From Carallia brachiata (lineage: Eukaryota; Streptophyta; Magnoliopsida; Malpighiales; Rhizophoraceae): a stretch of 64,000 bases of DNA. The notes under the pieces were generated by a model. It did not search any database, had not been told where the DNA came from, and was given only the letters and a program-made list of their open reading frames with translations. The stretch covers positions 4,206,280-4,270,279 of the forward strand of contig JADCRB010000006.1 in the NCBI GenBank assembly GCA_021464245.1. Reading direction: 5' to 3'. Shown here one piece after another: positions 1 to 64,000 of this stretch; the stretch's first letter is position 1; each line of letters starts with the position of its first letter. The position numbers were made by a program, and so were the translations under genes.

Positions 1-1018
1 ATTTGGGTCCGTAGATACAGGGTCAAAACTGTCTAAAAAATTTATAAATCCTTTTCCGACTCGAATTTGGACCCTTTAGGGCTTATTTGAGGGGACTATA
101 AATACTGAAGTTACAGCAAACTTAGAGGACTTTTGGAGGCTACTCTTTTGAACAGAAAGACGATACAAAGAGAAGCGTAGAGACCAAAGAGGAGAGGAGC
201 ATAAGGAAGGAACACGAAGACGTCGGAAACGAGTTTTTCAATTCTTTCTCGTTTCTTCTTTCTCTTTTGAACTCTTGATGTTTATTATTTATTTATTTTC
301 AGTTTTTAGCATGAGTGGCTAAAATCCTAAGTAGGGTGAAAGGGATGTAACCTAGTTTAGGGTTGGATTATACAATTTTTGTGGATATTTTATAGTTCTT
401 TGGATTATATTGCAATTTCATGTTGAGAACTGGAATTGATTTATCTATTTTGCTCTTAAATATGCTTTTGTGCTTTATCACCATGAAAGTAGCCATAGGA
501 TATGTGTTGAGATCGATAGATGAGACACGAGTTGTGCACTAAATAGATAAACATATGAATTTTGAGTCAGAGATGAGATAAATTCATATGATGTTAATAA
601 AAATTCTCTGTTCTTAATAAGTTTAATCTGATTTGTGTGAGTTCGAGAGAAGATCACAATTAGATTGAATATGGTTAGGGTTGCTTGACAAAGAACACTA
701 ACTAAGTAAGAAGAATTGACATTTAGTTCAATTGTCCACCAAAATTTCATATAGTTCAATTCCTTCTAGGTGAAAGCCCATACCCCTAGTATTCTTATTC
801 TTGAACCATCTATATAGTGTCATTAGTTTTGTTTAATTAATTTAATTTTCTTAATTTAATAGTATTTATTTTCTTTTTATAATTTTCGCAACATCAATTT
901 TCTGCTCAAGCAACATAAATTACGATTATCCTCTGTTCCTTTGGGTTCGACACCTAAAGCATTCACCAGGATTTTATTACTACGATCGGCCCTGTACGCT
1001 TGTAGGATTTCATCCGGT
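1..1018 (+). repeat. Partial gypsy-type LTR (left end outside window)
   Basis: This looks like the promoter-proximal to 3' part of a Ty3/gypsy LTR. A TATA-like CTATAAATAC lies near 98. The sequence ATGAGTGGCTAAAATCC near 310 and the closing block (GGTTCGACACC, then TTATTACTACGATC and GTACGCTTG at about 944-1000) resemble the ends of plant Tat/Athila-group LTRs as I know them. No gypsy coding sequence follows, because copia coding sequence starts immediately after. Assignment rests on remembered family style, not an alignment. The minus-strand reading frame at 478-759 has no support. Confidence 0.5.
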
Positions 1019-1019
1019 C

Positions 1020-2938
1020 AAAGAGAAAACACATATGATAGTGATAAGAATGAGAAAAAGAATGAGGGTAATGATTGTGTTGCTACCACATCTACTTTTG
1101 GTGCAGATAACCTCATTATTATCTGTGACAGAGATTTGATCAATTTGACATTTTATGACACAGATTGGGTGACCGATTGTGGTACCTCAATTCATTTTAC
1201 ATCTTACAAGGAGTTATTTTTAAAGCATATACACATAGCAATTATGGGGTGTTGAAGATGGGTAATAATGACTTAGTAGGAATTGTTGGCATTGGTGTTG
1301 TTTACTTGAAAACTAGCAGTGGAGCTCAGCTAACATTGAGGGATGTTAGACATATACCAAATTTTTGTTTGCATTTGATTTCATTAAGCATATTTGATGA
1401 TAAAGGTTATTGCAGTACCTTTAGAGATGGTCAGTGGAAGCTTACTAAAGGCTCTTTGGTTGTGGCTCGTGGTAGAAATGCTCCAATTTATATATCATGA
1501 AAGCTTCTATCTTTAAGATGTTGTGAATGTAGTAGAGAATGCAAAATCCACTGAATTGTGGCAAAAGCAACTTAGCCACATGAGTGAAAAATGCATGAAT
1601 AGCTTGGCAAGGAAAACCTAGCTTTCAGGTTCGACAAGTGCAATTTTGAAGAAGTGTTTTCATTAGTTGGCTGGGTAACAGAGTATAGTCACATTTAGGA
1701 GTCACCCGCCTTGTAGAAAGTCAAAGTTGTTTGAGTTGGTGTATTCGGATATTTGTGGTCCTTTGAAGGGAAGGTTACTTAGTGGTGCTCTTTATTTTGT
1801 GACTTTTATTAACGATCACTCTAAGAAGACTTGGGTTCATGCTTTGAAGACTAAGATCACATCTTTGATGTTTTCAAGCAATTTCATGCCTTAGTTGAGA
1901 GACAGATTGGAAAGAAGCTGGAATATGTTTGTACTGATAATGGTGGTGAGTACAGTGGCCTATTTGATGATTATTGTTGGGCTCATGGGATTCGACAATA
2001 GAGGACACTTCCCAAGACAGCACACTTGAATGGCTTAGTTGAAAGGATGAATAAAACATTGATTGAGAGGGTTAGATGTTTATTCTCAGATGCAGAGCTG
2101 CCTAGATCCTTTTAGGGTGAAGCCTTGAGTACAGTGACACATGTGATCAACTTGTCTCCCAGTGTTTCTTTGCATGGTAATGTTCTAAATAGAGTTTGGT
2201 TTAACAATGAGTCTCTTATAATCATTTACAGGTCTTTAGCTGAAGGGCTTTTGTTTATCTCCCTAAAAATGAACAAGCAAAGTCAGATGTGAAGACTCGG
2301 CAATGTGTCTTTGTTGGTTATGGTGAAGATGACTTTGGGTATCGATTGTATGATCCAGTTGAAAAGAAGCTTATTACAAATAGAAATGTTGTGTTCTTTG
2401 AAGATCACACTATTAAAGACATTGAGAAGGCAGCTTCCCAGGATATAGATAGCTTGGTTGATATTGATCAGTTACTTAAACACCTTTATTTGATCCAGTT
2501 GATGTTCAGGATGATATTTAGGAACATGATGAGAATGTTCACCAAGATTATGGCAATATGTAGGGTGCAGGTGATATTGATGCTACCATAAAAGATCATC
2601 TGCTTGTAGCTCCACCTGTAGATCTAGTAGAATTCCAGTGCTTTCTACTTGGTACTTTCTTTATACATATGTGTTGCTTACTGGGGGGAGAGAACCAAAG
2701 CATTATAAAGAAGGTGAAAGTGAACACAAGTAGCATTGGTTTGAGGTCATAATGATGAGGTAAAGAAATGTTTGTATGGTTTGAAACAAGAGTTAATACA
2801 ATAGTATAGGAAGTTTTGAGTCTTTTTTGAGGGAGCATGGCTACATGAAGACTACTTCTGAACATTGAGTTTTGAGTCTGAATTATGTCCTTTAATGGCC
2901 AGAAGGGCCATTACCTCCACATAGTTTGGAGGGGAGAA
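1020..2938 (+). pseudogene. Ty1/copia polyprotein remnant (protease, integrase, trace of RT)
   Basis: This is a decayed copia Gag-Pol copy that has lost its 5' LTR and gag. In order: a protease-like start (DWVTDCGTS near 1165, where copia proteases normally have D-S-G), a frameshift at about 1215-1250, then VLKMGN...VARG to 1497. Next come the GAG-pre-integrase segment LWQKQLSHMSEK (about 1556) and an integrase core whose three acidic residues are visible: VYSD (about 1740), TDNGGEY (about 1935) and LVERMN (about 2038). Several stops interrupt it. The segment CVFVGYGEDDFGYRLYDP follows at 2304. A short RT trace, KCLYGLKQ, is at about 2766, after which most of RT and all of RNase H are missing. 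A polypurine tract TTGGAGGGGAGAA (2926-2938) precedes the LTR. The family is secure; exact breakpoints are not. Confidence 0.88.
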
Positions 2939-3972
2939 TTATTAAGTCTTAGGTCCCTTCCTATGTAGAGAAAGCTCAAGTTAGGTTTTGGTGTAGCCCA
3001 ACAAGGGGTATTTTGTTCCATAGCCCAAAATGCTTAATTAGTGTATAAATATATGTTTAGGTCGCTGGAAAATCTAATTTGAGAGAGAGATGCTACATAA
3101 TAGAGAGAAAAGAGAGAGTTGTGGCTGCTGGAAATCTTTCCTACTTGAGACAATCATTTTTGACCTCATAATCAGAAGGAGAGTCGCAGTTCGACCAACC
3201 TGAAATTTGGTAGGTTGATAAAGGACAAATAATACTTGGTTTTGAATGGCGAAGATCGGATTTTGTTGACTATAAGTTTGCGTTTTTATCAGTTTTCATG
3301 GGTCTGCATTTTGGACAATTTTTTTGCTTGCAGTTTTGATCAAACTTGCAATTGGAAGGTGATTTGTGGTCCAATTAAGCTGATTTTTGGTCAGTATGTA
3401 GGGGACACATATATCTTGACTATGGATGGTTGAATTGTTGTTTGGAGTTTTACACGGCAGGTTTTTAGGTCAAACTTGCAACTTGAATTTCTGGAATTAT
3501 TCTATTCTCTTGTTTGTGACGGTTTTGGTGAAACCGTGTTGATAAATAACCATCTGTGGTCCAATTGAGCTAACATTTGCTTAGCTGATAGGGGACATTT
3601 GGAAGTTCAGTTTGTACGATTAGATTGTTTTTTTAAGGGCTGCATCTTGGGTTATTGTTGACAGAACATGGCTAGTCTGTCTTGGAGCCTTCTCAATTGT
3701 TACAAATCAAGGTTATTTGATTTGTTTGATGTGTTTGAGGTTGTGTACCTCTTGTAAAACTCATTTACTGATTATAGTGGAGTTGGTTTCTGGACTGAAA
3801 TATCTCGTGGTTTTTACCCTTTGATTTGGAGGGGTTTTTTACGTAAATATTTGGTGTATTCTCTTTTGTGATTGCTTATTTGCCATATTTGTTATTCAAA
3901 CGGTTCCTCACAAGTTCAAGCGAGTGGGAGAGGCTTTCTGGGATATTTGACTTTGTTGCCCCTCTCCCAACA
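2939..3972 (+). repeat. 3' LTR of the copia element
   Basis: It starts directly after the polypurine tract and ends at CCCAACA near 3972. A TATA-like GTATAAATATATG is at about 3040. The segment near 3770-3840 (GATTATAGTGGAGTTGG, then ATTTGGAGGGG and ACGTAAAT) matches the R/U5 block common in plant copia LTRs. Between them is a block present in two clear copies (about 3366 and 3556, sharing GTGGTCCAATT and AGGGGACA) and one degenerate copy (about 3196). No 5' LTR partner is visible, so the boundaries are inferred from the tract and the end motif. Confidence 0.65.
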
Positions 3973-4809
3973 ATTATAGCAATTCCTAGAATGACAGTAA
4001 CCACAACACAGTTATTGCTGTGTAGAATTATATTCAAAATGTTTCAAGATTGGCAAATCAGGTTGTTGATCCATCATAAAAACAAGGAGTTATTAAGCAA
4101 CAAATAGATGTGATTGTGTATCTGAACCAAAAATGCTAGACATTGTGCAATGCCCACTAAATTCTTTGTTGTAAATTTCCTCCATTTATCAAAAAAGAAA
4201 ATGAAAGAAAGAAACAATAGAACACAAAAAAAAATCCCTTTTAGCAATTGGGACAATGGGAACTAATTGGACTATGCTTGTTAATGACCCAATCGCTGAA
4301 TTTTTTAAGCGAGAATACCAAATTTGAGATTCTTACAAATGCAAAAGCGTGAAATTGAGTCTCAATCTCGCCTTCAACATTGTAAGTAAATAATTTTTAT
4401 GTGTCAATGATACAAATTTTAGGCATTAATTAATGGTGGTTGAAGAAACTGAAACTAAAACTGTAAGAACATACAAAAAAATGTACCTCTACAAAATACA
4501 GGAATTGAATTGGTAGAGATAGCGTTCCTGTATGCTCAAATTGCAGCAGTAGCAACATCTTGGCTATAAGCAACACAAATAATTGCACACCCCATCACAT
4601 CAGGGAATTTGACTTCATCTTTCTTCACACAAAAATGAGCTTGACAATGTGGGGAAATCTATACTGACCCATGTTGATCATAGCCACAAACAAGAAGCTT
4701 CATGTGTCCGTTGAATGTGCAACCACCGTTGAAGCTTTGATTAGAAGTGGAAGATTAGTTTTTTAGAGTGAGTAGTGGTTTTGTGGGGTTCGCTAGGCAG
4801 TTGTGATTC
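3973..4809. other. Unassigned sequence
   Basis: No supported gene is seen. A minus-strand stretch at about 4540-4740 reads open for some length but contains stops and matches nothing I recognise. The rest is AT-rich non-coding sequence. Confidence 0.4.
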
Positions 4810-4812
4810 TTA

Positions 4813-5669
4813 GGGGTGTTTGATTTTGCTGTTGGTAATTGTTATTGCTAATTTTTTGTTGTTATTATTATTACTGATTGCTATTACCTTTTGTTGTTGC
4901 GGAGAATAAAATGAAATTATTAATTCTTAGTTAAATTAATATTAGCTGTTACTGATTAAAGAATAAAATGACCATTTTAGACATTCAAATTCTATTTTAT
5001 TATAATCCTTTTTTATCTTTAAATTTATTTAAACTAATTTTATAAAAATGAATCTTATATATTTATAAGTAAGAATTTATCAAATGTTTGACTTGAAAGT
5101 GAATTAAAATTTATAATAAAAAATATTATTTTTACAAATATTCTCTTTATTAGAAATATAGTATCAAAAAAATATATTTTTTTTATAAGTTACTATTTAC
5201 ACAATAAAAAATAAAAAGGAAAAAAGACAAAAAAAAAAAGAGAAGTCATGTCTATTTATCAACACAATATTGTTTTTATTTTATTAATTAATATTTACAA
5301 ATAAAATAATAATACTTTATTACTTTTACATGAAAAAAGCTGAAAAAATAATGCTCAGCTAATTGTCCCGTCTGTTTCACAAGCATAAGGTAGTATTGTA
5401 ATTATGTACAAAGTGACAAGTCGTAGAGGTATGATTTTGTATTGTGCAGGACATGTCATCACCCATTATTCATTAAGGTTAATTGTGTAATGTTAACTTT
5501 TATTAGCTACTGATGAAAACAAAACGTAACTTACGCTTGTTTTTTCAATCAGCCACTTTTCAAGTCATTTATTAGCAATTGGCAACCTTTGAAAATTTAA
5601 CCAAACACAACAATTCCCACTTTTCAAACAAGCAATAGCAACAATAGTAATACAAAACCAAACAACCCC
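4813..5669. mobile_element. PIF/Harbinger-like non-autonomous element with TTA target duplication
   Basis: The left end GGGGTGTTTGATTTTG is inverted at the right end, which reads GGGGTTGTTTGGTTTTG on the other strand. Both ends are flanked by TTA (4810-4812 and 5670-5672), the 3-bp duplication expected for PIF/Harbinger elements. Inner arms continue the inverted similarity (GGTAATTGTTATTGC against CTATTGTTGCTATTGC). The interior is AT-rich and non-coding, so it would depend on a transposase made elsewhere. Confidence 0.7.
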
Positions 5670-5672
5670 TTA

Positions 5673-6470
5673 AATGACTTGTGAAGTTATGACTGTAAGA
5701 GCGTTTGGCCCATCATTTTTGGAAATATTCATTGGAAAAATGTTTATGGCCATGTAATGGGACTCATGTTTATTTGTGACAAAACCTATGATTATAGATT
5801 TATTAGAAAAAAAATAATTTTATATTACATACAATATAGTTTATATTATATAAATAATATTTTGTGTAATATAAAAAAAGATTTATAGTGATATAACAGA
5901 TGTTTATGTAAATTATTTTTATATTATATAAAACTAGATTTATTAGTATTTATAGATTTTACATTTAAATTTTTAGGAAATTTTGAACTTACCGTAAAAT
6001 AATAATAAACTAAATTGAATAATTCGAAATAAAAATATGCAATATCACATTTTTTAATTTTATTTTATCATATAAAATTTTCAATAATAATTAATTAGTT
6101 AGATCATTTTTATATTTATTTCATTATACAATATTATCGATAATGATTAATCACTAGGTAATTATAAACAACATAAGCATTTCCAGCTTAAAGAATTACT
6201 CAAAAACAATTGCTTTTGTAATTATAACATACTAATAACTAATATTTGACCCATGCAATGCACAAGTTTATCATAGTGAGTTTGCCATATTTATTTGAAA
6301 GTATATTTTTGTTTATATTTTATTTAAAAAGAAAAAATAAAATGACTTAAAAAAAGTGTTGACAAGTCTCTTTTTTGCCATTGTTTGGACCATTTGCAGC
6401 CATAATATAGAGGCTTTACTTTAACAGGACAAGGTTGGTGCACCCAAACTTCAATTGAGAAACTAAAAAA
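5673..6470. other. AT-rich non-coding stretch
   Basis: No gene is visible. A sequence GAGCGTTTGGCCCATCA near 5700 resembles the end of a short inverted-repeat element, but I could not find a convincing partner end. Confidence 0.4.
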
Positions 6471-6477
6471 TTTACTC

Positions 6478-7675
6478 ATGGATGAAAAAACCTTGGCGAA
6501 ACAAATGGTCGGAGTGCAAATAAAAGAAGAAAAAGAAGCTCTTTTACTGGTTAAAAAAAAGTGGTGTCACAAACCCAAAAAGCTTACGAAATTAAAAAAT
6601 AACGAAGAAGAGGAGTCAACACGACAACAAGAGAGGAGTACCCAATCAAAGGGAGTTTAAATGCATCGAAATCAAGATTGGCAACAGAATAAAGATTCAA
6701 AGAGGCAAAACATCGAGTGCTACAACTGCAGAAAGAGAGGAAACTATGTAAGAGTGTGCTAGTTCAAGAAGTAGAGAGTGCAAGGAAACGTTGTAAGGTC
6801 TAACAAAAATTTGGAGACATGTTGCACTGAAGATCAATGAGACTTGCAAGTATCATTTGGCGGTAAAAGAAATTGCCATAAACGTTTCAAATAGTGGAAT
6901 CGAGAGTTGGCACCAATAAGGAGAAGTTGTTTTGAATACTACAATAGTAGATAAAGTTGAGGGTAGTCTTCTCGTGGATGATGACTTCGTTGATGAGGTT
7001 AATGGACAAAGTAGCAAGACGGAATATAAGATGGCAACTAGTGAAGGCCTTAGAAGAAAGCTTTGTAGCTTGTGCTGAAGTAACATGTAATTATTCTACC
7101 ACCAAACAATCAATAGAAGGATTTGGTGCATCTGATGTCGTTGACTATACACTTGATTTGGACAAGTTGAAGCTAGAAATGAAAGTGTTGCAAAGTAACC
7201 TAAGTTAGACATAGATGAAGATTAGAAGATTAATGAACGAAAATAATCATTTGAAAGCTATAATTGAGAATTTGAAGAGAAAATCTTCTAAAAGAAAGAA
7301 GTATCCTTTTACAAATGAGAGAGATACACTTCGGAGAGAATAATGTAAAATAAGTAATCAATAACAAACAAGAAGGTAGGAAACCGATTAAAATGGGCTG
7401 AAGAAGAAGCTCCTCAAAATATGTCGTAGATCGAAGACTACCACACCCAATGATAAAGCTTAAGTGCACTATACTGGGACATTACTTAATAAGAGTCAGT
7501 TCATGGCAAGACAAGAGTACACAAACAAAAGGATGGGGTACTATTTCAATTGTGGTCGAGATGGACATTAGGCTAGAGATTGTCAAGACTACAAGAATAA
7601 TTCCAAGAAATGAAGATGTGGTCAAAGTTATTCTCGATCACCTGTAAGATCACGCTCTTTTTGGCATGGTAGAAG
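6478..7675 (+). pseudogene. Decayed CCHC zinc-knuckle coding relic, probably gag-like, left part
   Basis: A lysine/glutamate-rich segment (6478-6660) is followed by a zinc-knuckle-like CYNCRKRGNYVRVC (about 6721), in which the expected His and Gly positions are altered. After several stops a second knuckle appears near 7550 (FNCGRDGH, stop, ARDC), with its first Cys changed. The chain then becomes Arg/Ser-rich (SYSRSPVRSRS). Two knuckles separated by a lysine-rich helical stretch resemble plant copia gag, but an RS-type zinc-knuckle host protein is also possible. The frame is broken by stops and by insertion of the LTR element after 7675. The Arg/Ser stretch resumes at 10498. Confidence 0.55.
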
Positions 7676-8037
7676 TGATGGAGAACAAATTAAGAAGATT
7701 CCTATTATTCCGGAATTTGTTAATATTTTATATTTATAATTATATTTTATTAAGTTAGATATTATATCATTTAGAATCCTATTTACTGTTATTTTGTAAT
7801 TGGAATTTTATTCCTAATTAGTTAGTTTAGTCTAGCTCTATAAATAGGAACCAATATCAGTTTTATTATTCAGTCTACATATGAGAATTGATAATTGATA
7901 TTGATCTTTTTGAACAAACGCAATTTTCGTTTGTTTGCGGGTGGATTCCTACGTGAATTACGGATGGATTCCATTATTTTTCTATTTTTCAGGTGGATTC
8001 TTGAGTTGTTCGTCAATTTCGTGTTCGTCTTATATCA
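7676..8037 (+). repeat. 5' LTR of the nested element
   Basis: It begins TGATGGAGAAC and ends TATATCA. It shares with the 3' copy the TATA block CTCTATAAATAGGAACC (about 7836) and the motif GGTGGATTCC, present three times near its end. It lacks the TA microsatellite found in the 3' copy. Confidence 0.8.
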
Positions 8038-8050
8038 GTTTGGTATCGAG
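8038..8050 (+). other. Primer-binding-like site
   Basis: GTTTGGTATCGAG immediately follows the 5' LTR. It resembles the TGGTATCAGAGC complement of initiator methionine tRNA used by many plant LTR elements, with a deletion and changes. Confidence 0.5.
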
Positions 8051-10054
8051 TAAATCTTGATCCAAGCCGTTTATTATCTATAAGCTATACGCAAGAGCTT
8101 CCAAATTGTGTTCCTACATCGAAATCTAACCTTGTTTTCCTGCAAAATACTCAAAAACCATCAAAAAATCACAAAAAAACCCACCCAGTTTTTAAACAGC
8201 CTCCATAGTTCGCCAAAGAACTACCACCATTGCTGTATGCCGTCGCCGCCCATCATCGACGACACCCAAAAACCAACTCCCCAAACTCACCATTCCCTGA
8301 TCCACCCCAATTCAATCTCCATGCACTGATTGCTGGCTGGAAACCACCTAAAAAAGTTGCCCAAAGTCACTAGGTAACCCATGCATTGCCGCCTCTCAAC
8401 TGCACTACAGTTTGCTGCTGTCTACCAAAACCAGCCTAAAAAGACCTTTTGAACTTTGATAGACCCTTCCCAAACTTCAGCACGTCAGTCGGAAGCCTCA
8501 CCGTCAATGTTTGTCAATCTTTTTTCCACAGGCTGCTATTTTGATCGATGTTCTTCCTTGTTTAGGCCTCCCCTGACCTCACCAGTGCTTGCCTAACCTG
8601 TTCACCCTGACCAGACCTCGCCGGCGTTTCTTTGGCTTGTAAGAGCCCATCGTTCCTCTCGCTGGAGCCTTGATGTCATCGGCTTCTTTGTTGCTTCATT
8701 GTTCAACCCGTCGCATCATCCTTTATGTAATCTCATCATTCAGAATTCACAGGTAGTGTCGCCTCCTTCTGCTCTACTGACCCTGCTGGTGACACGTCCT
8801 ACAGTCTGTTGGAGATCTCGTCGAAGCTACCATAGCTGTCAATTTGTTCATCTTTTGCTACTCTTTTATTATTATTTTAAGCCATTTAGTTTTCAGTTTA
8901 ATTTTTAAAAAAAATGTCAACCAAACATGTGTTCCTTCGGTCTATTTTCAGAGTAAAAAATAAAAAAATTTATTTGTCGTCAGTGTAAGGTATATCGGTT
9001 AGTAAGAAATAGGATGCATGAACTCTCCCCACACTATATAATAGCGAAAAAGTACGATTCATCATCATGTAATAAGACTGCATCTTAGCCTCACTAAGAT
9101 GGTAAGAGAATATCGATTCTTGAAACTTTTGCTAAGATGTTGTCTTATTACATGATGATGAATCTAGTTGTGATTCATTGATTGTTGACACCACTTCCTT
9201 ACTAGTATAAGAGATTATCATCCACGGAGAGTCTTTACTCTAATAGAAGAAATTATAATCCATGTGCTTGAAAACAATAAGAATATATCTTCTAACTTCC
9301 TTTTTCCACTATTATGTAGTGTGGGGAGAGTTCATGCATCCTATCTCTTACAAGTTTGGAGAACGAATCCTTTGAAGTTGTGCTTTTAAGATTTAACCTT
9401 ACTTGGTGCATGCTATGAAAATGTTTAGCATATCTTTCAATTATTATAGTAATGTTGTTGCTGCCATTTGTCAAGATATGTTGGAGATTGATGCACAGAT
9501 TGATGTTCATGTTATACAAGATGAGTTATTACTCTCGTTGCTCAAGGTGTGGTTGAAGATCACTCACGTGTTCTAGTCAGTAAATTTAGTGAGATCATCC
9601 AACTTGCAGCTGAATCAGTTCATATTGGTGTTTTGGAATTGACATCCCACAATCTTCTTCTTCTCATTGAAAATGAGCCCGAAATAGGCACATCAAAATT
9701 TTCAAATAAAGTTGATCTATTAGAAGAAGTTGATCACATGGTTGATGAAACAACAACAGATATGTCTTTACCTCAAGATGTTGATTTGGTTGCTTTGATG
9801 AATCTATCATACCATTTATGAGTAGTAAGAATATATATGTTGAAGAAGTTGTTATTTCTCTAGACTTTTTCAAACCAGTTGTGACTGGCAAGGTTGCAAA
9901 ATTGCGAAAGAATTTGATTTTGTCATTCCTTTGAAGTTTTAATTTCTAATTTTTCTACAGAATTGTTGTAGTTTGTTTCGTTGCTACTGCCTCCATTTTT
10001 TTCTGCAAATTTTCTCCAGTTTGAAGCCAGTTCTTTCTCATTCTCCCCACCTCA
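8051..10054 (+). other. Non-coding interior of the nested LTR element
   Basis: The first kilobase is C-rich for this window (for example CCGTCGCCGCCCATC near 8237) and has short open frames with no recognisable domain. A reading frame at 9549-9821 (90 codons, acidic, containing repeated DLLEEVDHMV-like stretches) is open but unrecognised. The interior holds the fold-back described separately. I see no gag knuckle, protease DSG/DTG, RT YxDD or integrase motif. Confidence 0.55.
9009..9347. mobile_element. Nested fold-back (MITE-like) element
   Basis: The outer arms (about 9010-9045 and 9312-9347, sharing GGATGCATGAACTCTCC and its complement) are inverted over about 36 bp with one or two mismatches. 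An inner pair (about 9055-9092 and 9131-9166, sharing ATTCATCATCATGTAATAAG and its complement) is also inverted. The transcript could fold into two stacked hairpins. Confidence 0.7.
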
Positions 10055-10089
10055 AAATTTGAGGACGAAATTATTTGAAGCAGGGAGAA
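10055..10089 (+). other. Polypurine tract region before the 3' LTR
   Basis: AATTTGAGGACG followed by GAAGCAGGGAGAA directly precedes the 3' LTR. This is the expected position and composition for plus-strand priming. Confidence 0.6.
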
Positions 10090-10135
10090 CGATGGGAAAC
10101 AAAAAAAGAAAATTTCTATTATTCAGGAATTTATA

Positions 10136-10181
<46 letters not shown>

Positions 10182-10492
10182 GTTTTATTAAGTTAGATAT
10201 TACATTATTAGAATCCTATTTAGAGTTATTTTCTTAATTATAGTTATGTTCTAATTATAACTTTATTCTTAGTTAGTTTGTTCATTTTAGCTCTATAAAT
10301 AGGAACCAATATCAATTTTATTCAGTATGCTTATGAGAATTGATAATTGATATTGGGTTTTCTGAATGAATGTGACTTTTGTTTGTTTGCAGGTGGATTC
10401 CTGCGTGAATTACAAGTGGATTCCCATTATTTTTTCTATTTTTTTGGGTGGATTCCCGAGTTGTTCATCAATTTCGTGTTCGTCTTACATCA
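10090..10492 (+). repeat. 3' LTR of the nested element with TA microsatellite
   Basis: It aligns along its length with the 5' copy (CTCTATAAATAGGAACC, GAATTGATAATTGATATT, GGTGGATTCC repeats, ending CTTACATCA). It contains a (TA)n run at about 10141-10176 absent from the 5' copy, which accounts for much of the length difference. The first base appears mutated (CG instead of TG). Confidence 0.78.
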
Positions 10493-10620
10493 AGAAGTCG
10501 TAGCCAAAGCCCAACTTACAGTAAGAATAATAACTACAACCAGTCAAGATCTTCATGCTCAGTGAGAGAGCAAATCGTTGAGAATCATTCAATTATGAGC
10601 AAAAGAATAGTTTACCATTA
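10493..10620 (+). pseudogene. Right part of the split CCHC/RS relic
   Basis: Reading continues past the target duplication as an Arg/Ser/Asn-rich chain (SRSQSPTYSKNNNYNQSRSS), continuing the SRSPVRSRS stretch interrupted at 7675. It loses its frame after about 10620. Confidence 0.5.
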
Positions 10621-10959
10621 AAAAATACGAAGTGCAACTTAATATTCGATAAAGGAAACCTTGATAATTTTCACCCGCATCTCAGAATGACAAGAAAAGA
10701 AACTCGTGTTGAAGGGAAGAATTGAAGATCAACACAAGAGTGAAGTGTTCTAGAAATGAAGCCATGCTTATGAGGGAAAAGAAGGTTCATAAAAAATATC
10801 TAATTTAGTTCCACTTACTAAATCATTTCTAGACCATTCTTAAAAGCTCTCCACTATGCACTGATCAACCTTGAAGCTTCTTCACCGACTTCAATATTCT
10901 TGAAATCTCTACAAGTGTGCAACAACATAGGTAGTCTAGAATCTTAGCTGACTTTATAA

Positions 10960-11190
10960 CTAGTATAAATAGGATAGTGTGTTGTGTAATTCAATCAATC
11001 GAGTGAGTGGAACCAAGCAAATATAAATAAGTGTGTGTGATGTGACTGATGTGAGAAAGAGAGACAATACAGTGAAGTGTGTTTAGTGAGTGTTGTGAGA
11101 GTAAAAGAGAGGGCGTAGTGAGATAGAGAGAGATGTTACTAAGAGTGAGTAGTGTGTGTTATTGTACAATAAAAATAATAAAGTGTGTTT
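10960..11190 (+). promoter_or_regulatory. LTR-like promoter and polyadenylation block
   Basis: A TATA box AGTATAAATAGGA (about 10970) is followed by GTGT/GAGAG-rich leader sequence and an AATAAAAATAATAAAG signal at about 11169. A TATA-to-poly(A)-signal spacing of about 200 bp is usual for an LTR R region. It may be the 3' LTR of the element that carried the CCHC relic. A pararetrovirus-type terminal promoter is an alternative. No second copy was found in the window. Confidence 0.3.
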
Positions 11191-11199
11191 GTTTTTGGG

Positions 11200-13174
11200 G
11201 ATCTCACTACGAATTTTATCCCTTTCAACTCAACATTTTATTGTCTGTGTGAAAATAATAATGATAAGCACTTTAAAACTCTTAAGCGTTTGAAAATTTT
11301 TATTATTCAATGTTAATTTTTTATTTTTCTAAATTAGTACTAGATTTTCTATATATATATTATTACATATGATAGTTATTAGTATCATTTTCTTATTCTT
11401 TTGAAAAGTATTCTTATTTTTAATAAATTAAATTATTAATAATAAAAACTATTTGTAAGCAAAGGAATGAAAACATAATGTATTTTTGAAAGTTTATTTG
11501 CTTATAAAATTAACTTCAATAATATGAATTCAACAATTTTAGTAAAAAGAACTTTTCAAGTATGAATATTATATGAAAAATTGGTTGTTCATATACATGA
11601 TAGATAAATAAAAAAATGGCTGTATTATTATCTATATCAAAAAAAAAGAAAATTTTGATAGTATAGAAAATAAAAAATTATTTAAAATATCTTACGAAAT
11701 AATTATAATGTTGACATTATAAATAATAAATGTTTATTATTCTAAATACACAATTTTTTATTTTTATTTTTCTAAATATATATTGTTTTTATTGTTATAT
11801 ATAAACATATAATTTCATGTGTACTAGCTAAAGATAATACTAAATTCTAATTTTGTCATTTCTTTCTATTAATGCACATAAAATACGCATCATTCTCCAA
11901 AATTATTCCCTTTTTTTTTTCATTGTTTGTGCAAAGGACAAACACAAAACTGCCCAAAAAGTTGCACACCAGCCTCAAATATCTCTCTTGCATTTAACCA
12001 TTCCATAGATACTGCGGTTCTCTTCGAGGGATACTTTATGTATTGAGTATAGCTTCCCTCTCTTGCAAGAGTTGCTCGTTTTTCCAATACTCTGCTAATT
12101 ATACCAATATATATGGTAGCTGAAAACAATTATATTTATATATCTAAAAATTGGAAGAAGTAAAACTTGGAAGGTGGATGTGATATAATATCTATATGCA
12201 ATATAGGATTTGAATAAGTGAGAAAAAAAAATGTATGGTTTTATTCTCTTGATTTTGGAGGTTATTTTTCAAAAAAACCTCAAATTTATGAAAACTTATT
12301 TTTATTTTTTTAAAGAAGACTTTTATGAAGATATGAAAGACTAATAAACGACTCCTTTCTAACAGTGTTTCAAGACCCCTAGATGATGATAATAACTTAA
12401 ACAGTAAGGGATTCTTTGATTCTTCTTGCCAAAGAATTAATCGTGCTCGTAAGATTTTTTTTTCTCTTTATGTAAAGTTAAAATATAAAATGTTGAGAAT
12501 GCCACTTATGGGACTGTTTTAACCTTTTCTTAATTGATTAATTCTTATAAAATTGCGATTGACTATATTTTCTTTTTTTTTTCTTCTTTCACATTGGTAT
12601 TATAAATTTTTGCCAAATTTAACTTTATTCTTATTTGTCTAATTGCTCTTCATTCTTTTACCTTTAAACCAATGGAGACAATCAGGGTTGGAGGGTGGGT
12701 GTGACCAAATGGAAAAACAAGATGGTTCCCTACAGTTCCGTGAAGAAAAATTGCAACTCTTTGTCTAGAGTTGCAAAATGACCATATAATCACAATATTC
12801 TTTGCATCAAGTGGTGTGCTGCATGTTTAGTCTACCTCTTGATCCTGGCAGGATTCAAATGCGTGATCGTTCACACAAATTTGAATCTCTTTAGTCATAT
12901 GAACCATATAAATGATGGTAGTAGCTATATATTTTCATTATTAGTATGTTTGATATTTTAATTTTGTACCCATCAACAAATTAGTGTGTGTGTGTGTGCT
13001 TTTTTTTTTTTTAATGTTGTAATAGTTATAAATTGGGTAATAATTTTAGTGGAAATTATGACATCAAAGGGAAAAATGTTTTGCAAAACAGTGTAACAAA
13101 TAGCAGAACTTAGTTTATAATAATTTTTTTGGATTGAAAATCTCACAAAGTTGTGGAACCCACCGTTTATGAAG
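11200..13174. other. AT-rich intergenic sequence
   Basis: No supported gene. It holds poly(A/T) runs and a short (TG)n at about 12986. A minus-strand open frame at 11920-12129 (69 codons) lacks any recognised domain and I do not call it. Confidence 0.5.
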
Positions 13175-14173
13175 GTACTATTATTTTTTTTTTACTGTAA
13201 TAAATCATTGTATTAGTATTCAGCGAGAAACAAACATTGAAATGACGTAAAAGCATCGAGAATACATGCTTGAAGTAGGAAAAAAATCGACACAAAGACA
13301 TACACATCATCTGGTCAAAATAACTATTAATAGCGTAGGCGCGAAACCCAGGACTATCTATTAGACTGTGACTAGACCTATGAAGACCGAGGTACTAACC
13401 AGATCTACTCCAATCGATGAAAGCTGCACACAATAGCATAAACCGCATCTCTGCAGACAAATCACATAAATCATCTAGATACCTCCCAGAATGAATTCTA
13501 ACACAGTCAAATAACAAACATAAAAATACAGGCTAATCACCCCAACTCAAAATCAAAATCCAACAAATGCCTACTTTAATAGTTGTAGTGATGGCAACAG
13601 CGGCCAAGGCAACGTCGGTGGCAGCAGGAGAGGCATGGGCGGTGGCAACAGTTTCAGGAGAGATGGCTACGGTGGCGCCTGCTCGATTTGCAACATCGTG
13701 GACTCTGATCGTCTCATCGGCGGCCGGCAAGACGACTGCGACAGCAGAGCTAGAGACTGAGAATATAACGCCGGCAACTGGTACGACGGTGCCAGTGGCA
13801 GAGGCAGAGGCTGAAACGACGATGCCATCGCCAGAAATAGCAAAAGTGACTGCTAATCACCAGGTGCTAACTACCAAGGAATGTAGATCTGGCAACAAGA
13901 AAGCCATGGATGGTGTTATTGAGGCCTGACTAATTGAAAACGAACCAAAAAACCCCATAAACAAAGATATGGGGGCCTAGTAGGGGAGAAAAGAAAGAGA
14001 AGAGTGGGGGAAGAGATTGACACTAAAGGAAAGAGAAAAGGACCAAAGTTGAAATTGGGAAGGGGTCTGGTGGCCGGCTGACAGAGGTAGTGCCCCTACT
14101 GGCAACAAAAGGGTAGGAGTCTTTTAAAAAAATCAAAAGATTTTAGTGAGAGATAAAGTCTAGTACTATTATT
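13175..14173 (-). mobile_element. Poly(A)-tailed retroposed sequence with 11-bp target duplication
   Basis: On the minus strand the sequence runs from about 14162 to 13186 and ends in a poly(A) tract, seen as poly(T) on the plus strand at 13184-13193. It is bounded by the direct repeat GTACTATTATT (13175-13185 and 14163-14173), the hallmark of LINE-mediated insertion. The body is GC-rich compared with its surroundings and has no clear domain. The Ala/Thr-rich open frames on both strands (plus 13567-13929, minus 13533-13730) are probably compositional. It may be a 5'-truncated LINE or a processed host transcript. A Gly/Arg-rich plus-strand reading resembling a gag tail is a weaker alternative. 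Confidence 0.65.
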
Positions 14174-14955
14174 GGATCAATCATTAAAAAAAAAAAAAAA
14201 GCAAAAAGCAAGTCAGTCTTCTTTAAAAATTAGGGCACTGCTACATGGGCATACAAATTTGTCATACGATTTGGTCATACTACAACAACACACATACTTT
14301 TTGCAACAACATATATACTTTTTGGGGGGTAAAATAAAAAAAACAAAAAGAACAATAGCCCAGTAAGTTCAGTAGTCGACCGAGGAAGACAAAGAAAATC
14401 GTGGAATAAACCAAAATGTAGGATTCCAGTGAGGTGTAGAGTAGGAGCTATAAAGGAAAATAGGGTTTAAGCAAGTGGTGGCGTAGATGAATGAAAACCC
14501 TAATAATTGGAGGTACGATGGATCAATTGGAATCCAAAAATCCCCATTCCAGGGAAGCCCTATTGGCTCGAAGAAGAGGACGGTTAAAAACCTAGTCGTA
14601 CACATCTTTATAGGTGAGCATCACCAAAAGGACCAAGGGAACTATTTGGTTGTTCTAAAATAGCGGGCATAGGAAATTTCAGGTGAGGTCAGTCCATCTC
14701 CGAAAAGTTGAATTTGGCCTGTTTGGTAATAAGTTCGGTTTTCTTTTTTGTGTTTTTTCGCTATATTGTGGTGAAAGTAACATTATTGCGTGAACAACAT
14801 AAAATATGGCTAGGGTTGTGTATATAGTATCGAAGAGCAGGTGCATGATTTTGAAATGTTAAGACTATTTCATCTTGTGTTTAGAAGTAGTATTAATTTT
14901 GGTGGGTAGTGAAAGGAGGTGTATTTCTTGTAGTTGTGTAAAGTAAAGAGTGTTA
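14174..14955. other. Leader-like sequence upstream of the first Ulp1-type relic
   Basis: No gene is established. Short open frames occur on both strands. By comparison with the better copy at 37.7-39.7 kb it probably holds 5' non-coding sequence of the decayed transposon gene that follows. I could not find matching terminal inverted repeats. Confidence 0.3.
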
Positions 14956-14960
14956 GAACC

Positions 14961-17900
14961 ATGGGTACTAATGATGATTACGTGCCAAATAAATCAGAAG
15001 ACGAATGTGGAAGGAGTGAGGAGGTTCAAGCATTGTGCAGTTCAGAAGAAGAAACGGAGCATAAGTATGAAGTATGTAGAAAGCTGTCGAAGGTTGTGAA
15101 GAAGACTTAAATAGCGCCACAAAGCAATTACTGGGTACAACATCTTTCAATAAACAACATTGGAAAAATTTGGGTAATTCATGTTAGAAGATTTGTAAAT
15201 GTAGGATGTCATATTAGGCAAGAAATAAGAAGGAATGTAATGGTTGATGTTTGAGACTATTTTGTGGTAGGAAATGGTACAAGGAGCAACTGACGATGAA
15301 GGGTAAATGCTCGACAAAGCTTTCCAGGGTAATTGTTAACGTATAATAGGAACTAATAAGGCAGTTATATATTTAATGTATTATGGGTAATAGTGTGATG
15401 GGGAAAGATGTTGCAGTCAGCAATAGCGTTGGAAGTTAGCAAGCCATGGAGGGAGTTGGGCGAGGATGGGCAGGAAAAATTCAAGAAAGAACCTGCAACA
15501 CTAAAGGCATCACCAACAAAGGAATGAAGGATGTAAAGCACGCGAAAGAGAAAGCGATGAAAGGGATGGTAACTTATTGAATAGGAAAGTGATAAGAAAA
15601 GTTAATTTTGAATGAGAAAGGTTAATTGGTCTTAAGTAAAATATAATAAGGTAATGATTTATTTTTGCTTGGATGGCCTGCACTATAGTTAATTTTGTTG
15701 TTTGTATTCCCGCTGAGAAAATATATCATTTAGAGTTAAATTTCCTATGAAATGGAATTTAGCTATGGAGATTAATGTTGGTGGGTATTGGAGGAACATG
15801 AACCTTGAAATGAGTGAGTTTGAATCATGGACAGATCTGAATAACAATAATAGACAATATAAAATAAAATTGACATATGTAGATTGTAGTTTTTGTTTTT
15901 ATCGCACCTGAGTTTGTAGTGTTTGAATGAGTCTAAATTGTAGCTTGTGTTATAATGGATCAGGGTACTCTGTATTCTCGTTGCTATCCACAGCAAATCA
16001 TTCGAGTTGTTAGTGAAGTGGGGACAAAATCACGGATACACGAGCTTGTAGTGGAAATGGGCTTTGAGGCATTGGCTTGCTTGACCTGCGACAACTTGCC
16101 AAAGTCCTTCATAATCATGTTGTTGGAGCATTTTGACCCATACACACGTGACGTGGTTGCTGGTGGAATTCGAAAGAGTATGACAGGTAACGATGTTACA
16201 GAAATAATGGGAATTCCAAACAGACATAAGCTAATTGCAATTGATAAGAATGATGATAAAATTGTTGCCAAAAAATTATGTCAAGTGGCTGAGAAGTTGA
16301 TTATCGAGAGAAAGGCAAGGGAATCAAATTCCAAAAATAAGGCACGCATGAGTGGTCAAAAAAGCTTCAAGGGGAGACTAAACTTTGAGGTTCTCCGACT
16401 TATATTGAGGAGCTGTGGCATTGAAGATGAGCTGTTAAAGCAAAGCGTTTATGATTTTGACCCTTGGTTCAGTTTTATGCCCAAAGCCATCCCAATTCCC
16501 TTCCCCAAAGTTATATGTGTCAGTAGTTGATGTTAGGGAGGTGAAACAATACGCCTAGGGTGAGTTTGTTCTAAAATGGCTAAGTGATGAGATACATAGG
16601 CTTAGAAAGGGGGAACGGAAACACTTGGATGATACGTGCAAGCACAGTATTGGTGGTTGTCTCATATTTTTTATAGTGAGTAAGTAAGTTTTGTATGGTA
16701 ATTTAGTCGTTTGGAACTTTGTTTCAATTAAATTGTTAATTAAGTAGCCATTTTGCTAATTGTTATGTTGCTTGTGTAGTTATTTTACTTTGAAAGATTT
16801 CCCATGAAGAATTTTGAGTTGTGGCTGTCAATAGTCCATCCATTGGAGTTTTGGAACAATTCAAGGGTTAGACATAGAGTGAACATGAAGGTTGAGTATG
16901 CAAATTTCAGTTGAAATGATGTGTGACATGTATGGGGATATTGAACATGACGATTTATACGCTAAATTGGGATAAAGAGCTTCTATTAGAAATAATGGAG
17001 GTGAAAGGACTAAGTGGTTGTGTATTGGTAGGGACTTTAGCAGCAACTAAGACCTATGCATAAAGTCGTAGACCTTGAGCTTCCTTCTCAATCCAGTTAT
17101 GTAAGTGAGGTGAGGTTGCAAGACTTGGAGACAATAATATATGTGAATCTACAGATGTGGCTTGAATGAGTTTGTTTATTGTTCAATCTTTAGTAGGTGA
17201 TAAAATTATTTTGATTAGTCATATTGTCGTTATTATAGGAATTGTAAGGGGTGCTTGAGTTTTTAAAGCTAGCAGCAGATTTGATGGGGAAATATATGAG
17301 ACTATACACGTAAGAGTTGAAGTCGAAAGTCGCCAATGTTGAGGTATGTTGAGAGAGAAAGCGGTAGAGGATTCAGGGTGTGAATAACCCATGTCACGTT
17401 CAAGGTGAAAAGGTAAATGGCCGAATCTCCCTCTTGAAGGAGATAAGTCAGATGCTGAAAGTGTGAAAGACGACATAAGTGAGCTAGACAAGGAGAGAGA
17501 TAATGGAAATGGTGAAAGTTTGAATGGTGGCAGGCACCACGAAGATGATGAAGGACAAGTCAGGGGGTGAAAATGTGAAAGATGCTCGAGACCAGTAGTA
17601 TGAGGAAGGACAACTTTCAACCACTGAAAGGCAGAGTGACGGTGCCTTAAAACAAGATGATGGCAGTGGAGGTAAGTGAAAACTTAGTAATCATATTAAA
17701 ATAAGGAAAAAAAAACATAGTTGTACAAATATAATGGTATAGAAAACTATGTATAAATTGTCAATAGAAGCTTGAACATTGTAATGTAAATGTTCAATGA
17801 TGAGGATGGATCATTATAGTTAGTAAATTTGGTTCTGTATGGATAAGTAAATATATAAGTTTCAATAGAAGTGGTTAGGGAATGAGAAATCTGTGAATAG

Positions 17901-18700
17901 GCTTTCAAACTTTTTGCAGATAATGATGGTTCGAGAAATAGGTCCATTGAAGTAGAAGGCAGGTCAAATGATGGTCATCCAGAAATAAATGATGAGCCAC
18001 CCCAAGTAGTAGATGACGATGAGGTATATGGTGCAGCTGATGAGGTTTATTTGAACATGAGAGTTGCAAATGAAAGTTAAGACATGCTACTTCTAATAGC
18101 CTTCGATGAAATTGCAATAAACACTTTAGTAAATGCGAATGGATGTTTTTAAAAGGTTTTAAAAAGGTGGAAGCAGAAATATTTGTAGTTTAAAGGTCCA
18201 AAGACAACCCTCTTAACTGTTAATGCTGCAGGAATTACAAAAGATGACAGTTTCACAAAAACATCGAGAGGTCAGTATGTTGAAGTGAATAATGATGTCG
18301 TCCAAAGAGTGGATGAAGAGATGCCTAATAATCCAGCTGAAGATGATGGCACAAAAGTGAACCTAGAAGTCAAAATATCAGGTATATGCTGCTTACTCAA
18401 TATTTGTGTGTATATATATAGATGTATTTGCATATAGGTTAGAGACATGAGCACCAAAGTTGATATAACAAAGAGTTTGCAAATGGATTTGCAACAGCAA
18501 GAAATTGTCGAAGCCTAAAGGAAAGAATGGTAAGGTGCTCAGATAGGTTACGTGGATTGGAGAAACATGTTCATCTTCTAAGAGAGCCAAAAGAGGCGTT
18601 CAATGAATTTGAGCATATTTCAAATTCAGTAAAGGGATTGACAGTTATGTGGATTGGATTAGCCGTGAGAGTGTAGAATCACATGCAACTTAATTAATTT
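14961..18700 (+). pseudogene. Ulp1-MULE-associated gene, copy 1 (N-terminal part only)
   Basis: This is a decayed multi-exon gene paralogous to the one at 39.7-43.8 kb. A short acidic/basic frame starts with ATG at 14961. At about 15424 a segment containing PWRELGEDGQEKFKKE corresponds to AWEELDDMGRKRFEEE of copy 2 and is reminiscent of the last helix of an HMG box. The main exon starts after an AG at 15964 (GTLYSRCYPQQI, EMGF, FDPYT, NFEVLRLIL) and runs to a GTGAGT donor at about 16676, with a frameshift near 16500 and a TAG near 16554. The next exon (16780 on) encodes LFYFERFP and HPLEFWNNSRVRHRV, matching copy 2. Acidic, low-complexity pieces continue to about 18.7 kb. No catalytic Ulp1 domain (HW, DCG) was found, so this copy is truncated. 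Its function is unknown; such N-terminal domains occur in plant transposon-borne Ulp1 proteins. Confidence 0.7.
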
Positions 18701-21300
18701 GTTATATTAAAAATGCATGTTGATTGAAATTGCTGACGTTCTTTATGCTGCAAATTAGGGGACCCTTGTTTTGGGTTGCCAGCATTCGGTTGAGTTTGAA
18801 AATGCACTATCCATGGCTTCACCCAAATAATAAACCAAAATAACAATATATGTTGATTGTTACAATTGTTTCTGCTTTGTGGGTTCAAATTTATAGGTTA
18901 TCCATTTCCACAGGCTCTTTTTAACCTCAAGCATTGCAAGTGTGGTTGAGTACTGCGTCATTGGTTTAGCCCATTTTTTGTAGTGAGAAGTTGTCCTTTT
19001 CTATGTGTGACATGGATTTTAAACAAAGTTGTAAACCATAACTGAAAATAGTGTGTTAATGTACGGAATTATTGCTTTCAAAGGTTTGGATATGACTTAT
19101 AAAGAGTAACGGTGAGCTGCTTTTGTTAGGTGTCCATCGTTGAAGAAGCGGGTCAGGACACTAGTGGTGCTATAAGCGCTTGTGAATGGAAGGCCAGTCA
19201 TTCTCTTAGGCAATTTACGATTGAAGCTCTTAGTTATTCCATTCTATCATGTCACCTAGTGAGTTTCAGCTTATATGAATGGCCATGTCTTTACAAATCA
19301 TAGCTACTTAACAAAAGGCTTCACCCTTCATCTGTTTTGCTCTCCAATCTTAATCGGACTTCATGTGTTTTGACCCAATATTTGTGTTGTTGGTAGGTTT
19401 ATATTCTCATCCTGTAAGTGGAGTATTGGTTCTTAATTGTCATAAATTTGCATGCTTGCAGAATTCAGATTCTTGATTCACAAAAAGATACGAGAACTAC
19501 AGAACGTCGGCTCTTGGAGAAGCATGTGGCACCATCATGTTTCCCTATCAATGCCATAATAATTTAAATCACCATATCTGGTTTTGTGACTTTGTCTCCA
19601 CTACTTTCAAAATTGTTGTGTTGTAATTTGCAGGTATTTTTTATGAGTGACCATACGTGTGCCAAATAATAGTTCCAGTAGTTTCCCAGGGCGACGTGGA
19701 TAAGGTGGCCCACAAGGCAATAGGAATAAAATAATAATTGCAGAATCTTGTGAAATAAAATCTGAAGAATGAAAATTTCAAATTCAAAAAGTTTAAGCTG
19801 CTAGGGTTTGTGAAGGGCAAAACAAACATTTCGTGAGGCTTTTATCTTAGGGCTTGGTTTGGAGGAAGTCGACAATCTTAGTTGCAAAACAGAGGCTTGT
19901 AAAAAAAAAAAAAAAAAAAAGAATAGAGGAAAAGAAGAAGACAAGCTGCGTTGGTGCAGTATACTGTAAATTTTTTATACTCATGCACATTGTCTGGTAA
20001 AAGTTTTGCAATTTTCATCAATGGAGTGCTCTCATTTTCCCATTGGAGATCGAGGGGTTAATTTTGGAAAGCAAGGATTTTGTCTAGGAAGTGAAGTTTT
20101 AAGGTATGGTAAGGCTTTTTTTTTGTATAATTATGTCTCAACCTCTGTTATTGCAATTGCATGTGAGTGTTATTTTAATTGAATTATTGGTTTCATTTCG
20201 GTATTTCGGCTTTTCAGGGCAATTTTTATTGTGAGCTTTATTTGAATTTCCTTTTCTTTGTCAACTCGGAGGTGAGGTTATTATTTGGCATCAGCAGAAA
20301 AAGGTTGTGACCATTTGTTATCTATTGTGGGTTCTAAAATAATTGTAGTCATTTATTCTCATATGGTGGAATCAAAGCAAAGAATGGGATAGGCTGATGT
20401 TTTTGTCTATTAATGTTGATGCTTTTTCTTTTTTTTTTTGTCTGAGAAGATCATTAGTGAATTGTCATTAGATAAAGACTAACTTTTTAGACGTTGTTAC
20501 CTTCTAAGTCAACAGATTTTCTTTACAAAATAACAATACTCGTTTCAATCATTTGTCAGAATATAAGTAAAGATTAAGGTGATCACCAAACATAGAACTT
20601 TTATCTACTAATACTATTTTGAGGATAGGCAATCTTTAGAATGGACATTAACATGCTTGACTCTTAACTTTATCCTCAAGATTGCCTATTTTGTCGAAAG
20701 CTACTTTATTGCACAACTCCTCCAAATTTTTTCGTTTTTAGAAGAACACACAGGTTGTATTATATGAATTAGTTCTAAAAAGTTTTTTTCCTTTTGATAG
20801 TTTCCAATATATGTTAAGCTATTGACATCAAGTTAGACTTCTTTCTCTAGAAAAGCAGTATCAAGATAAATATCAGTTGCCATATTGAAGAAAAATTAAG
20901 CACTTTGTCACAATTCTATTAAACAAGTAGTAAAGTTAATCTGCCATTTTTTAGTCCCTTAACCCTTGAAGAAGCAAATTTTGTTTCCTTATGATCAAAA
21001 TCTACTCAATATGTATTTACTAATGTAACTTCGTGTGAGAAGGAAAGCAATTGGTCAAATTTAGTGTGAAAACATGTTTGACTGGCAATCTTGAGAATAG
21101 GTAATCGCTTGATATAAAACTTTCATCTACTAATGCTATTTTGTAATAATGACCACCAGTGATTCGTGAATATATAGAAGTACAAGGCTGACTTTTTAGA
21201 TGTTGTTATGTTGGAAAGTTTAATGCTTTGGTTTATAAAATAACCGTAGTCATTAGAAAATAAGAATTATTTGACTAATTTTTAAATGATGTTGTTGTAG
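18701..21300. other. Non-coding stretch between Ulp1-type relics
   Basis: No gene is supported. Two related segments (about 20440-20640 and 21060-21260) share phrases such as TTTTATCTACTAATACTATTTT / TTTCATCTACTAATGCTATTTT and GACTAACTTTTTAGACGTTGTTA / GCTGACTTTTTAGATGTTGTTA, indicating an old local duplication. A poly(A) run lies at about 19900. Confidence 0.45.
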
Positions 21301-21640
21301 GGTACCTACGATTCAAGGTCTTCTCCACAACAAATTATGCGGTTTGTAAGGGATTTAGGAAAGAGACCAAAACTGAAGGACCTTATTCATGAGATAGGAT
21401 TTAATTCATTTATTGGGGTCAATTGTAGAAATATGCCAAAAAATTTATATTAGCCATGATAAGTAACTTCGATCCATTTAAAGGTGGGCAGTAAGCTTGC
21501 AGTGAGCATAAGGTCATCTCTGCTGAGTATGTCGAAGAACTAATGGATATTCTGAATGGTAATGATAATTTGCCAAATGACCGCATAGCTAGGATGGAAG
21601 TTGCAAAGAGGTTGTTGGAAATTGCAAAAAAGTAGGCACA
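21301..21640 (+). pseudogene. Third paralogous 'SR..PQQ' exon fragment
   Basis: Directly after an AG the translation reads GTYDSRSSPQQIMRFV, then LIHEIGF and NMPKNLY, matching the exon starts at 15964 and 39959 at the same splice phase. A frameshift or stop follows PKNLY near 21452, after which NFDPFKGG and EVAKRLLEIAKK can still be read. No downstream exons are evident, so this is an isolated exon relic. Confidence 0.65.
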
Positions 21641-24600
21641 AGAAGGCTAAAGAGAAAAGAAAATCATACAAAAGCCATTTTTTCATTGAATAAAAGTTGA
21701 AGTCCCTATTTTATCTTCTGTCAATCATCCATCATTTATTTCTCTTCTTTTTTATTTCAACTAAAACCAGATGAGTGGAAAATGGGTTGAGACAATGTGT
21801 ACAGTATAATAAAAGGAAATAAAAAAAAAAAGGTAAATGATGCCTAGAAATAACTTTACGTAGCTACATGACGAGGAATTTTTAGAGAGCTTCGGAATAC
21901 AATCTTATTCAAATAAAAATTCAATTGTGCTAACTTAAATGTGTGAGATGAAATTGCTCATAATTTGGTGAATGATTCAGCATAACTTGTAACTTATTTG
22001 GTAGCTCCACTTAATGCGACGAGTAGAGCAAATGGAAACCGTAATAGAAAGTGTTATGAATTATGATATTTTTGCAATAGAAATATTATAATTGCAATCT
22101 AAGATAGACAAATGTTTCCTCTTCATCATTTTAATTACTACGTAAATCTCAAGTGGCATATATGTAAAAATTGTTATATTATGAAATAAAAAATAGATAA
22201 ATATTGTTTACAACTTGTTAAGAAAAAGGAATGAAATGAGTATAGTTATTTTTTAAACAAGTACTAATATTTTGAAAGTAATTAATTACTTTTTGTAAGT
22301 AATCATAGACATATACTGAGTCTTTCACTTATGTCTTCTGTAATGTTCAGCAACCAAAAAATCACCTGCATCCCTCACACATGGCATAGTAGGAGAATAC
22401 CAAGCTTGAAGCTTTCGAAAGAGACCTCTAATCTGCATTGACCAACTCCAAGAAAAGCCAATTTTGAAAAGAGTCTTGATAATCTTGTTAAGTTACATGC
22501 ATGGATTCACTTCTTGATACAAAAAATTCTTCTGAAAAGAGTCCTGATAATTTTGCAACGACACCTGTTATAGTTTGCAAAGAGAAATAAGTACAAATAA
22601 TAAAACTTCCACTTTTATGTTTTCACTTAAATGTTGCGTATAATTTATTTAAAAAATTGTATGCTAAAAACACAATTGGTATCCTAACTCTTATTGACCA
22701 ATAGTTCATATATTCTTATGGAAAGAATATCTCATAGTTTTGCAACAAAAATTGTTATAATTTGCCAAATGGATAAAAAAAAAAAGCTCTTCTTTTCTTG
22801 TCTCTAAATTCTTTTGGAAACAAATTATAAATATTTTGCAACAAAATTTGTTATAATTTGTAAATAAAAATAGATAAAAAGTGACGATTCTACTGTTGTG
22901 TTTTTACAATGATTTGAAATGAAATGAAAACTGTTATTTAAGAAACAAATTGGTTAATTTTGCAAATAAAAATAGAAAAACAATAAAAACAGATCTGACA
23001 CACCAATTTCTTTTTTTTTTAATAATAAATTAACTTCCCATCAAGCTTTCTATAGGTCATAGTACACTTAACTTCAATTAAAATTGCATGAAAGCATGTT
23101 TTTCTAACGAAATAGTGGTCATAAAAATAATCTCAATATATCATACTACATACAGCATAAGGGGTCTTACCTCTACTATGATCCTTATTTAATGCTAATA
23201 ATATTCAGAAAACAATGCCTCATTTTTATGAAAATAATATATAGTGATTTGCTTACACTCTTATAGTTTTTCCAAGTCATATGTACAAATAATTTCAAAA
23301 TTTCATGCTAAAAACAATAGTTGATATGCTAATTATAGTCCATTTGAGCCATATTTTAATTAAAAAAAATTTAATTAATGGCTGATATATTTGCAACTAA
23401 AGCTTTTATAATTTCAATGAAATGAAAAGAAAATTCTTGTGAGATTTGAAAGCGAGACCTGTCATTTGGAACGAGTACTGTTAATTTAGGAAACAAATCT
23501 GTTAATTTTTGCAAGTAATTAAAGAGAAATAATGAGCCTTCCACTTTTATTTCTTTCCAAATAATTTGAAACAAAAGCTGTTGTTTATGAAACAAAAGGC
23601 GTATGGGATTGTTGGCTTGTTCATAACTTATGGTCCCACAATTCCGGTGAATAAAAATTCTTTCAATGGAAAAAAAAAATATTGACAATTATAAGAACTT
23701 GTATATGAATTTTCAATAGTAAAAATTTTGGGTATGACAAAAAGGACAACAAAAAATTTTATAACTAATATGATACAATTACTTTCTTTTTTATTATTAT
23801 TTTTTTTAGTAATTAATTATTTAGTTATGATGAGAACTTTAATATGACAAGTACGACTCTTTCATTAATAAGAATAATAATTTCCGCTAAATTCAATAAG
23901 CTATCTAATTAATAAAAAATAACCTTTCTAACAAACTCACTAACTATTAAATTCTTCTTGTAATTGGAAAACCATACAAGTGCAACTTAACTTCAATTTC
24001 TCTTTATTTGCAAATTATAACTATTTTCTGTGGAAAAATGTCTAGAGTTTTTCTACATGATTTTTTTTTCCTATTTAAAAATAAAGTTGAAAATATTTCG
24101 GATACCAACTGATTTTTGCAACATGCAAGTTAGTAAACAACTTTCACTTATCTTGCGTGATAACACAAAGTAGCATGACCTCATATTCTTTTGCATTTAG
24201 TTGCAAATGTATGGGCAAAGTATATGGATAAAAAAACGTGGATTTCTTTTGAATTGCAAGCTATATCAATTCTTGTTGCAAAAATTTAAGGCATTCTTCT
24301 ATCCAAACCATACTAGTTCTTTCAATAGCTGTCAATTACAAGCACAGTATAATATATCTCAAACAAATTCCATCAACAATAATTCGTACAAAAATGCAAA
24401 GCTCCTATGGTGCTCCACCATTCCAGATCTCCATAATATTTTGAAGTACCCCCATCCACTTCACCATCTAATCCAATACCTTCGATAATAACTTGTCAAG
24501 CTGCTCTATTTCCTCATAGGCATAAAAAATAAGGGCATTTATTCCAACGCCCTGTTATACCTGCTCAATCAAATAAATATTCAACAAACACAAAGCACCC

Positions 24601-24939
24601 TCATTTTCACAGAATTTTATGCAATAATAACTGCAAAAATTGACTAATAATTTGCCAACTACAAAAAGACTATTAACACATAAAAATAATAAAGATATTT
24701 ATTTAGTCATTTAAGCATACTTAGAACATTTTATCTTGAATCCTGAAAATCAAACCAAAAACTGTAGTGATAGGTTAATAAAAAAATTAACACCACAATT
24801 ATCTCAACACCAGTCAAAAAGCAATTACGCCTCACATTTTCAATGATAACACTACAATTAACGTACCAATTATGATGGAATTGGAAATCTCAAAAACGTG
24901 AAATAAACATACTCGACAGTATTAATATTTAGCCTTGTG
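21641..24939. repeat. AT-rich region with diverged short repeats
   Basis: No gene is supported. Phrases such as 'TTTTGCAACAAAATTTGTTATAATTTG' reduced to the core TTTGCAACAAAA / GTTATAATTTG recur at about 22555, 22740, 22840, 22960 and 23490, together with 'CTGTTATTT..GAAACAAA'. This suggests an old tandem array related to the clearer repeats at 24.9-25.7 kb. Open frames here (for example 23371-23688 minus and 24201-24488 plus) look random. Confidence 0.4.
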
Positions 24940-25690
24940 TTTATATCCAACCGTCAACTATTCTGTTTCCCCCAATTATTAGTGTTAATCATTTACAAAA
25001 TAGCATTAGTAGAAAGACTACTTGAAAGCTAAGATTTTATTTGCAAGTCTTCAACACTTTATCTAAGGTGTGGTTGATGTTAACTTAGAGTTCACAACCT
25101 TAATTTGGTATCATTTACAAAGTTAAGAGTTTTTGTCCCAAATCTTCAATACTTTATATCAAACAAATGAATTGAAAATATTGTTATTTTGAAACCAAAA
25201 CTATTAAGTTTTGCAAGTAACAACAGTTCACAAATAAGCCTTCAATTTTTATATATTCTCAAATCATTAGTAGTAATTATTAGCAAAATATCATTAGTAC
25301 ATAGGACTTCCTATCCCAAGCATTCTTTATTTTGATACGTGAAAAAGGAAAGGACTTGAAAGGACAACTGTTATATTTGAAACCAAATTGGAAAACTGTT
25401 GCAAGTAACAATAGATAAAAAAAATTTAGCCCTAAACTTCTATGTAACCCCAAACCATTAGTTGTAATTATTTTCAAAATAGCATTAATAGAGAGAAGCT
25501 ACTATCACATGTGTTCTTAACTTTTATTTCGAAAAATTGAATTGAAAGGACTACTGTTATTTTAGAAAACAAATACGTGAACTGTTGAAAGTAACAACAG
25601 CTAAAAAGTTGGCCTTGAACTTTTATGTAATCGTCAATTAATAACTGTAATTACTTACAAAATATGAGTAGTAGACAGGAGTTGCAATCT
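24940..25690. repeat. Tandem repeat, units of about 185 bp
   Basis: Three good copies, with their TTGCAAGTAACAA-type box at about 25213, 25398 and 25579, and a weaker fourth starting near 24955. Each unit runs 'CTGTTATTT-GAAAC-CAAAT', then the box, then CTTCTATGTAA and TAATTATTTACAAAATAGCATTAGTA-like text. The period is about 180-190 bp. It probably belongs to the sub-terminal repeats of the decayed transposon in this region. Confidence 0.6.
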
Positions 25691-26659
25691 CAAGTCTTCT
25701 TTAATTTGTGACCATGTATACAAGGCAATCTTAACCATAGTTTCCAATCATCAAATGTATATACCAAACAAAGAAGGTACAACAAATGGGGCTTCATAAG
25801 CTCCCTCAAAACTGACTACACTATTTATGGTTTCCAAGTAAACAACTCAATATTATAATTGATAGATACTTTGCAATATTTGAAAGAGCTTTTTTCTTGA
25901 GTACAACAAAAAAGGAAAAACCAAACTAATAACACATTAAATCCAACTCCAACAAAATCTACTTCTGAAATAGAACTCAGGGATGTGGGACACGAAGTCA
26001 AGGTTGGCAAGAGTTTTGAACAACTTTAAAGAAATGTTTTCCAATTAAAGTACTAAGATGACTTACCCAAACAAAAACGGTAGAGACTCCTCTGAGAAGT
26101 CTTCTTGTAACTGTTAATAGCCACTTTTAAGCAACAAATCGTCACTAAATGCAATCAATTTCAAATTTCCGATAAATATCCACAACTGCTATACAATGTT
26201 TCCTCTTACAAGAACTTCAGCTGGCCACCAAGATTCCTACATCGTAATAAAATCTACTACTGTAAATTGATGCTTTCTGCCCACCACAAATTTCTTACCA
26301 CTACCTAATAATCAAGCCCAATCTTTATCTTCAAGTTTGATTCAAAACAAATCAAAACCCTACCACTAATTTAAAGGTTGCACATATCTTCATTCTCTTC
26401 TCAAGCATTCGCCTAGGTTTTCTCTTTTGTTTCTGTACTGGAAAAAACAATTTTATTGCTTCAAGTACAGACTGGGTCAACCAGTTGCAAAAGGGTCACT
26501 TATTTCCTCACATGTCAGAAATAGAGGGAAGAATATTGGATTGGCGGCAAAAGGGTCACTTATTTCCTCACTTGTTTCAGATGTCGCTAACACATGAAGC
26601 ATACCCAACAATGTCATAAAAAGTTGGATGTATATTACATCTTAGTGTATACCGATACT

Positions 26660-27067
26660 AAACCATTTGGTAACTAATGCAACGGAATATGGATTTTTGA
26701 AACTGTATGCCTACCCATCGGGGACAAGAGTAGAAGTGGTGGCCAGGATTTTTCTTCCTTTCGCTGCACAACATGACACATGGACCCCTTCCACACGAAC
26801 AAAGATGAAACTCTTCATTCCAATAAAAAAAAAAAAGTCACGGGTATTTTCCTCCAATGTGCATTAGTTTGTGCCATTAGCACCGCAAGATTTCCATACA
26901 TACAACAAATGAATACATTGATATATGTTGGAATATACCAATCGACCACACCTATAGTATTGGGCACTAGGGATGTCTGTATAAATTAACTGCACTATCT
27001 GAAAACTTGCATAGTCGCAAGCACATAGAATCACCCTATCATCTTCTGGGGATTGCATTGTCGCCAT
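26660..27067 (-). pseudogene. Double GRF zinc-finger gene relic, copy 1
   Basis: On the minus strand a first GRF-like finger begins LCACDYASF and ends QYYRCG (about 27025-26945). After a probable intron, FFYWNEE and a second finger follow with the near-canonical order CSCGRGPC...NPGHHFYSCPR (about 26815-26705). This matches the GRF pattern CxCG, then NPGRxFYxC, then CxxFxW. The arrangement parallels the gene at 35773-36519. A homopolymer A run on the plus strand near 26827 probably breaks the frame. GRF fingers bind single-stranded nucleic acid in characterised proteins; the role here is unknown. The final CxYFxW part was not located. Confidence 0.6.
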
Positions 27068-27342
27068 ATGGTCCCTTCAATTGGGAAGCCTTTGAGCAGG
27101 TTATTGGTATCTAGAAGGGAGGAGTTGATGCACCTTAAGAAGATGGGCAGCTCATCTCCTTTTAAAGGAGAATACATTTGACTAGGTCAACCAAGGACCC
27201 AAATGTCCAATCATTTGTCGTTTTCTATTGTTACAAATAAAAAAGATTTAAAATAAAAAATGAGAAAAGATTACAAAGAGTAAATAAATAGAAATCAAAT
27301 AGGGAATTTTAAAAGACAAATTAATGAAAACAATGATGTAAG

Positions 27343-28215
27343 AACCGAACCAATCGCTGAACTAGAAAATTGAGATATTTAAAGTTCAACTGATTCAATC
27401 GAAATTGAATTGGTAAAACTGGTATTTAATATTAAAATATATAAAAATTTAATATTTATATATATTGTATAAAAAATTTATGTATAAAATGTAAATATGT
27501 AATAATAGCGAATAAAATGTAGATTTTTTCTTTTTAATGTTGGTATTAGATATAAATAAATTATGTTCGTATTAGATATAAATAAATTTGTATGTAGCAT
27601 AAGTTATATTCAATACCTTTTTATGTTTTTTTTTTTCACTCACAATATCCGTTTTATCTTCAAACTATTGTGATGAAAAGTTTTATAAAAATGACCTAAT
27701 TTTAAAATTTTAGATTACATACGTTTTCAAATTTTCTTGTTTATCCAAAGATGAAGGAGGATAAGTGTAGTGGGACAAAATTTTTGAATTACGAAGTCTA
27801 ATTCCCACCATTTGCACCCTTGCACGTGGAGTGTATTGCTACCCATTGAAGTGATATTAAGTATAAATGGGGACTTATACTTGCAAACAAGTGCATTAGG
27901 TGTAGTGGTTGCAGCATACTTTTACAATATCAAAGTTCAGAGTTTAGTTCCTTCAACAACACTAGGAGTAGTTTGACTTTTTCAACAATTTTACTAGGTG
28001 ACGTGGCAAGCTCATGTGGTGCCACGTCATCAGATTTAGATCCAACTGAACCGTGAAAACCAAGACTAATTCAACCGGTTCACAGTTGAACTGAGCAGTT
28101 TACCAATTTGATACCAATTTTGAAATTAAGTGGTTTTTAAGTGGAAACTGAACCTTAAACCAAATTAGTTCTCAATTTAACCAGTCAGTCTAGTTCGATT
28201 CTGAAAATTATGATT
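27343..28215. repeat. AT-rich short element with 'GGTT/AACC' ends
   Basis: The left end (ACCGAACCAATCGCTGAAC near 27345) and right end (AACCAGTCAGTCTAGTTCGATT near 28180) are roughly inverted. The arms contain repeated TCAAC/GGTT words like the elements at 29573-30195 and 33240-34190. No coding sequence. A non-autonomous DNA element is likely, with boundaries approximate. Confidence 0.4.
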
Positions 28216-28307
28216 GAAAGTAATTATATGTATAGAAATCTTCAATGCATCAGCTTACTGGTACATTTCAAATGTTAATTCTGTATTTAGATTAACATAC
28301 TTACACT

Positions 28308-28590
28308 ATGTTTGGATTGCGAGAAAGTGAGTAAGAAAAGAAAATAAATAAAAAATAGTACAATAATGATGATGTTATAATTGATAAAAAATAATGATTA
28401 GATGATGATACTATAATTGATAAAAAATAATGATTAGAAAGTTATGATAAATAAAATAAATAATAAATTATTAGAGAAAAAGTGAAAGGTAATTATTTGA
28501 ATTGATAGAAAATGAATTGAAAAGAAAATAAATAAAAAAATATTTTTCTTTCTTTTTCAATCGAGAAATTGTCAAATAGAGTCTTAGTAC
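28308..28590. mobile_element. MITE-like element
   Basis: The left end CTATGTTTGGATTGCGAGAAAG and the right end, read on the other strand as CTCTATTTGACAATTTCTCG, are imperfectly inverted, as in many hAT-type MITEs. Inside, ATAATTGATAAAAAATAATG occurs twice in tandem (about 28378 and 28412). Confidence 0.45.
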
Positions 28591-29348
28591 TTTATAAAAG
28601 GTGGCGATTCCTTAATTGAGCATTTTATGTTTAGTATGTATTGTTTTGGAACAGTATTACACTATATAGCAAGAGAGACTTACCGTGTGTTTGGTTAATG
28701 CATGAGAAGGGAATTAAAAAGAAATCTTATTTTTCAAGGCAGTTTTCGTTTTCGTTGATTGGGAAGTATTGAAAAACAATTAGAAGGCAAAAAAGTTAGA
28801 GGTGTCAGGAACCAAAGAAAATCAATTGAAAAATTTTAGAAAAAAACATTAAAACAAAATCACTAAATTAATTCCAATTGATTCAATTAATTTTAGAGAT
28901 ATTTTTATAATTTTAATTTATTAATTAATTATTTTTAGGAGTATTTTTTAATTTTGAATATATATATATATATATATTTTATTATTTTTTATATAATTTA
29001 AAAATAAAATTTTATTTTTTAATTATTTTTTTATAATAATTTTCTTCCTTATAATTTTTTTAAAGCTAAAATCTCATAACTTAATTATAATATTAATTAT
29101 ACAAAATCTTGACACATTTTTAGAGTTGTGATTTTTGACTTATAATTCTAACATTAAATTATGTGTATATTAACGAGCCACGTCCCTTGCACAGAGTTGC
29201 CTGTGACAAACCCACTAGTGCAGCCAAGCTGGCATAGTCTTCGAACCACCATCATCATGGTACGAGCCAAGTCAGGCATCTTCGTCCTTTACCGCCTGTT
29301 TGTTTATAGTATGAGAAAGGATTCTAAACGAAAACACAATTCCCAATA

Positions 29349-29548
29349 AATTGTCATATGAGCCAGGCTTAGCCTGGTTGGCAACGAGGGCATTAGGCAG
29401 GTGGGGGTTCGATCCCTACCTGTCCCCTTGGCCCATTGGTGGCTTTAAAGGGCATTTGCCCATCTCCCCTCCCCTCTAACATCCTAACTTACTAACCACT
29501 AATCGTTACAATGGTCAAAAAAAAAAAAAAAAAATTAATTGTCATATG
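29349..29548 (+). mobile_element. tRNA-derived SINE with 12-bp target duplication
   Basis: The body at 29361-29536 has a polymerase III box A (TAGCCTGGTTGG at 29370-29381) and box B (GGTTCGATCCC at 29406-29416), then an unrelated tail and a poly(A) run. It is flanked by the perfect direct repeat AATTGTCATATG (29349-29360 and 29537-29548). The style resembles the plant Au family, but I did not align it. The absence of a paired acceptor stem excludes a working tRNA gene. Confidence 0.85.
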
Positions 29549-29572
29549 TTTGGTTTTATTAATGAATTAAGA

Positions 29573-30195
29573 ATCGGACTGGATCGGCCGGTTCAATCGA
29601 AAAAATTGAGAATTAGTCATAAGTTCGGTCTGATTCAAGTTTAAAAATGAAATTTGGACTGAACTGAAAAAAATCGGTCAAAAATCAAAAAAATCGACAA
29701 AAAATCGGACGGTTGAACCGGTTTAATTTAAACAAAAAAAATTTAAATTATAATTTGACCTAAAACTTTATCTAAATTATAATTAAGACTCTAATTTTAA
29801 CTAAAAATTTTAATTTAGTCCTCAATTGATTAAAATTTTCAATTTAATCTTTAAAATTTAAAAATTAATATGTAATCACTATTTATAAATATTATTTTTT
29901 CAATTAATTTTTATAAATTATATTTTGTTAAATATACTAATTGTAATATCCTTAATATATGTAAATATTAATATAATTCTTAAAATACATTTTATTTTAA
30001 ATATTTATTGTCATTCTTATATAATATAACATTTTATATAATTATATAAGTTATGTAAAAATTTAATTTTTATATATTTAATATTAAATATCAGTTTTAT
30101 CAGTTTAACCACGGTTTTACCACTCGAACCGGTTGAACCTTGAACCTCTCAGTTTTCCGATTCAATGATCGGTTCGGTTCTGAGAACCTTGAGTT
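29573..30195. repeat. AT-rich element with GGTTCAA/TTGAACC ends
   Basis: The left end (GATCGGCCGGTTCAATCG) and right end (TCCGATTCAATGATCGGTTC) are imperfectly inverted and contain repeated CGGTT words. The interior is AT-rich and non-coding. It shares its style with 27343-28215 and 33240-34190. Confidence 0.45.
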
Positions 30196-31810
30196 TTATT
30201 AAAAAAGTAAGAGTGAATTTCACTCAAAAAAAGAAAAAAAAAAGTAAGAGAAAAATAAAGAGACAAAAGAGTCTCTTCCAATGTCAGCCGGTTAAAAAAC
30301 AGTAATAATAAAACATTTAATTACTAAAATAAATTTAATTTATTGAATTATTTATAAAAATATTTTTATAATTTTAATTCACTATTTATTTACCTAAAAA
30401 ATAATTTTATAATTTTATTTATATTTTTTATATAATTTAAATATAAAATTTTAATTTTTATTATTTTTTCATAATTTTTTAATAAATATTTTTTATAATT
30501 TTTTTTTAATAAAAATCTAACCATTTAAACAGATTAATAGCTTATTTTATTACGGAACCATATCGTCCCTTTGCCGTGTATCTTGTACACTAAAAAGTTG
30601 ACCCGACCCCTATTATCCTACTCTGCTGCGGTCTGACTTGATCTTGCCTAGGCTCTTGTCACTTTTCCACCACCCAGTAATGTTATGCCAACTGGTGTTT
30701 CATAGTACATGACCACACTGCCCTAGAGTTGTGGCGGGAAAACAATCCCGTCATTTATTCAGAAAGAAGATGCACAGTACTAGTTCCCCACATCCTTTTC
30801 GCTTTAATCCTGTCCGTCCAAACCGTGAAACTTTATCGGTCATCACGTGCGGCTGATCCCCAAATTGGCATTTGCTACCGTTGGATCTTTCTTTCGGGTG
30901 TACCCATCACCACCCCGATATCATCCAATCAACGGCTGGGGAGCCCGGATTGGAGTCTGCAGTAGCATAGGCTACAAGCGATGCTTTTGTTTAAGTAGTA
31001 ACTAAATGTATTAAAATTATTTTTTATTACATTTACGTGCAATTTTTCATGCATTTTCTCATACGTATTAACTTTTTACATAAAATTAATATCATAATAT
31101 GCTATATCAAATTAATTAACGAAGAGATTGATGTGCTACCATCGCCACACTTTGCTTTAAAGAGGTTGAAAAAATGGACAATTATACGTACAAGATCTTT
31201 CACTGTTTTTTTTATTATGAACTATATTCATTTGAAAATCAGAATTACTTGAAAATAAAACAACTCAAATTACTGTAACTATAAGCATGTATACATACAT
31301 AACCCAAACAAAGATATTTTATTCAAATCAAATTAACAAATCTGATAAATGTGTAACTATCTTTAATGACTTGAAAACAATGTTTCCAACTTTATCAGTT
31401 TTCATTTTAGTCAAAGCTTCTTCGATATAATCGTCAATGAAAGTTACATTTAGACTCATGAGCAACACATTACATTTTTTTTTATCGAAAGGAAATGCTG
31501 TATTTATAGTAAATAAAATAAGAGTAATAAACAGTCAAAATAATCTACATTTAATTAAATCATAAGGACTATAAAATAAATTGGATAAAAAGTCTGATTA
31601 GACGAAACTCTTTGCTAAGAGAAAGAAGTGAAACGAAATTAAATTTATTTAAAATTAAAGTTTCAAATAAATTTATTTCGTTCGTACCTATATGAGACTT
31701 ATTTATCTCAGACTTATATGAGCAACGCATTACTTTGTATTTCCTGAGACGCTTATTGCATAAAATTTTGCGTCTTACTTACAAAACGACATATTTGTGC
31801 CAAACACGTG
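30196..31810. other. Non-repetitive sequence, partly GC-richer
   Basis: 30560-30970 is less AT-rich than its surroundings and contains a CACGTG core (about 30845). It could be promoter or exon sequence of a host gene, but open frames are short (30729-30965 plus, 78 codons) and unrecognised. The rest is AT-rich with no feature seen. Confidence 0.4.
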
Positions 31811-31814
31811 CATA

Positions 31815-32150
31815 CAAACGATGCAGTTGTGCTGTGTTTGGTATAGAAAGGAGAATTAAGAGAGAAAAAAATATAATTATTATTATTTATTTTTTTTATT
31901 TTTTTTTCTTTATTTTTTACACCACTCTAAATAATTTTATTTTCTCTTCACTTTTTCTCTCACAATTTACTATTCATATTTTCTTTCATCATACTTTCTT
32001 TCTCCATACTTTTTCTACCACTCCAAATAATTTTATTTTTTCTTCATTTTTTTTATTTCTTCTTTTTTTCCTTCCTTTCCTCTCATTTCTTTGCACTCCG
32101 AACAGACGGAATACCTCTCATTTCTTCGCACTCCGAACAGACGGAATAGA
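31815..32150. mobile_element. MITE-like element with duplicated right end
   Basis: The left end TGTGTTTGGTATAGAAAGGAG and the right end, read inverted as TCTGTTCGGAGTGCAAAG, give weak inverted ends around a T-rich interior. The right terminal block (CCTCTCATTTCTTTGCACTC and CCTCTCATTTCTTCGCACTC, each followed by CGAACAGACGGAAT) occurs twice in tandem at about 32076 and 32115. The 147-codon open frame across it is low-complexity and not a gene. Confidence 0.45.
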
Positions 32151-32171
32151 CAGATATGTGAATAATATAAA

Positions 32172-32667
32172 GGGATAAATATTTTTAAAGTCCTAAACCT
32201 TTAGATTTTTTTACGTTTAAGTCCTAAACCTTTTTAACATTTCATTTGAGTCCTAAATCTTTTTATTTTTTACTATATCAGTCCTTTAAATTACGAAAAG
32301 TAGTCAATTTATTAATAAGTGAGTTTAATTTAATAAAAATTATTTAAAAAAGCTTAAATACATGAATTAAATATTTTTTTCATCAATAAAATATGCATAT
32401 TAATATTTTTTAATCAACAAATACGAATTAAATAGGCAACATGTATATTTTTTTATAAAAAAGACATTCAATTCATATATTTAATCTTTTTTAAATAATT
32501 TTTTGTAAAGTTAAAATTATTTTTTAATAGATTGATCACTTTTATTAAACAGAGGGACTAATTTGGTAGAAAATCAAAAAGTTTAGGACTCAAATGAAAT
32601 GTCAAAAAGATTTAGGACTCAAACGTAAAAAAACCTAAAGGTTTAGGACTAAAAAAATCCTTATCCC
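32172..32667. mobile_element. MITE with about 110-bp terminal inverted repeats
   Basis: The left arm starts GGGATAAATATTTTT. The right arm read on the minus strand starts GGGATAAGGATTTTTTT. Both then contain AGTCCTAAACCTTTAG, TTTTTTTACGTTT and ACATTTCATTTGAGTCCTAA in the same order, so the arms match closely over about 110 bp. The interior is AT-rich. Long arms suggest a Mutator-type MITE, but I could not confirm a target duplication. Confidence 0.75.
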
Positions 32668-33239
32668 CAATCATATAAATACAGTAACGTTGTGCGATAG
32701 TCCAATCAACAATCATATTCATTATATATCTGTGGGCCAAATTTAAAGGAATTATGCAAGTTAGAGGACATAAAAGATGCGGTTACTTGGCTTAGAAGGC
32801 ATGCCACGATCATCTAATCCTGGCGCACCCTAACGTACTGTAAAGGCTACGCAAATTCCATCATAGCAACAACATATGTAATTAATTTTTTTAATGCATA
32901 GTATTTTCCTGTTACCGTATACTTATATGCTCGATTGCATTTTATTCATTTAATTCCGGACATTAATATTCTATAATTTACCAATTTGATAATCGACGAA
33001 TATCTTTCATAACAAGGGACGGAATAACTAGGTGCCAAATAAAATAGAATATATTTTTCCCATGCCTCGTCCGTCTCCTATTTATCCAACGAAACACCCA
33101 TCTTGTTCGTCCTTGCTAGCCACCAAAGTCCAAATACTTGATTACATAAGCATGGTCATGTCAGGATCATTATATGGATCTCTTTCCACAATTTCTTGTG
33201 ATATGCAGGCACCTGAGTGTTACAACTATAATTTTAAAA

Positions 33240-34195
33240 ATTTAATTTAATTCGTTGATTCAATCAATTCAATTAAAAAAATTAAAATTATTTGATAGTT
33301 TGATTTATTATGTCAAAAAATTTAGATCGCTTATGAACCAGCAAAAAATCAAAAAATTAGCCGATTCAACTAAAAATCGGTTAATCAGAGCGGATTTTTT
33401 AGTTCGGTCAGGAAGCTGTTGGGTGACATGTCGCCTCTAGCAGAATTTAAACAGAAGTGCGGTCAAGGGCGCCTTCAGTTTTTCGGAAAAAAAAAAAGGT
33501 TTTGTTGGTCAATGAGTACGTTAGCAAGTGAATATTGTCGAGAACTAAGAGAATATTATTAATTATCTGTAAGTTGTAATTCATTTTAAAATTTAAAATT
33601 TATTTTAAATTATAAATATATCAATGATAATATCACCTTATAGCGATTTTGCATATTAAAATAAATTAAATTAATATTTTCAATTTATATTTTGTTCAAA
33701 TTATTTAATATTTTGCTAAAAAACTAATTATAATATTTTTAACATATATAAAAATTAATATCTTATATAAATATTGTCACTAAATACAATTTTCTTTAAA
33801 TTTCTATTATATTTTATGAAAACTTTTTATTACGTTATTTGCAACATAAATATGAACTATATAACTTTAATAAAGCATTTAACTCATGTATAAATGAAAT
33901 ATCTTTAAATATTGTTTTTTTTCAATTTATTTACATACATTAACATATTAATTTTGTTAATTAGTAATCTTACCTTATTAAAAATTGTAAATCATAGATA
34001 ATAAATCTAAAAATATTATTCTTCCAATATATATATATATATATATATATTACTTATATTTTGCATATAATATATAAAGATTTTTAATTTTAATATATTT
34101 AATATTAAATATCTATTCAATTCCGATTAAATTGATTAAACCTTGAACTTTAAAATTTTGTAATTTAATGACTTATTGATTCTTACAAACTTGGT
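33240..34195. repeat. AT-rich element of the GGTT-ended group
   Basis: The left end (TTGATTCAATCAATTC near 33256) and right part (CCGATTAAATTGATTAAACC near 34124) resemble the group seen at 27343-28215 and 29573-30195. The interior is AT-rich with a (TA)n run at about 34030-34050. Boundaries are approximate. Confidence 0.4.
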
Positions 34196-34371
34196 TGCAA
34201 CTTCGTATACCAATGGCGATTCAAACTGAAATTGTACGCATGAAGCAATTGGACTATTTCAAATTGGCCTAGCCTTTGTTAGTCATGTACCTTGCACTTA
34301 GGAATTTGCGCCCTGCCCTGAAGTCACTTTGTTGCAGCAAAATAGGCTTTCGTCATAAGAAATCAACATGG

Positions 34372-34380
34372 TCTATAAAT
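34372..34380 (+). promoter_or_regulatory. Candidate TATA box of gene A
   Basis: TCTATAAAT lies about 85 bp upstream of the candidate ATG at 34458. Confidence 0.35.
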
Positions 34381-34457
34381 CAGAACAGCTTCTCCTTGAT
34401 TAAGCATTTTGTAGGCTGTGATTCCTGATCTCTCTTGGCTGTACCCACTCATAAAAG

Positions 34458-35122
34458 TATGCCTCTTACTGCCGTTTCCCTCATGGTACAACTGGCAATC
34501 ACCCTGACTCTAACGGCAGTGGAGATGGGACAAAGTTAAGTCCCAATCAACAACTATTGAAGATTTCTGCTGAAGGTTTGTTTTTCAGTCTGTTTGTCCT
34601 CTCGGGTTTATTGTCAAACTAATTAAAACACTACTTCATTTTCATTGATTGGCCAATTTAAGCGACCACATTACTCGATTAGTGGCAAAATTAAGGTATT
34701 TGGTACTAACTCATATGTTTGTTTAAGGTTATGTTAATGTTATTTTTTTATGTTTTTCGACAGAGGCGGCCACTGTCGGTGGTAGCACAGGAAATAATTA
34801 CCACAGTAGCCAAAAACAGTACTTGGCATTAACCATCATTGCCGAAAATTTCGTGGTGCGGAAACTCCAAATGATCAACTCCTTAAAAGGTTTTACTGAG
34901 GAATTTGGCTACCATTTGGTCATAAACATTATGGAGAATAGGGCGCAGCTTGCGCCTACCGCTGTTAAGCTATACAGGGATAATGTTCCCTGGAGCATTG
35001 GTTGGGAGTACTGCATTTGTCGCGCTCAGGCTAAACGCGAGAAGAAAACACTTCCACCAGTGCCTCCCGAGCTGATCATCATCTCGTCAGACGAGGAAAA
35101 GGAATCCAACAATTGCACCTGA
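34458..35122 (+). CDS. Gene A: small transposon-associated protein with SUMO-interaction-like C-terminus
   Basis: The second exon (34764-35122) is open throughout and ends in TGA. It starts after TTCGACAG and joins in phase to an upstream exon ending ...ISAE|G at 34575 before GTTTGT. The joined frame lacks an ATG; the nearest ATG (34458) is in another frame, so the 5' exon carries a frameshift or the start lies elsewhere. The 119 codons of exon 2 are unrecognised except for the tail, where L-P-P-V-P-P-E is followed by LIIISSDEE. A hydrophobic I/L/V run followed by Ser and acidic residues fits the SUMO-interaction-motif pattern. Gene B at 48574-49257 ends with the nearly identical E-LIIISSD. 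Gene A converges on the GRF gene at 35773-36519. Binding to SUMO is inference; the coding exon is well supported by splice phase and length. Confidence 0.55.
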
Positions 35123-35225
35123 TTTCTGGAAAGTATATTAATCAGCAATGCCAATAATAGTCTTTAGGATTTTGGGTACTAGTATATAATTTTGATTGCT
35201 CATTCAAGCAACAAGCCTTTTGCTT

Positions 35226-35284
35226 AGTTTCCTAGGGGCACATATATCAATCATGACTTTATTGGTGTGCCCCTTTAGGAAACT
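35226..35284. repeat. Hairpin downstream of gene A
   Basis: AGTTTCCTAGGGGCACA (35226-35242) is inverted at 35266-35284 (TGTGCCCCTTTAGGAAACT), with a two-base difference and a loop of about 23 bases. It could fold in the 3' region of gene A's transcript. Confidence 0.5.
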
Positions 35285-35772
35285 TTGTTCCAGTAGCCAC
35301 TTTACAATAGTTTAGTTTATTGGTTGCATACTTATAACTATCTAAAGATTTGTATGCTACTGGTCCTAACGCTATAAGTGCGTGTTGTCATGGACAATGT
35401 TTGCTGTTCTTATGACATTAACAACAACTTCTCTTGCTGTTGCATACTGGTGCATTTGAACAACCAGCATATAAAAGCCCATATGGAAAAGCCTGATATA
35501 GGTTCATGCTTACGAACTTATAAGCTATCCTGCCAACTATTCCCATTCAAATGGCTCCTACATTTGCCATTCAAAAATGGAGCTAATTACAGGATAGGTT
35601 CTATAAATGAGCCACGGAAGTTTGTATATGCCTATCCTTCCCTTATTATACTATGCTTGGTAGTAGGATTGTAATTGAAAACCTTCTAAGTTGACGCATT
35701 GTTGCACGACTCTACGCCACTTGTTGCATTTCATGTAGCTGGTTGTTGATGAGTGAACGCATTCTCGATCAT

Positions 35773-36519
35773 CTATAGTGCTTCCTCCAATCCAAGTATA
35801 AAAGCGCTGTTGTAAATAGGGTCCCAATGTACAGGTTTTTCTTGGGTTCTTTGGGAACCACTTCCTGCATCCACCCAAGCAAAATACCTGCATCCTTCAC
35901 TTGAATTATCCTAGTTCCAATAACAATTATTAATAACATTATGGTCTTAACCTTAAGTAGTGCCAAGCTAAAACGTTGGACTACATCGTGGTTGGGAAGG
36001 AAATGGTTAGTAATTATATGGAGAATGCACGATGTTTACCCGTCGAGGACATGAATAGAAGTAACGACTTGAATTTCTCTGGGTATGGCTAGTTAAAACT
36101 TTACAAGGGCCCCATCTAGAAGGGCATGCTCTTAATTCTTTTGCCCAACAGAAGAAATGACATGGTCTTTGTAGCATATTGGGATGGTGGACGCTGCTAT
36201 TATATCGCTAGTAAGTGAATAAATGTTGTGAAATATCACAGACTCACAATGAACATGTGTGTATATATAGATGAGCTAAGGCATGGAACTTCATAAATTA
36301 AACCAAACCTCCTACAATTAGTTGCTTCAATTTAAATTAGCAGGGCAATTTTAGCTTTGCATACTGTGTGACAAAGGCAATACTTACCACATTCCCACAC
36401 CTGAAGTAACCTCGACTGAGATTGTTCCTTGGTTTGGAGACCCAGAACATGAGTAACTCATATCCACAGGCACAACCCAAGCCATCGAGGCAGTCGTTGA
36501 TACAATATCGCCACATCAT
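35773..36519 (-). CDS. Double GRF zinc-finger protein gene, copy 2
   Basis: Three minus-strand pieces join through plausible splice sites. The first (36519 to about 36388) holds GRF finger 1: CACGYELL...RGYFRCGNV, then GTAAGT. The second (about 36240-36045) begins with the finger 1 end CHFFCWAKE and continues into finger 2: C-K-VLTSHTQRNSSRYFYSC-PRR, then GTAAAC. The third begins after ACTAG near 35915 with DNSSEGCRYFAWVDAG, the last Cys and aromatic part of finger 2, and runs to a TAG at 35773-35775. Upstream exons may extend toward a TATA at 37011. The first Cys of finger 2 is not clear. GRF fingers bind single-stranded nucleic acid in known proteins; as a transposon accessory gene its role is unknown. 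It is paralogous to 26660-27067. Confidence 0.6.
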
Positions 36520-37010
36520 TATTTTTCTCCCCTAGAAGAGCTTCCTTCAGGGTTCTGTCGACCAAGGCCATAATGAGCAAGTACATGACTGAAAGTGATT
36601 ACAAAAGGAAGTATTTGATAAATTAGGGAGACAAGCTTAGTGAATAAACCTGTACTATTCTTATTGAGCCCAAATCAAAAAAATATGCACAATTAAGAGA
36701 TCCAACAATACAAAGAGGTCGACAAAGAAGAGAATTAGCGCTCTTGGTTGGAACAAAGCAACAACTTCACAGTGCTTGTGGAAACAACAGACAGTGCAAA
36801 ATGGAGTCGATGGTCTTTAATATCTTTTGAATTAGTGCACTCTGTTTACTATAACAACTACCCATATTTAACAAGACTACCTAACTCCACTCTCTTTACT
36901 AAGGTTGAAACTTACTTGCAAGTAGTAGCCTCCCATGACTCCAGTACACCTCATTTAAGATTGGAGTAAGAAGAGTAAAGGGACCCTGTGATAACACGTA
37001 GGACATCCTC

Positions 37011-37020
37011 TTATATAGTA
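37011..37020 (-). promoter_or_regulatory. Candidate TATA box of the GRF gene
   Basis: On the minus strand CTATATAAGAGG precedes a leader with an ATG and a CAAG-GTAAGT donor-like site near 36920. This would be the promoter of the GRF gene reading toward 35773. Confidence 0.35.
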
Positions 37021-37189
37021 GCAGTACGCCTGATATGCTATAACAGTATATCGGTGTGTTGCAACCGGTCCACCTTTTTAATAGTCTGGACAGTGAATGC
37101 AAAACAATGGATAGGGGTCAAAAAATTGGACATCGTATGTACCTAACCGACTGAAGCAAAGGTGCACGTAGCCAGGAATAGAAATTGTT

Positions 37190-37647
37190 GCAATCATAAT
37201 TATTAGCTAGGTCCTAGGGGTTTGAGTAATACAACAACTAGGTTATAAAGTTGAACAACCAAGTTAGACCTTAGAGTGGTGAATATATAGCATATGGCCC
37301 AAGATACTTGGAGCTTTGCAACTAACAGCTTCGTTCATGCAGCAAACTGAACAGCCTAACGTGGAAAAATTAATGTAAACTCATTAACTAGATTTACATA
37401 TTTAACAATGGCCAAACCGTGTGCACCATAGTGCGACGAAAGGTTTCCACAAGATTACAATCAGCATGGTGATGTGCTGTCAAAGTAAGCTCTTTGTTGC
37501 ATGGCTTTACCAACTTATTGCAAATTTTATCTGAAGATTGTATCCATTTATTTGTTCCTACCAAGTGGGTACTTTGTCACATAAAATAGGTTTGCTATTT
37601 CATCAATTAAGCCACCATGTTTTACCACCTCCTAGCTTATATTGAAA
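37190..37647 (+). repeat. Direct repeat, left copy, interrupted by the MULE
   Basis: It matches 56085-56575 in the same orientation. Shared phrases include CTTGGAGCTTTGCAACTAA, AATTAATGTAAACTCATTAA, GTGTGCACCA and GTCAAAGTAAGCTCTTTGTT. It ends exactly at the MULE target duplication ATATTGAAA, and its natural continuation lies at 55604 on. It is direct, not inverted, so it is not a MULE terminus. Confidence 0.8.
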
Positions 37648-37703
37648 GAGGGCCATTACATTTCCGGAACAGGAGGACCGATTAAGTGCCCAATCCTACG
37701 TGG
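37648..37703 (+). repeat. Left terminal inverted repeat of the MULE
   Basis: It starts GAGGGCCATTACATTTCC and aligns with the inverted right end: ATTAC, CCGGA, CAG, CCGAT, GCC, ATCC and GG all occur in the same order and nearly the same spacing. Confidence 0.72.
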
Positions 37704-38091
37704 ATGTGGGTCCCACCAATTTAAAAAAGGAGAGAACCGATTGTTTTGTTTTAAAAAACTGGAGAGACATATTAGAGGAAATTTGGGATTAGGGTTTATT
37801 TCATTTGAAATTTGAAATTGAAAACAAAAGGAAAAAAAAAAGAAGGAATGGGAAAGGTCTGTCGACTAGAAAGGAAGAGGGAAAGCCGAACCCTATTTCA
37901 TTGCAAGTGCAAATGTCATATTTGCAGTAAGTTCATAGCAGAGGAGGGACAGAAAAGTGGAAATGGGCGACGGGAAGGTAGGAGTTGGTGGTGGGAAGCG
38001 GATGTTATGACTAAGAGCTTGGACAATCGAATAAGCAACGAAGGTTATTTGAGCATAATCCGGCGTTATTTCAAGGTGGACGACAACATAT

Positions 38092-39140
38092 AACTTGTTA
38101 TTGAAGCGTAATTTGTCCTATGGTATCTTATTTATTTCCCATCTTTGGAGCACAAAAATCAGGGTATCTGCAGTGGAAAACTGTAAGGCAGGGAAGTGAT
38201 CGACTGAAAGGTAGTGGGCCTTGTGAAGGTAATAATTTAATTTTAGAGCAAGGTTTGGATGAATTTGTTTTTATTTCTTTTGACTGAAATGGTTTTGTAT
38301 GAGGTTGGTTCAATGTGATTAGGCATAAACAGAACTAAATTATGAAGAGATATTTTTAGTTTGGGATTAAGAGAAAGCTTAAATATTTAGGAGGCTAGGA
38401 GTAAGAATAGCATATGCAAATTTTAGCTAACAATAGATAACCTGTTATTGAAGCTTAATCTGTCCTATGGTATGTTATATGTGTAGGAACCCATATTTGG
38501 AGCACACAAATAAGGGAATCTGCAGTGGAAAACCTTAAGGCAGGGGAGTGATCGACTGAAAAGCAGTGGGCCTTGTGAAGGTAATAATTTAATTTTAGAG
38601 CAACGTTTGGATGAATTGTTGTTTATTTCTTTTGACTGAAATGGATTTGTATGATGTAGGTTCAATGTGATTAGGCATAAACAGAACTGAATTATGAAGA
38701 GGTATTTTTAGTTTGGGATTAAGAGAGTTTAAATATTTAGGAGGCTAGGAGTAAGAATAGCATATGGAAATTTTAGCTAACAACAGATAACTGTTATTGA
38801 AGCGTAATCTGTCCTATGGCATGTTATATGTTTAGGAACCCATATTTGGAGCACAAAAATCAGGGAATATGCAGTAGAAAACTGTAAGGCCGGGGAGCGA
38901 TCAACTGAAAGGCAGTGGGCCTTGTCAAGGTAATAATTTAATTTTAGAGCAAGGTTTGGATGAATTTGTTTTAATTATTTTGACTGATATGGTTTTGTAT
39001 GAGGTTGGTTCAATGTGATTAGGCATAAAGAGAACTGAAATTTGAAGAGATATTTTTAAGTTGGGATTAAGAGCAAGTTTAAATATTTAGGAGGCTAGGA
39101 GTACTAATAGCATATGGATATTTTAGCTACAATGGCTGAT
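38092..39140 (+). repeat. Triplicated unit of about 350 bp in the Ulp1 gene leader
   Basis: Three tandem copies start near 38092, 38445 and 38790. Each contains TGTTATTGAAGC, TGTCCTATGG, TTTGGAGCACA, GGGCCTTGTGAAGG (GTCAAGG in copy 3) and TTTAGGAGGCTAGGAGTA. Each has a short open stretch (about 30 codons, FGAQKSG...GSGPCE type) ending at a GGTAATAA donor-like site, with stops in copies 2 and 3. Confidence 0.85.
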
Positions 39141-39177
39141 ATGAGAATGCGATGCAGGTGAATCAAAAATTGATATA

Positions 39178-39480
39178 ATGGTTAAGGGGAAAGAGATAGA
39201 ACATCGAAGAAAGGGTAGATGCAGCAATGAAGAACAACTGTTAGGGGCCAAAAAAGAAGAATGTCCCAGTAGCACTGAGGGGTCAGACAGGGTAATGCAG
39301 CTGGGAGAAAAAGTCGTAAAAAGGAAGGGAAATCATCAAAGGGTCATACATGGGCAAATAAGAAATGGTGCAAGAGGCGTTCAACTTACAATTTATTTCA
39401 GTAAGAAAATCCAAATAAAATTTTTGATTGACAAAGAGTTAAAATGGTGTTGGTTATTAATTTTAATTTTTCAAAAAAAG
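39178..39480 (+). other. Basic open frame, probable 5' exon of the Ulp1 gene
   Basis: It starts MVKGKEIEHRRKGRC and is Lys/Glu-rich for about 70 codons before becoming hydrophobic, probably where an intron begins. It lies just upstream of the HMG-like segment. No domain is recognised. A nuclear-localisation role is possible but unproven. Confidence 0.35.
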
Positions 39481-39682
39481 TGACTGTAAAGTGTGTTTCA
39501 TTAATTTCTAGGAAGTGGTATATGGCAGAAGCACGGAAGGTAGGAAAACGACTCAGAAATCTTTGTAGTGTGAGTGTACAGTTACAGAGAATCATTTGAA
39601 TAGTGTGTTGTCATGCTTTTTGAGCGTGGGAAATTGTAGTATATACTTGAATGATTAAAATGTCATGGTCAGCCATAAGATG

Positions 39683-42600
39683 CAACTGAAATGAGAAAGG
39701 CATGGGAGGAGTTAGATGATATGGGCCGAAAGAGGTTCGAGGAAGAAGCGAAGGCAGTGAATGCGGACGTAGATGCAGCTAGAGCATCCTTTGAAAGAGG
39801 CAAAATCCAAACCAATAAAGACACTGTGAGCATTAAAAATCATTTGTTTTGGTTGTTTAAGTTACATTAAGAAATGTAGTTGGCAATGTTGCAGGTGACA
39901 TTAAAAATCATTTAAAAATCATTTAAGTTCATGTTTAAGTTACATTGTAATGTTGCAGGTGACATATTATTCACGATGCTGCCCACAACAGGTCACCCGT
40001 TTTATTAGCAAATTAGGCAAGAGGTGTTATGTGCGTGAGTTGATAAAGGAGATGGGATTTGAGACCTTTAGTCGTATTAGGTGTGGGAATATGCCTAAAA
40101 GTTTTGTTATTAAATTGTTGGGGCACTTTAATCCTTTTACTTGTGGGTTGGTTGTAAGGGGTACCAAATAGGCTTGAACCGGTACCAAGTTGTGTGTTGG
40201 GAGAGGAAGAGGTGGGCAAAAGGTTTGTGGATTTGGCATGTTTTTTGGCTGCAAAGCAGACTAAAGAGGAGGGTGAAACAAGTGGGGCAGGTGAGAAGAA
40301 GATTGTTCGTAAGGCAAACTTCAGGACACTTAAAATAGTATTGTCCAGTAATAGGGTAGATGATACAATTTTGAAACAAGCTTTCCTTCTATTAGCACTT
40401 GGATCAATGTTGTGCCCTACATCTTCCTAGGTTCCATTACCTAAGCTTCATAGTGCTGTGGCAGACGTGACTGATGTAAAGAAATTTAGGTGAGGGGACT
40501 TTGTTTTGGGGTGGTTATGTGAAGAGGCACGTTCATTTATAAAAGGAAAAGGAAAACGAGTGGAGGAAGGTGGGAAACAAAGTGTTGGTGGATGTTTGGT
40601 GTTTTTAATGGTAAGCCTATGTTGTTATATGTGTCGAAGGCAAAAAATCTTCAGTTTTGTAAAGGATAAACTCCTGTAGTTGTCAACTATGAGAAACCAT
40701 AATATGACTATAATATATTATATGTTCAGTTGTTCTACTTTGAGGACTTTTCATTTTGGAATGTTGAGGAGCGAGCAACAGATGAACATCCTCTAGAGTT
40801 CTGGACATTTCAGAGGGTGTGGTGCAGAGTGCAAATGGAAATAGATTACGCAAAGTTCAATACAGTGGAGGTGTGTTAATTTACTACATGGCTATTGGTT
40901 GAGCTTTTGTTGTCAGTATTAGTAATAAAGTAGTGGTTTGTTTATATGGCAGGGCATAGGGAATGCAAGTATATGGAAATCCATTGGTGCTGAAAGCGAT
41001 AAGAAAAAGGGCATCCCTAGTAACAAAGAGGAGGTAAATTGTATAGGAAAATTTTTAGTGTTCTTATGTGAAACCTTGAAATTGTGTGTTGATTTACAGT
41101 GAAAAAAGATAACAGTTTGGGAAAATTTGTGTGAAATCATTATGCATTAGTATATGAGGAATCAAAGACATTTGGGAAAATTTGTTGTGTTAGAGATATT
41201 TTTGTTTTATTTTTCTGAGCAGTGTTCTGTTGGTAAATCGCAGGTCGATGGGGGTGTTGAACAAATAGCCAAAGTATTGATGGATTACTCGAAGCAAGTG
41301 AAAGAACCGGCAGAAAGTCTAATAGGCAGAAAAAAGCGGAAGCGGAAGTCATGGGCGCAAGAGAAAAGTGCAGATGGGCGGGATGGCAAAATGGGAAAAT
41401 CAGAGAATGCTGAAGATGGAAAGGGATTTGCCCTGGATGCAGAGAGTGTCCACGATGAGGTCTTGAAAGATGAAAAGGGGAGTAGTAAAGGCAAGTGTTA
41501 ACAATCTATTTCATTTAAAATTTATTTGTGCTAGTTGTGAAGGCAAAGTATGGTTTTTTAATAACTACATGTATTTTCTAACAGAAAAATGTTCAGTGAG
41601 TGAGGGTTGTAAAGATGGCAGTGAAAAAAAACTGGTGGATCATGTGATGAAAGTGGGACAAAAGGAGGTGATGAATTGAGTGAAGTGAGAATCGCAAGGA
41701 AAGACCATCCGCAGTGTAACCAAAGCCTGGAAGACAGCCACAACCAGAGCGAGTATAACATCGCCAATTCATTTAAGGAAGATAATGTCGTTGAGATAGT
41801 GGATGATCCAACAAGTAGCAGTCCACTTATGAGTCAAAAGAAGACAATGAGTCATAAAGATAAAGCAGATTCTGAGGGTGGTAGTAAGTTATTACTTCAA
41901 ACTCTAATTTACAAAGAAGCAAATTCTTTGACCTATATTCAGTTGTGATAGGTTGTATTGCTTAATGATAACTCGATCGATTGGTGTTTTAGGTGGGCTA
42001 GGACACGTGCGTGGCATAAGAAGCAAATGAACAGGCAAGTTTACTTGGAGATTCCCCGTAGTAGTAGAGAAAAGGATGCATTACGAAATCGGAAGAGACG
42101 TGTGGTGAAGCCAAGCATTGTTGCCAATTCCATCGATTTCGTAGTACAAACTCTGGTGCCTACTCCGCGGTTCACCCAGAATGATACAGTGTAGTATATT
42201 TGGTGCACAAACTCAAGAGTTCGGCGAGCTGAAGCCAAGTGAGGATTTTTAGGATTTTTTTAATTAATGTTGCTTTGTTACAGTAAAGCAGATTGCATAC
42301 TGCATTAGTATATAACTAATTTGCGCAAAAATTGTCAATTTGTTTTGAAACAGTGGACTGGTAATTTCAATTGGAGATGAAATTGCCTTGTACCGACACG
42401 AGCTGAGGTGTATGGGACCACAACAACGTGTTTCAAATGTGGTGAGTTGAAAAAGTATGTTGGATTTGTAAATTCAAAAAATATTGAAATAGATGGGTCA
42501 CTTAACTAGTCATAAATGTATAGTTTGGGAAGGAAAAAATTTAAGTGATTGACTTGAAATAACCATATTCCATTTGTACCAGGTTGTTGAGTTCTTTGCC

Positions 42601-43796
42601 CGACTGTTAAACAGCGGCAAAAGCAGGCTGGTCGTGTGCGGAAGCATTATTTCAGCCCAATTTTTTCGGTAAGCGACAGAAATATGCATTGTCCTATTTT
42701 TTTGGTTTTTCACATGTATGAATCCGACACTTTTTAAACCTATACAAGCGTTGATTAGTATTTAAAGGCCAAGATTTAGTCACTTATTACGCGGAGGATT
42801 TTTCCTAAAACAACAAGCATGTTTATTGTACCAAAAGATTGTGTAGTGTATTTATTTTAAGCTGTAAGGCAGGCTTGTATTGTTGCTGCTGTGGGCAGAG
42901 GCCCAGCACAGAAAGTCTAGGGAAAAAAATGGATCCCAAAATTGGATAGAAGACATTTTTGTCCAGAAAGTATCGGCTATTCTCTCCTAACTGTGACATG
43001 GTAAGTCATCCCACTTCCCTCTATGCTATTTGTCAGTTTTTTTACAAGCATGGTTTCTTTGCTTTTGGGAACACTCTGTTTGATGGCCCTTTAATGAATT
43101 AATATATTGTTTTGACACCATGGTTTTATTTGGGAATAGGTTTTTATTCCTATCTTATACAAGGAACATTGGTTTCTATTTGTGGTCAATATTCGCTATC
43201 AAAGAGTAGACATATTGGATTCCCATATTGATGCCTGGCAAACTGAAAGGAACCTGCTTGAACATGAAGTGGTCAGAAAAATTTTTTTTTTTTCCTTTCA
43301 TTCTAGAGGATATATATGTCACTTCAGTGATGCTATAATCTTCTGATGCAATCATTTATGGTTCAGGTTTTGGTGATGTCTGCAGCTTTGTCTTTCATTT
43401 TTGGCAAGGATTATTCCATCAGCAACTTCAAGAGAAATGAAGTTGCTGTGCCACAGCAAGAAACAACGTGAGTATATACATTTGTTTAGAAGTGGTTTTA
43501 TTACTTGTCATTACCAAGCCATAACCATTGTTTTGTTTGTTAGCTATGACTGTGGGATATTTCTTATGAAGTTTATGGAAGCTTGGGATGGCTTAAAAAT
43601 GATTGAGTTTGATGCAAAGGTAAGTCATTGTGGTTTGTGTGGCTATGTGACGACTTGTTGTAGTAGTTGCTAAATTTACATGGTCAATGCTCAGGCCCAC
43701 ATTCCGGCTTTCAGAAAGCAATTTGTTCTCGACTAGATTGGTGACCCTGAGAATGAGGTTCCAGTGGATGTGAGTAAAGGTGCAAGTGCAAAGTGA
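39683..43796 (+). pseudogene. Ulp1/C48 SUMO-protease-like gene of the MULE, interrupted
   Basis: This is a multi-exon gene. An HMG-like segment (AWEELDDMGRKRFEEE, 39696) is followed by exon 39959-40610 (VTYYSRCCPQQ, EMGF, NMPKSF, HFNPFT; frameshift near 40165, TAG near 40429, TGA near 40491) and exon 40730-40870 (LFYFED, HPLEFW). A low-complexity Lys/Glu/Asp middle (about 41220-41890) includes VVEIVDD, a SUMO-interaction-like motif. The C-terminal protease exons hold FIPILYKEHWFLFVV with catalytic His at 43167-43169, ILDS with Asp at 43218-43220, and VPQQETT joined to YDCGIFLMKF with Cys at 43551-43553. His, Asp and Cys stand in family C48 order, and the Gln before DCG is present. A TAG lies in the last exon near 43734. 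Known Ulp1 enzymes cleave SUMO. The active site is preserved but the frame is not. Confidence 0.78.
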
Positions 43797-44594
43797 GGTG
43801 GGAAAATAGTTTTGGAGGTGGAAGCAACCAATTTTAGGCAAGCAGTTGGAGTTTGGTTTTCATGTTTGCCATTAATGATGTAGTAGAAAAGGTACAGTAA
43901 ATTTGGTTGTATTGTTTTGGTCATTCATGTCCAACTTTAAACAATCATTTGTTCAACTGCTGAGTGCACTAAACAGCCCTTCGAAATGCATTAGTAAGCC
44001 AAATTTTCAATTACTTAGGTGCTTTCTAGCAATCAGAGGCATTGACAATGATATGTTTTGAGAGTTGTGTCATGCTTCTTGTTATACGCTTACTTTATAC
44101 ATCCAACTAAGAACAAGTTATATGTGAAAAATTTACATTTGCTGAAAATAAATTGCCAGAATATTTGTTCAGATGCAATTGATTGAATTAAATGTGTAAC
44201 CAGCTGGATTTAGTGTGCCATGAAATAATAGTGAATTTTTTCTTTCATATCAACAAAAAGTGTAGGCTAAATTGTCTAATAATATTTTTTCGAAAAACAA
44301 TATCATGCTTACGGAAAAAAAGTTTCACTGAACCTCAAAACCATGTAAAAAATATAAAAAAGTTGTATAGGCAGACAAAGTATGTTGAAGAATTTTTATT
44401 TGCAACCAGTAGGATAGATTGTATAAAGAAACAATCGTAATTTTTTCCTGGAATTGATGGCCCTTGTCATCTACACCCTTGGCATATGGATTTAGTGTCG
44501 CAATAAAAAGCTTCTCTGGTAAAATTTCTCCGGCCATGTAAGAATCTATGATGTATTTAGCATCATGGAAACAGATACATTTTCTGAAAAAATG

Positions 44595-46310
44595 GGCCTG
44601 AAAATGCAACCAAATGCAACTTATTGTACTTAATATGCAACCAACTATATTTTGGGTGCAAAGAAATTGTAGTAATTTTTTTTCTTCGTCTTGGTGTCAT
44701 ACAAAAAACTGTTAATTCCATATTGAATCCCACTAATTACATTTGGTTGCATTTTTGGTCAACATTTCTTCTCGATATGTAATGGAATGATAGTTGTTGT
44801 TGGGGCATTTTAAAAAAATTCAAAATTTACTACTCACAAAACTTACTGCATACATAAACTTTGTTAGTTGCACATATAATACAGTATTTTCTAGAGTAAA
44901 GAATCGATGCAAAAGTTTACTTAGGTAATCTTATCCATTGCATTTACGATAGGCAATTTGCATATACTATGCGATATCATCATAATGATGTATGAAATGG
45001 AAAGTGTTGAATGGATGCGAGAAACGAGCATGTTGGATTGGTTTCATTTTGCATACGATAAATGATACCATTTTCGAAAGAAAAATTGCCCAAAACGTTA
45101 CTCTACTACAACTGATTAAATTTTCCATACAACGAGGAAAATTTAATGTGCAAGTAATTAATTATTAAAATTAATTATTCTTTTTAGTTGGTTTTTAAAT
45201 GGAGGATGTTCCAAGCAAAATACAAGCAGTTGCATTTGAGATCTCCGCTGCATCATGTTTGGTTACCATATGCTGTCTGGGTTATTGGGTGTTTGGTATG
45301 TCAACTTCCAGAGTACTTCAACCAAAGTTACTTATGGTTTGTTGTCCGATTGTGGGAGGTCTGGGGCTATTCCACTGCAATAATTTTAAATTTTGTTACA
45401 GAGTAACAAATTATGTTGTCAACTTAACCATGCTTCTTAGAATAAAGAATAATGATTGTAGCTATTAGATGTGTTTGCAATAACCTTAAAAAGTTACATT
45501 TCCGGACAAAAAGAAGCATGAAAATGTGCTCGAATGCAACCAGTCGAATTCAATGTGCAACTAATTGGATTTTAAGTGCAACTAAATACAAGAAAAAATT
45601 TCTTCTTATATTTAATTGCACTTGTAATTCAGTCAGTTGCACATTGAATCCGATCAGTTGCACTCGGGCGCTTTTTCAGGCATATTTTCCTCTGGAAATG
45701 TAATAGTGCTCGATTTGTAAAACAAATTAAGATAAAATATGCCTGAAAAAACGTCTGAATGTAACTGCTTGGATTCAATGTGTAACTAACTGAATTACAA
45801 GTGTGACTAAATATAAGAATAAATTTTTTCTTGTGTTTAGTTGCACTTTAAATCCAACCAGTTGCATATTGAAGTCGACTGGTTGCATTCAGGCACATTT
45901 TCGGGCTTCCTTTTGTCAAAAAATGTAAATTCTTCGTCAAAGGAAAGGTGTGTATCCTTGCAAACAATTTGTGGCTCCATGCGATCCATATCATATTCTG
46001 CAAAATTTTCTACTAGCGATAAACTTTATCCTACACGAACTGATTGAATGGGGTACTTATATATGTGGGGAAAAATCTCGCGAAAATCAAATTTAAAATG
46101 CAATAGTATATGACACTGAGATGGTGGAAGTGTTCATAGTGAAATTGAAGCAAACGAATAATTAATGCAACGACTTTGATATAATTGGCAACTGTTTGAA
46201 TTATAAGCGCAAAAAAAAAAAATAATACAATTACTCTTGCTTGTTTGCATTTACATATGTTTGGTTGCAAATAAAATCTAATCAGTTGCAGTTTGTGTCT
46301 TTTTGGGACT
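44595..46310. repeat. Palindromic TGCAAC clusters, left group
   Basis: Three clear palindromes (44595-44762, 45503-45697, 45737-45910) and a partial one (about 46190-46310). In the best one three TGCAAC boxes occur at exact 21-bp steps, then a short A/T centre, then boxes as TTGCAC/GTTGCA at 21-bp steps on the other arm. Outer flanks share CGAATGCAAC / GTTGCACTCG and AAAATATGCCTG / CAGGCATATTTT. No coding function. Confidence 0.8.
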
Positions 46311-46719
46311 ATTTTTAAAAATGAAAATTTATCTTTTTCGTTTTTGTAAATGGTACATTGCATGGGTGGATGAAATTAGATAATAAAAATTTTAGTAATG
46401 TGGCATACAGAATTAATTTGTTAATTGTTGTCATTGCAAATGCAAGCAAATGAAGGGAACAAAGTATTATGAGCTTGTTGCACAATAAATCGATTTAATT
46501 GCTGATGATAGCCAGTTAGATGCATTGCAAAAATTCTGCCAAAGACTCTTCATCAAGGCATTAACTTCTTAAATAATTAAAATTTGCAGCATTGATTTAA
46601 TGGTGGCTGTAGCACACTTTGTGGCTAACATGTAAACAGTGGGCCTGAGGCATCAAGTTGTTCCTTTGCAATTGTTGTGTTTATGACGTGTGAGTATGAG
46701 AACTATACAGATACGATTA

Positions 46720-47240
46720 AGGATGTGCAAGTGTCAGCGATAATTTTAATTAACGAAAAAAATCAAGATAAACTAATGAAAATTTTCAGTTAACTGAACT
46801 AATTTTATGGTCAGTTTATCGAAAACCAAAAACTGAAATTTTAAATTCAGTTTCAATTTCAGATTTCAAAAAACTGTCATTAACCAAATCAGATCGAATA
46901 TATATATATATATATAGCAAACATTTTCCTACAACAACAATTACTTAAAAATAAATGTTAATGAAATGGTAGTATATCTTAAATAATTATTGATGTTTTT
47001 ATTTATAATAATAGTTACAATTTATGTAAAAAAATATATGTCAAAGTTTTTTTTTTAACATTTCTACTATAATTGTAGGGGTGTTGGAATAAAAATCAAT
47101 TAACTGAAGTGTTAACTGAAACCTTAATAAAATTATAATTTAACTGAATTTTCATTTGGAGAAAATTTTCAATTTGGCATGACTAACAATTTCACTTCAT
47201 AAACAATTATAGAGGTTCAATTAACTAAACTGTTAATTGA
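46720..47240. repeat. AT-rich element with CAGTTAACTGAA words
   Basis: It contains CAGTTAACTGAACT and TTTCAATTTCAGATTTC on the left and CAATTAACTGAAGTGTTAACTGAAAC and AATTAACTAAACTG on the right. The same words appear at 58010-58440, which makes this a family. It also has a (TA)n run near 46900 and no coding sequence. Confidence 0.45.
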
Positions 47241-47261
47241 ATAACTAAAAACATCCCACAA

Positions 47262-48420
47262 TTGTCCCTTTTCAGAACAAGCACAAACTGTTTTCCGAAA
47301 ATGGATTTCAATATGTTGTCGCATAAGCTATGCGCCTTGATGCGAACTGAACCCATTACCCACCTAAGCATCATAAACTATACCCAACCGAACCGCTTAC
47401 TTTCCTTTAAGGGAGCTAGTGTCTCCTTAACAAGTGTCCCAAGTGTAGTAGCAACAATTCCACTTTACAACCCCTAGAGTCCACTATGGTTGTGTCTAAT
47501 TGCAAAGAACAATAAATGCTTGCAATTATGACCTGCAAACCCATTTGCCTGCCTTCCAATTTGGCACCACCTAGAATATCTTCCCACCCTATCACCGATA
47601 GTACTCAAGGCTTGTTGTACTTTGACCATGGTCAATAATTTACTTATCTGTACCTAAGTTATTTTCATCAATAATTTACTTGTTGCAAAATATGAATCCC
47701 TAATTACGCATTAAATGCAGGGGATGCACTAATGATAAAACTACAAATGTCCCAACCTAAGATGTATGGTCACAGACACGAGATGCAAAGATGGCACGAT
47801 ATAGATACGGGTAAACATAATCTGTAAAAAAATTAGGATACGAATACGGCTTGGACACGTATATACAAGATATAAAAAATGACATATATTTATATATGTA
47901 AATGATCTATTGTTAATAAATTTCAAATTTTCTACATATACAATTAATAATTATTATCATGGTATTTTATCATATATTTTGTGTTTTGTCCACAAATAAA
48001 AAAGTTTAATATATGTGTATATATATGTGTGGGCCGTGTGTGTATATATTATACATATATCAAAATATTTTCGTAAATAATATATATATGTCTGTATATA
48101 GCGTATTGATTAAAATATCAAATATATATAAAAGTGTCGGGCCAGTGTCCTGTCCGACACAAATGCCTGTCACCTGAATTACTGCCCATACATCCTATGT
48201 CCCAACTATCAGCCAAAAAAACTTAACCGAAATCCCATTGGAACAAGATACGTACCACTCTAAAAACCACAGGTTTCACAACGGTTGAGTGTTAATATCA
48301 AGAACAATAAATGCATGCAATTATGACCTGCAAAGCATAATGGGATGGATATTGGCGCCAAAAATAAAGTCTCCCTCCTTCTCACCCAATGACGCAAATT
48401 GCAAAGAATTATGACCATGG
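47262..48420. other. Sequence upstream of gene B with a short duplicated block
   Basis: The phrase AAGAACAATAAATGC-TGCAATTATGACCTGC occurs at about 47506 and 48300, differing by one base, followed in both by a CC/GG-type ATTGGCGCCA or ATTTGGCACCA stretch. It may reflect duplicated promoter sequence of gene B. The rest is AT-rich, and open frames look random. Confidence 0.4.
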
Positions 48421-48505
48421 TTACTATTCACTAATCCCAATCTCGGTTTATGCTCTCTCTCAATTAATCATGGTTAGGTGTATAATGAATGTCAAATGTC
48501 TGCTC

Positions 48506-48514
48506 TATAAAAGG
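48506..48514 (+). promoter_or_regulatory. Candidate TATA box of gene B
   Basis: TATAAAAGG lies 60-68 bp upstream of the ATG at 48574, a normal spacing for a plant core promoter with a short leader. Confidence 0.55.
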
Positions 48515-48573
48515 CCACCGCTCACTTGATCTTCCCTTCCACCATTTACACTTGAGCTTAAATGCACTAAACT

Positions 48574-49257
48574 ATGGAAAACACTAATGGCCACCTACTG
48601 CAATTGGAGTCAGGCCATTCAATGCCATTGTCTGCCAAGAATAACATCCATACCAGGAAAACCAAGGTAGGTTGTCTCCATTATTATTCCCTTGTAGTAC
48701 ATATTCCTCTATTGCTATTTGGTCCATATTAAATTCCATGACAATTGTTTTGCTACTTTTGAATGTTTGCACCGCAGGTGCAATAACATTGTTGCCCATC
48801 AACGGTTTGGTAAATGATACTGATGGTAAATGATTGTGACTGTGCAGCTTGTTATACTTTCATATGTTGAAAAGTCGACCTATGTTTATTTCATTCCATT
48901 ATTCCCATTTGCTCAGGCAATAAGAAAGGTAAATCTATAATGGACCCTAAGGGAAAACAAGATGTTTCTTGCACTAACAAAATGGATGTCTTTCGCATCA
49001 TAGTTGACAATTCACTTATATTGAAGCGTGAATTTGAGATTGTGCTGGAAGGCATGGTATTGGACCGGAGCAAAAAGCGAGTCCGTCGCTGGCTAAATTA
49101 AAGGCATGAACCTGTGCCTGGCGCATTGCACATGTTGAAGAAGATTGACCCTCAGCGTCCTCGTTTCCACGACCCTAAGATGGCAAAAATCAGAAAGTGG
49201 AAAGGCAAGCAACTTCCTGATCACGTGGAGTTGATCATAATTTCATCAGACTCACAG
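48574..49257 (+). CDS. Gene B: small three-exon MULE-encoded protein with SUMO-interaction-like C-terminus
   Basis: Exon 1 (48574-48670, MENTNGHLLQLESG...), exon 2 (48778 to about 48825, after ACCGCAG and before GTAAAT) and exon 3 (after GCTCAG near 48917 to the TAG at 49257) join in one frame. The protein of about 160 residues is basic and has no domain I recognise. It ends K-Q-L-P-D-H-V-E then LIIISSDSQ, close to gene A's tail and fitting a SUMO-interaction motif. One TAA interrupts exon 3 near 49099 (WLN, stop, RHEP), possibly a single substitution. It lies between the Ulp1 gene and the transposase, in the position an accessory gene would hold. In VANDAL MULEs an accessory protein (VANC) acts as an anti-silencing factor; any parallel here is inference. 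Confidence 0.6.
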
Positions 49258-50120
49258 TAGTCTTCAATACTTGAAGACTATAATTTTTGTTTGGATTTTT
49301 GTTACATGGATTCCATTACATATGGAAATCATTTAGGGCAGTAAGTAAGTGAGTATGTTGCTATTGGTGTTGTGGCCAAATGGTTGCCTTAAGCCTCCAT
49401 GGCTTGAGTTGCTTAATTTTTTGTTATTTGCCGTTCAGGCCAACCTTTTCGTGGCCTCTTTATATTCTAAGTTCTTGGGGATATTGGACAAAGTTACAAG
49501 TAGTCATAATATGAACCCATATTTCTTTTGGCCTTATACTAAAACAAAAGATATGGTTTAATGAACCTTTTTATGTCTAAAGTTGATGACGGTCCTTATG
49601 TTTTATTCAGTGTAATTCAAATTGAAACTAACTCAAAGTTCAAAAGGAGACTATATATATGTATATTTATTTATCATGTTCATACGTGTGTAATTTACTT
49701 GCAAAATTGAATGACATTTACCAATGACTAAGGCCTTCTTCATCACCATTGCAATCCCTCAGCCAATTAGTCATTAATGAAATGCATAGTTAAGAAATTG
49801 CAAGTGACAACATTTTATCTGCAACAAAACGCTTTTTTTTTCCCCGTGACAAATCAGTCGATGCGTGACATTTTGTTAATTTTTTTTTAGACGTATATAA
49901 CATAACTAACAACTAAAACTTATAAAATGCATATGTCATCCTTTTTTTCCCAAAGAATAACAATTTTCTCTTCTACACCATAAATTTTAAAATTATATGC
50001 AAATCAATTCATTTTTAACTAGGAATAAATGTAATTATTCTATGCAGCCCAAGGTAATTTTTTGGTGGACATAAATTCTAATTTCAATGCAACAATAAAT
50101 TTTAAGGTGTCCACATTACA
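49258..50120. other. Non-coding interior of the MULE
   Basis: No gene is supported. It contains the presumed 3' sequence of gene B and AT-rich sequence. Open frames at 49349-49561 and 50062-50250 lack recognisable content. Confidence 0.45.
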
Positions 50121-50124
50121 TTTC

Positions 50125-51010
50125 GGAGAAAAGAAGGTCGGAAACGACCCCCTAATGCAACTGATTATATACAGTCTGCAACTGTATGCATTTCAAATGC
50201 AACAAAATAAGAAGAAGGAAAAAAATTACTATTATTTATTTGCACAATAACTCAAGCTAATTGCACATTCAATATAACCAGTTACATCAATGCGCATTTT
50301 TTGGCCCATTTTTCCCCAAAGAAAAATGTATCTTATTTCCTACTAGACCAAGAAACATAGTATTCCTTATTTCTATAGAAAAATGACCACAAAACTCGTC
50401 CGAATGCAACTTATTAGATTCAATGTGCAACGAACTATATTCAGTGTGCAAACAACTAATAGTATTTTTTTCATTGGTTTTTTTTTTTCCACTTGAAATC
50501 CAAGAAGTTGCACAATATATACAATCAGTTGCATTTAGATACGTTTCCGGCCTGTTCTATGTCCAAAAATGTAAGAGTGCCATATAATCAACATATATTA
50601 CATTTACAGACTTCCGTATACCAAGTCAATTATTTTTAGATTGCAATGGAGTAAGTGGCAATTCTTATAAGCTTCATATTGGGGTTATGTTATATTCATG
50701 CTGAATGCTATGGCATAACATAATTATAATGCTGCAGCCTGAGAGTTTTATTTTTGTTGGACAATACCCAACATTGACAAGGTCACACAATTCTTATATA
50801 AACGGATTCTATTACAATTTCTGATAAAAAGTGTCCGGAATGCAACTAGTTGAATTTAGTTTGCAACTATGTTGTTCATAAGTGCATCTAAAAAAGAATA
50901 AGAAAAATTCACTATTTACTTAGTTGCACCGTCAATCTAGCTGGTTGCACATTGAACTCAACCAGTTGCAATGCACATTGAACCCAACCAGTTTCAATCC
51001 TGACAGTTTT
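50125..51010. repeat. Palindromic TGCAAC clusters, right group
   Basis: Three palindromes (about 50125-50330, 50385-50585, 50820-51005) of the type described at 44595-46310. For example TGCAACTTATTAGATTCAATG then TGCAAC (21-bp step) near 50404 is mirrored by GTTGCAC and CAATCAGTTGCAT on the other arm. The third has an extra right-arm unit, with GTTGCACATTGAAC and TTGCAATGCACATTGAAC adjacent. Confidence 0.78.
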
Positions 51011-51301
51011 CCTTCCGCCACCTATCTTTTTCCTATATAATAACTATTCAAAAGCTTGTTATATGTTCACATGGCCAGAATATGCTCAATTCTTTCCAAA
51101 AATATGCATACGATAGCCATTACTGCCACTAAAACAAAATGAAATTCACTACTTCATGGACAAGGTGCTCAATTACATGGGGTGCCATCCTACTTGCCAA
51201 CCGTGAAGTGTCTGTAAAAAAAACACAGACATCATACTTATTGTCAACAACGTTTTTACTATTATATATGTAATCAATTTGTTTGAATGCCTACAGACAA
51301 A

Positions 51302-54162
51302 TTAACATACCATTTGAGGATAGTGCAAGTAAGTGCCAGCAACACTCCGAGCTGTGTTAGGGGGAATGTTATTTGGAAGACCATAACAGCTAGTTTCAAC
51401 ATAGTTTCTTGATAGCACATGAGCTGAGGTGCCACCTTCATCTGCAACCTGTAACACCAATTCTGAACATTTGATTTAGCCAACTTATGGTAAGTTATGC
51501 AAAATTTTGAACCAATTGTCCAATAGCTTAACCAAGTCCGTTCTATATGCAATTCATGATCTTATAGTCTACACATTTACCTCTCCGCTCTGTATTGCAT
51601 TTACTTAACTATTTGCAGCCCATGACTGGAATGAAGGTGGCCTTTGCTGATCAAGCCTTCCTTCATTTGCCTACAAGGAACAACATAAGGCTTATAAATA
51701 TTGTGTTCATATAGCGACAACAAGGGATTACAAAGACTATTTGTAGATCGACATATTTACGCAAGGGTCTGAAAACGTTTCATACAAACTACAAAGCCCT
51801 TTTATGCTGGAGCCAGTACATTAAGTGAAGTTTGAAGATGAACATTGCTAAGTCTCGGCCTTTTACAAACAAGTTGAACATTGTTAAGCTTATGCCTTTT
51901 CGAAACAGCCATACGACTTAAACAAAATACTTACCTGTTGTAGTAACTCTGTGGCCGAAGATCCATTGATAGGGTGCATAGTCACTAGTCTCCTCAAAGG
52001 CGCCTCCCTCCTACTAATGCTTCTCCTACATGTCTGTGCCTCTATTGCAGACAACTTCCTCTTGCTCCTTGGCCTCCCCCTCCTTCGTACTAATGCTGGA
52101 TCTTTGTACCTTATTGTCAGGCCATGATCGCCTATCTCATAATGGTTAGCATCAGCAATGGTCTTCATCCCAACATGTTGTCCCTCTATAGTTGGACCAC
52201 CCTCTTTCCAGTTGTCTAGAAGATGATTCTGTTCATTTAGGACATTAAGCAAATGTTGAAACTTACTTTCATCTTGACGACCTTCTCAACTGAGGAATAA
52301 AATGCAACCTCCAACTCTTTAGTACGTCGAGAAGCAAGTGTTACATTACTCCATTGATCTTTTGTGCTATGACATCGGGGGATATCCTTTCTCCATCGCC
52401 TCGCCAAATATCTCTCAGGTATCACACTAACATCATTACTAACAAGTACCTTGAACACATGTCACATAGAATACCCTTGAACTCAAACAATTTACAAAAC
52501 AACTAAAAATCTGATTATCTTTATCAAAACTAACATTATACGTCACCCACTTATTCCTCTCACTGCCACTTTGTTTCATCTCTAAAACATCAAAAATTTT
52601 TTTGCTCCCCTCGTCGGCTACTAGTTTAAGGTCACAATACATGACATCAATGATCTCTTTTTGAACATGCTTGAAAATATTATTTGTGTAAACATTACGA
52701 AGTTGTACCTCAAATTTGAATCGAGTCACACAAGGAATTTGCAAATTTAATGTAAAAAAATCCTCTTGTCTTTCTTTCTCTACCTTATCAGCAACTGCAA
52801 GACTGTATTGATTAACGAACTGGCTAAGTGATGTCCTTGAGTGCACATAACCATCAAAAAAAGAATGCATGCTCTCACTTCTTTGAGTTGAGGACATGCC
52901 TGCCCAAAAAAAAGATTTTACATATACTGGAACCCACCACTGCCTAATTTCAAAGAGACTTGCTAGCCATTCATTTGCCTCTAAGTGGAACCTATAAATC
53001 ATGCTTCTCCATTGGACCTCAAATTCCTCGACAGATAGAGGATCATATACTACATCCATAAATGCCTCTTTCAAATATTTATACTCACAGTTTCCAGACA
53101 ACTTCATTGGAAGCTTACATAAGATGTGCCACAAGCACAATCTATGTCGAGTATTAGGAAAAACTATCTTTATGGCATCCCCAATAGCTATACATTGATC
53201 TGTGATTATTGAGTCAAGGTGCTTGCCATCCATACAACTCAACCATGTCTCGAAAAGCCACTTATATGTCTTCGCCTCTCATTATTAATTAAAGCACATC
53301 CTAAGAGAATGGACTGACCGTGTTGATTAACTCCAACAAATGTCCCAAAAGGCATATCATACTTGTTCACTAAGTAGGTCGTATCAAATGTGATAACATC
53401 ACAAAACTCTTAAGCTCCCATCTCCCATCCCAAAATACGTGTTTTAACCTACCTTTGTCAGGCTTAATCACATACAAAATCTCTACTTTCAGTCTGCAGC
53501 TTCCCAAACAATTGGTGGATTGCCTCAGCATCCCCTCCATTTAACTGCAACTTTCACACTTTATTCACATGGTTGATAAGATCAACACTTAGACAACCCA
53601 ATTCTTCGTGTCCTCCTGCTTGATACACAACTGCTTTTACATTTTCACATGGCCGTAAACCAGCCATGTCTTTAACTTCTAATTGTCGCTTATAATGGAG
53701 GTTAACTTGGCGGTGTTGCCTAATATATCGAGATAGAGAAGGACTCACCCCATGGTTGTGCTCAAGCTGGACCTTTGTTATGATCCACAATTCTTGTTTC
53801 TTTGCACAACAAACACGTGCTTTGCAACCAGTTCTAGCACTCGGACGTTGTGATAACAAATTCCTCCCCTTAGCCTTGTGTTCCCGATTTTTAGTACAAG
53901 TAATTGTCATCCACTTATACTCCCTAGTCACTGCATCCTTCTTTAACCCGCGCCTCGTAATTCCAAATCCTTTTGATTTAGCATACGCCTTGTAAAATTC
54001 ATACACTTCTTCAATCTCCTTAAATAGCATTCCAACTGTAGGTTTCTCCTCAGCAACCTGTTCCCTGACAACTCTACTTTCACCGGTTACTTTTTGCCTC
54101 CCCAAACCATCAATTCCAACTTTGCCTTCTCTGCTTCTGACCACATCAAAAACCTCAGCCAT
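51302..54162 (-). pseudogene. FAR1-type MULE transposase of the element, frame-damaged
   Basis: On the minus strand exon 1 (54162-51935) starts MAEVFDVV. It has a FAR1 DNA-binding domain (YEFYKAYAKSKGFGI, then CTKNREHKAKG, CKARV and LEHNHG), then MULE transposase blocks: [10 protein letters not shown] (first Asp at 53383-53385), TDQC (second Asp at 53198-53200), LCLWH, and STQRSES with the likely catalytic Glu. A SWIM finger follows near 52490-52440, then an AT-hook-like RRRGRPRSKRK. Two further exons (51670-51581 and 51448-51302) finish the chain, the last ending ...HYPQMVC with a TAA at 51302. Breaks: a TGA near 53560, frameshifts at about 53480-53250, single-base losses at both SWIM cysteine regions (about 52490 and 52455) and a stop in exon 2. 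It would bind the element ends and cut them, but this copy cannot make a full protein as read. Confidence 0.85.
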
Positions 54163-55548
54163 TACGCGAGATCAACACCTTCAAACCTGCCATGTACATG
54201 CCATTAAATAAAATCGATGTTCTTCAGATTAACTTCAACTCATTTTCTTGACTTTCACTGTTATATGACTTTACTTATTCTTCACCTTAACTTTAATTCA
54301 TTTTCTTTCACTTTCACTATTACACGGCTTCACATGTTATTCACATTAACTTCAAATCATTTTTCCTCTTCAACATGTTTCATTTAATATTGTTTCCTTC
54401 TAATCTTTTGGAATTATACCTTTGCCTTGGAAAAAAAAATTAAACTTGTGTTTTTCTTTGTAATTCAAGTAAGAGTACAACTTTTATTCAAGTTTTATAC
54501 TAACTGCAGTTTGTGTTTGTTTGATTGCTTAAGCAATAGGGAAATTCAGGGGAGAGGAGCTTATTTTCTCTCACTCTATGCTTGCTTCATGTTCTTGACA
54601 TTAAATTCAATTCATTTTCCTTCACTTTCAGTGTTAAACAACTTATTTACTAGCACACAAAAAGATCAACCTCAATTCAACAGTGATCAACTTCTAACTT
54701 AATAAATCATGATTAACAAATTTAAGTTGTTGATTAAATTTGTTTACTTTCCAACACCCAATTATCATGGCAGCACAATCACCACTACCTCAGATGTTAG
54801 CCACTTCACTGAACTTTCAGTTCTAACTAAATCCTTTTACTTGCATTTCCGAGCCATTTTAAATCACTTCCATTTCAATAGCTCCTACTTCCATTTCTTA
54901 AGCATTGATATCACAACAAATATCCAAATATATTTTTTTCTTTCATTATTATTATTTCATTTAGGGCCATAAATGGCTACAGCTCATCTTTATTACTTCC
55001 AATACAACTATAGATTTCATAGCAGCCAATGAATTTGGTTAAGACTACAAAGAACTTGCCATTCACCAATTTCACCTATATGACACAGAATTTTTTCGAT
55101 ACACTACTTACCAGTATTGCACTACATCTGAATCCACGGATCCTACGCTTTACACAGTCAATTGCTTCAATTAACTTAATTTCTTAATATTAGCGTCCAC
55201 CTCGCAATTGAACTGGCCCACGTAACTGACCTCTTTTGATTGTATCTTTTGCCCAAGCCAAAGAACAAAGAATGCAGATACACTTGCTTCCACGAAATCA
55301 GATGCTTTCCAAATTACAGATTTGACAATAGAATGGAAGCAATTTCAGCTACGACCAAGAAAGGATTTTGGTGCTTTTTTGAAGATTTTCCCAAAGACCT
55401 TCCCCAAATTTCCCGGTTCTTCCGCTAAATTTTTTTTCTGCTACAGTGCCTTTTAGAGCTAAATTTTTTTCCCTTCCCGCTATTAACCTTATTTTTGCCT
55501 TTCTTCATTTTTTGCTCTTTCTTTATCATTTGTATTAAAAAATTTATG
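54163..55548. other. Upstream region of the transposase gene
   Basis: No gene is supported. It probably contains the transposase promoter and leader in minus orientation. Repeated TTCACTTTCACT/TTAACTT phrases occur between 54230 and 54620. Confidence 0.4.
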
Positions 55549-55603
55549 CCGGGTGGATCAGGCTTTTTATCGGGCACCACTGTCCGGGAGCGTAATTTTT
55601 TCC
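55549..55603 (-). repeat. Right terminal inverted repeat of the MULE
   Basis: On the minus strand it starts GGAAAAAATTACGCTCCC, the usual G/A-rich style of Mutator ends, and pairs with 37648-37703. The target duplication ATATTGAAA follows at 55604-55612. Confidence 0.72.
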
Positions 55604-56084
55604 ATATTGAAAGATGTACAATTTTGCTTCGAAAAGAGTGCTCTGTCCATTTTCCTATTTCGCAAACTTAGTAATAATGAAAGGTTTTCTTCATAAAGTC
55701 ATTGATCGGAACCGTAACGTGCTTCTAGTGCCAGTGGTCACAAATTGCACTCCAACCATAAATTTTTGGGGTTGCGGATATGCTTCCTAAGAAAATGTAC
55801 ACGGACATGACTATATCTTCCATATCTCATTTTGTTGCGTAATAATGCCCTTATGATGCAAATTGAAACGCTTAAAATTGCTCATCGATGAAAGAGCCGA
55901 CAAATTACCCCTTTTATAATAGGCTTACTTTCCCAGGTTTGAGATTGTTTGTTGCATGCTATAAGCCTTCGTATCCCAGAGCCTCATGAATGAGACCGAC
56001 TCATGGGGCGTCCACTCATAGGTGTAAGGGAGAGGAGAATCATATCATTCACTATTTGGTTACCCTTCATTCTCGTGGCTGTTA

Positions 56085-56575
56085 ATCATAATTAACAGCT
56101 AAGAACTAATTGTTTGAGGTAATGCAACAACTTGGTTGTGAAGTGCTAATCACCAAGTTAGACTTTAGAGTACTGACAATATAGCGTGTGGCACAAGAAG
56201 CTTGGAGCTTTGCAACTAATAGCTTCATTCATACACCAAATTGAACAGTCCAACGTGGGAAAATTAATGTAAACTCATTAATTATGTTTACGTATATAAA
56301 TAATGGTCACACTGTGTGCACCAGAGCACGACAAAAGGTTTCTACAAGACTACCATTAGCATGGTGATGTGTTGTCAAAGTAAGCTCTTTGTTGCATGGC
56401 ATTGCCAGCTAATCGCAAATTTCAAGTCACTGGCTGCAGAGCATAAAAAAGTGTACCCATTTATTTGTTTCTGCAAAATGAGCACTTTGTTACATAAGAC
56501 AGTCTGTTGTTTAAAAAATTAAGCCATCATATTTTGCCCCCTCCTAATCGATATTGAAATGTGTATAGTTTTTCT
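56085..56575 (+). repeat. Direct repeat, right copy (uninterrupted)
   Basis: This copy matches 37190-37647 in order and orientation and continues through ATATTGAAATGTG, where the left copy is interrupted by the MULE. The start-to-start distance without the MULE is about 940-960 bp. Confidence 0.8.
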
Positions 56576-56579
56576 CTAC

Positions 56580-58009
56580 CTATTGTTCGCGAATGGAAAC
56601 AAACTGTGTTGCTGCATCATGCCAATTAGTTGCATCTTTAAGCTAGTTTATTGCATGATGAAGGCATCTCTGTTCAGAAAACAACATTAGAGAGTTTCAA
56701 CATGTATTCTTAGGAGCCGCTCAGTAGATATTTAATTTCACAGTATGGTTGTAAAACTTTTGCGTGCTGTTGCAATATAAACACTGCTTTATCGTGGTTA
56801 AAGATAAGACGACACATAATATATTGCAATTTTTAAAGGCATTTGTTCTGGTTTAAAGATATAGTTGTCAACTAACTCAAGCTAACAAGACCTTTTGCCT
56901 TATAGACGATCCCACTCTGCTATAATGTAGTCACGGGAGCCAAATGAATCTGATATAGTATAACAAACGATCATCTATGGCTACATATTCCCTTTCATAT
57001 CTTGTTATATAATGCTAGCATTTTGTTGCAGTTAATAAAGCCTTTTATGGCATTCATTTGTAAAAAAGATAGTTGTTCCATTTTTTGTTGCATTGATGCC
57101 GTCATTTTGTTATATAGAGATACTTCTATTTTTTGAACATAGGCCAATATACTCGTCTATCAAACCAAAGAGCTCATTGCTTTAGTAATGGTTTTGCTAG
57201 GCCATTAGACTATGTATCCTCCTCTAAACCCATGTACATAAGCATCTTCTATACTATATAAGATAGAACTTTTGTTCTGTAATTAATATCTATAGCGCAA
57301 TAAATTTGTGTAACTCAGCTTCCGAAATAGGTGAAGCCATGATTAGCCGTGATATAAACCCTCCCTAGTCATTGTTGATTGTTGTTCAACCTTCAATAAG
57401 GTAGCATAAAGACAGAAAAATAATGTTTTTCCCACTTTTTCAAGGTGTTTTCCTTATAAAATTTATTCATAACCGGACACGTACTGAATAATACAACTGT
57501 TGTCCTCAATGTGCAATAAAATCACTTAACAGTAGCAGGAATAAAATTACTTTCGTCCTCTCCAACCAACGTCCCATCCTTCTTTCAATGATGGTCTTAC
57601 TGTTGTTGATTAGATCTTGGTGGGTGTAAATTATCACAGAATGCTTATATGCTATACTTTGGATTACAAAACTTTGGGGTTATAATAATAGCTAAAATAC
57701 TAAACAATCGCCCAACTTCATAGAACAGTTAGTTGTGCTGATGCAACTGAACCCAATATATGCGGTGCTCCCCAATATGGGGTTTCTAGCTAAAGCCAAG
57801 CAACTAATGACACACTATACTCAACACTAGACTCTTCACATGTAATCAATAACTATGTCATCGTCTTCTATTCAGTAGACTGGAGGCCAATCATCTACTA
57901 AATGATATCTTACAACATGCAACCAGGGGCAACAACAGGTTGCTCAAATAGAATGATTCATTATGAAGGCGTTGACCTAATATTCCCCATATCATTTAAA
58001 TATTACATA
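56580..58009. other. Non-coding stretch
   Basis: No gene is supported. Several TTGCA-containing words occur (about 56610-56660, 57040-57100) without the regular 21-bp arrangement of the MULE interior. Confidence 0.45.
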
Positions 58010-58440
58010 GGGTGTTTAAGAAAACTGAAAATTTCAATTAATAGAGAAAACTGAACTGAATTGAGTTAAATTTTCAGTTCAGTTTCAATTTTTTTAAAAA
58101 ATTGTAGTTAACTAAATCGAACTATATATATAACACAATTATTAACAATAAATGTTAATGAAATATTAGTATATCTCAATTAATTACTTATTTATTTTTC
58201 ATACATAATGATAGTTACAATTTTGTTAAAAATAATATACTAAAAAATATATATTTTTTTTTTGCATTTAAATTATAATGTTAGGTTTTTTTTTGTTATT
58301 AAATTCAGTTAACTGAAACCGAACAGAAATTTTCAGTTAATCGAATTTTTAGTTAATGAACAGTTTTCAATTTTACATAACCAAATTTTAGTTTAGGAAT
58401 AGATATAAAGGTTCAATTCAGTTAACCGAACTATGAACAC
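58010..58440. repeat. AT-rich element related to 46720-47240
   Basis: The left side (GAAAACTGAACTGAATTGAG, TTTTCAGTTCAGTTTC) and right side (CAGTTAACTGAAACCG, TTCAGTTAACCGAAC) share words with 46720-47240 and are roughly inverted. No coding sequence. Confidence 0.45.
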
Positions 58441-58532
58441 CGCTATTACAACATGCTTCATATCCCCATGCATAGCTTTAACTAGATAAGTCTAACTATA
58501 GATTGCATTATCTAGAGGCCCTAGGGTATTAC

Positions 58533-59377
58533 TGTAACGGGTAAATTTTGAGTCTAAAACAATTAAACTCGAAAATACAAAAATAAATTACAATAAAAAA
58601 ATTGTAAAATAAAAAGAAATTTATGTGGGGTCGATCTCTGAGTAGATCCTCCGATTAATGCTCCTGTTTTTGACTCCGTCAAGGGCTGCACGAGCTTGAT
58701 CTTGACAGAAATAATTTCCACAGCTTTTTCTTAAACTGGGTAGAATGAAACTGGATCTGATTTGGACGTTTTGACTACGGTTAAGAACCGCAGAGACCTG
58801 ATTTGAGCCGATCTGGCTTAATTTCACCGAGGGTCGAAGGGACTTGTTCTCGGATGAACTGCCTGGATTTTGCTGAGGGCCGTATGAGGCTTAATCCCAG
58901 CCGGATTTGCAGTATTTTGATATTTTGGATATTTTCTCTCTCAGATTCTGATTTAAGGCGACTGGAGAGTGTATACCCAAAATATTTTTGAAAATGTGTA
59001 TGATAAATATTCTAGGCCTTTACTTTAGAAGATCGCACTTAATGGCGTCTAAAGTGTAATGCCCAAAATATAAAACGTAAGAAGAGAATGTTTTCTCTTT
59101 GAGACAATTGCAAATTGGATTGCAATTCCAATTTGCCATTGTTGCTGTCCCGTCCTTTGTTTTTTTTTTTGTCTTTTTTCTCTCTTGGCAAATGGCCATT
59201 GGTTCTGCCTATTATAGGCTTTTTGGGTGGCACTGTGTGGTACTGTGCCACAACCTTTTGCTGACCCTTTTTTTTTTTTTTTTCTTCTCGCCGGTGCCTA
59301 ACTTTGAATTTTTTCTTTTTTAGAAGCTGACCTTCTAGATTGCCTCTCTATTTTTTTTTTTCTTTCATTTGTTTACA
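58533..59377 (-). repeat. 3' LTR of the WOX-carrying element
   Basis: In element orientation it starts TGTAAACAAATG after the polypurine tract and ends GGGTAAATT-type sequence closing in TTACA. The 240 bp from 58533 to 58774 match 63760-64000 closely, including TTTATGTGGGGTCGATCTCT and CGATTAATGCTCCTG. Confidence 0.75.
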
Positions 59378-59392
59378 AATGCCCCACTTCAA
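59378..59392 (-). other. Polypurine tract
   Basis: On the minus strand the sequence TTGAAGTGGGGCATT stands immediately before the LTR start TGTAAAC. Confidence 0.6.
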
Positions 59393-59831
59393 GGGTCGTA
59401 AGGAAGAATTTTACAGAGATGATTCGAACCGAGTTTGAAGTCAGTTTGAAACTTGGAAACGTCCTGATGAACATTGAATCTTGGAGTCTTCTATCTTTGA
59501 CCATGCCTGCTGTTGTTGGATCGTAATAGGAATCCGATACGATCTTGAGAAAGTTAGCAGCCCAGCCAATATAGAAATTGAAGCCTTGGCTCCAGGTGCA
59601 TTCGAGCTTCCATAGCTCGCAAAGGCTGGTAAAGGTTCTTTAAAGTTCCAAAGCTCTGGTGAGGATGATCCGGTAGGCAAAGAACTTGAACTCCCCAAGA
59701 GGAAGGCCCAACACTTTGGAACTTCAAAACCGGCACACAGAGAGACTGACTGTAGTGATGATTCCCAAGTCTGCTTCGACGTAAGGAGAGTAGTTGGAAC
59801 TTCCCTGTACGTCGCCGCATCCAAAGGAAGA

Positions 59832-60035
59832 TTAGGATGATTGCAGCTTCTCATCCCTCTGTGGTAGATGTGAACTAAGGAGAGTAGTTGGAACTCCATG
59901 ACACGATGGCGTTGGAGACTGAGTTTCGAGGGCTTTTAGGGATCCCTCAAGAAGACTACTCCTTCTTTTCTTAGCTCGTGCGCCTCCAACTTCTTGATCG
60001 AAGAACTTCTTGAGACAAGTGCAGAGACTAGCCAT
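59832..60035 (-). CDS. Small Lys/Ser-rich open frame in the retrotransposon, possible second captured gene
   Basis: The 67-codon frame starts MASLCTCLKKFFDQE and contains ARAKKRR, a possible nuclear-localisation signal. A TATATATA sequence lies about 55 bp upstream (60090-60100), which favours this ATG over the earlier in-frame one at 60134. Reading continues in another frame to 59441 (152 codons, Ser-rich), so one or more introns or a frameshift may extend it. No family is recognised. The repeated phrase GTTCCAACTACTCTCCTTA occurs at about 59892 and 59795. Confidence 0.4.
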   Translation of the reverse strand: MASLCTCLKKFFDQEVGGARAKKRRSSLLEGSLKALETQSPTPSCHGVPTTLLSSHLPQRDEKLQSS

Positions 60036-60089
60036 TTTCTTTTGAGAAAGAAGAGCTGAGGGGTGAGTATTATGACTCGGGCATGTAGG

Positions 60090-60100
60090 ATATATATACA
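60090..60100 (-). promoter_or_regulatory. Candidate TATA box of the small gene
   Basis: GTATATATATCC on the minus strand, about 55 bp before the ATG at 60035. Confidence 0.4.
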
Positions 60101-60317
60101 TAACATAAAGAGATTTTTTTTTTTTAAAAGTCAAAAAGGAGGTACGCAGAATCGAGTAGGGTCCTCCACGTCCCTTTTCCCCATAAGAGACAAAAGAGGC
60201 AGCGGCTAATGCAGGTTACGAAAGTCGTTACCGTGTGTTGCAGAAGTCGTTGCCGTGTGCTGCGGAAGTCGTTACCGTGTGCTGCCAAAGTCGTTGCACC
60301 TTATCTTGTCGGCCGTC

Positions 60318-60929
60318 CTAGCGGGGCCTAAGGTGCAACTCCAAGTCAAGCTCGACCTCGTCTGATGGGCCGATGATGTTGACGTCGCTTTCCGGCTGGT
60401 TGATGCTGCCGAAATATTCTGGAAAGAGAGGCAAAGTTTCGCCAGAATGACTCCTTTCTGCTAGAAAAATTCCTCCTAGACTTAAGTATCCATGAGGGAT
60501 GAACCCTTGGCTGACTCCGTAAGACCACCAGGACCAGCATGCATGCTTCCATGGGCTACGACTTTGATGAACATACCGTGGAGAGACGATTGCAGTGGTA
60601 GAACTCGGACCTGCTTCATTTGAGGGCGAAGTTGTACCGGTGGGATCTACCATCAGAACGGCAGACTGTTCTTTGGAAAAAGCAGCTCTCAGTCCTGGTT
60701 TCTTCCTGCTTCTCCGATTCTGGAACCAATAAAACACATTTTTTCCTTCGATTGCCCCGAGCGGGCGCAATCGTGAGACAAGTTGGTAAATTTGAGATGC
60801 ATTAGGAATAATACCTCCATTGTTGTGGAAGACTTCCTCCAAAATTTGCAATTGTGCCATGGTCGGTTGCCACCTTGTGTGGGGTGACCTTTCTTCTCCC
60901 TTGTCTTGAGGTTCTGCAACTGGTTCCAT
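60318..60929 (-). CDS. WUSCHEL-type homeobox (WOX) protein inside the LTR element
   Basis: Intact 203-residue frame. Residues about 16-80 form a WOX homeodomain: T-R-W-x-P-T start, NNGG loop, LRPLG, and IEGKNVFYWFQN (60-71), the diagnostic helix-3 block. It then reads RRSRKK where WUS and WOX1-5 have HKARER. Near the C-terminus ETLPLFP (164-170) is a WUS-box, and LDLELHL (194-200) is an EAR-type LxLxL repression motif. This combination marks the modern WUS clade. WUS-clade proteins are nuclear regulators of stem-cell and embryo fate and can recruit TOPLESS corepressors through the WUS-box or EAR. WUS genes normally have introns in the homeodomain; this copy has none, which fits capture of a spliced transcript. 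A TATA lies about 90 bp upstream (61018-61028). The frame is open while the neighbouring gag is broken, which suggests recent capture or retained function. Expression is unproven. Confidence 0.9.
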   Translation of the reverse strand: MEPVAEPQDKGEERSPHTRWQPTMAQLQILEEVFHNNGGIIPNASQIYQLVSRLRPLGAIEGKNVFYWFQNRRSRKKPGLRAAFSKEQSAVLMVDPTGTTSPSNEAGPSSTTAIVSPRYVHQSRSPWKHACWSWWSYGVSQGFIPHGYLSLGGIFLAERSHSGETLPLFPEYFGSINQPESDVNIIGPSDEVELDLELHLRPR

Positions 60930-61017
60930 CTTTCTTGTGGCAGAGGAGCAAAGGTATTGGTGTGTGGTGAAGATCGGTTGAGACTGATGCTGGGTTTCAG
61001 ACTCAAACCCTCCATCG

Positions 61018-61028
61018 CTTTTATATTT
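61018..61028 (-). promoter_or_regulatory. Candidate TATA box of the WOX gene
   Basis: AAATATAAAAG on the minus strand, about 90 bp upstream of the WOX ATG, giving a short leader if transcription starts about 30 bp downstream. Confidence 0.55.
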
Positions 61029-61039
61029 TTGGGCCGTTC

Positions 61040-61830
61040 ACAGTTTATACTCATGTGGGCCAGGAGTTGGATTGAATTTTGAATTTGGGTTCTGGACTTG
61101 TGTCTGGAACTTGGGATTTTGTGTTCGGGCTTTGACTTTCGCTTGGGCTTTCAGATCGGGACTTCCAATTTTTTTTTTTATTTTTTTTTTGCTATTGGGC
61201 CGTTCACAGTTTATACTTGTGCAGGCCAGGAGTCAGGTTTGTTGGATTGTTCGCCTTTTATACTCGTGCGAGGTAGGAGTGTTGAACTGTGGTGGACTGT
61301 GGTGGATTGATTATTGCCTTTTATACTCGTGCGAGGCGGGAGTGTTGAATTGTGGTGTCACCTTTTATACTCGTGCGAGGCAAGAGTGTTGAATTGCGGT
61401 GTCGCCTTTTATACTCGTGCGAGGCAGGAGTGCTGAATTGTGGTGTCGCCTTTTATACTCGTGCAAGGAAGGAGTGCTGAATCGTGATGGATTGATTATC
61501 GCCTTTTATACTCGTGCGAGGCAGGAGTGTTGAACTGTGATGTCGCCTTTTATACTCGTGCGAGGCAGGAGTGTTGAATTGTGGTGGATTGATTATCGCC
61601 TTTTATACTTGTGCGAGGCAGGAGTGTTGAACTGTGATGGATTGATTATCGCCTTTTATACTCGTGCGAGGCAGGAGTGCTGAATTGCGATGTCGCCTTT
61701 TATACTCGTGCGAGGCAGGAGTGTTGAATTGTGGTGGATTGATTTTCGCCTTTTATACTCGTGCGAGGCAGGAGTGCTGAACTGTGATGGATTGATTATC
61801 GCCTTTTATACTCGTGCGAGGCAGGAGTGC
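61040..61830 (-). repeat. Tandem repeat with a TATA-like sequence in every unit
   Basis: Twelve clear units start at about 61252, 61316, 61359, 61404, 61448, 61501, 61545, 61598, 61651, 61695, 61748 and 61801, with degenerate ones near 61048 and 61210. Units are mainly 44 or 53 bp, the longer with an added GGATTGATT. On the minus strand each reads GCCTCGCACGAGTATAAAAGGC or close to it, so the array presents GAGTATAAAAGG repeatedly toward the WOX gene. Confidence 0.9.
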
Positions 61831-62060
61831 TTTGTTGTGGATCTGTTCAGCTGAGAAGCTGCGGATCTGCTGAGCTGTTGAGCTGCTGAGCTCCTTGTTG
61901 AGCTGTTGAGTTGCTGAGCTGGACTTTGATTCAGGGTATAAGTTTTACCCTTGAATCTGGATTTGAACTTTGACTTAGAATTTGGATTTGGGCTTTGAGC
62001 CCAGGTTTAGCCGAATTTATGTTTGGCTTTGAATTTTGTTGGGTTTTGAGTCGGGATTTG
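61831..62060. repeat. Short GAGCTG and GATTTG word repeats
   Basis: GCTGAGCTGTTGAGCTGCTGAG repeats at about 61865-61922, followed by TTTGG/GATTTGGA repeats to 62090. No coding content. Confidence 0.6.
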
Positions 62061-62129
62061 AAATTTGCCCCCGAATCTAGATTTGGATTTTGAGGAAGGG
62101 TTCCCAAACTTGCACATAAGTTTCAGACA

Positions 62130-62262
62130 TTTTTTTTTTTGGCTTTTTTTTTTCGTGCTTTTTTTTTTGCACTTTTTTTTTTTGCTTTTTTTGTTTTTCT
62201 TTTTATTTCCTTTTTTTATTTCTCTTTTTTTTTGCCTTTTTTTGTTTTTTTTTTACACAGTA
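62130..62262 (-). repeat. Low-complexity T-rich (A-rich in element sense) tract
   Basis: Long T runs broken by single G/C bases lie immediately downstream of gag in the minus orientation, where protease and RT would be expected in a complete element. Confidence 0.8.
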
Positions 62263-62266
62263 AATT

Positions 62267-63662
62267 TTAGAAGTTTACCGTTTGATCAAACCAGGTCGGG
62301 ATGCGTTGACAGCATGCAAGCGTAATTTCATGTTGACTTTCTTCTGACGGATTTGAAGGGACGGCAGTCTGGTTGACTGAGACTATGTCTCCCTGGTCCA
62401 AATTGATTTTATTTTGGTCTATGAGCTTCAAGATCAGCTCCTTTAAGACGAAGCACTTCTCGGTTGGATGGTTGATTGTGCGGTGATACCTGCAGAATTT
62501 CGGATCATTGACCTGATTCTTGTGATTGGGTTGCTTACATTCCGGGAGTTTGATCAACTTAGCTTCTAAAAGTTGATCGAGAATGTCTGGAACGTCGGAG
62601 TCGGGGAATGGATACTTCTTCTGTTCCAACTCTCGCAAGGTCGTCCTTCCCTTTTCTTGTTGTTTCGGTTGATTTGCCAGCGCTGGAGGACTCATTTTTG
62701 CTTTAGCTCCAACTTTTATCGGTGAAGCATCAATGGTCATCACTTCTTGCCCCCATGTTGGCCCAGTTGGATGGGAATCGTGCCTCCAGAGGTCTTGATG
62801 CTTATTTCCATGTCATGTGCGCGAGTTGCTAATTCCTCAAAAGTTCGAGGTTTGATGCCCTGTAGGATGTATAATAGCTCCCAGTGCATCCCTTGGATGC
62901 ACATTTCCACAGCAGAAGTCTCCGTAAGATGATCTTTGCAGTCTAGATTGAGAGCACGCCATCTGTTGATGTATTCGACAACGGGCTCTCCTTTCCTTTG
63001 TTTGGCACTAGTAAGCTCCATCATGCTCACCGTTCTCCGAGTGCTGAAAAATCTGTTGAGAAACTCTCGTTGTAGCTGTTCCCAACTGTCGATTGATTCT
63101 GGTTCAAGGTTTATGAACCACGTGAAAGCGTTCTCCCTGAGTGAACGAACAAACTGCTTCACCAAGAGATCTCCGTAAGTCCCTGCATTGTTGCAGGTTT
63201 CAACGAAGTGGGCGATGTGCTGTTTGGGATCGCCTCGTCCGTCGAATTGTTGAAATTTGGGCGGCTGGTAGCCCAGAGGCATGTTGAGACTTTCGATCCG
63301 TCTGGTGTACGGTTTGACGTACATCTGTGATCCTTGGAAAGATGTAGCTTGTTGCAGTCGGATCGTATTGGCTATCATTTCCTGCAATTGTTGAACAGAT
63401 AGCGAAGCTACAGAATTGAGGGTGGCAGCTGTGTAGAACTACCTGGTTGTTTTTCAGCATTGAAGACATCGGCTGTGTCGCTTCTGGAGTGAAACCAGGT
63501 GGATATTGTCGTCGCCTCGTGGGTCTGGAGATCAACTTGGATTGGAGCTTTTCCTTTGAGGGCAGCGATCTGTTGATCTTTTTCTTCCACAGTTTTGAGC
63601 AGTTGGAAAATTCTGCTTTCCAATTCTGCAATCCTGTCTTCAGTGTTCGTTGCGCTTGTCAT
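62267..63662 (-). pseudogene. Retrotransposon gag, two frameshifts
   Basis: Three overlapping frames form one gag. 63662-63408 starts MTSATNTEDRIAELES and has a coiled-coil heptad pattern (LLKTVEEKDQQIAALK). 63387-62740 contains the retrotrans_gag core (FDGRGDPKQHIAHFVE, LEPESIDSWEQLQREF, LTSAKQRKGEPVVEYI). 62743-62267 contains FCRYHRTINHPTEKC and a following Leu/Ile helix, as in the nucleocapsid end of plant gypsy (Tat-type) gag. Frame changes occur near 63420 and 62748. No protease motif follows. Gag would package the element RNA; this copy is broken. Confidence 0.85.
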
Positions 63663-63759
63663 CGTGATTGTGACAACGTTGATGTTGGATTCCTGCTAAT
63701 TTTTTTGTAGAGGAGCAAAAGATGGGAGGCGGAGAGGTCCCACCGAGCGTGCAAAAATT

Positions 63760-64000
63760 TGTGAAGGGTAAATTTCGAGCCTGTAACAGTTCGACTCAAA
63801 ATACATAAACAAATTACAATAAAAAAAATTGTAAAATAAAAAGAAATTTATGTGGGGTCGATCTCTGAGTAGATCCTCCGATTAATGCTCCTGTTTTTGA
63901 CTCCGTCAAGGGCTGCACGAGCTTGATCTTGACAGAAATAATTTCCACAGCTTTTTCTTGAACTGGGTAGACTGAAAATGGATCTGATTTGGACGTTTTG
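63760..64000 (-). repeat. 5' LTR of the WOX-carrying element (truncated by window end)
   Basis: In element orientation the LTR ends ...AAATTTACCCTTCACA at 63760 and is followed by TTTTTGCACGCTCGGTGGGA, the leader style of related gypsy elements. It matches the 3' LTR from 58533 with only a few differences over the visible 240 bp. Confidence 0.8.

What the first reader, a model, noticed from the sequence alone, without database searches (positions are those of the whole stretch)
60318..60929. Intact WUSCHEL-type WOX gene carried inside an LTR retrotransposon
The frame has all three signatures of the WUS clade (homeodomain with GKNVFYWFQN, ETLPLFP WUS-box, LDLELHL EAR motif), no introns, and sits between gag and the 3' LTR where pol should be. 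The gag of the same copy is broken while the WOX frame is not. A mobile stem-cell regulator could spread new expression patterns of a repressor of differentiation. The homeodomain ending in RRSRKK instead of HKARER suggests long separate evolution or a changed DNA target.
Basis: partly seen in the sequence, partly recalled or inferred. Interest (0 to 1): 0.92.

Follow-up and report, generated by a model that had tools for sequence, protein, structure and literature searches.

The report
Retrotransposon family carrying a stem-cell gene
A plant jumping-gene family carries, in hundreds of copies, its own intron-free and much altered copy of the stem-cell master gene WUSCHEL, and the DNA-binding part of that copy shows signs of having been kept working while the family spread.

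Summary
The 203-aa frame (minus strand, 60318-60929) is a WUSCHEL-type WOX protein inside one LTR element (58533-64608, running past the window; TSD GTAAT; LTRs 95.4% identical) that lacks pol and has a broken gag. It is no one-off capture: the unnamed host genome (337.5 Mb) holds at least 443 exact matches to this recognition helix and 135 to a second type. Pol-bearing Tat-branch relatives carry the frame in sense between integrase and 3' LTR (30 of 36 pol copies checked). The host keeps two intron-bearing WUS genes; the element's homeodomain is about 50% identical to them and nearly saturated at the few comparable synonymous sites, so the cDNA-type capture is probably old. Most copies sampled by flank are decayed, and this copy drifts (14 nonsynonymous, 3 synonymous changes against its twin). 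Yet homeodomain variants shared by three or more copies are poor in amino-acid changes (5:11, private 34:11); elsewhere they are not. Pooled counts alone do not separate the two parts. Best reading: a standing element gene, a DNA-binding regulator acting for the family. Expression, target and function are untested; no earlier report was found in nine searches.

The parts
60318..60929 (-). WUS-type WOX reading frame, 203 aa, intronless
60699..60878 (-). homeodomain (residues 18-77), recognition helix ending WFQNRRSRKK
60420..60440 (-). WUS box ETLPLFP (residues 164-170)
   Evidence: aligned to the WUS box
60330..60350 (-). LDLELHL, EAR-type motif (residues 194-200)
   Evidence: aligned
61018..61025 (-). 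TATAAAAG 96 nt before the WOX ATG (possible internal core promoter, inferred); a TATAAAA-type motif is present in 27 of 30 loci looked at, many of them near-identical
61261..61895 (-). tandem array of 44/53-bp units; 11 copies of TATAAAAGG in the WOX sense
62740..63387 (-). gag frame (Retrotrans_gag), 215 aa
62267..62743 (-). gag continuation in another frame, 158 aa (gag is broken here)
58533..59377 (-). 3' LTR
63760..64000 (-). 5' LTR, part inside the window (continues to 64608)
58528..58532 (.). target-site duplication ATTAC (GTAAT on minus); the second copy lies beyond the window

Best explanation
A Ty3/gypsy element of the Tat branch (RT-RH-aRH-INT order) took up a spliced WUS-type transcript long ago and has kept it as a third gene, in sense between integrase and the 3' LTR. 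Non-autonomous derivatives without pol, such as the window copy, carry it too. Shown: intronless frame, LTRs, TSD, copy number, pol-bearing relatives, depletion of amino-acid changes among homeodomain variants shared between copies, two homeodomain types on elements with nearly identical integrase. Inferred: the protein is made, from an internal TATA promoter or from the genomic transcript; it binds DNA through the homeodomain and recruits TOPLESS-type co-repressors through the WUS box and EAR motif (known for WUS, recalled); and it acts in trans for the family, most likely by tuning host meristem genes or element transcription in cells that feed the germ line, where TE expression can rise. 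Decay of single copies does not matter, because selection works on the copies that transpose.
For: 150 scored matches of 2292 candidates, 84-100% identical, 110 of 150 without a stop by my count. 443 and 135 exact helix matches, controls 0 and 0. 30 of the 36 integrase hits that one search lists on contigs C1-C52 have a WOX helix or frame within 2 kb downstream on the same strand (positions). L032 has a 939-aa pol frame and an intact WOX frame. Host WUS genes match in three separate blocks, so have introns. Codon ML on 55 unique frames: omega 0.638 against 1 at the same kappa, lnL -4116.16 and -4128.88; homeodomain 0.375 (-924.11 against -938.75), C-terminal part 0.567 (-921.87 against -926.68), linker 0.761 (-1718.47 against -1720.41). 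Homeodomain private N:S 34:11 against shared (three or more copies) 5:11, Fisher p 0.0025; outside it 85:35 against 45:18, p 1.0; shared inside against shared outside p 0.007. Same direction in the flank-ascertained rows above 91% identity: 22:4 private, 1:5 shared, and in both sets pooled: 42:8 and 9:13, p 0.0005. Few synonymous matches to host WUS: 3 of 9 fourfold sites. Fold: homeodomain pLDDT 95-96, best PDB matches WUS-HD on DNA.
Against: Of 40 copies found by their 3' flank, 25 are frameshifted, 6 have in-frame stops, 1 is partial and 8 are intact; some indels may be assembly errors. All homeodomain variants pooled against all others: 41:28 and 151:68, p 0.15, so the split by frequency carries the signal. 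Flank-ascertained homeodomain omega is weaker: 0.572 (lnL -613.97 against -616.37), 0.640 without rows under 91% identity (no omega=1 fit made). The 55-frame sample was chosen by protein similarity, which can lower omega. Window copy against its twin: 14 N to 3 S. TLPLFP is kept in 38 of 55 frames only (LxLxL 54, WFQN 53). LTR of the window copy not enriched in TAAT or TGAA. 6 of 36 pol copies showed no exact WOX match. No expression data.
Confidence: 0.7

Rival explanations
1. Passenger: the frame was captured once and is carried along without function; intact copies are simply young.
For: 32 of 40 flank-ascertained copies are not intact; the linker is close to neutral; pooled homeodomain counts do not differ from the rest (p 0.15); this copy drifts; 23 rows tie at one score, which fits a recent burst.
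Against: Few synonymous matches to host WUS while the frame and motifs remain; depletion of shared amino-acid changes in the homeodomain; intact frames of both types exist.
Confidence: 0.18
2. Host-serving: the plant has co-opted one or more of these frames as an extra WOX regulator.
For: Intact frames, TATA-like motif upstream.
Against: Hundreds of similar copies; the locus tested here drifts; only this one locus was tested.
Confidence: 0.05
3. The gene derives from another WOX clade (such as WOX5 or WOX2 type), not from WUS.
For: The homeodomain tree cannot decide: grouping with the seven other host WOX genes is not rejected, AU p 0.54.
Against: The homeodomain has 64 residues as in all 34 WUS rows, against 63 in six of the 7 other host WOX genes and 62 in one whose first residue was not taken. 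Of the 120 hits listed (430 found) many are named WUSCHEL or WUSCHEL-like; others are unnamed or bear general names, and no shown name bears another WOX number (names are cut short there).
Confidence: 0.06
4. An ordinary host WOX gene that happens to lie between unrelated LTRs.
For: None found.
Against: One TSD around the LTR pair; hundreds of copies, those checked at the same place in the element.
Confidence: 0.01

Closest known systems
Tat-branch Ty3/gypsy elements (Ogre, Retand) with extra ORFs
   Same: RT-RH-aRH-INT order, extra ORF between pol and 3' LTR, tandem array near it in the window copy
   Different: In the Retand survey (PMC11963269; first of five parts and passages read) sense ORFs there encode no known domain and 97% of clusters have an antisense TRP28 ORF; here the ORF is sense and is a homeodomain protein. 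The one antisense frame of that region that I scanned gave no Pfam hit (L032:3460-3846)
Orchid Gypsy elements with an AlkB m6A demethylase
   Same: Host-type gene fixed in a Gypsy family
   Different: RNA enzyme, not a developmental transcription factor. The same screen of 121 genomes (PMC9289625; first part and section 12 read, 'homeo' searched in the main text: 0) names B3, PMD, G-patch and other domains but no homeodomain there; its supplement was not seen
Retrotransposon DNMTs of dinoflagellates and charophytes
   Same: Host regulatory gene taken up by retrotransposons, a section title says hundreds in Symbiodinium
   Different: Methyltransferase; other hosts (PMC5890265, abstract and outline seen)
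WUSCHEL (WOX family)
   Same: Homeodomain fold, 64-residue homeodomain, WUS box, EAR-type motif
   Different: No introns, about 50% homeodomain identity to the host's WUS, RRSRKK or RRHRET in place of HKARER, carried by an LTR element

Membership tests
LTR retrotransposon | Paired LTRs with one target-site duplication | tested here: met
   95.4% identical LTRs, GTAAT on both sides
LTR retrotransposon | gag and pol | tested here: inconclusive
   Window copy: broken gag, no pol. Relatives such as L032 have pol
LTR retrotransposon | Primer-binding site matching a tRNA | not tested
   The sequence next to the 5' LTR was read but not matched to a tRNA
Tat branch (Ogre/Retand type) | Second RNase H between RH and integrase | tested here: met
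   L032 pol: RT_RNaseH 209-310, RVT_3 362-481, integrase zinc domain from 579; rule read in PMC6317226 (passages)
Retand lineage | Antisense TRP28 ORF between pol and 3' LTR | tested here: inconclusive
   One antisense frame of that region in L032 gave no Pfam hit; shorter frames not scanned; no lineage tree built
WOX family | WOX-type homeodomain | tested here: met
WUS clade | WUS box TLxLFP | tested here: met
   ETLPLFP, aligned with WUS proteins
WUS subtype | 64-residue homeodomain and EAR-type motif at the C-terminus | tested here: met
   64 residues as in 34 of 34 WUS rows; LDLELHL aligned with LELSL
WUS subtype | Branching inside WUS in a tree | tested here: inconclusive
   Branch length 3.54; alternatives not rejected
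WUS subtype | Represses or activates targets through TOPLESS and TAAT/TGAA sites | not testable with these tools
   needs bench work

The most novel reading that the evidence does not exclude
A retrotransposon lineage has made a stem-cell master regulator one of its own replication genes: it expresses a WUS-like repressor with exchangeable DNA-binding heads (two homeodomain types on elements with nearly identical integrase) so as to shift meristem or germ-line-competent cells towards a state in which the family is transcribed and inherited.
Probability: 0.33. Interest if true: 0.96.

Novelty: new variant of a known kind. Interest (0 to 1): 0.85.

Why it matters
Extra genes in plant LTR elements are known, but most have no readable function. 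A homeodomain gene with a known developmental role, present in hundreds of copies and in two DNA-binding types, makes the question of what extra ORFs do for an element directly testable. It also raises the possibility that a genome full of WUS-like genes affects its host's meristems, and that WOX gene counts in annotated genomes include such copies.

Tried and rejected
Host WOX gene between unrelated LTRs: rejected. Autoregulation through WUS sites in the LTR: no enrichment of TAAT or TGAA against 300 shuffles in the window copy's 5' LTR. Enrichment in the array reflects one repeated unit and was not taken as evidence. Species of the host: not found. The FAR1 query gave one 41% hit (length limits apply), pol gave 74% over the whole query and at most 77% over part of it, and the host WUS match best to Malvaceae, legume and other rosid rows at about 50% within a set chosen for another query; a rosid-like eudicot is only a guess. 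Zero hits came from my own wrong pattern (FWFQN for YWFQN) and say nothing. My note of about 28 identical copies was a misjudged count; 23 rows tie at 410.1 bits. Nine literature searches showed no WOX-bearing retrotransposon in their listings; of the papers I opened only PMC11963269, PMC9289625, PMC6317226 (passages), PMC5890265 (abstract, outline) and PMC7560203 (passages). The survey of extra ORFs in Genetica, recalled by its DOI, was not held. Rfam found nothing in the window.

Full report
What was claimed and what is there. The frame at 60318-60929 exists on the minus strand, 203 codons from ATG to stop. Pfam finds a homeodomain (E 4.2e-12). The only two PDB sequences hit are WUSCHEL and STENOFOLIA. 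The AlphaFold2 model has three helices, with pLDDT 95-96 in residues 21-70, and low confidence elsewhere (mean 62.5); Foldseek ranks WUS-HD structures first. The WUS box and the LDLELHL motif align with those of WUS proteins.

The element. In the element's own direction (minus) the order is 5' LTR (63760-64608, read beyond the window in L031), gag, a tandem array, WOX, a 0.9-kb stretch, 3' LTR (58533-59377). LTRs are 95.4% identical over 848 columns with GTAAT on both sides, so this is one insertion. At a plant rate of 1.3e-8 per site and year (recalled) this would be near 1.8 million years. The gag is split into two frames, and pol pieces are not found. A second locus, L033 on contig C99, has the same flanks and TSD and is 98.9% identical over 8.55 kb: an allele or a duplicate of the same insertion. 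Between the two, WOX differs by 14 nonsynonymous and 3 synonymous changes (neutral expectation about 2.3 to 1; binomial p 0.30). This copy looks to be drifting, and its intactness alone proves little.

A family gene. A genome search with the window protein scored 150 of 2292 candidates, 84-100% identical. A degenerate pattern for the recognition helix has 443 exact matches, with 0 for the reversed control. L032 shows the fuller arrangement: a 939-aa pol frame with RT, RNase H, a second RNase H and integrase, followed on the same strand by an intact 207-aa WOX frame and the 3' LTR. The order RH-aRH-INT is that of Ogre and Retand (PMC6317226, passages). One search lists 36 integrase hits on contigs C1-C52 (150 scored of 2810 candidates in all). 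Of these 36, 20 have a type A helix and 3 a WOX frame within 2 kb downstream, 7 have type B, and 6 have no exact match; these 6 were not read and may hold changed or lost frames.

A second homeodomain type. I read three of the 13 pol copies that lacked the type A pattern. All three carry a WOX frame, whole or broken, whose helix 3 reads NVYFWFQNRRHRET. 135 genome matches fit this type, control 0; the 100 listed are identical. The integrase of these three copies is 100% identical to that of L032 over 229 residues by the rounded figure. Between one type A and one type B element the mismatch rate is 16 and 13% in the two 100-bp blocks that hold the homeodomain and 19% in the next (start of the linker), against 3-7% in the blocks just upstream and 0-10% after it. 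Synonymous distance is 0.32 in the homeodomain, 0.20 in the linker and 0.12 in the C-terminal part, so this segment was most likely exchanged with a more distant lineage rather than changed by selection alone.

Origin. The host has two WUS genes, L080 and L081, each matching WUS in three separate blocks, and seven other WOX homeodomains. The element frame spans the same parts without interruption, which fits capture of a spliced transcript. Identity to host WUS is about 50% in the homeodomain; 14 of 33 conserved codons and 3 of 9 comparable fourfold sites agree. The homeodomain has the 64-residue length of all 34 WUS rows. The tree cannot place the long branch: grouping with the other host WOX genes is not rejected (AU p 0.54), nor is grouping with host WUS (p 0.41). 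Whether the source was this host's ancestor or another plant is open. The protein database search listed 120 of 430 hits; the best covers a third of the query at 51%, so no close relative of the element protein was seen among those listed.

Selection. Seventy frames (L001-L030 and L040-L079, of the 150 scored) gave 55 unique sequences. Five of the 70 had a stop inside, four lacked the final stop and two the ATG; they were kept, with stops masked. Codon ML gives omega 0.638; at the same kappa twice the log-likelihood gain over 1 is 25. By part: homeodomain 0.375, C-terminal part 0.567, linker 0.761. Variants seen once in the homeodomain have N:S 34:11, variants seen in three or more copies 5:11 (p 0.0025); outside the homeodomain 85:35 and 45:18. 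Variants in exactly two copies (2:6 inside, 21:15 outside) and codons with more than one change were left out of these tests; with all variants pooled the homeodomain (41:28) does not differ from the rest (151:68, p 0.15). The pattern by frequency is what is expected if single copies decay freely and only copies with a working homeodomain leave descendants. The sample was chosen by protein similarity, so I took a second one by the 3' flank (40 scored of 1331 candidates, all 40 used). In it 39 have the frame from its start, 25 are frameshifted, 6 have stops, 1 is partial and 8 are intact. Indels are mostly private. Some may be assembly errors, since L037 pol pieces match L032 at up to 100% but in many frames. 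Homeodomain omega there is 0.572 on 20 unique rows, 2.4 log units better than 1, linker 0.771 on 12. Eight of the 40 rows are under 91% identity to the window frame; at least three of them (L101, L103, L121) are type B by position, and three of the eight (L103, L121, L122) are among the intact ones. With rows under 91% left out, 17 unique rows remain: omega 0.640, N:S 22:4 for private, 2:2 for two-copy and 1:5 for shared variants. The direction agrees, the strength is less.

Expression clues. TATAAAAG lies 96 nt before the ATG, and a TATAAAA-type motif is present in 27 of 30 loci (many of these loci are near-identical). The array upstream in the window copy repeats a unit with TATAAAAGG, 11 times, in the WOX sense. 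This is suggestive of an internal promoter and no more.

Known neighbours. Extra ORFs are known in Tat elements. A survey of 617 assemblies for Retand found that none of the sense ORFs between pol and 3' LTR encode known domains (PMC11963269). A screen of 121 angiosperm genomes for odd domains in LTR elements lists B3, PMD, G-patch, AlkB and others; 'homeo' does not occur at a word start in its main text (PMC9289625; its supplement was not seen). Arabidopsis shoot stem cells show a transient rise of TE expression, and descendants of the subepidermal ones form the germ cells (PMC7560203, abstract and passages), which is why a WUS-like gene could pay for an element. Nine literature searches showed no report of a WOX-bearing retrotransposon in their listings; subscription papers are mostly not held.

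Noticed in passing
L126-L128, and 135 genome matches: A second WOX homeodomain type (NVYFWFQNRRHRET) in pol-bearing copies; all 100 listed 35-mers are identical, which suggests a young or homogenised subfamily.
   Followed up: partly
window 51890-54162, minus: FAR1/MULE-type gene or remnant in several frames (Pfam FAR1 and MULE).
   Followed up: no
window 38083-39129: Three tandem copies of a 352-bp unit, 89% matches.
   Followed up: no
L037 against L032: Pol pieces up to 100% identical but frameshifted many times; the assembly may carry indel errors in repeats.
   Followed up: partly
L031 and L033: Two loci with the same insertion: no mismatch over the first 3.8 kb of the alignment, then clustered mismatches, densest in the WOX frame; allele switching or gene conversion.
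   Followed up: partly
P0114, Ipomoea triloba, 145 aa: A short odd WUSCHEL-like protein with FQNQRGREKQ in place of FQNHKARERQ and a long branch in the tree; it might be a similar case.
   Followed up: no
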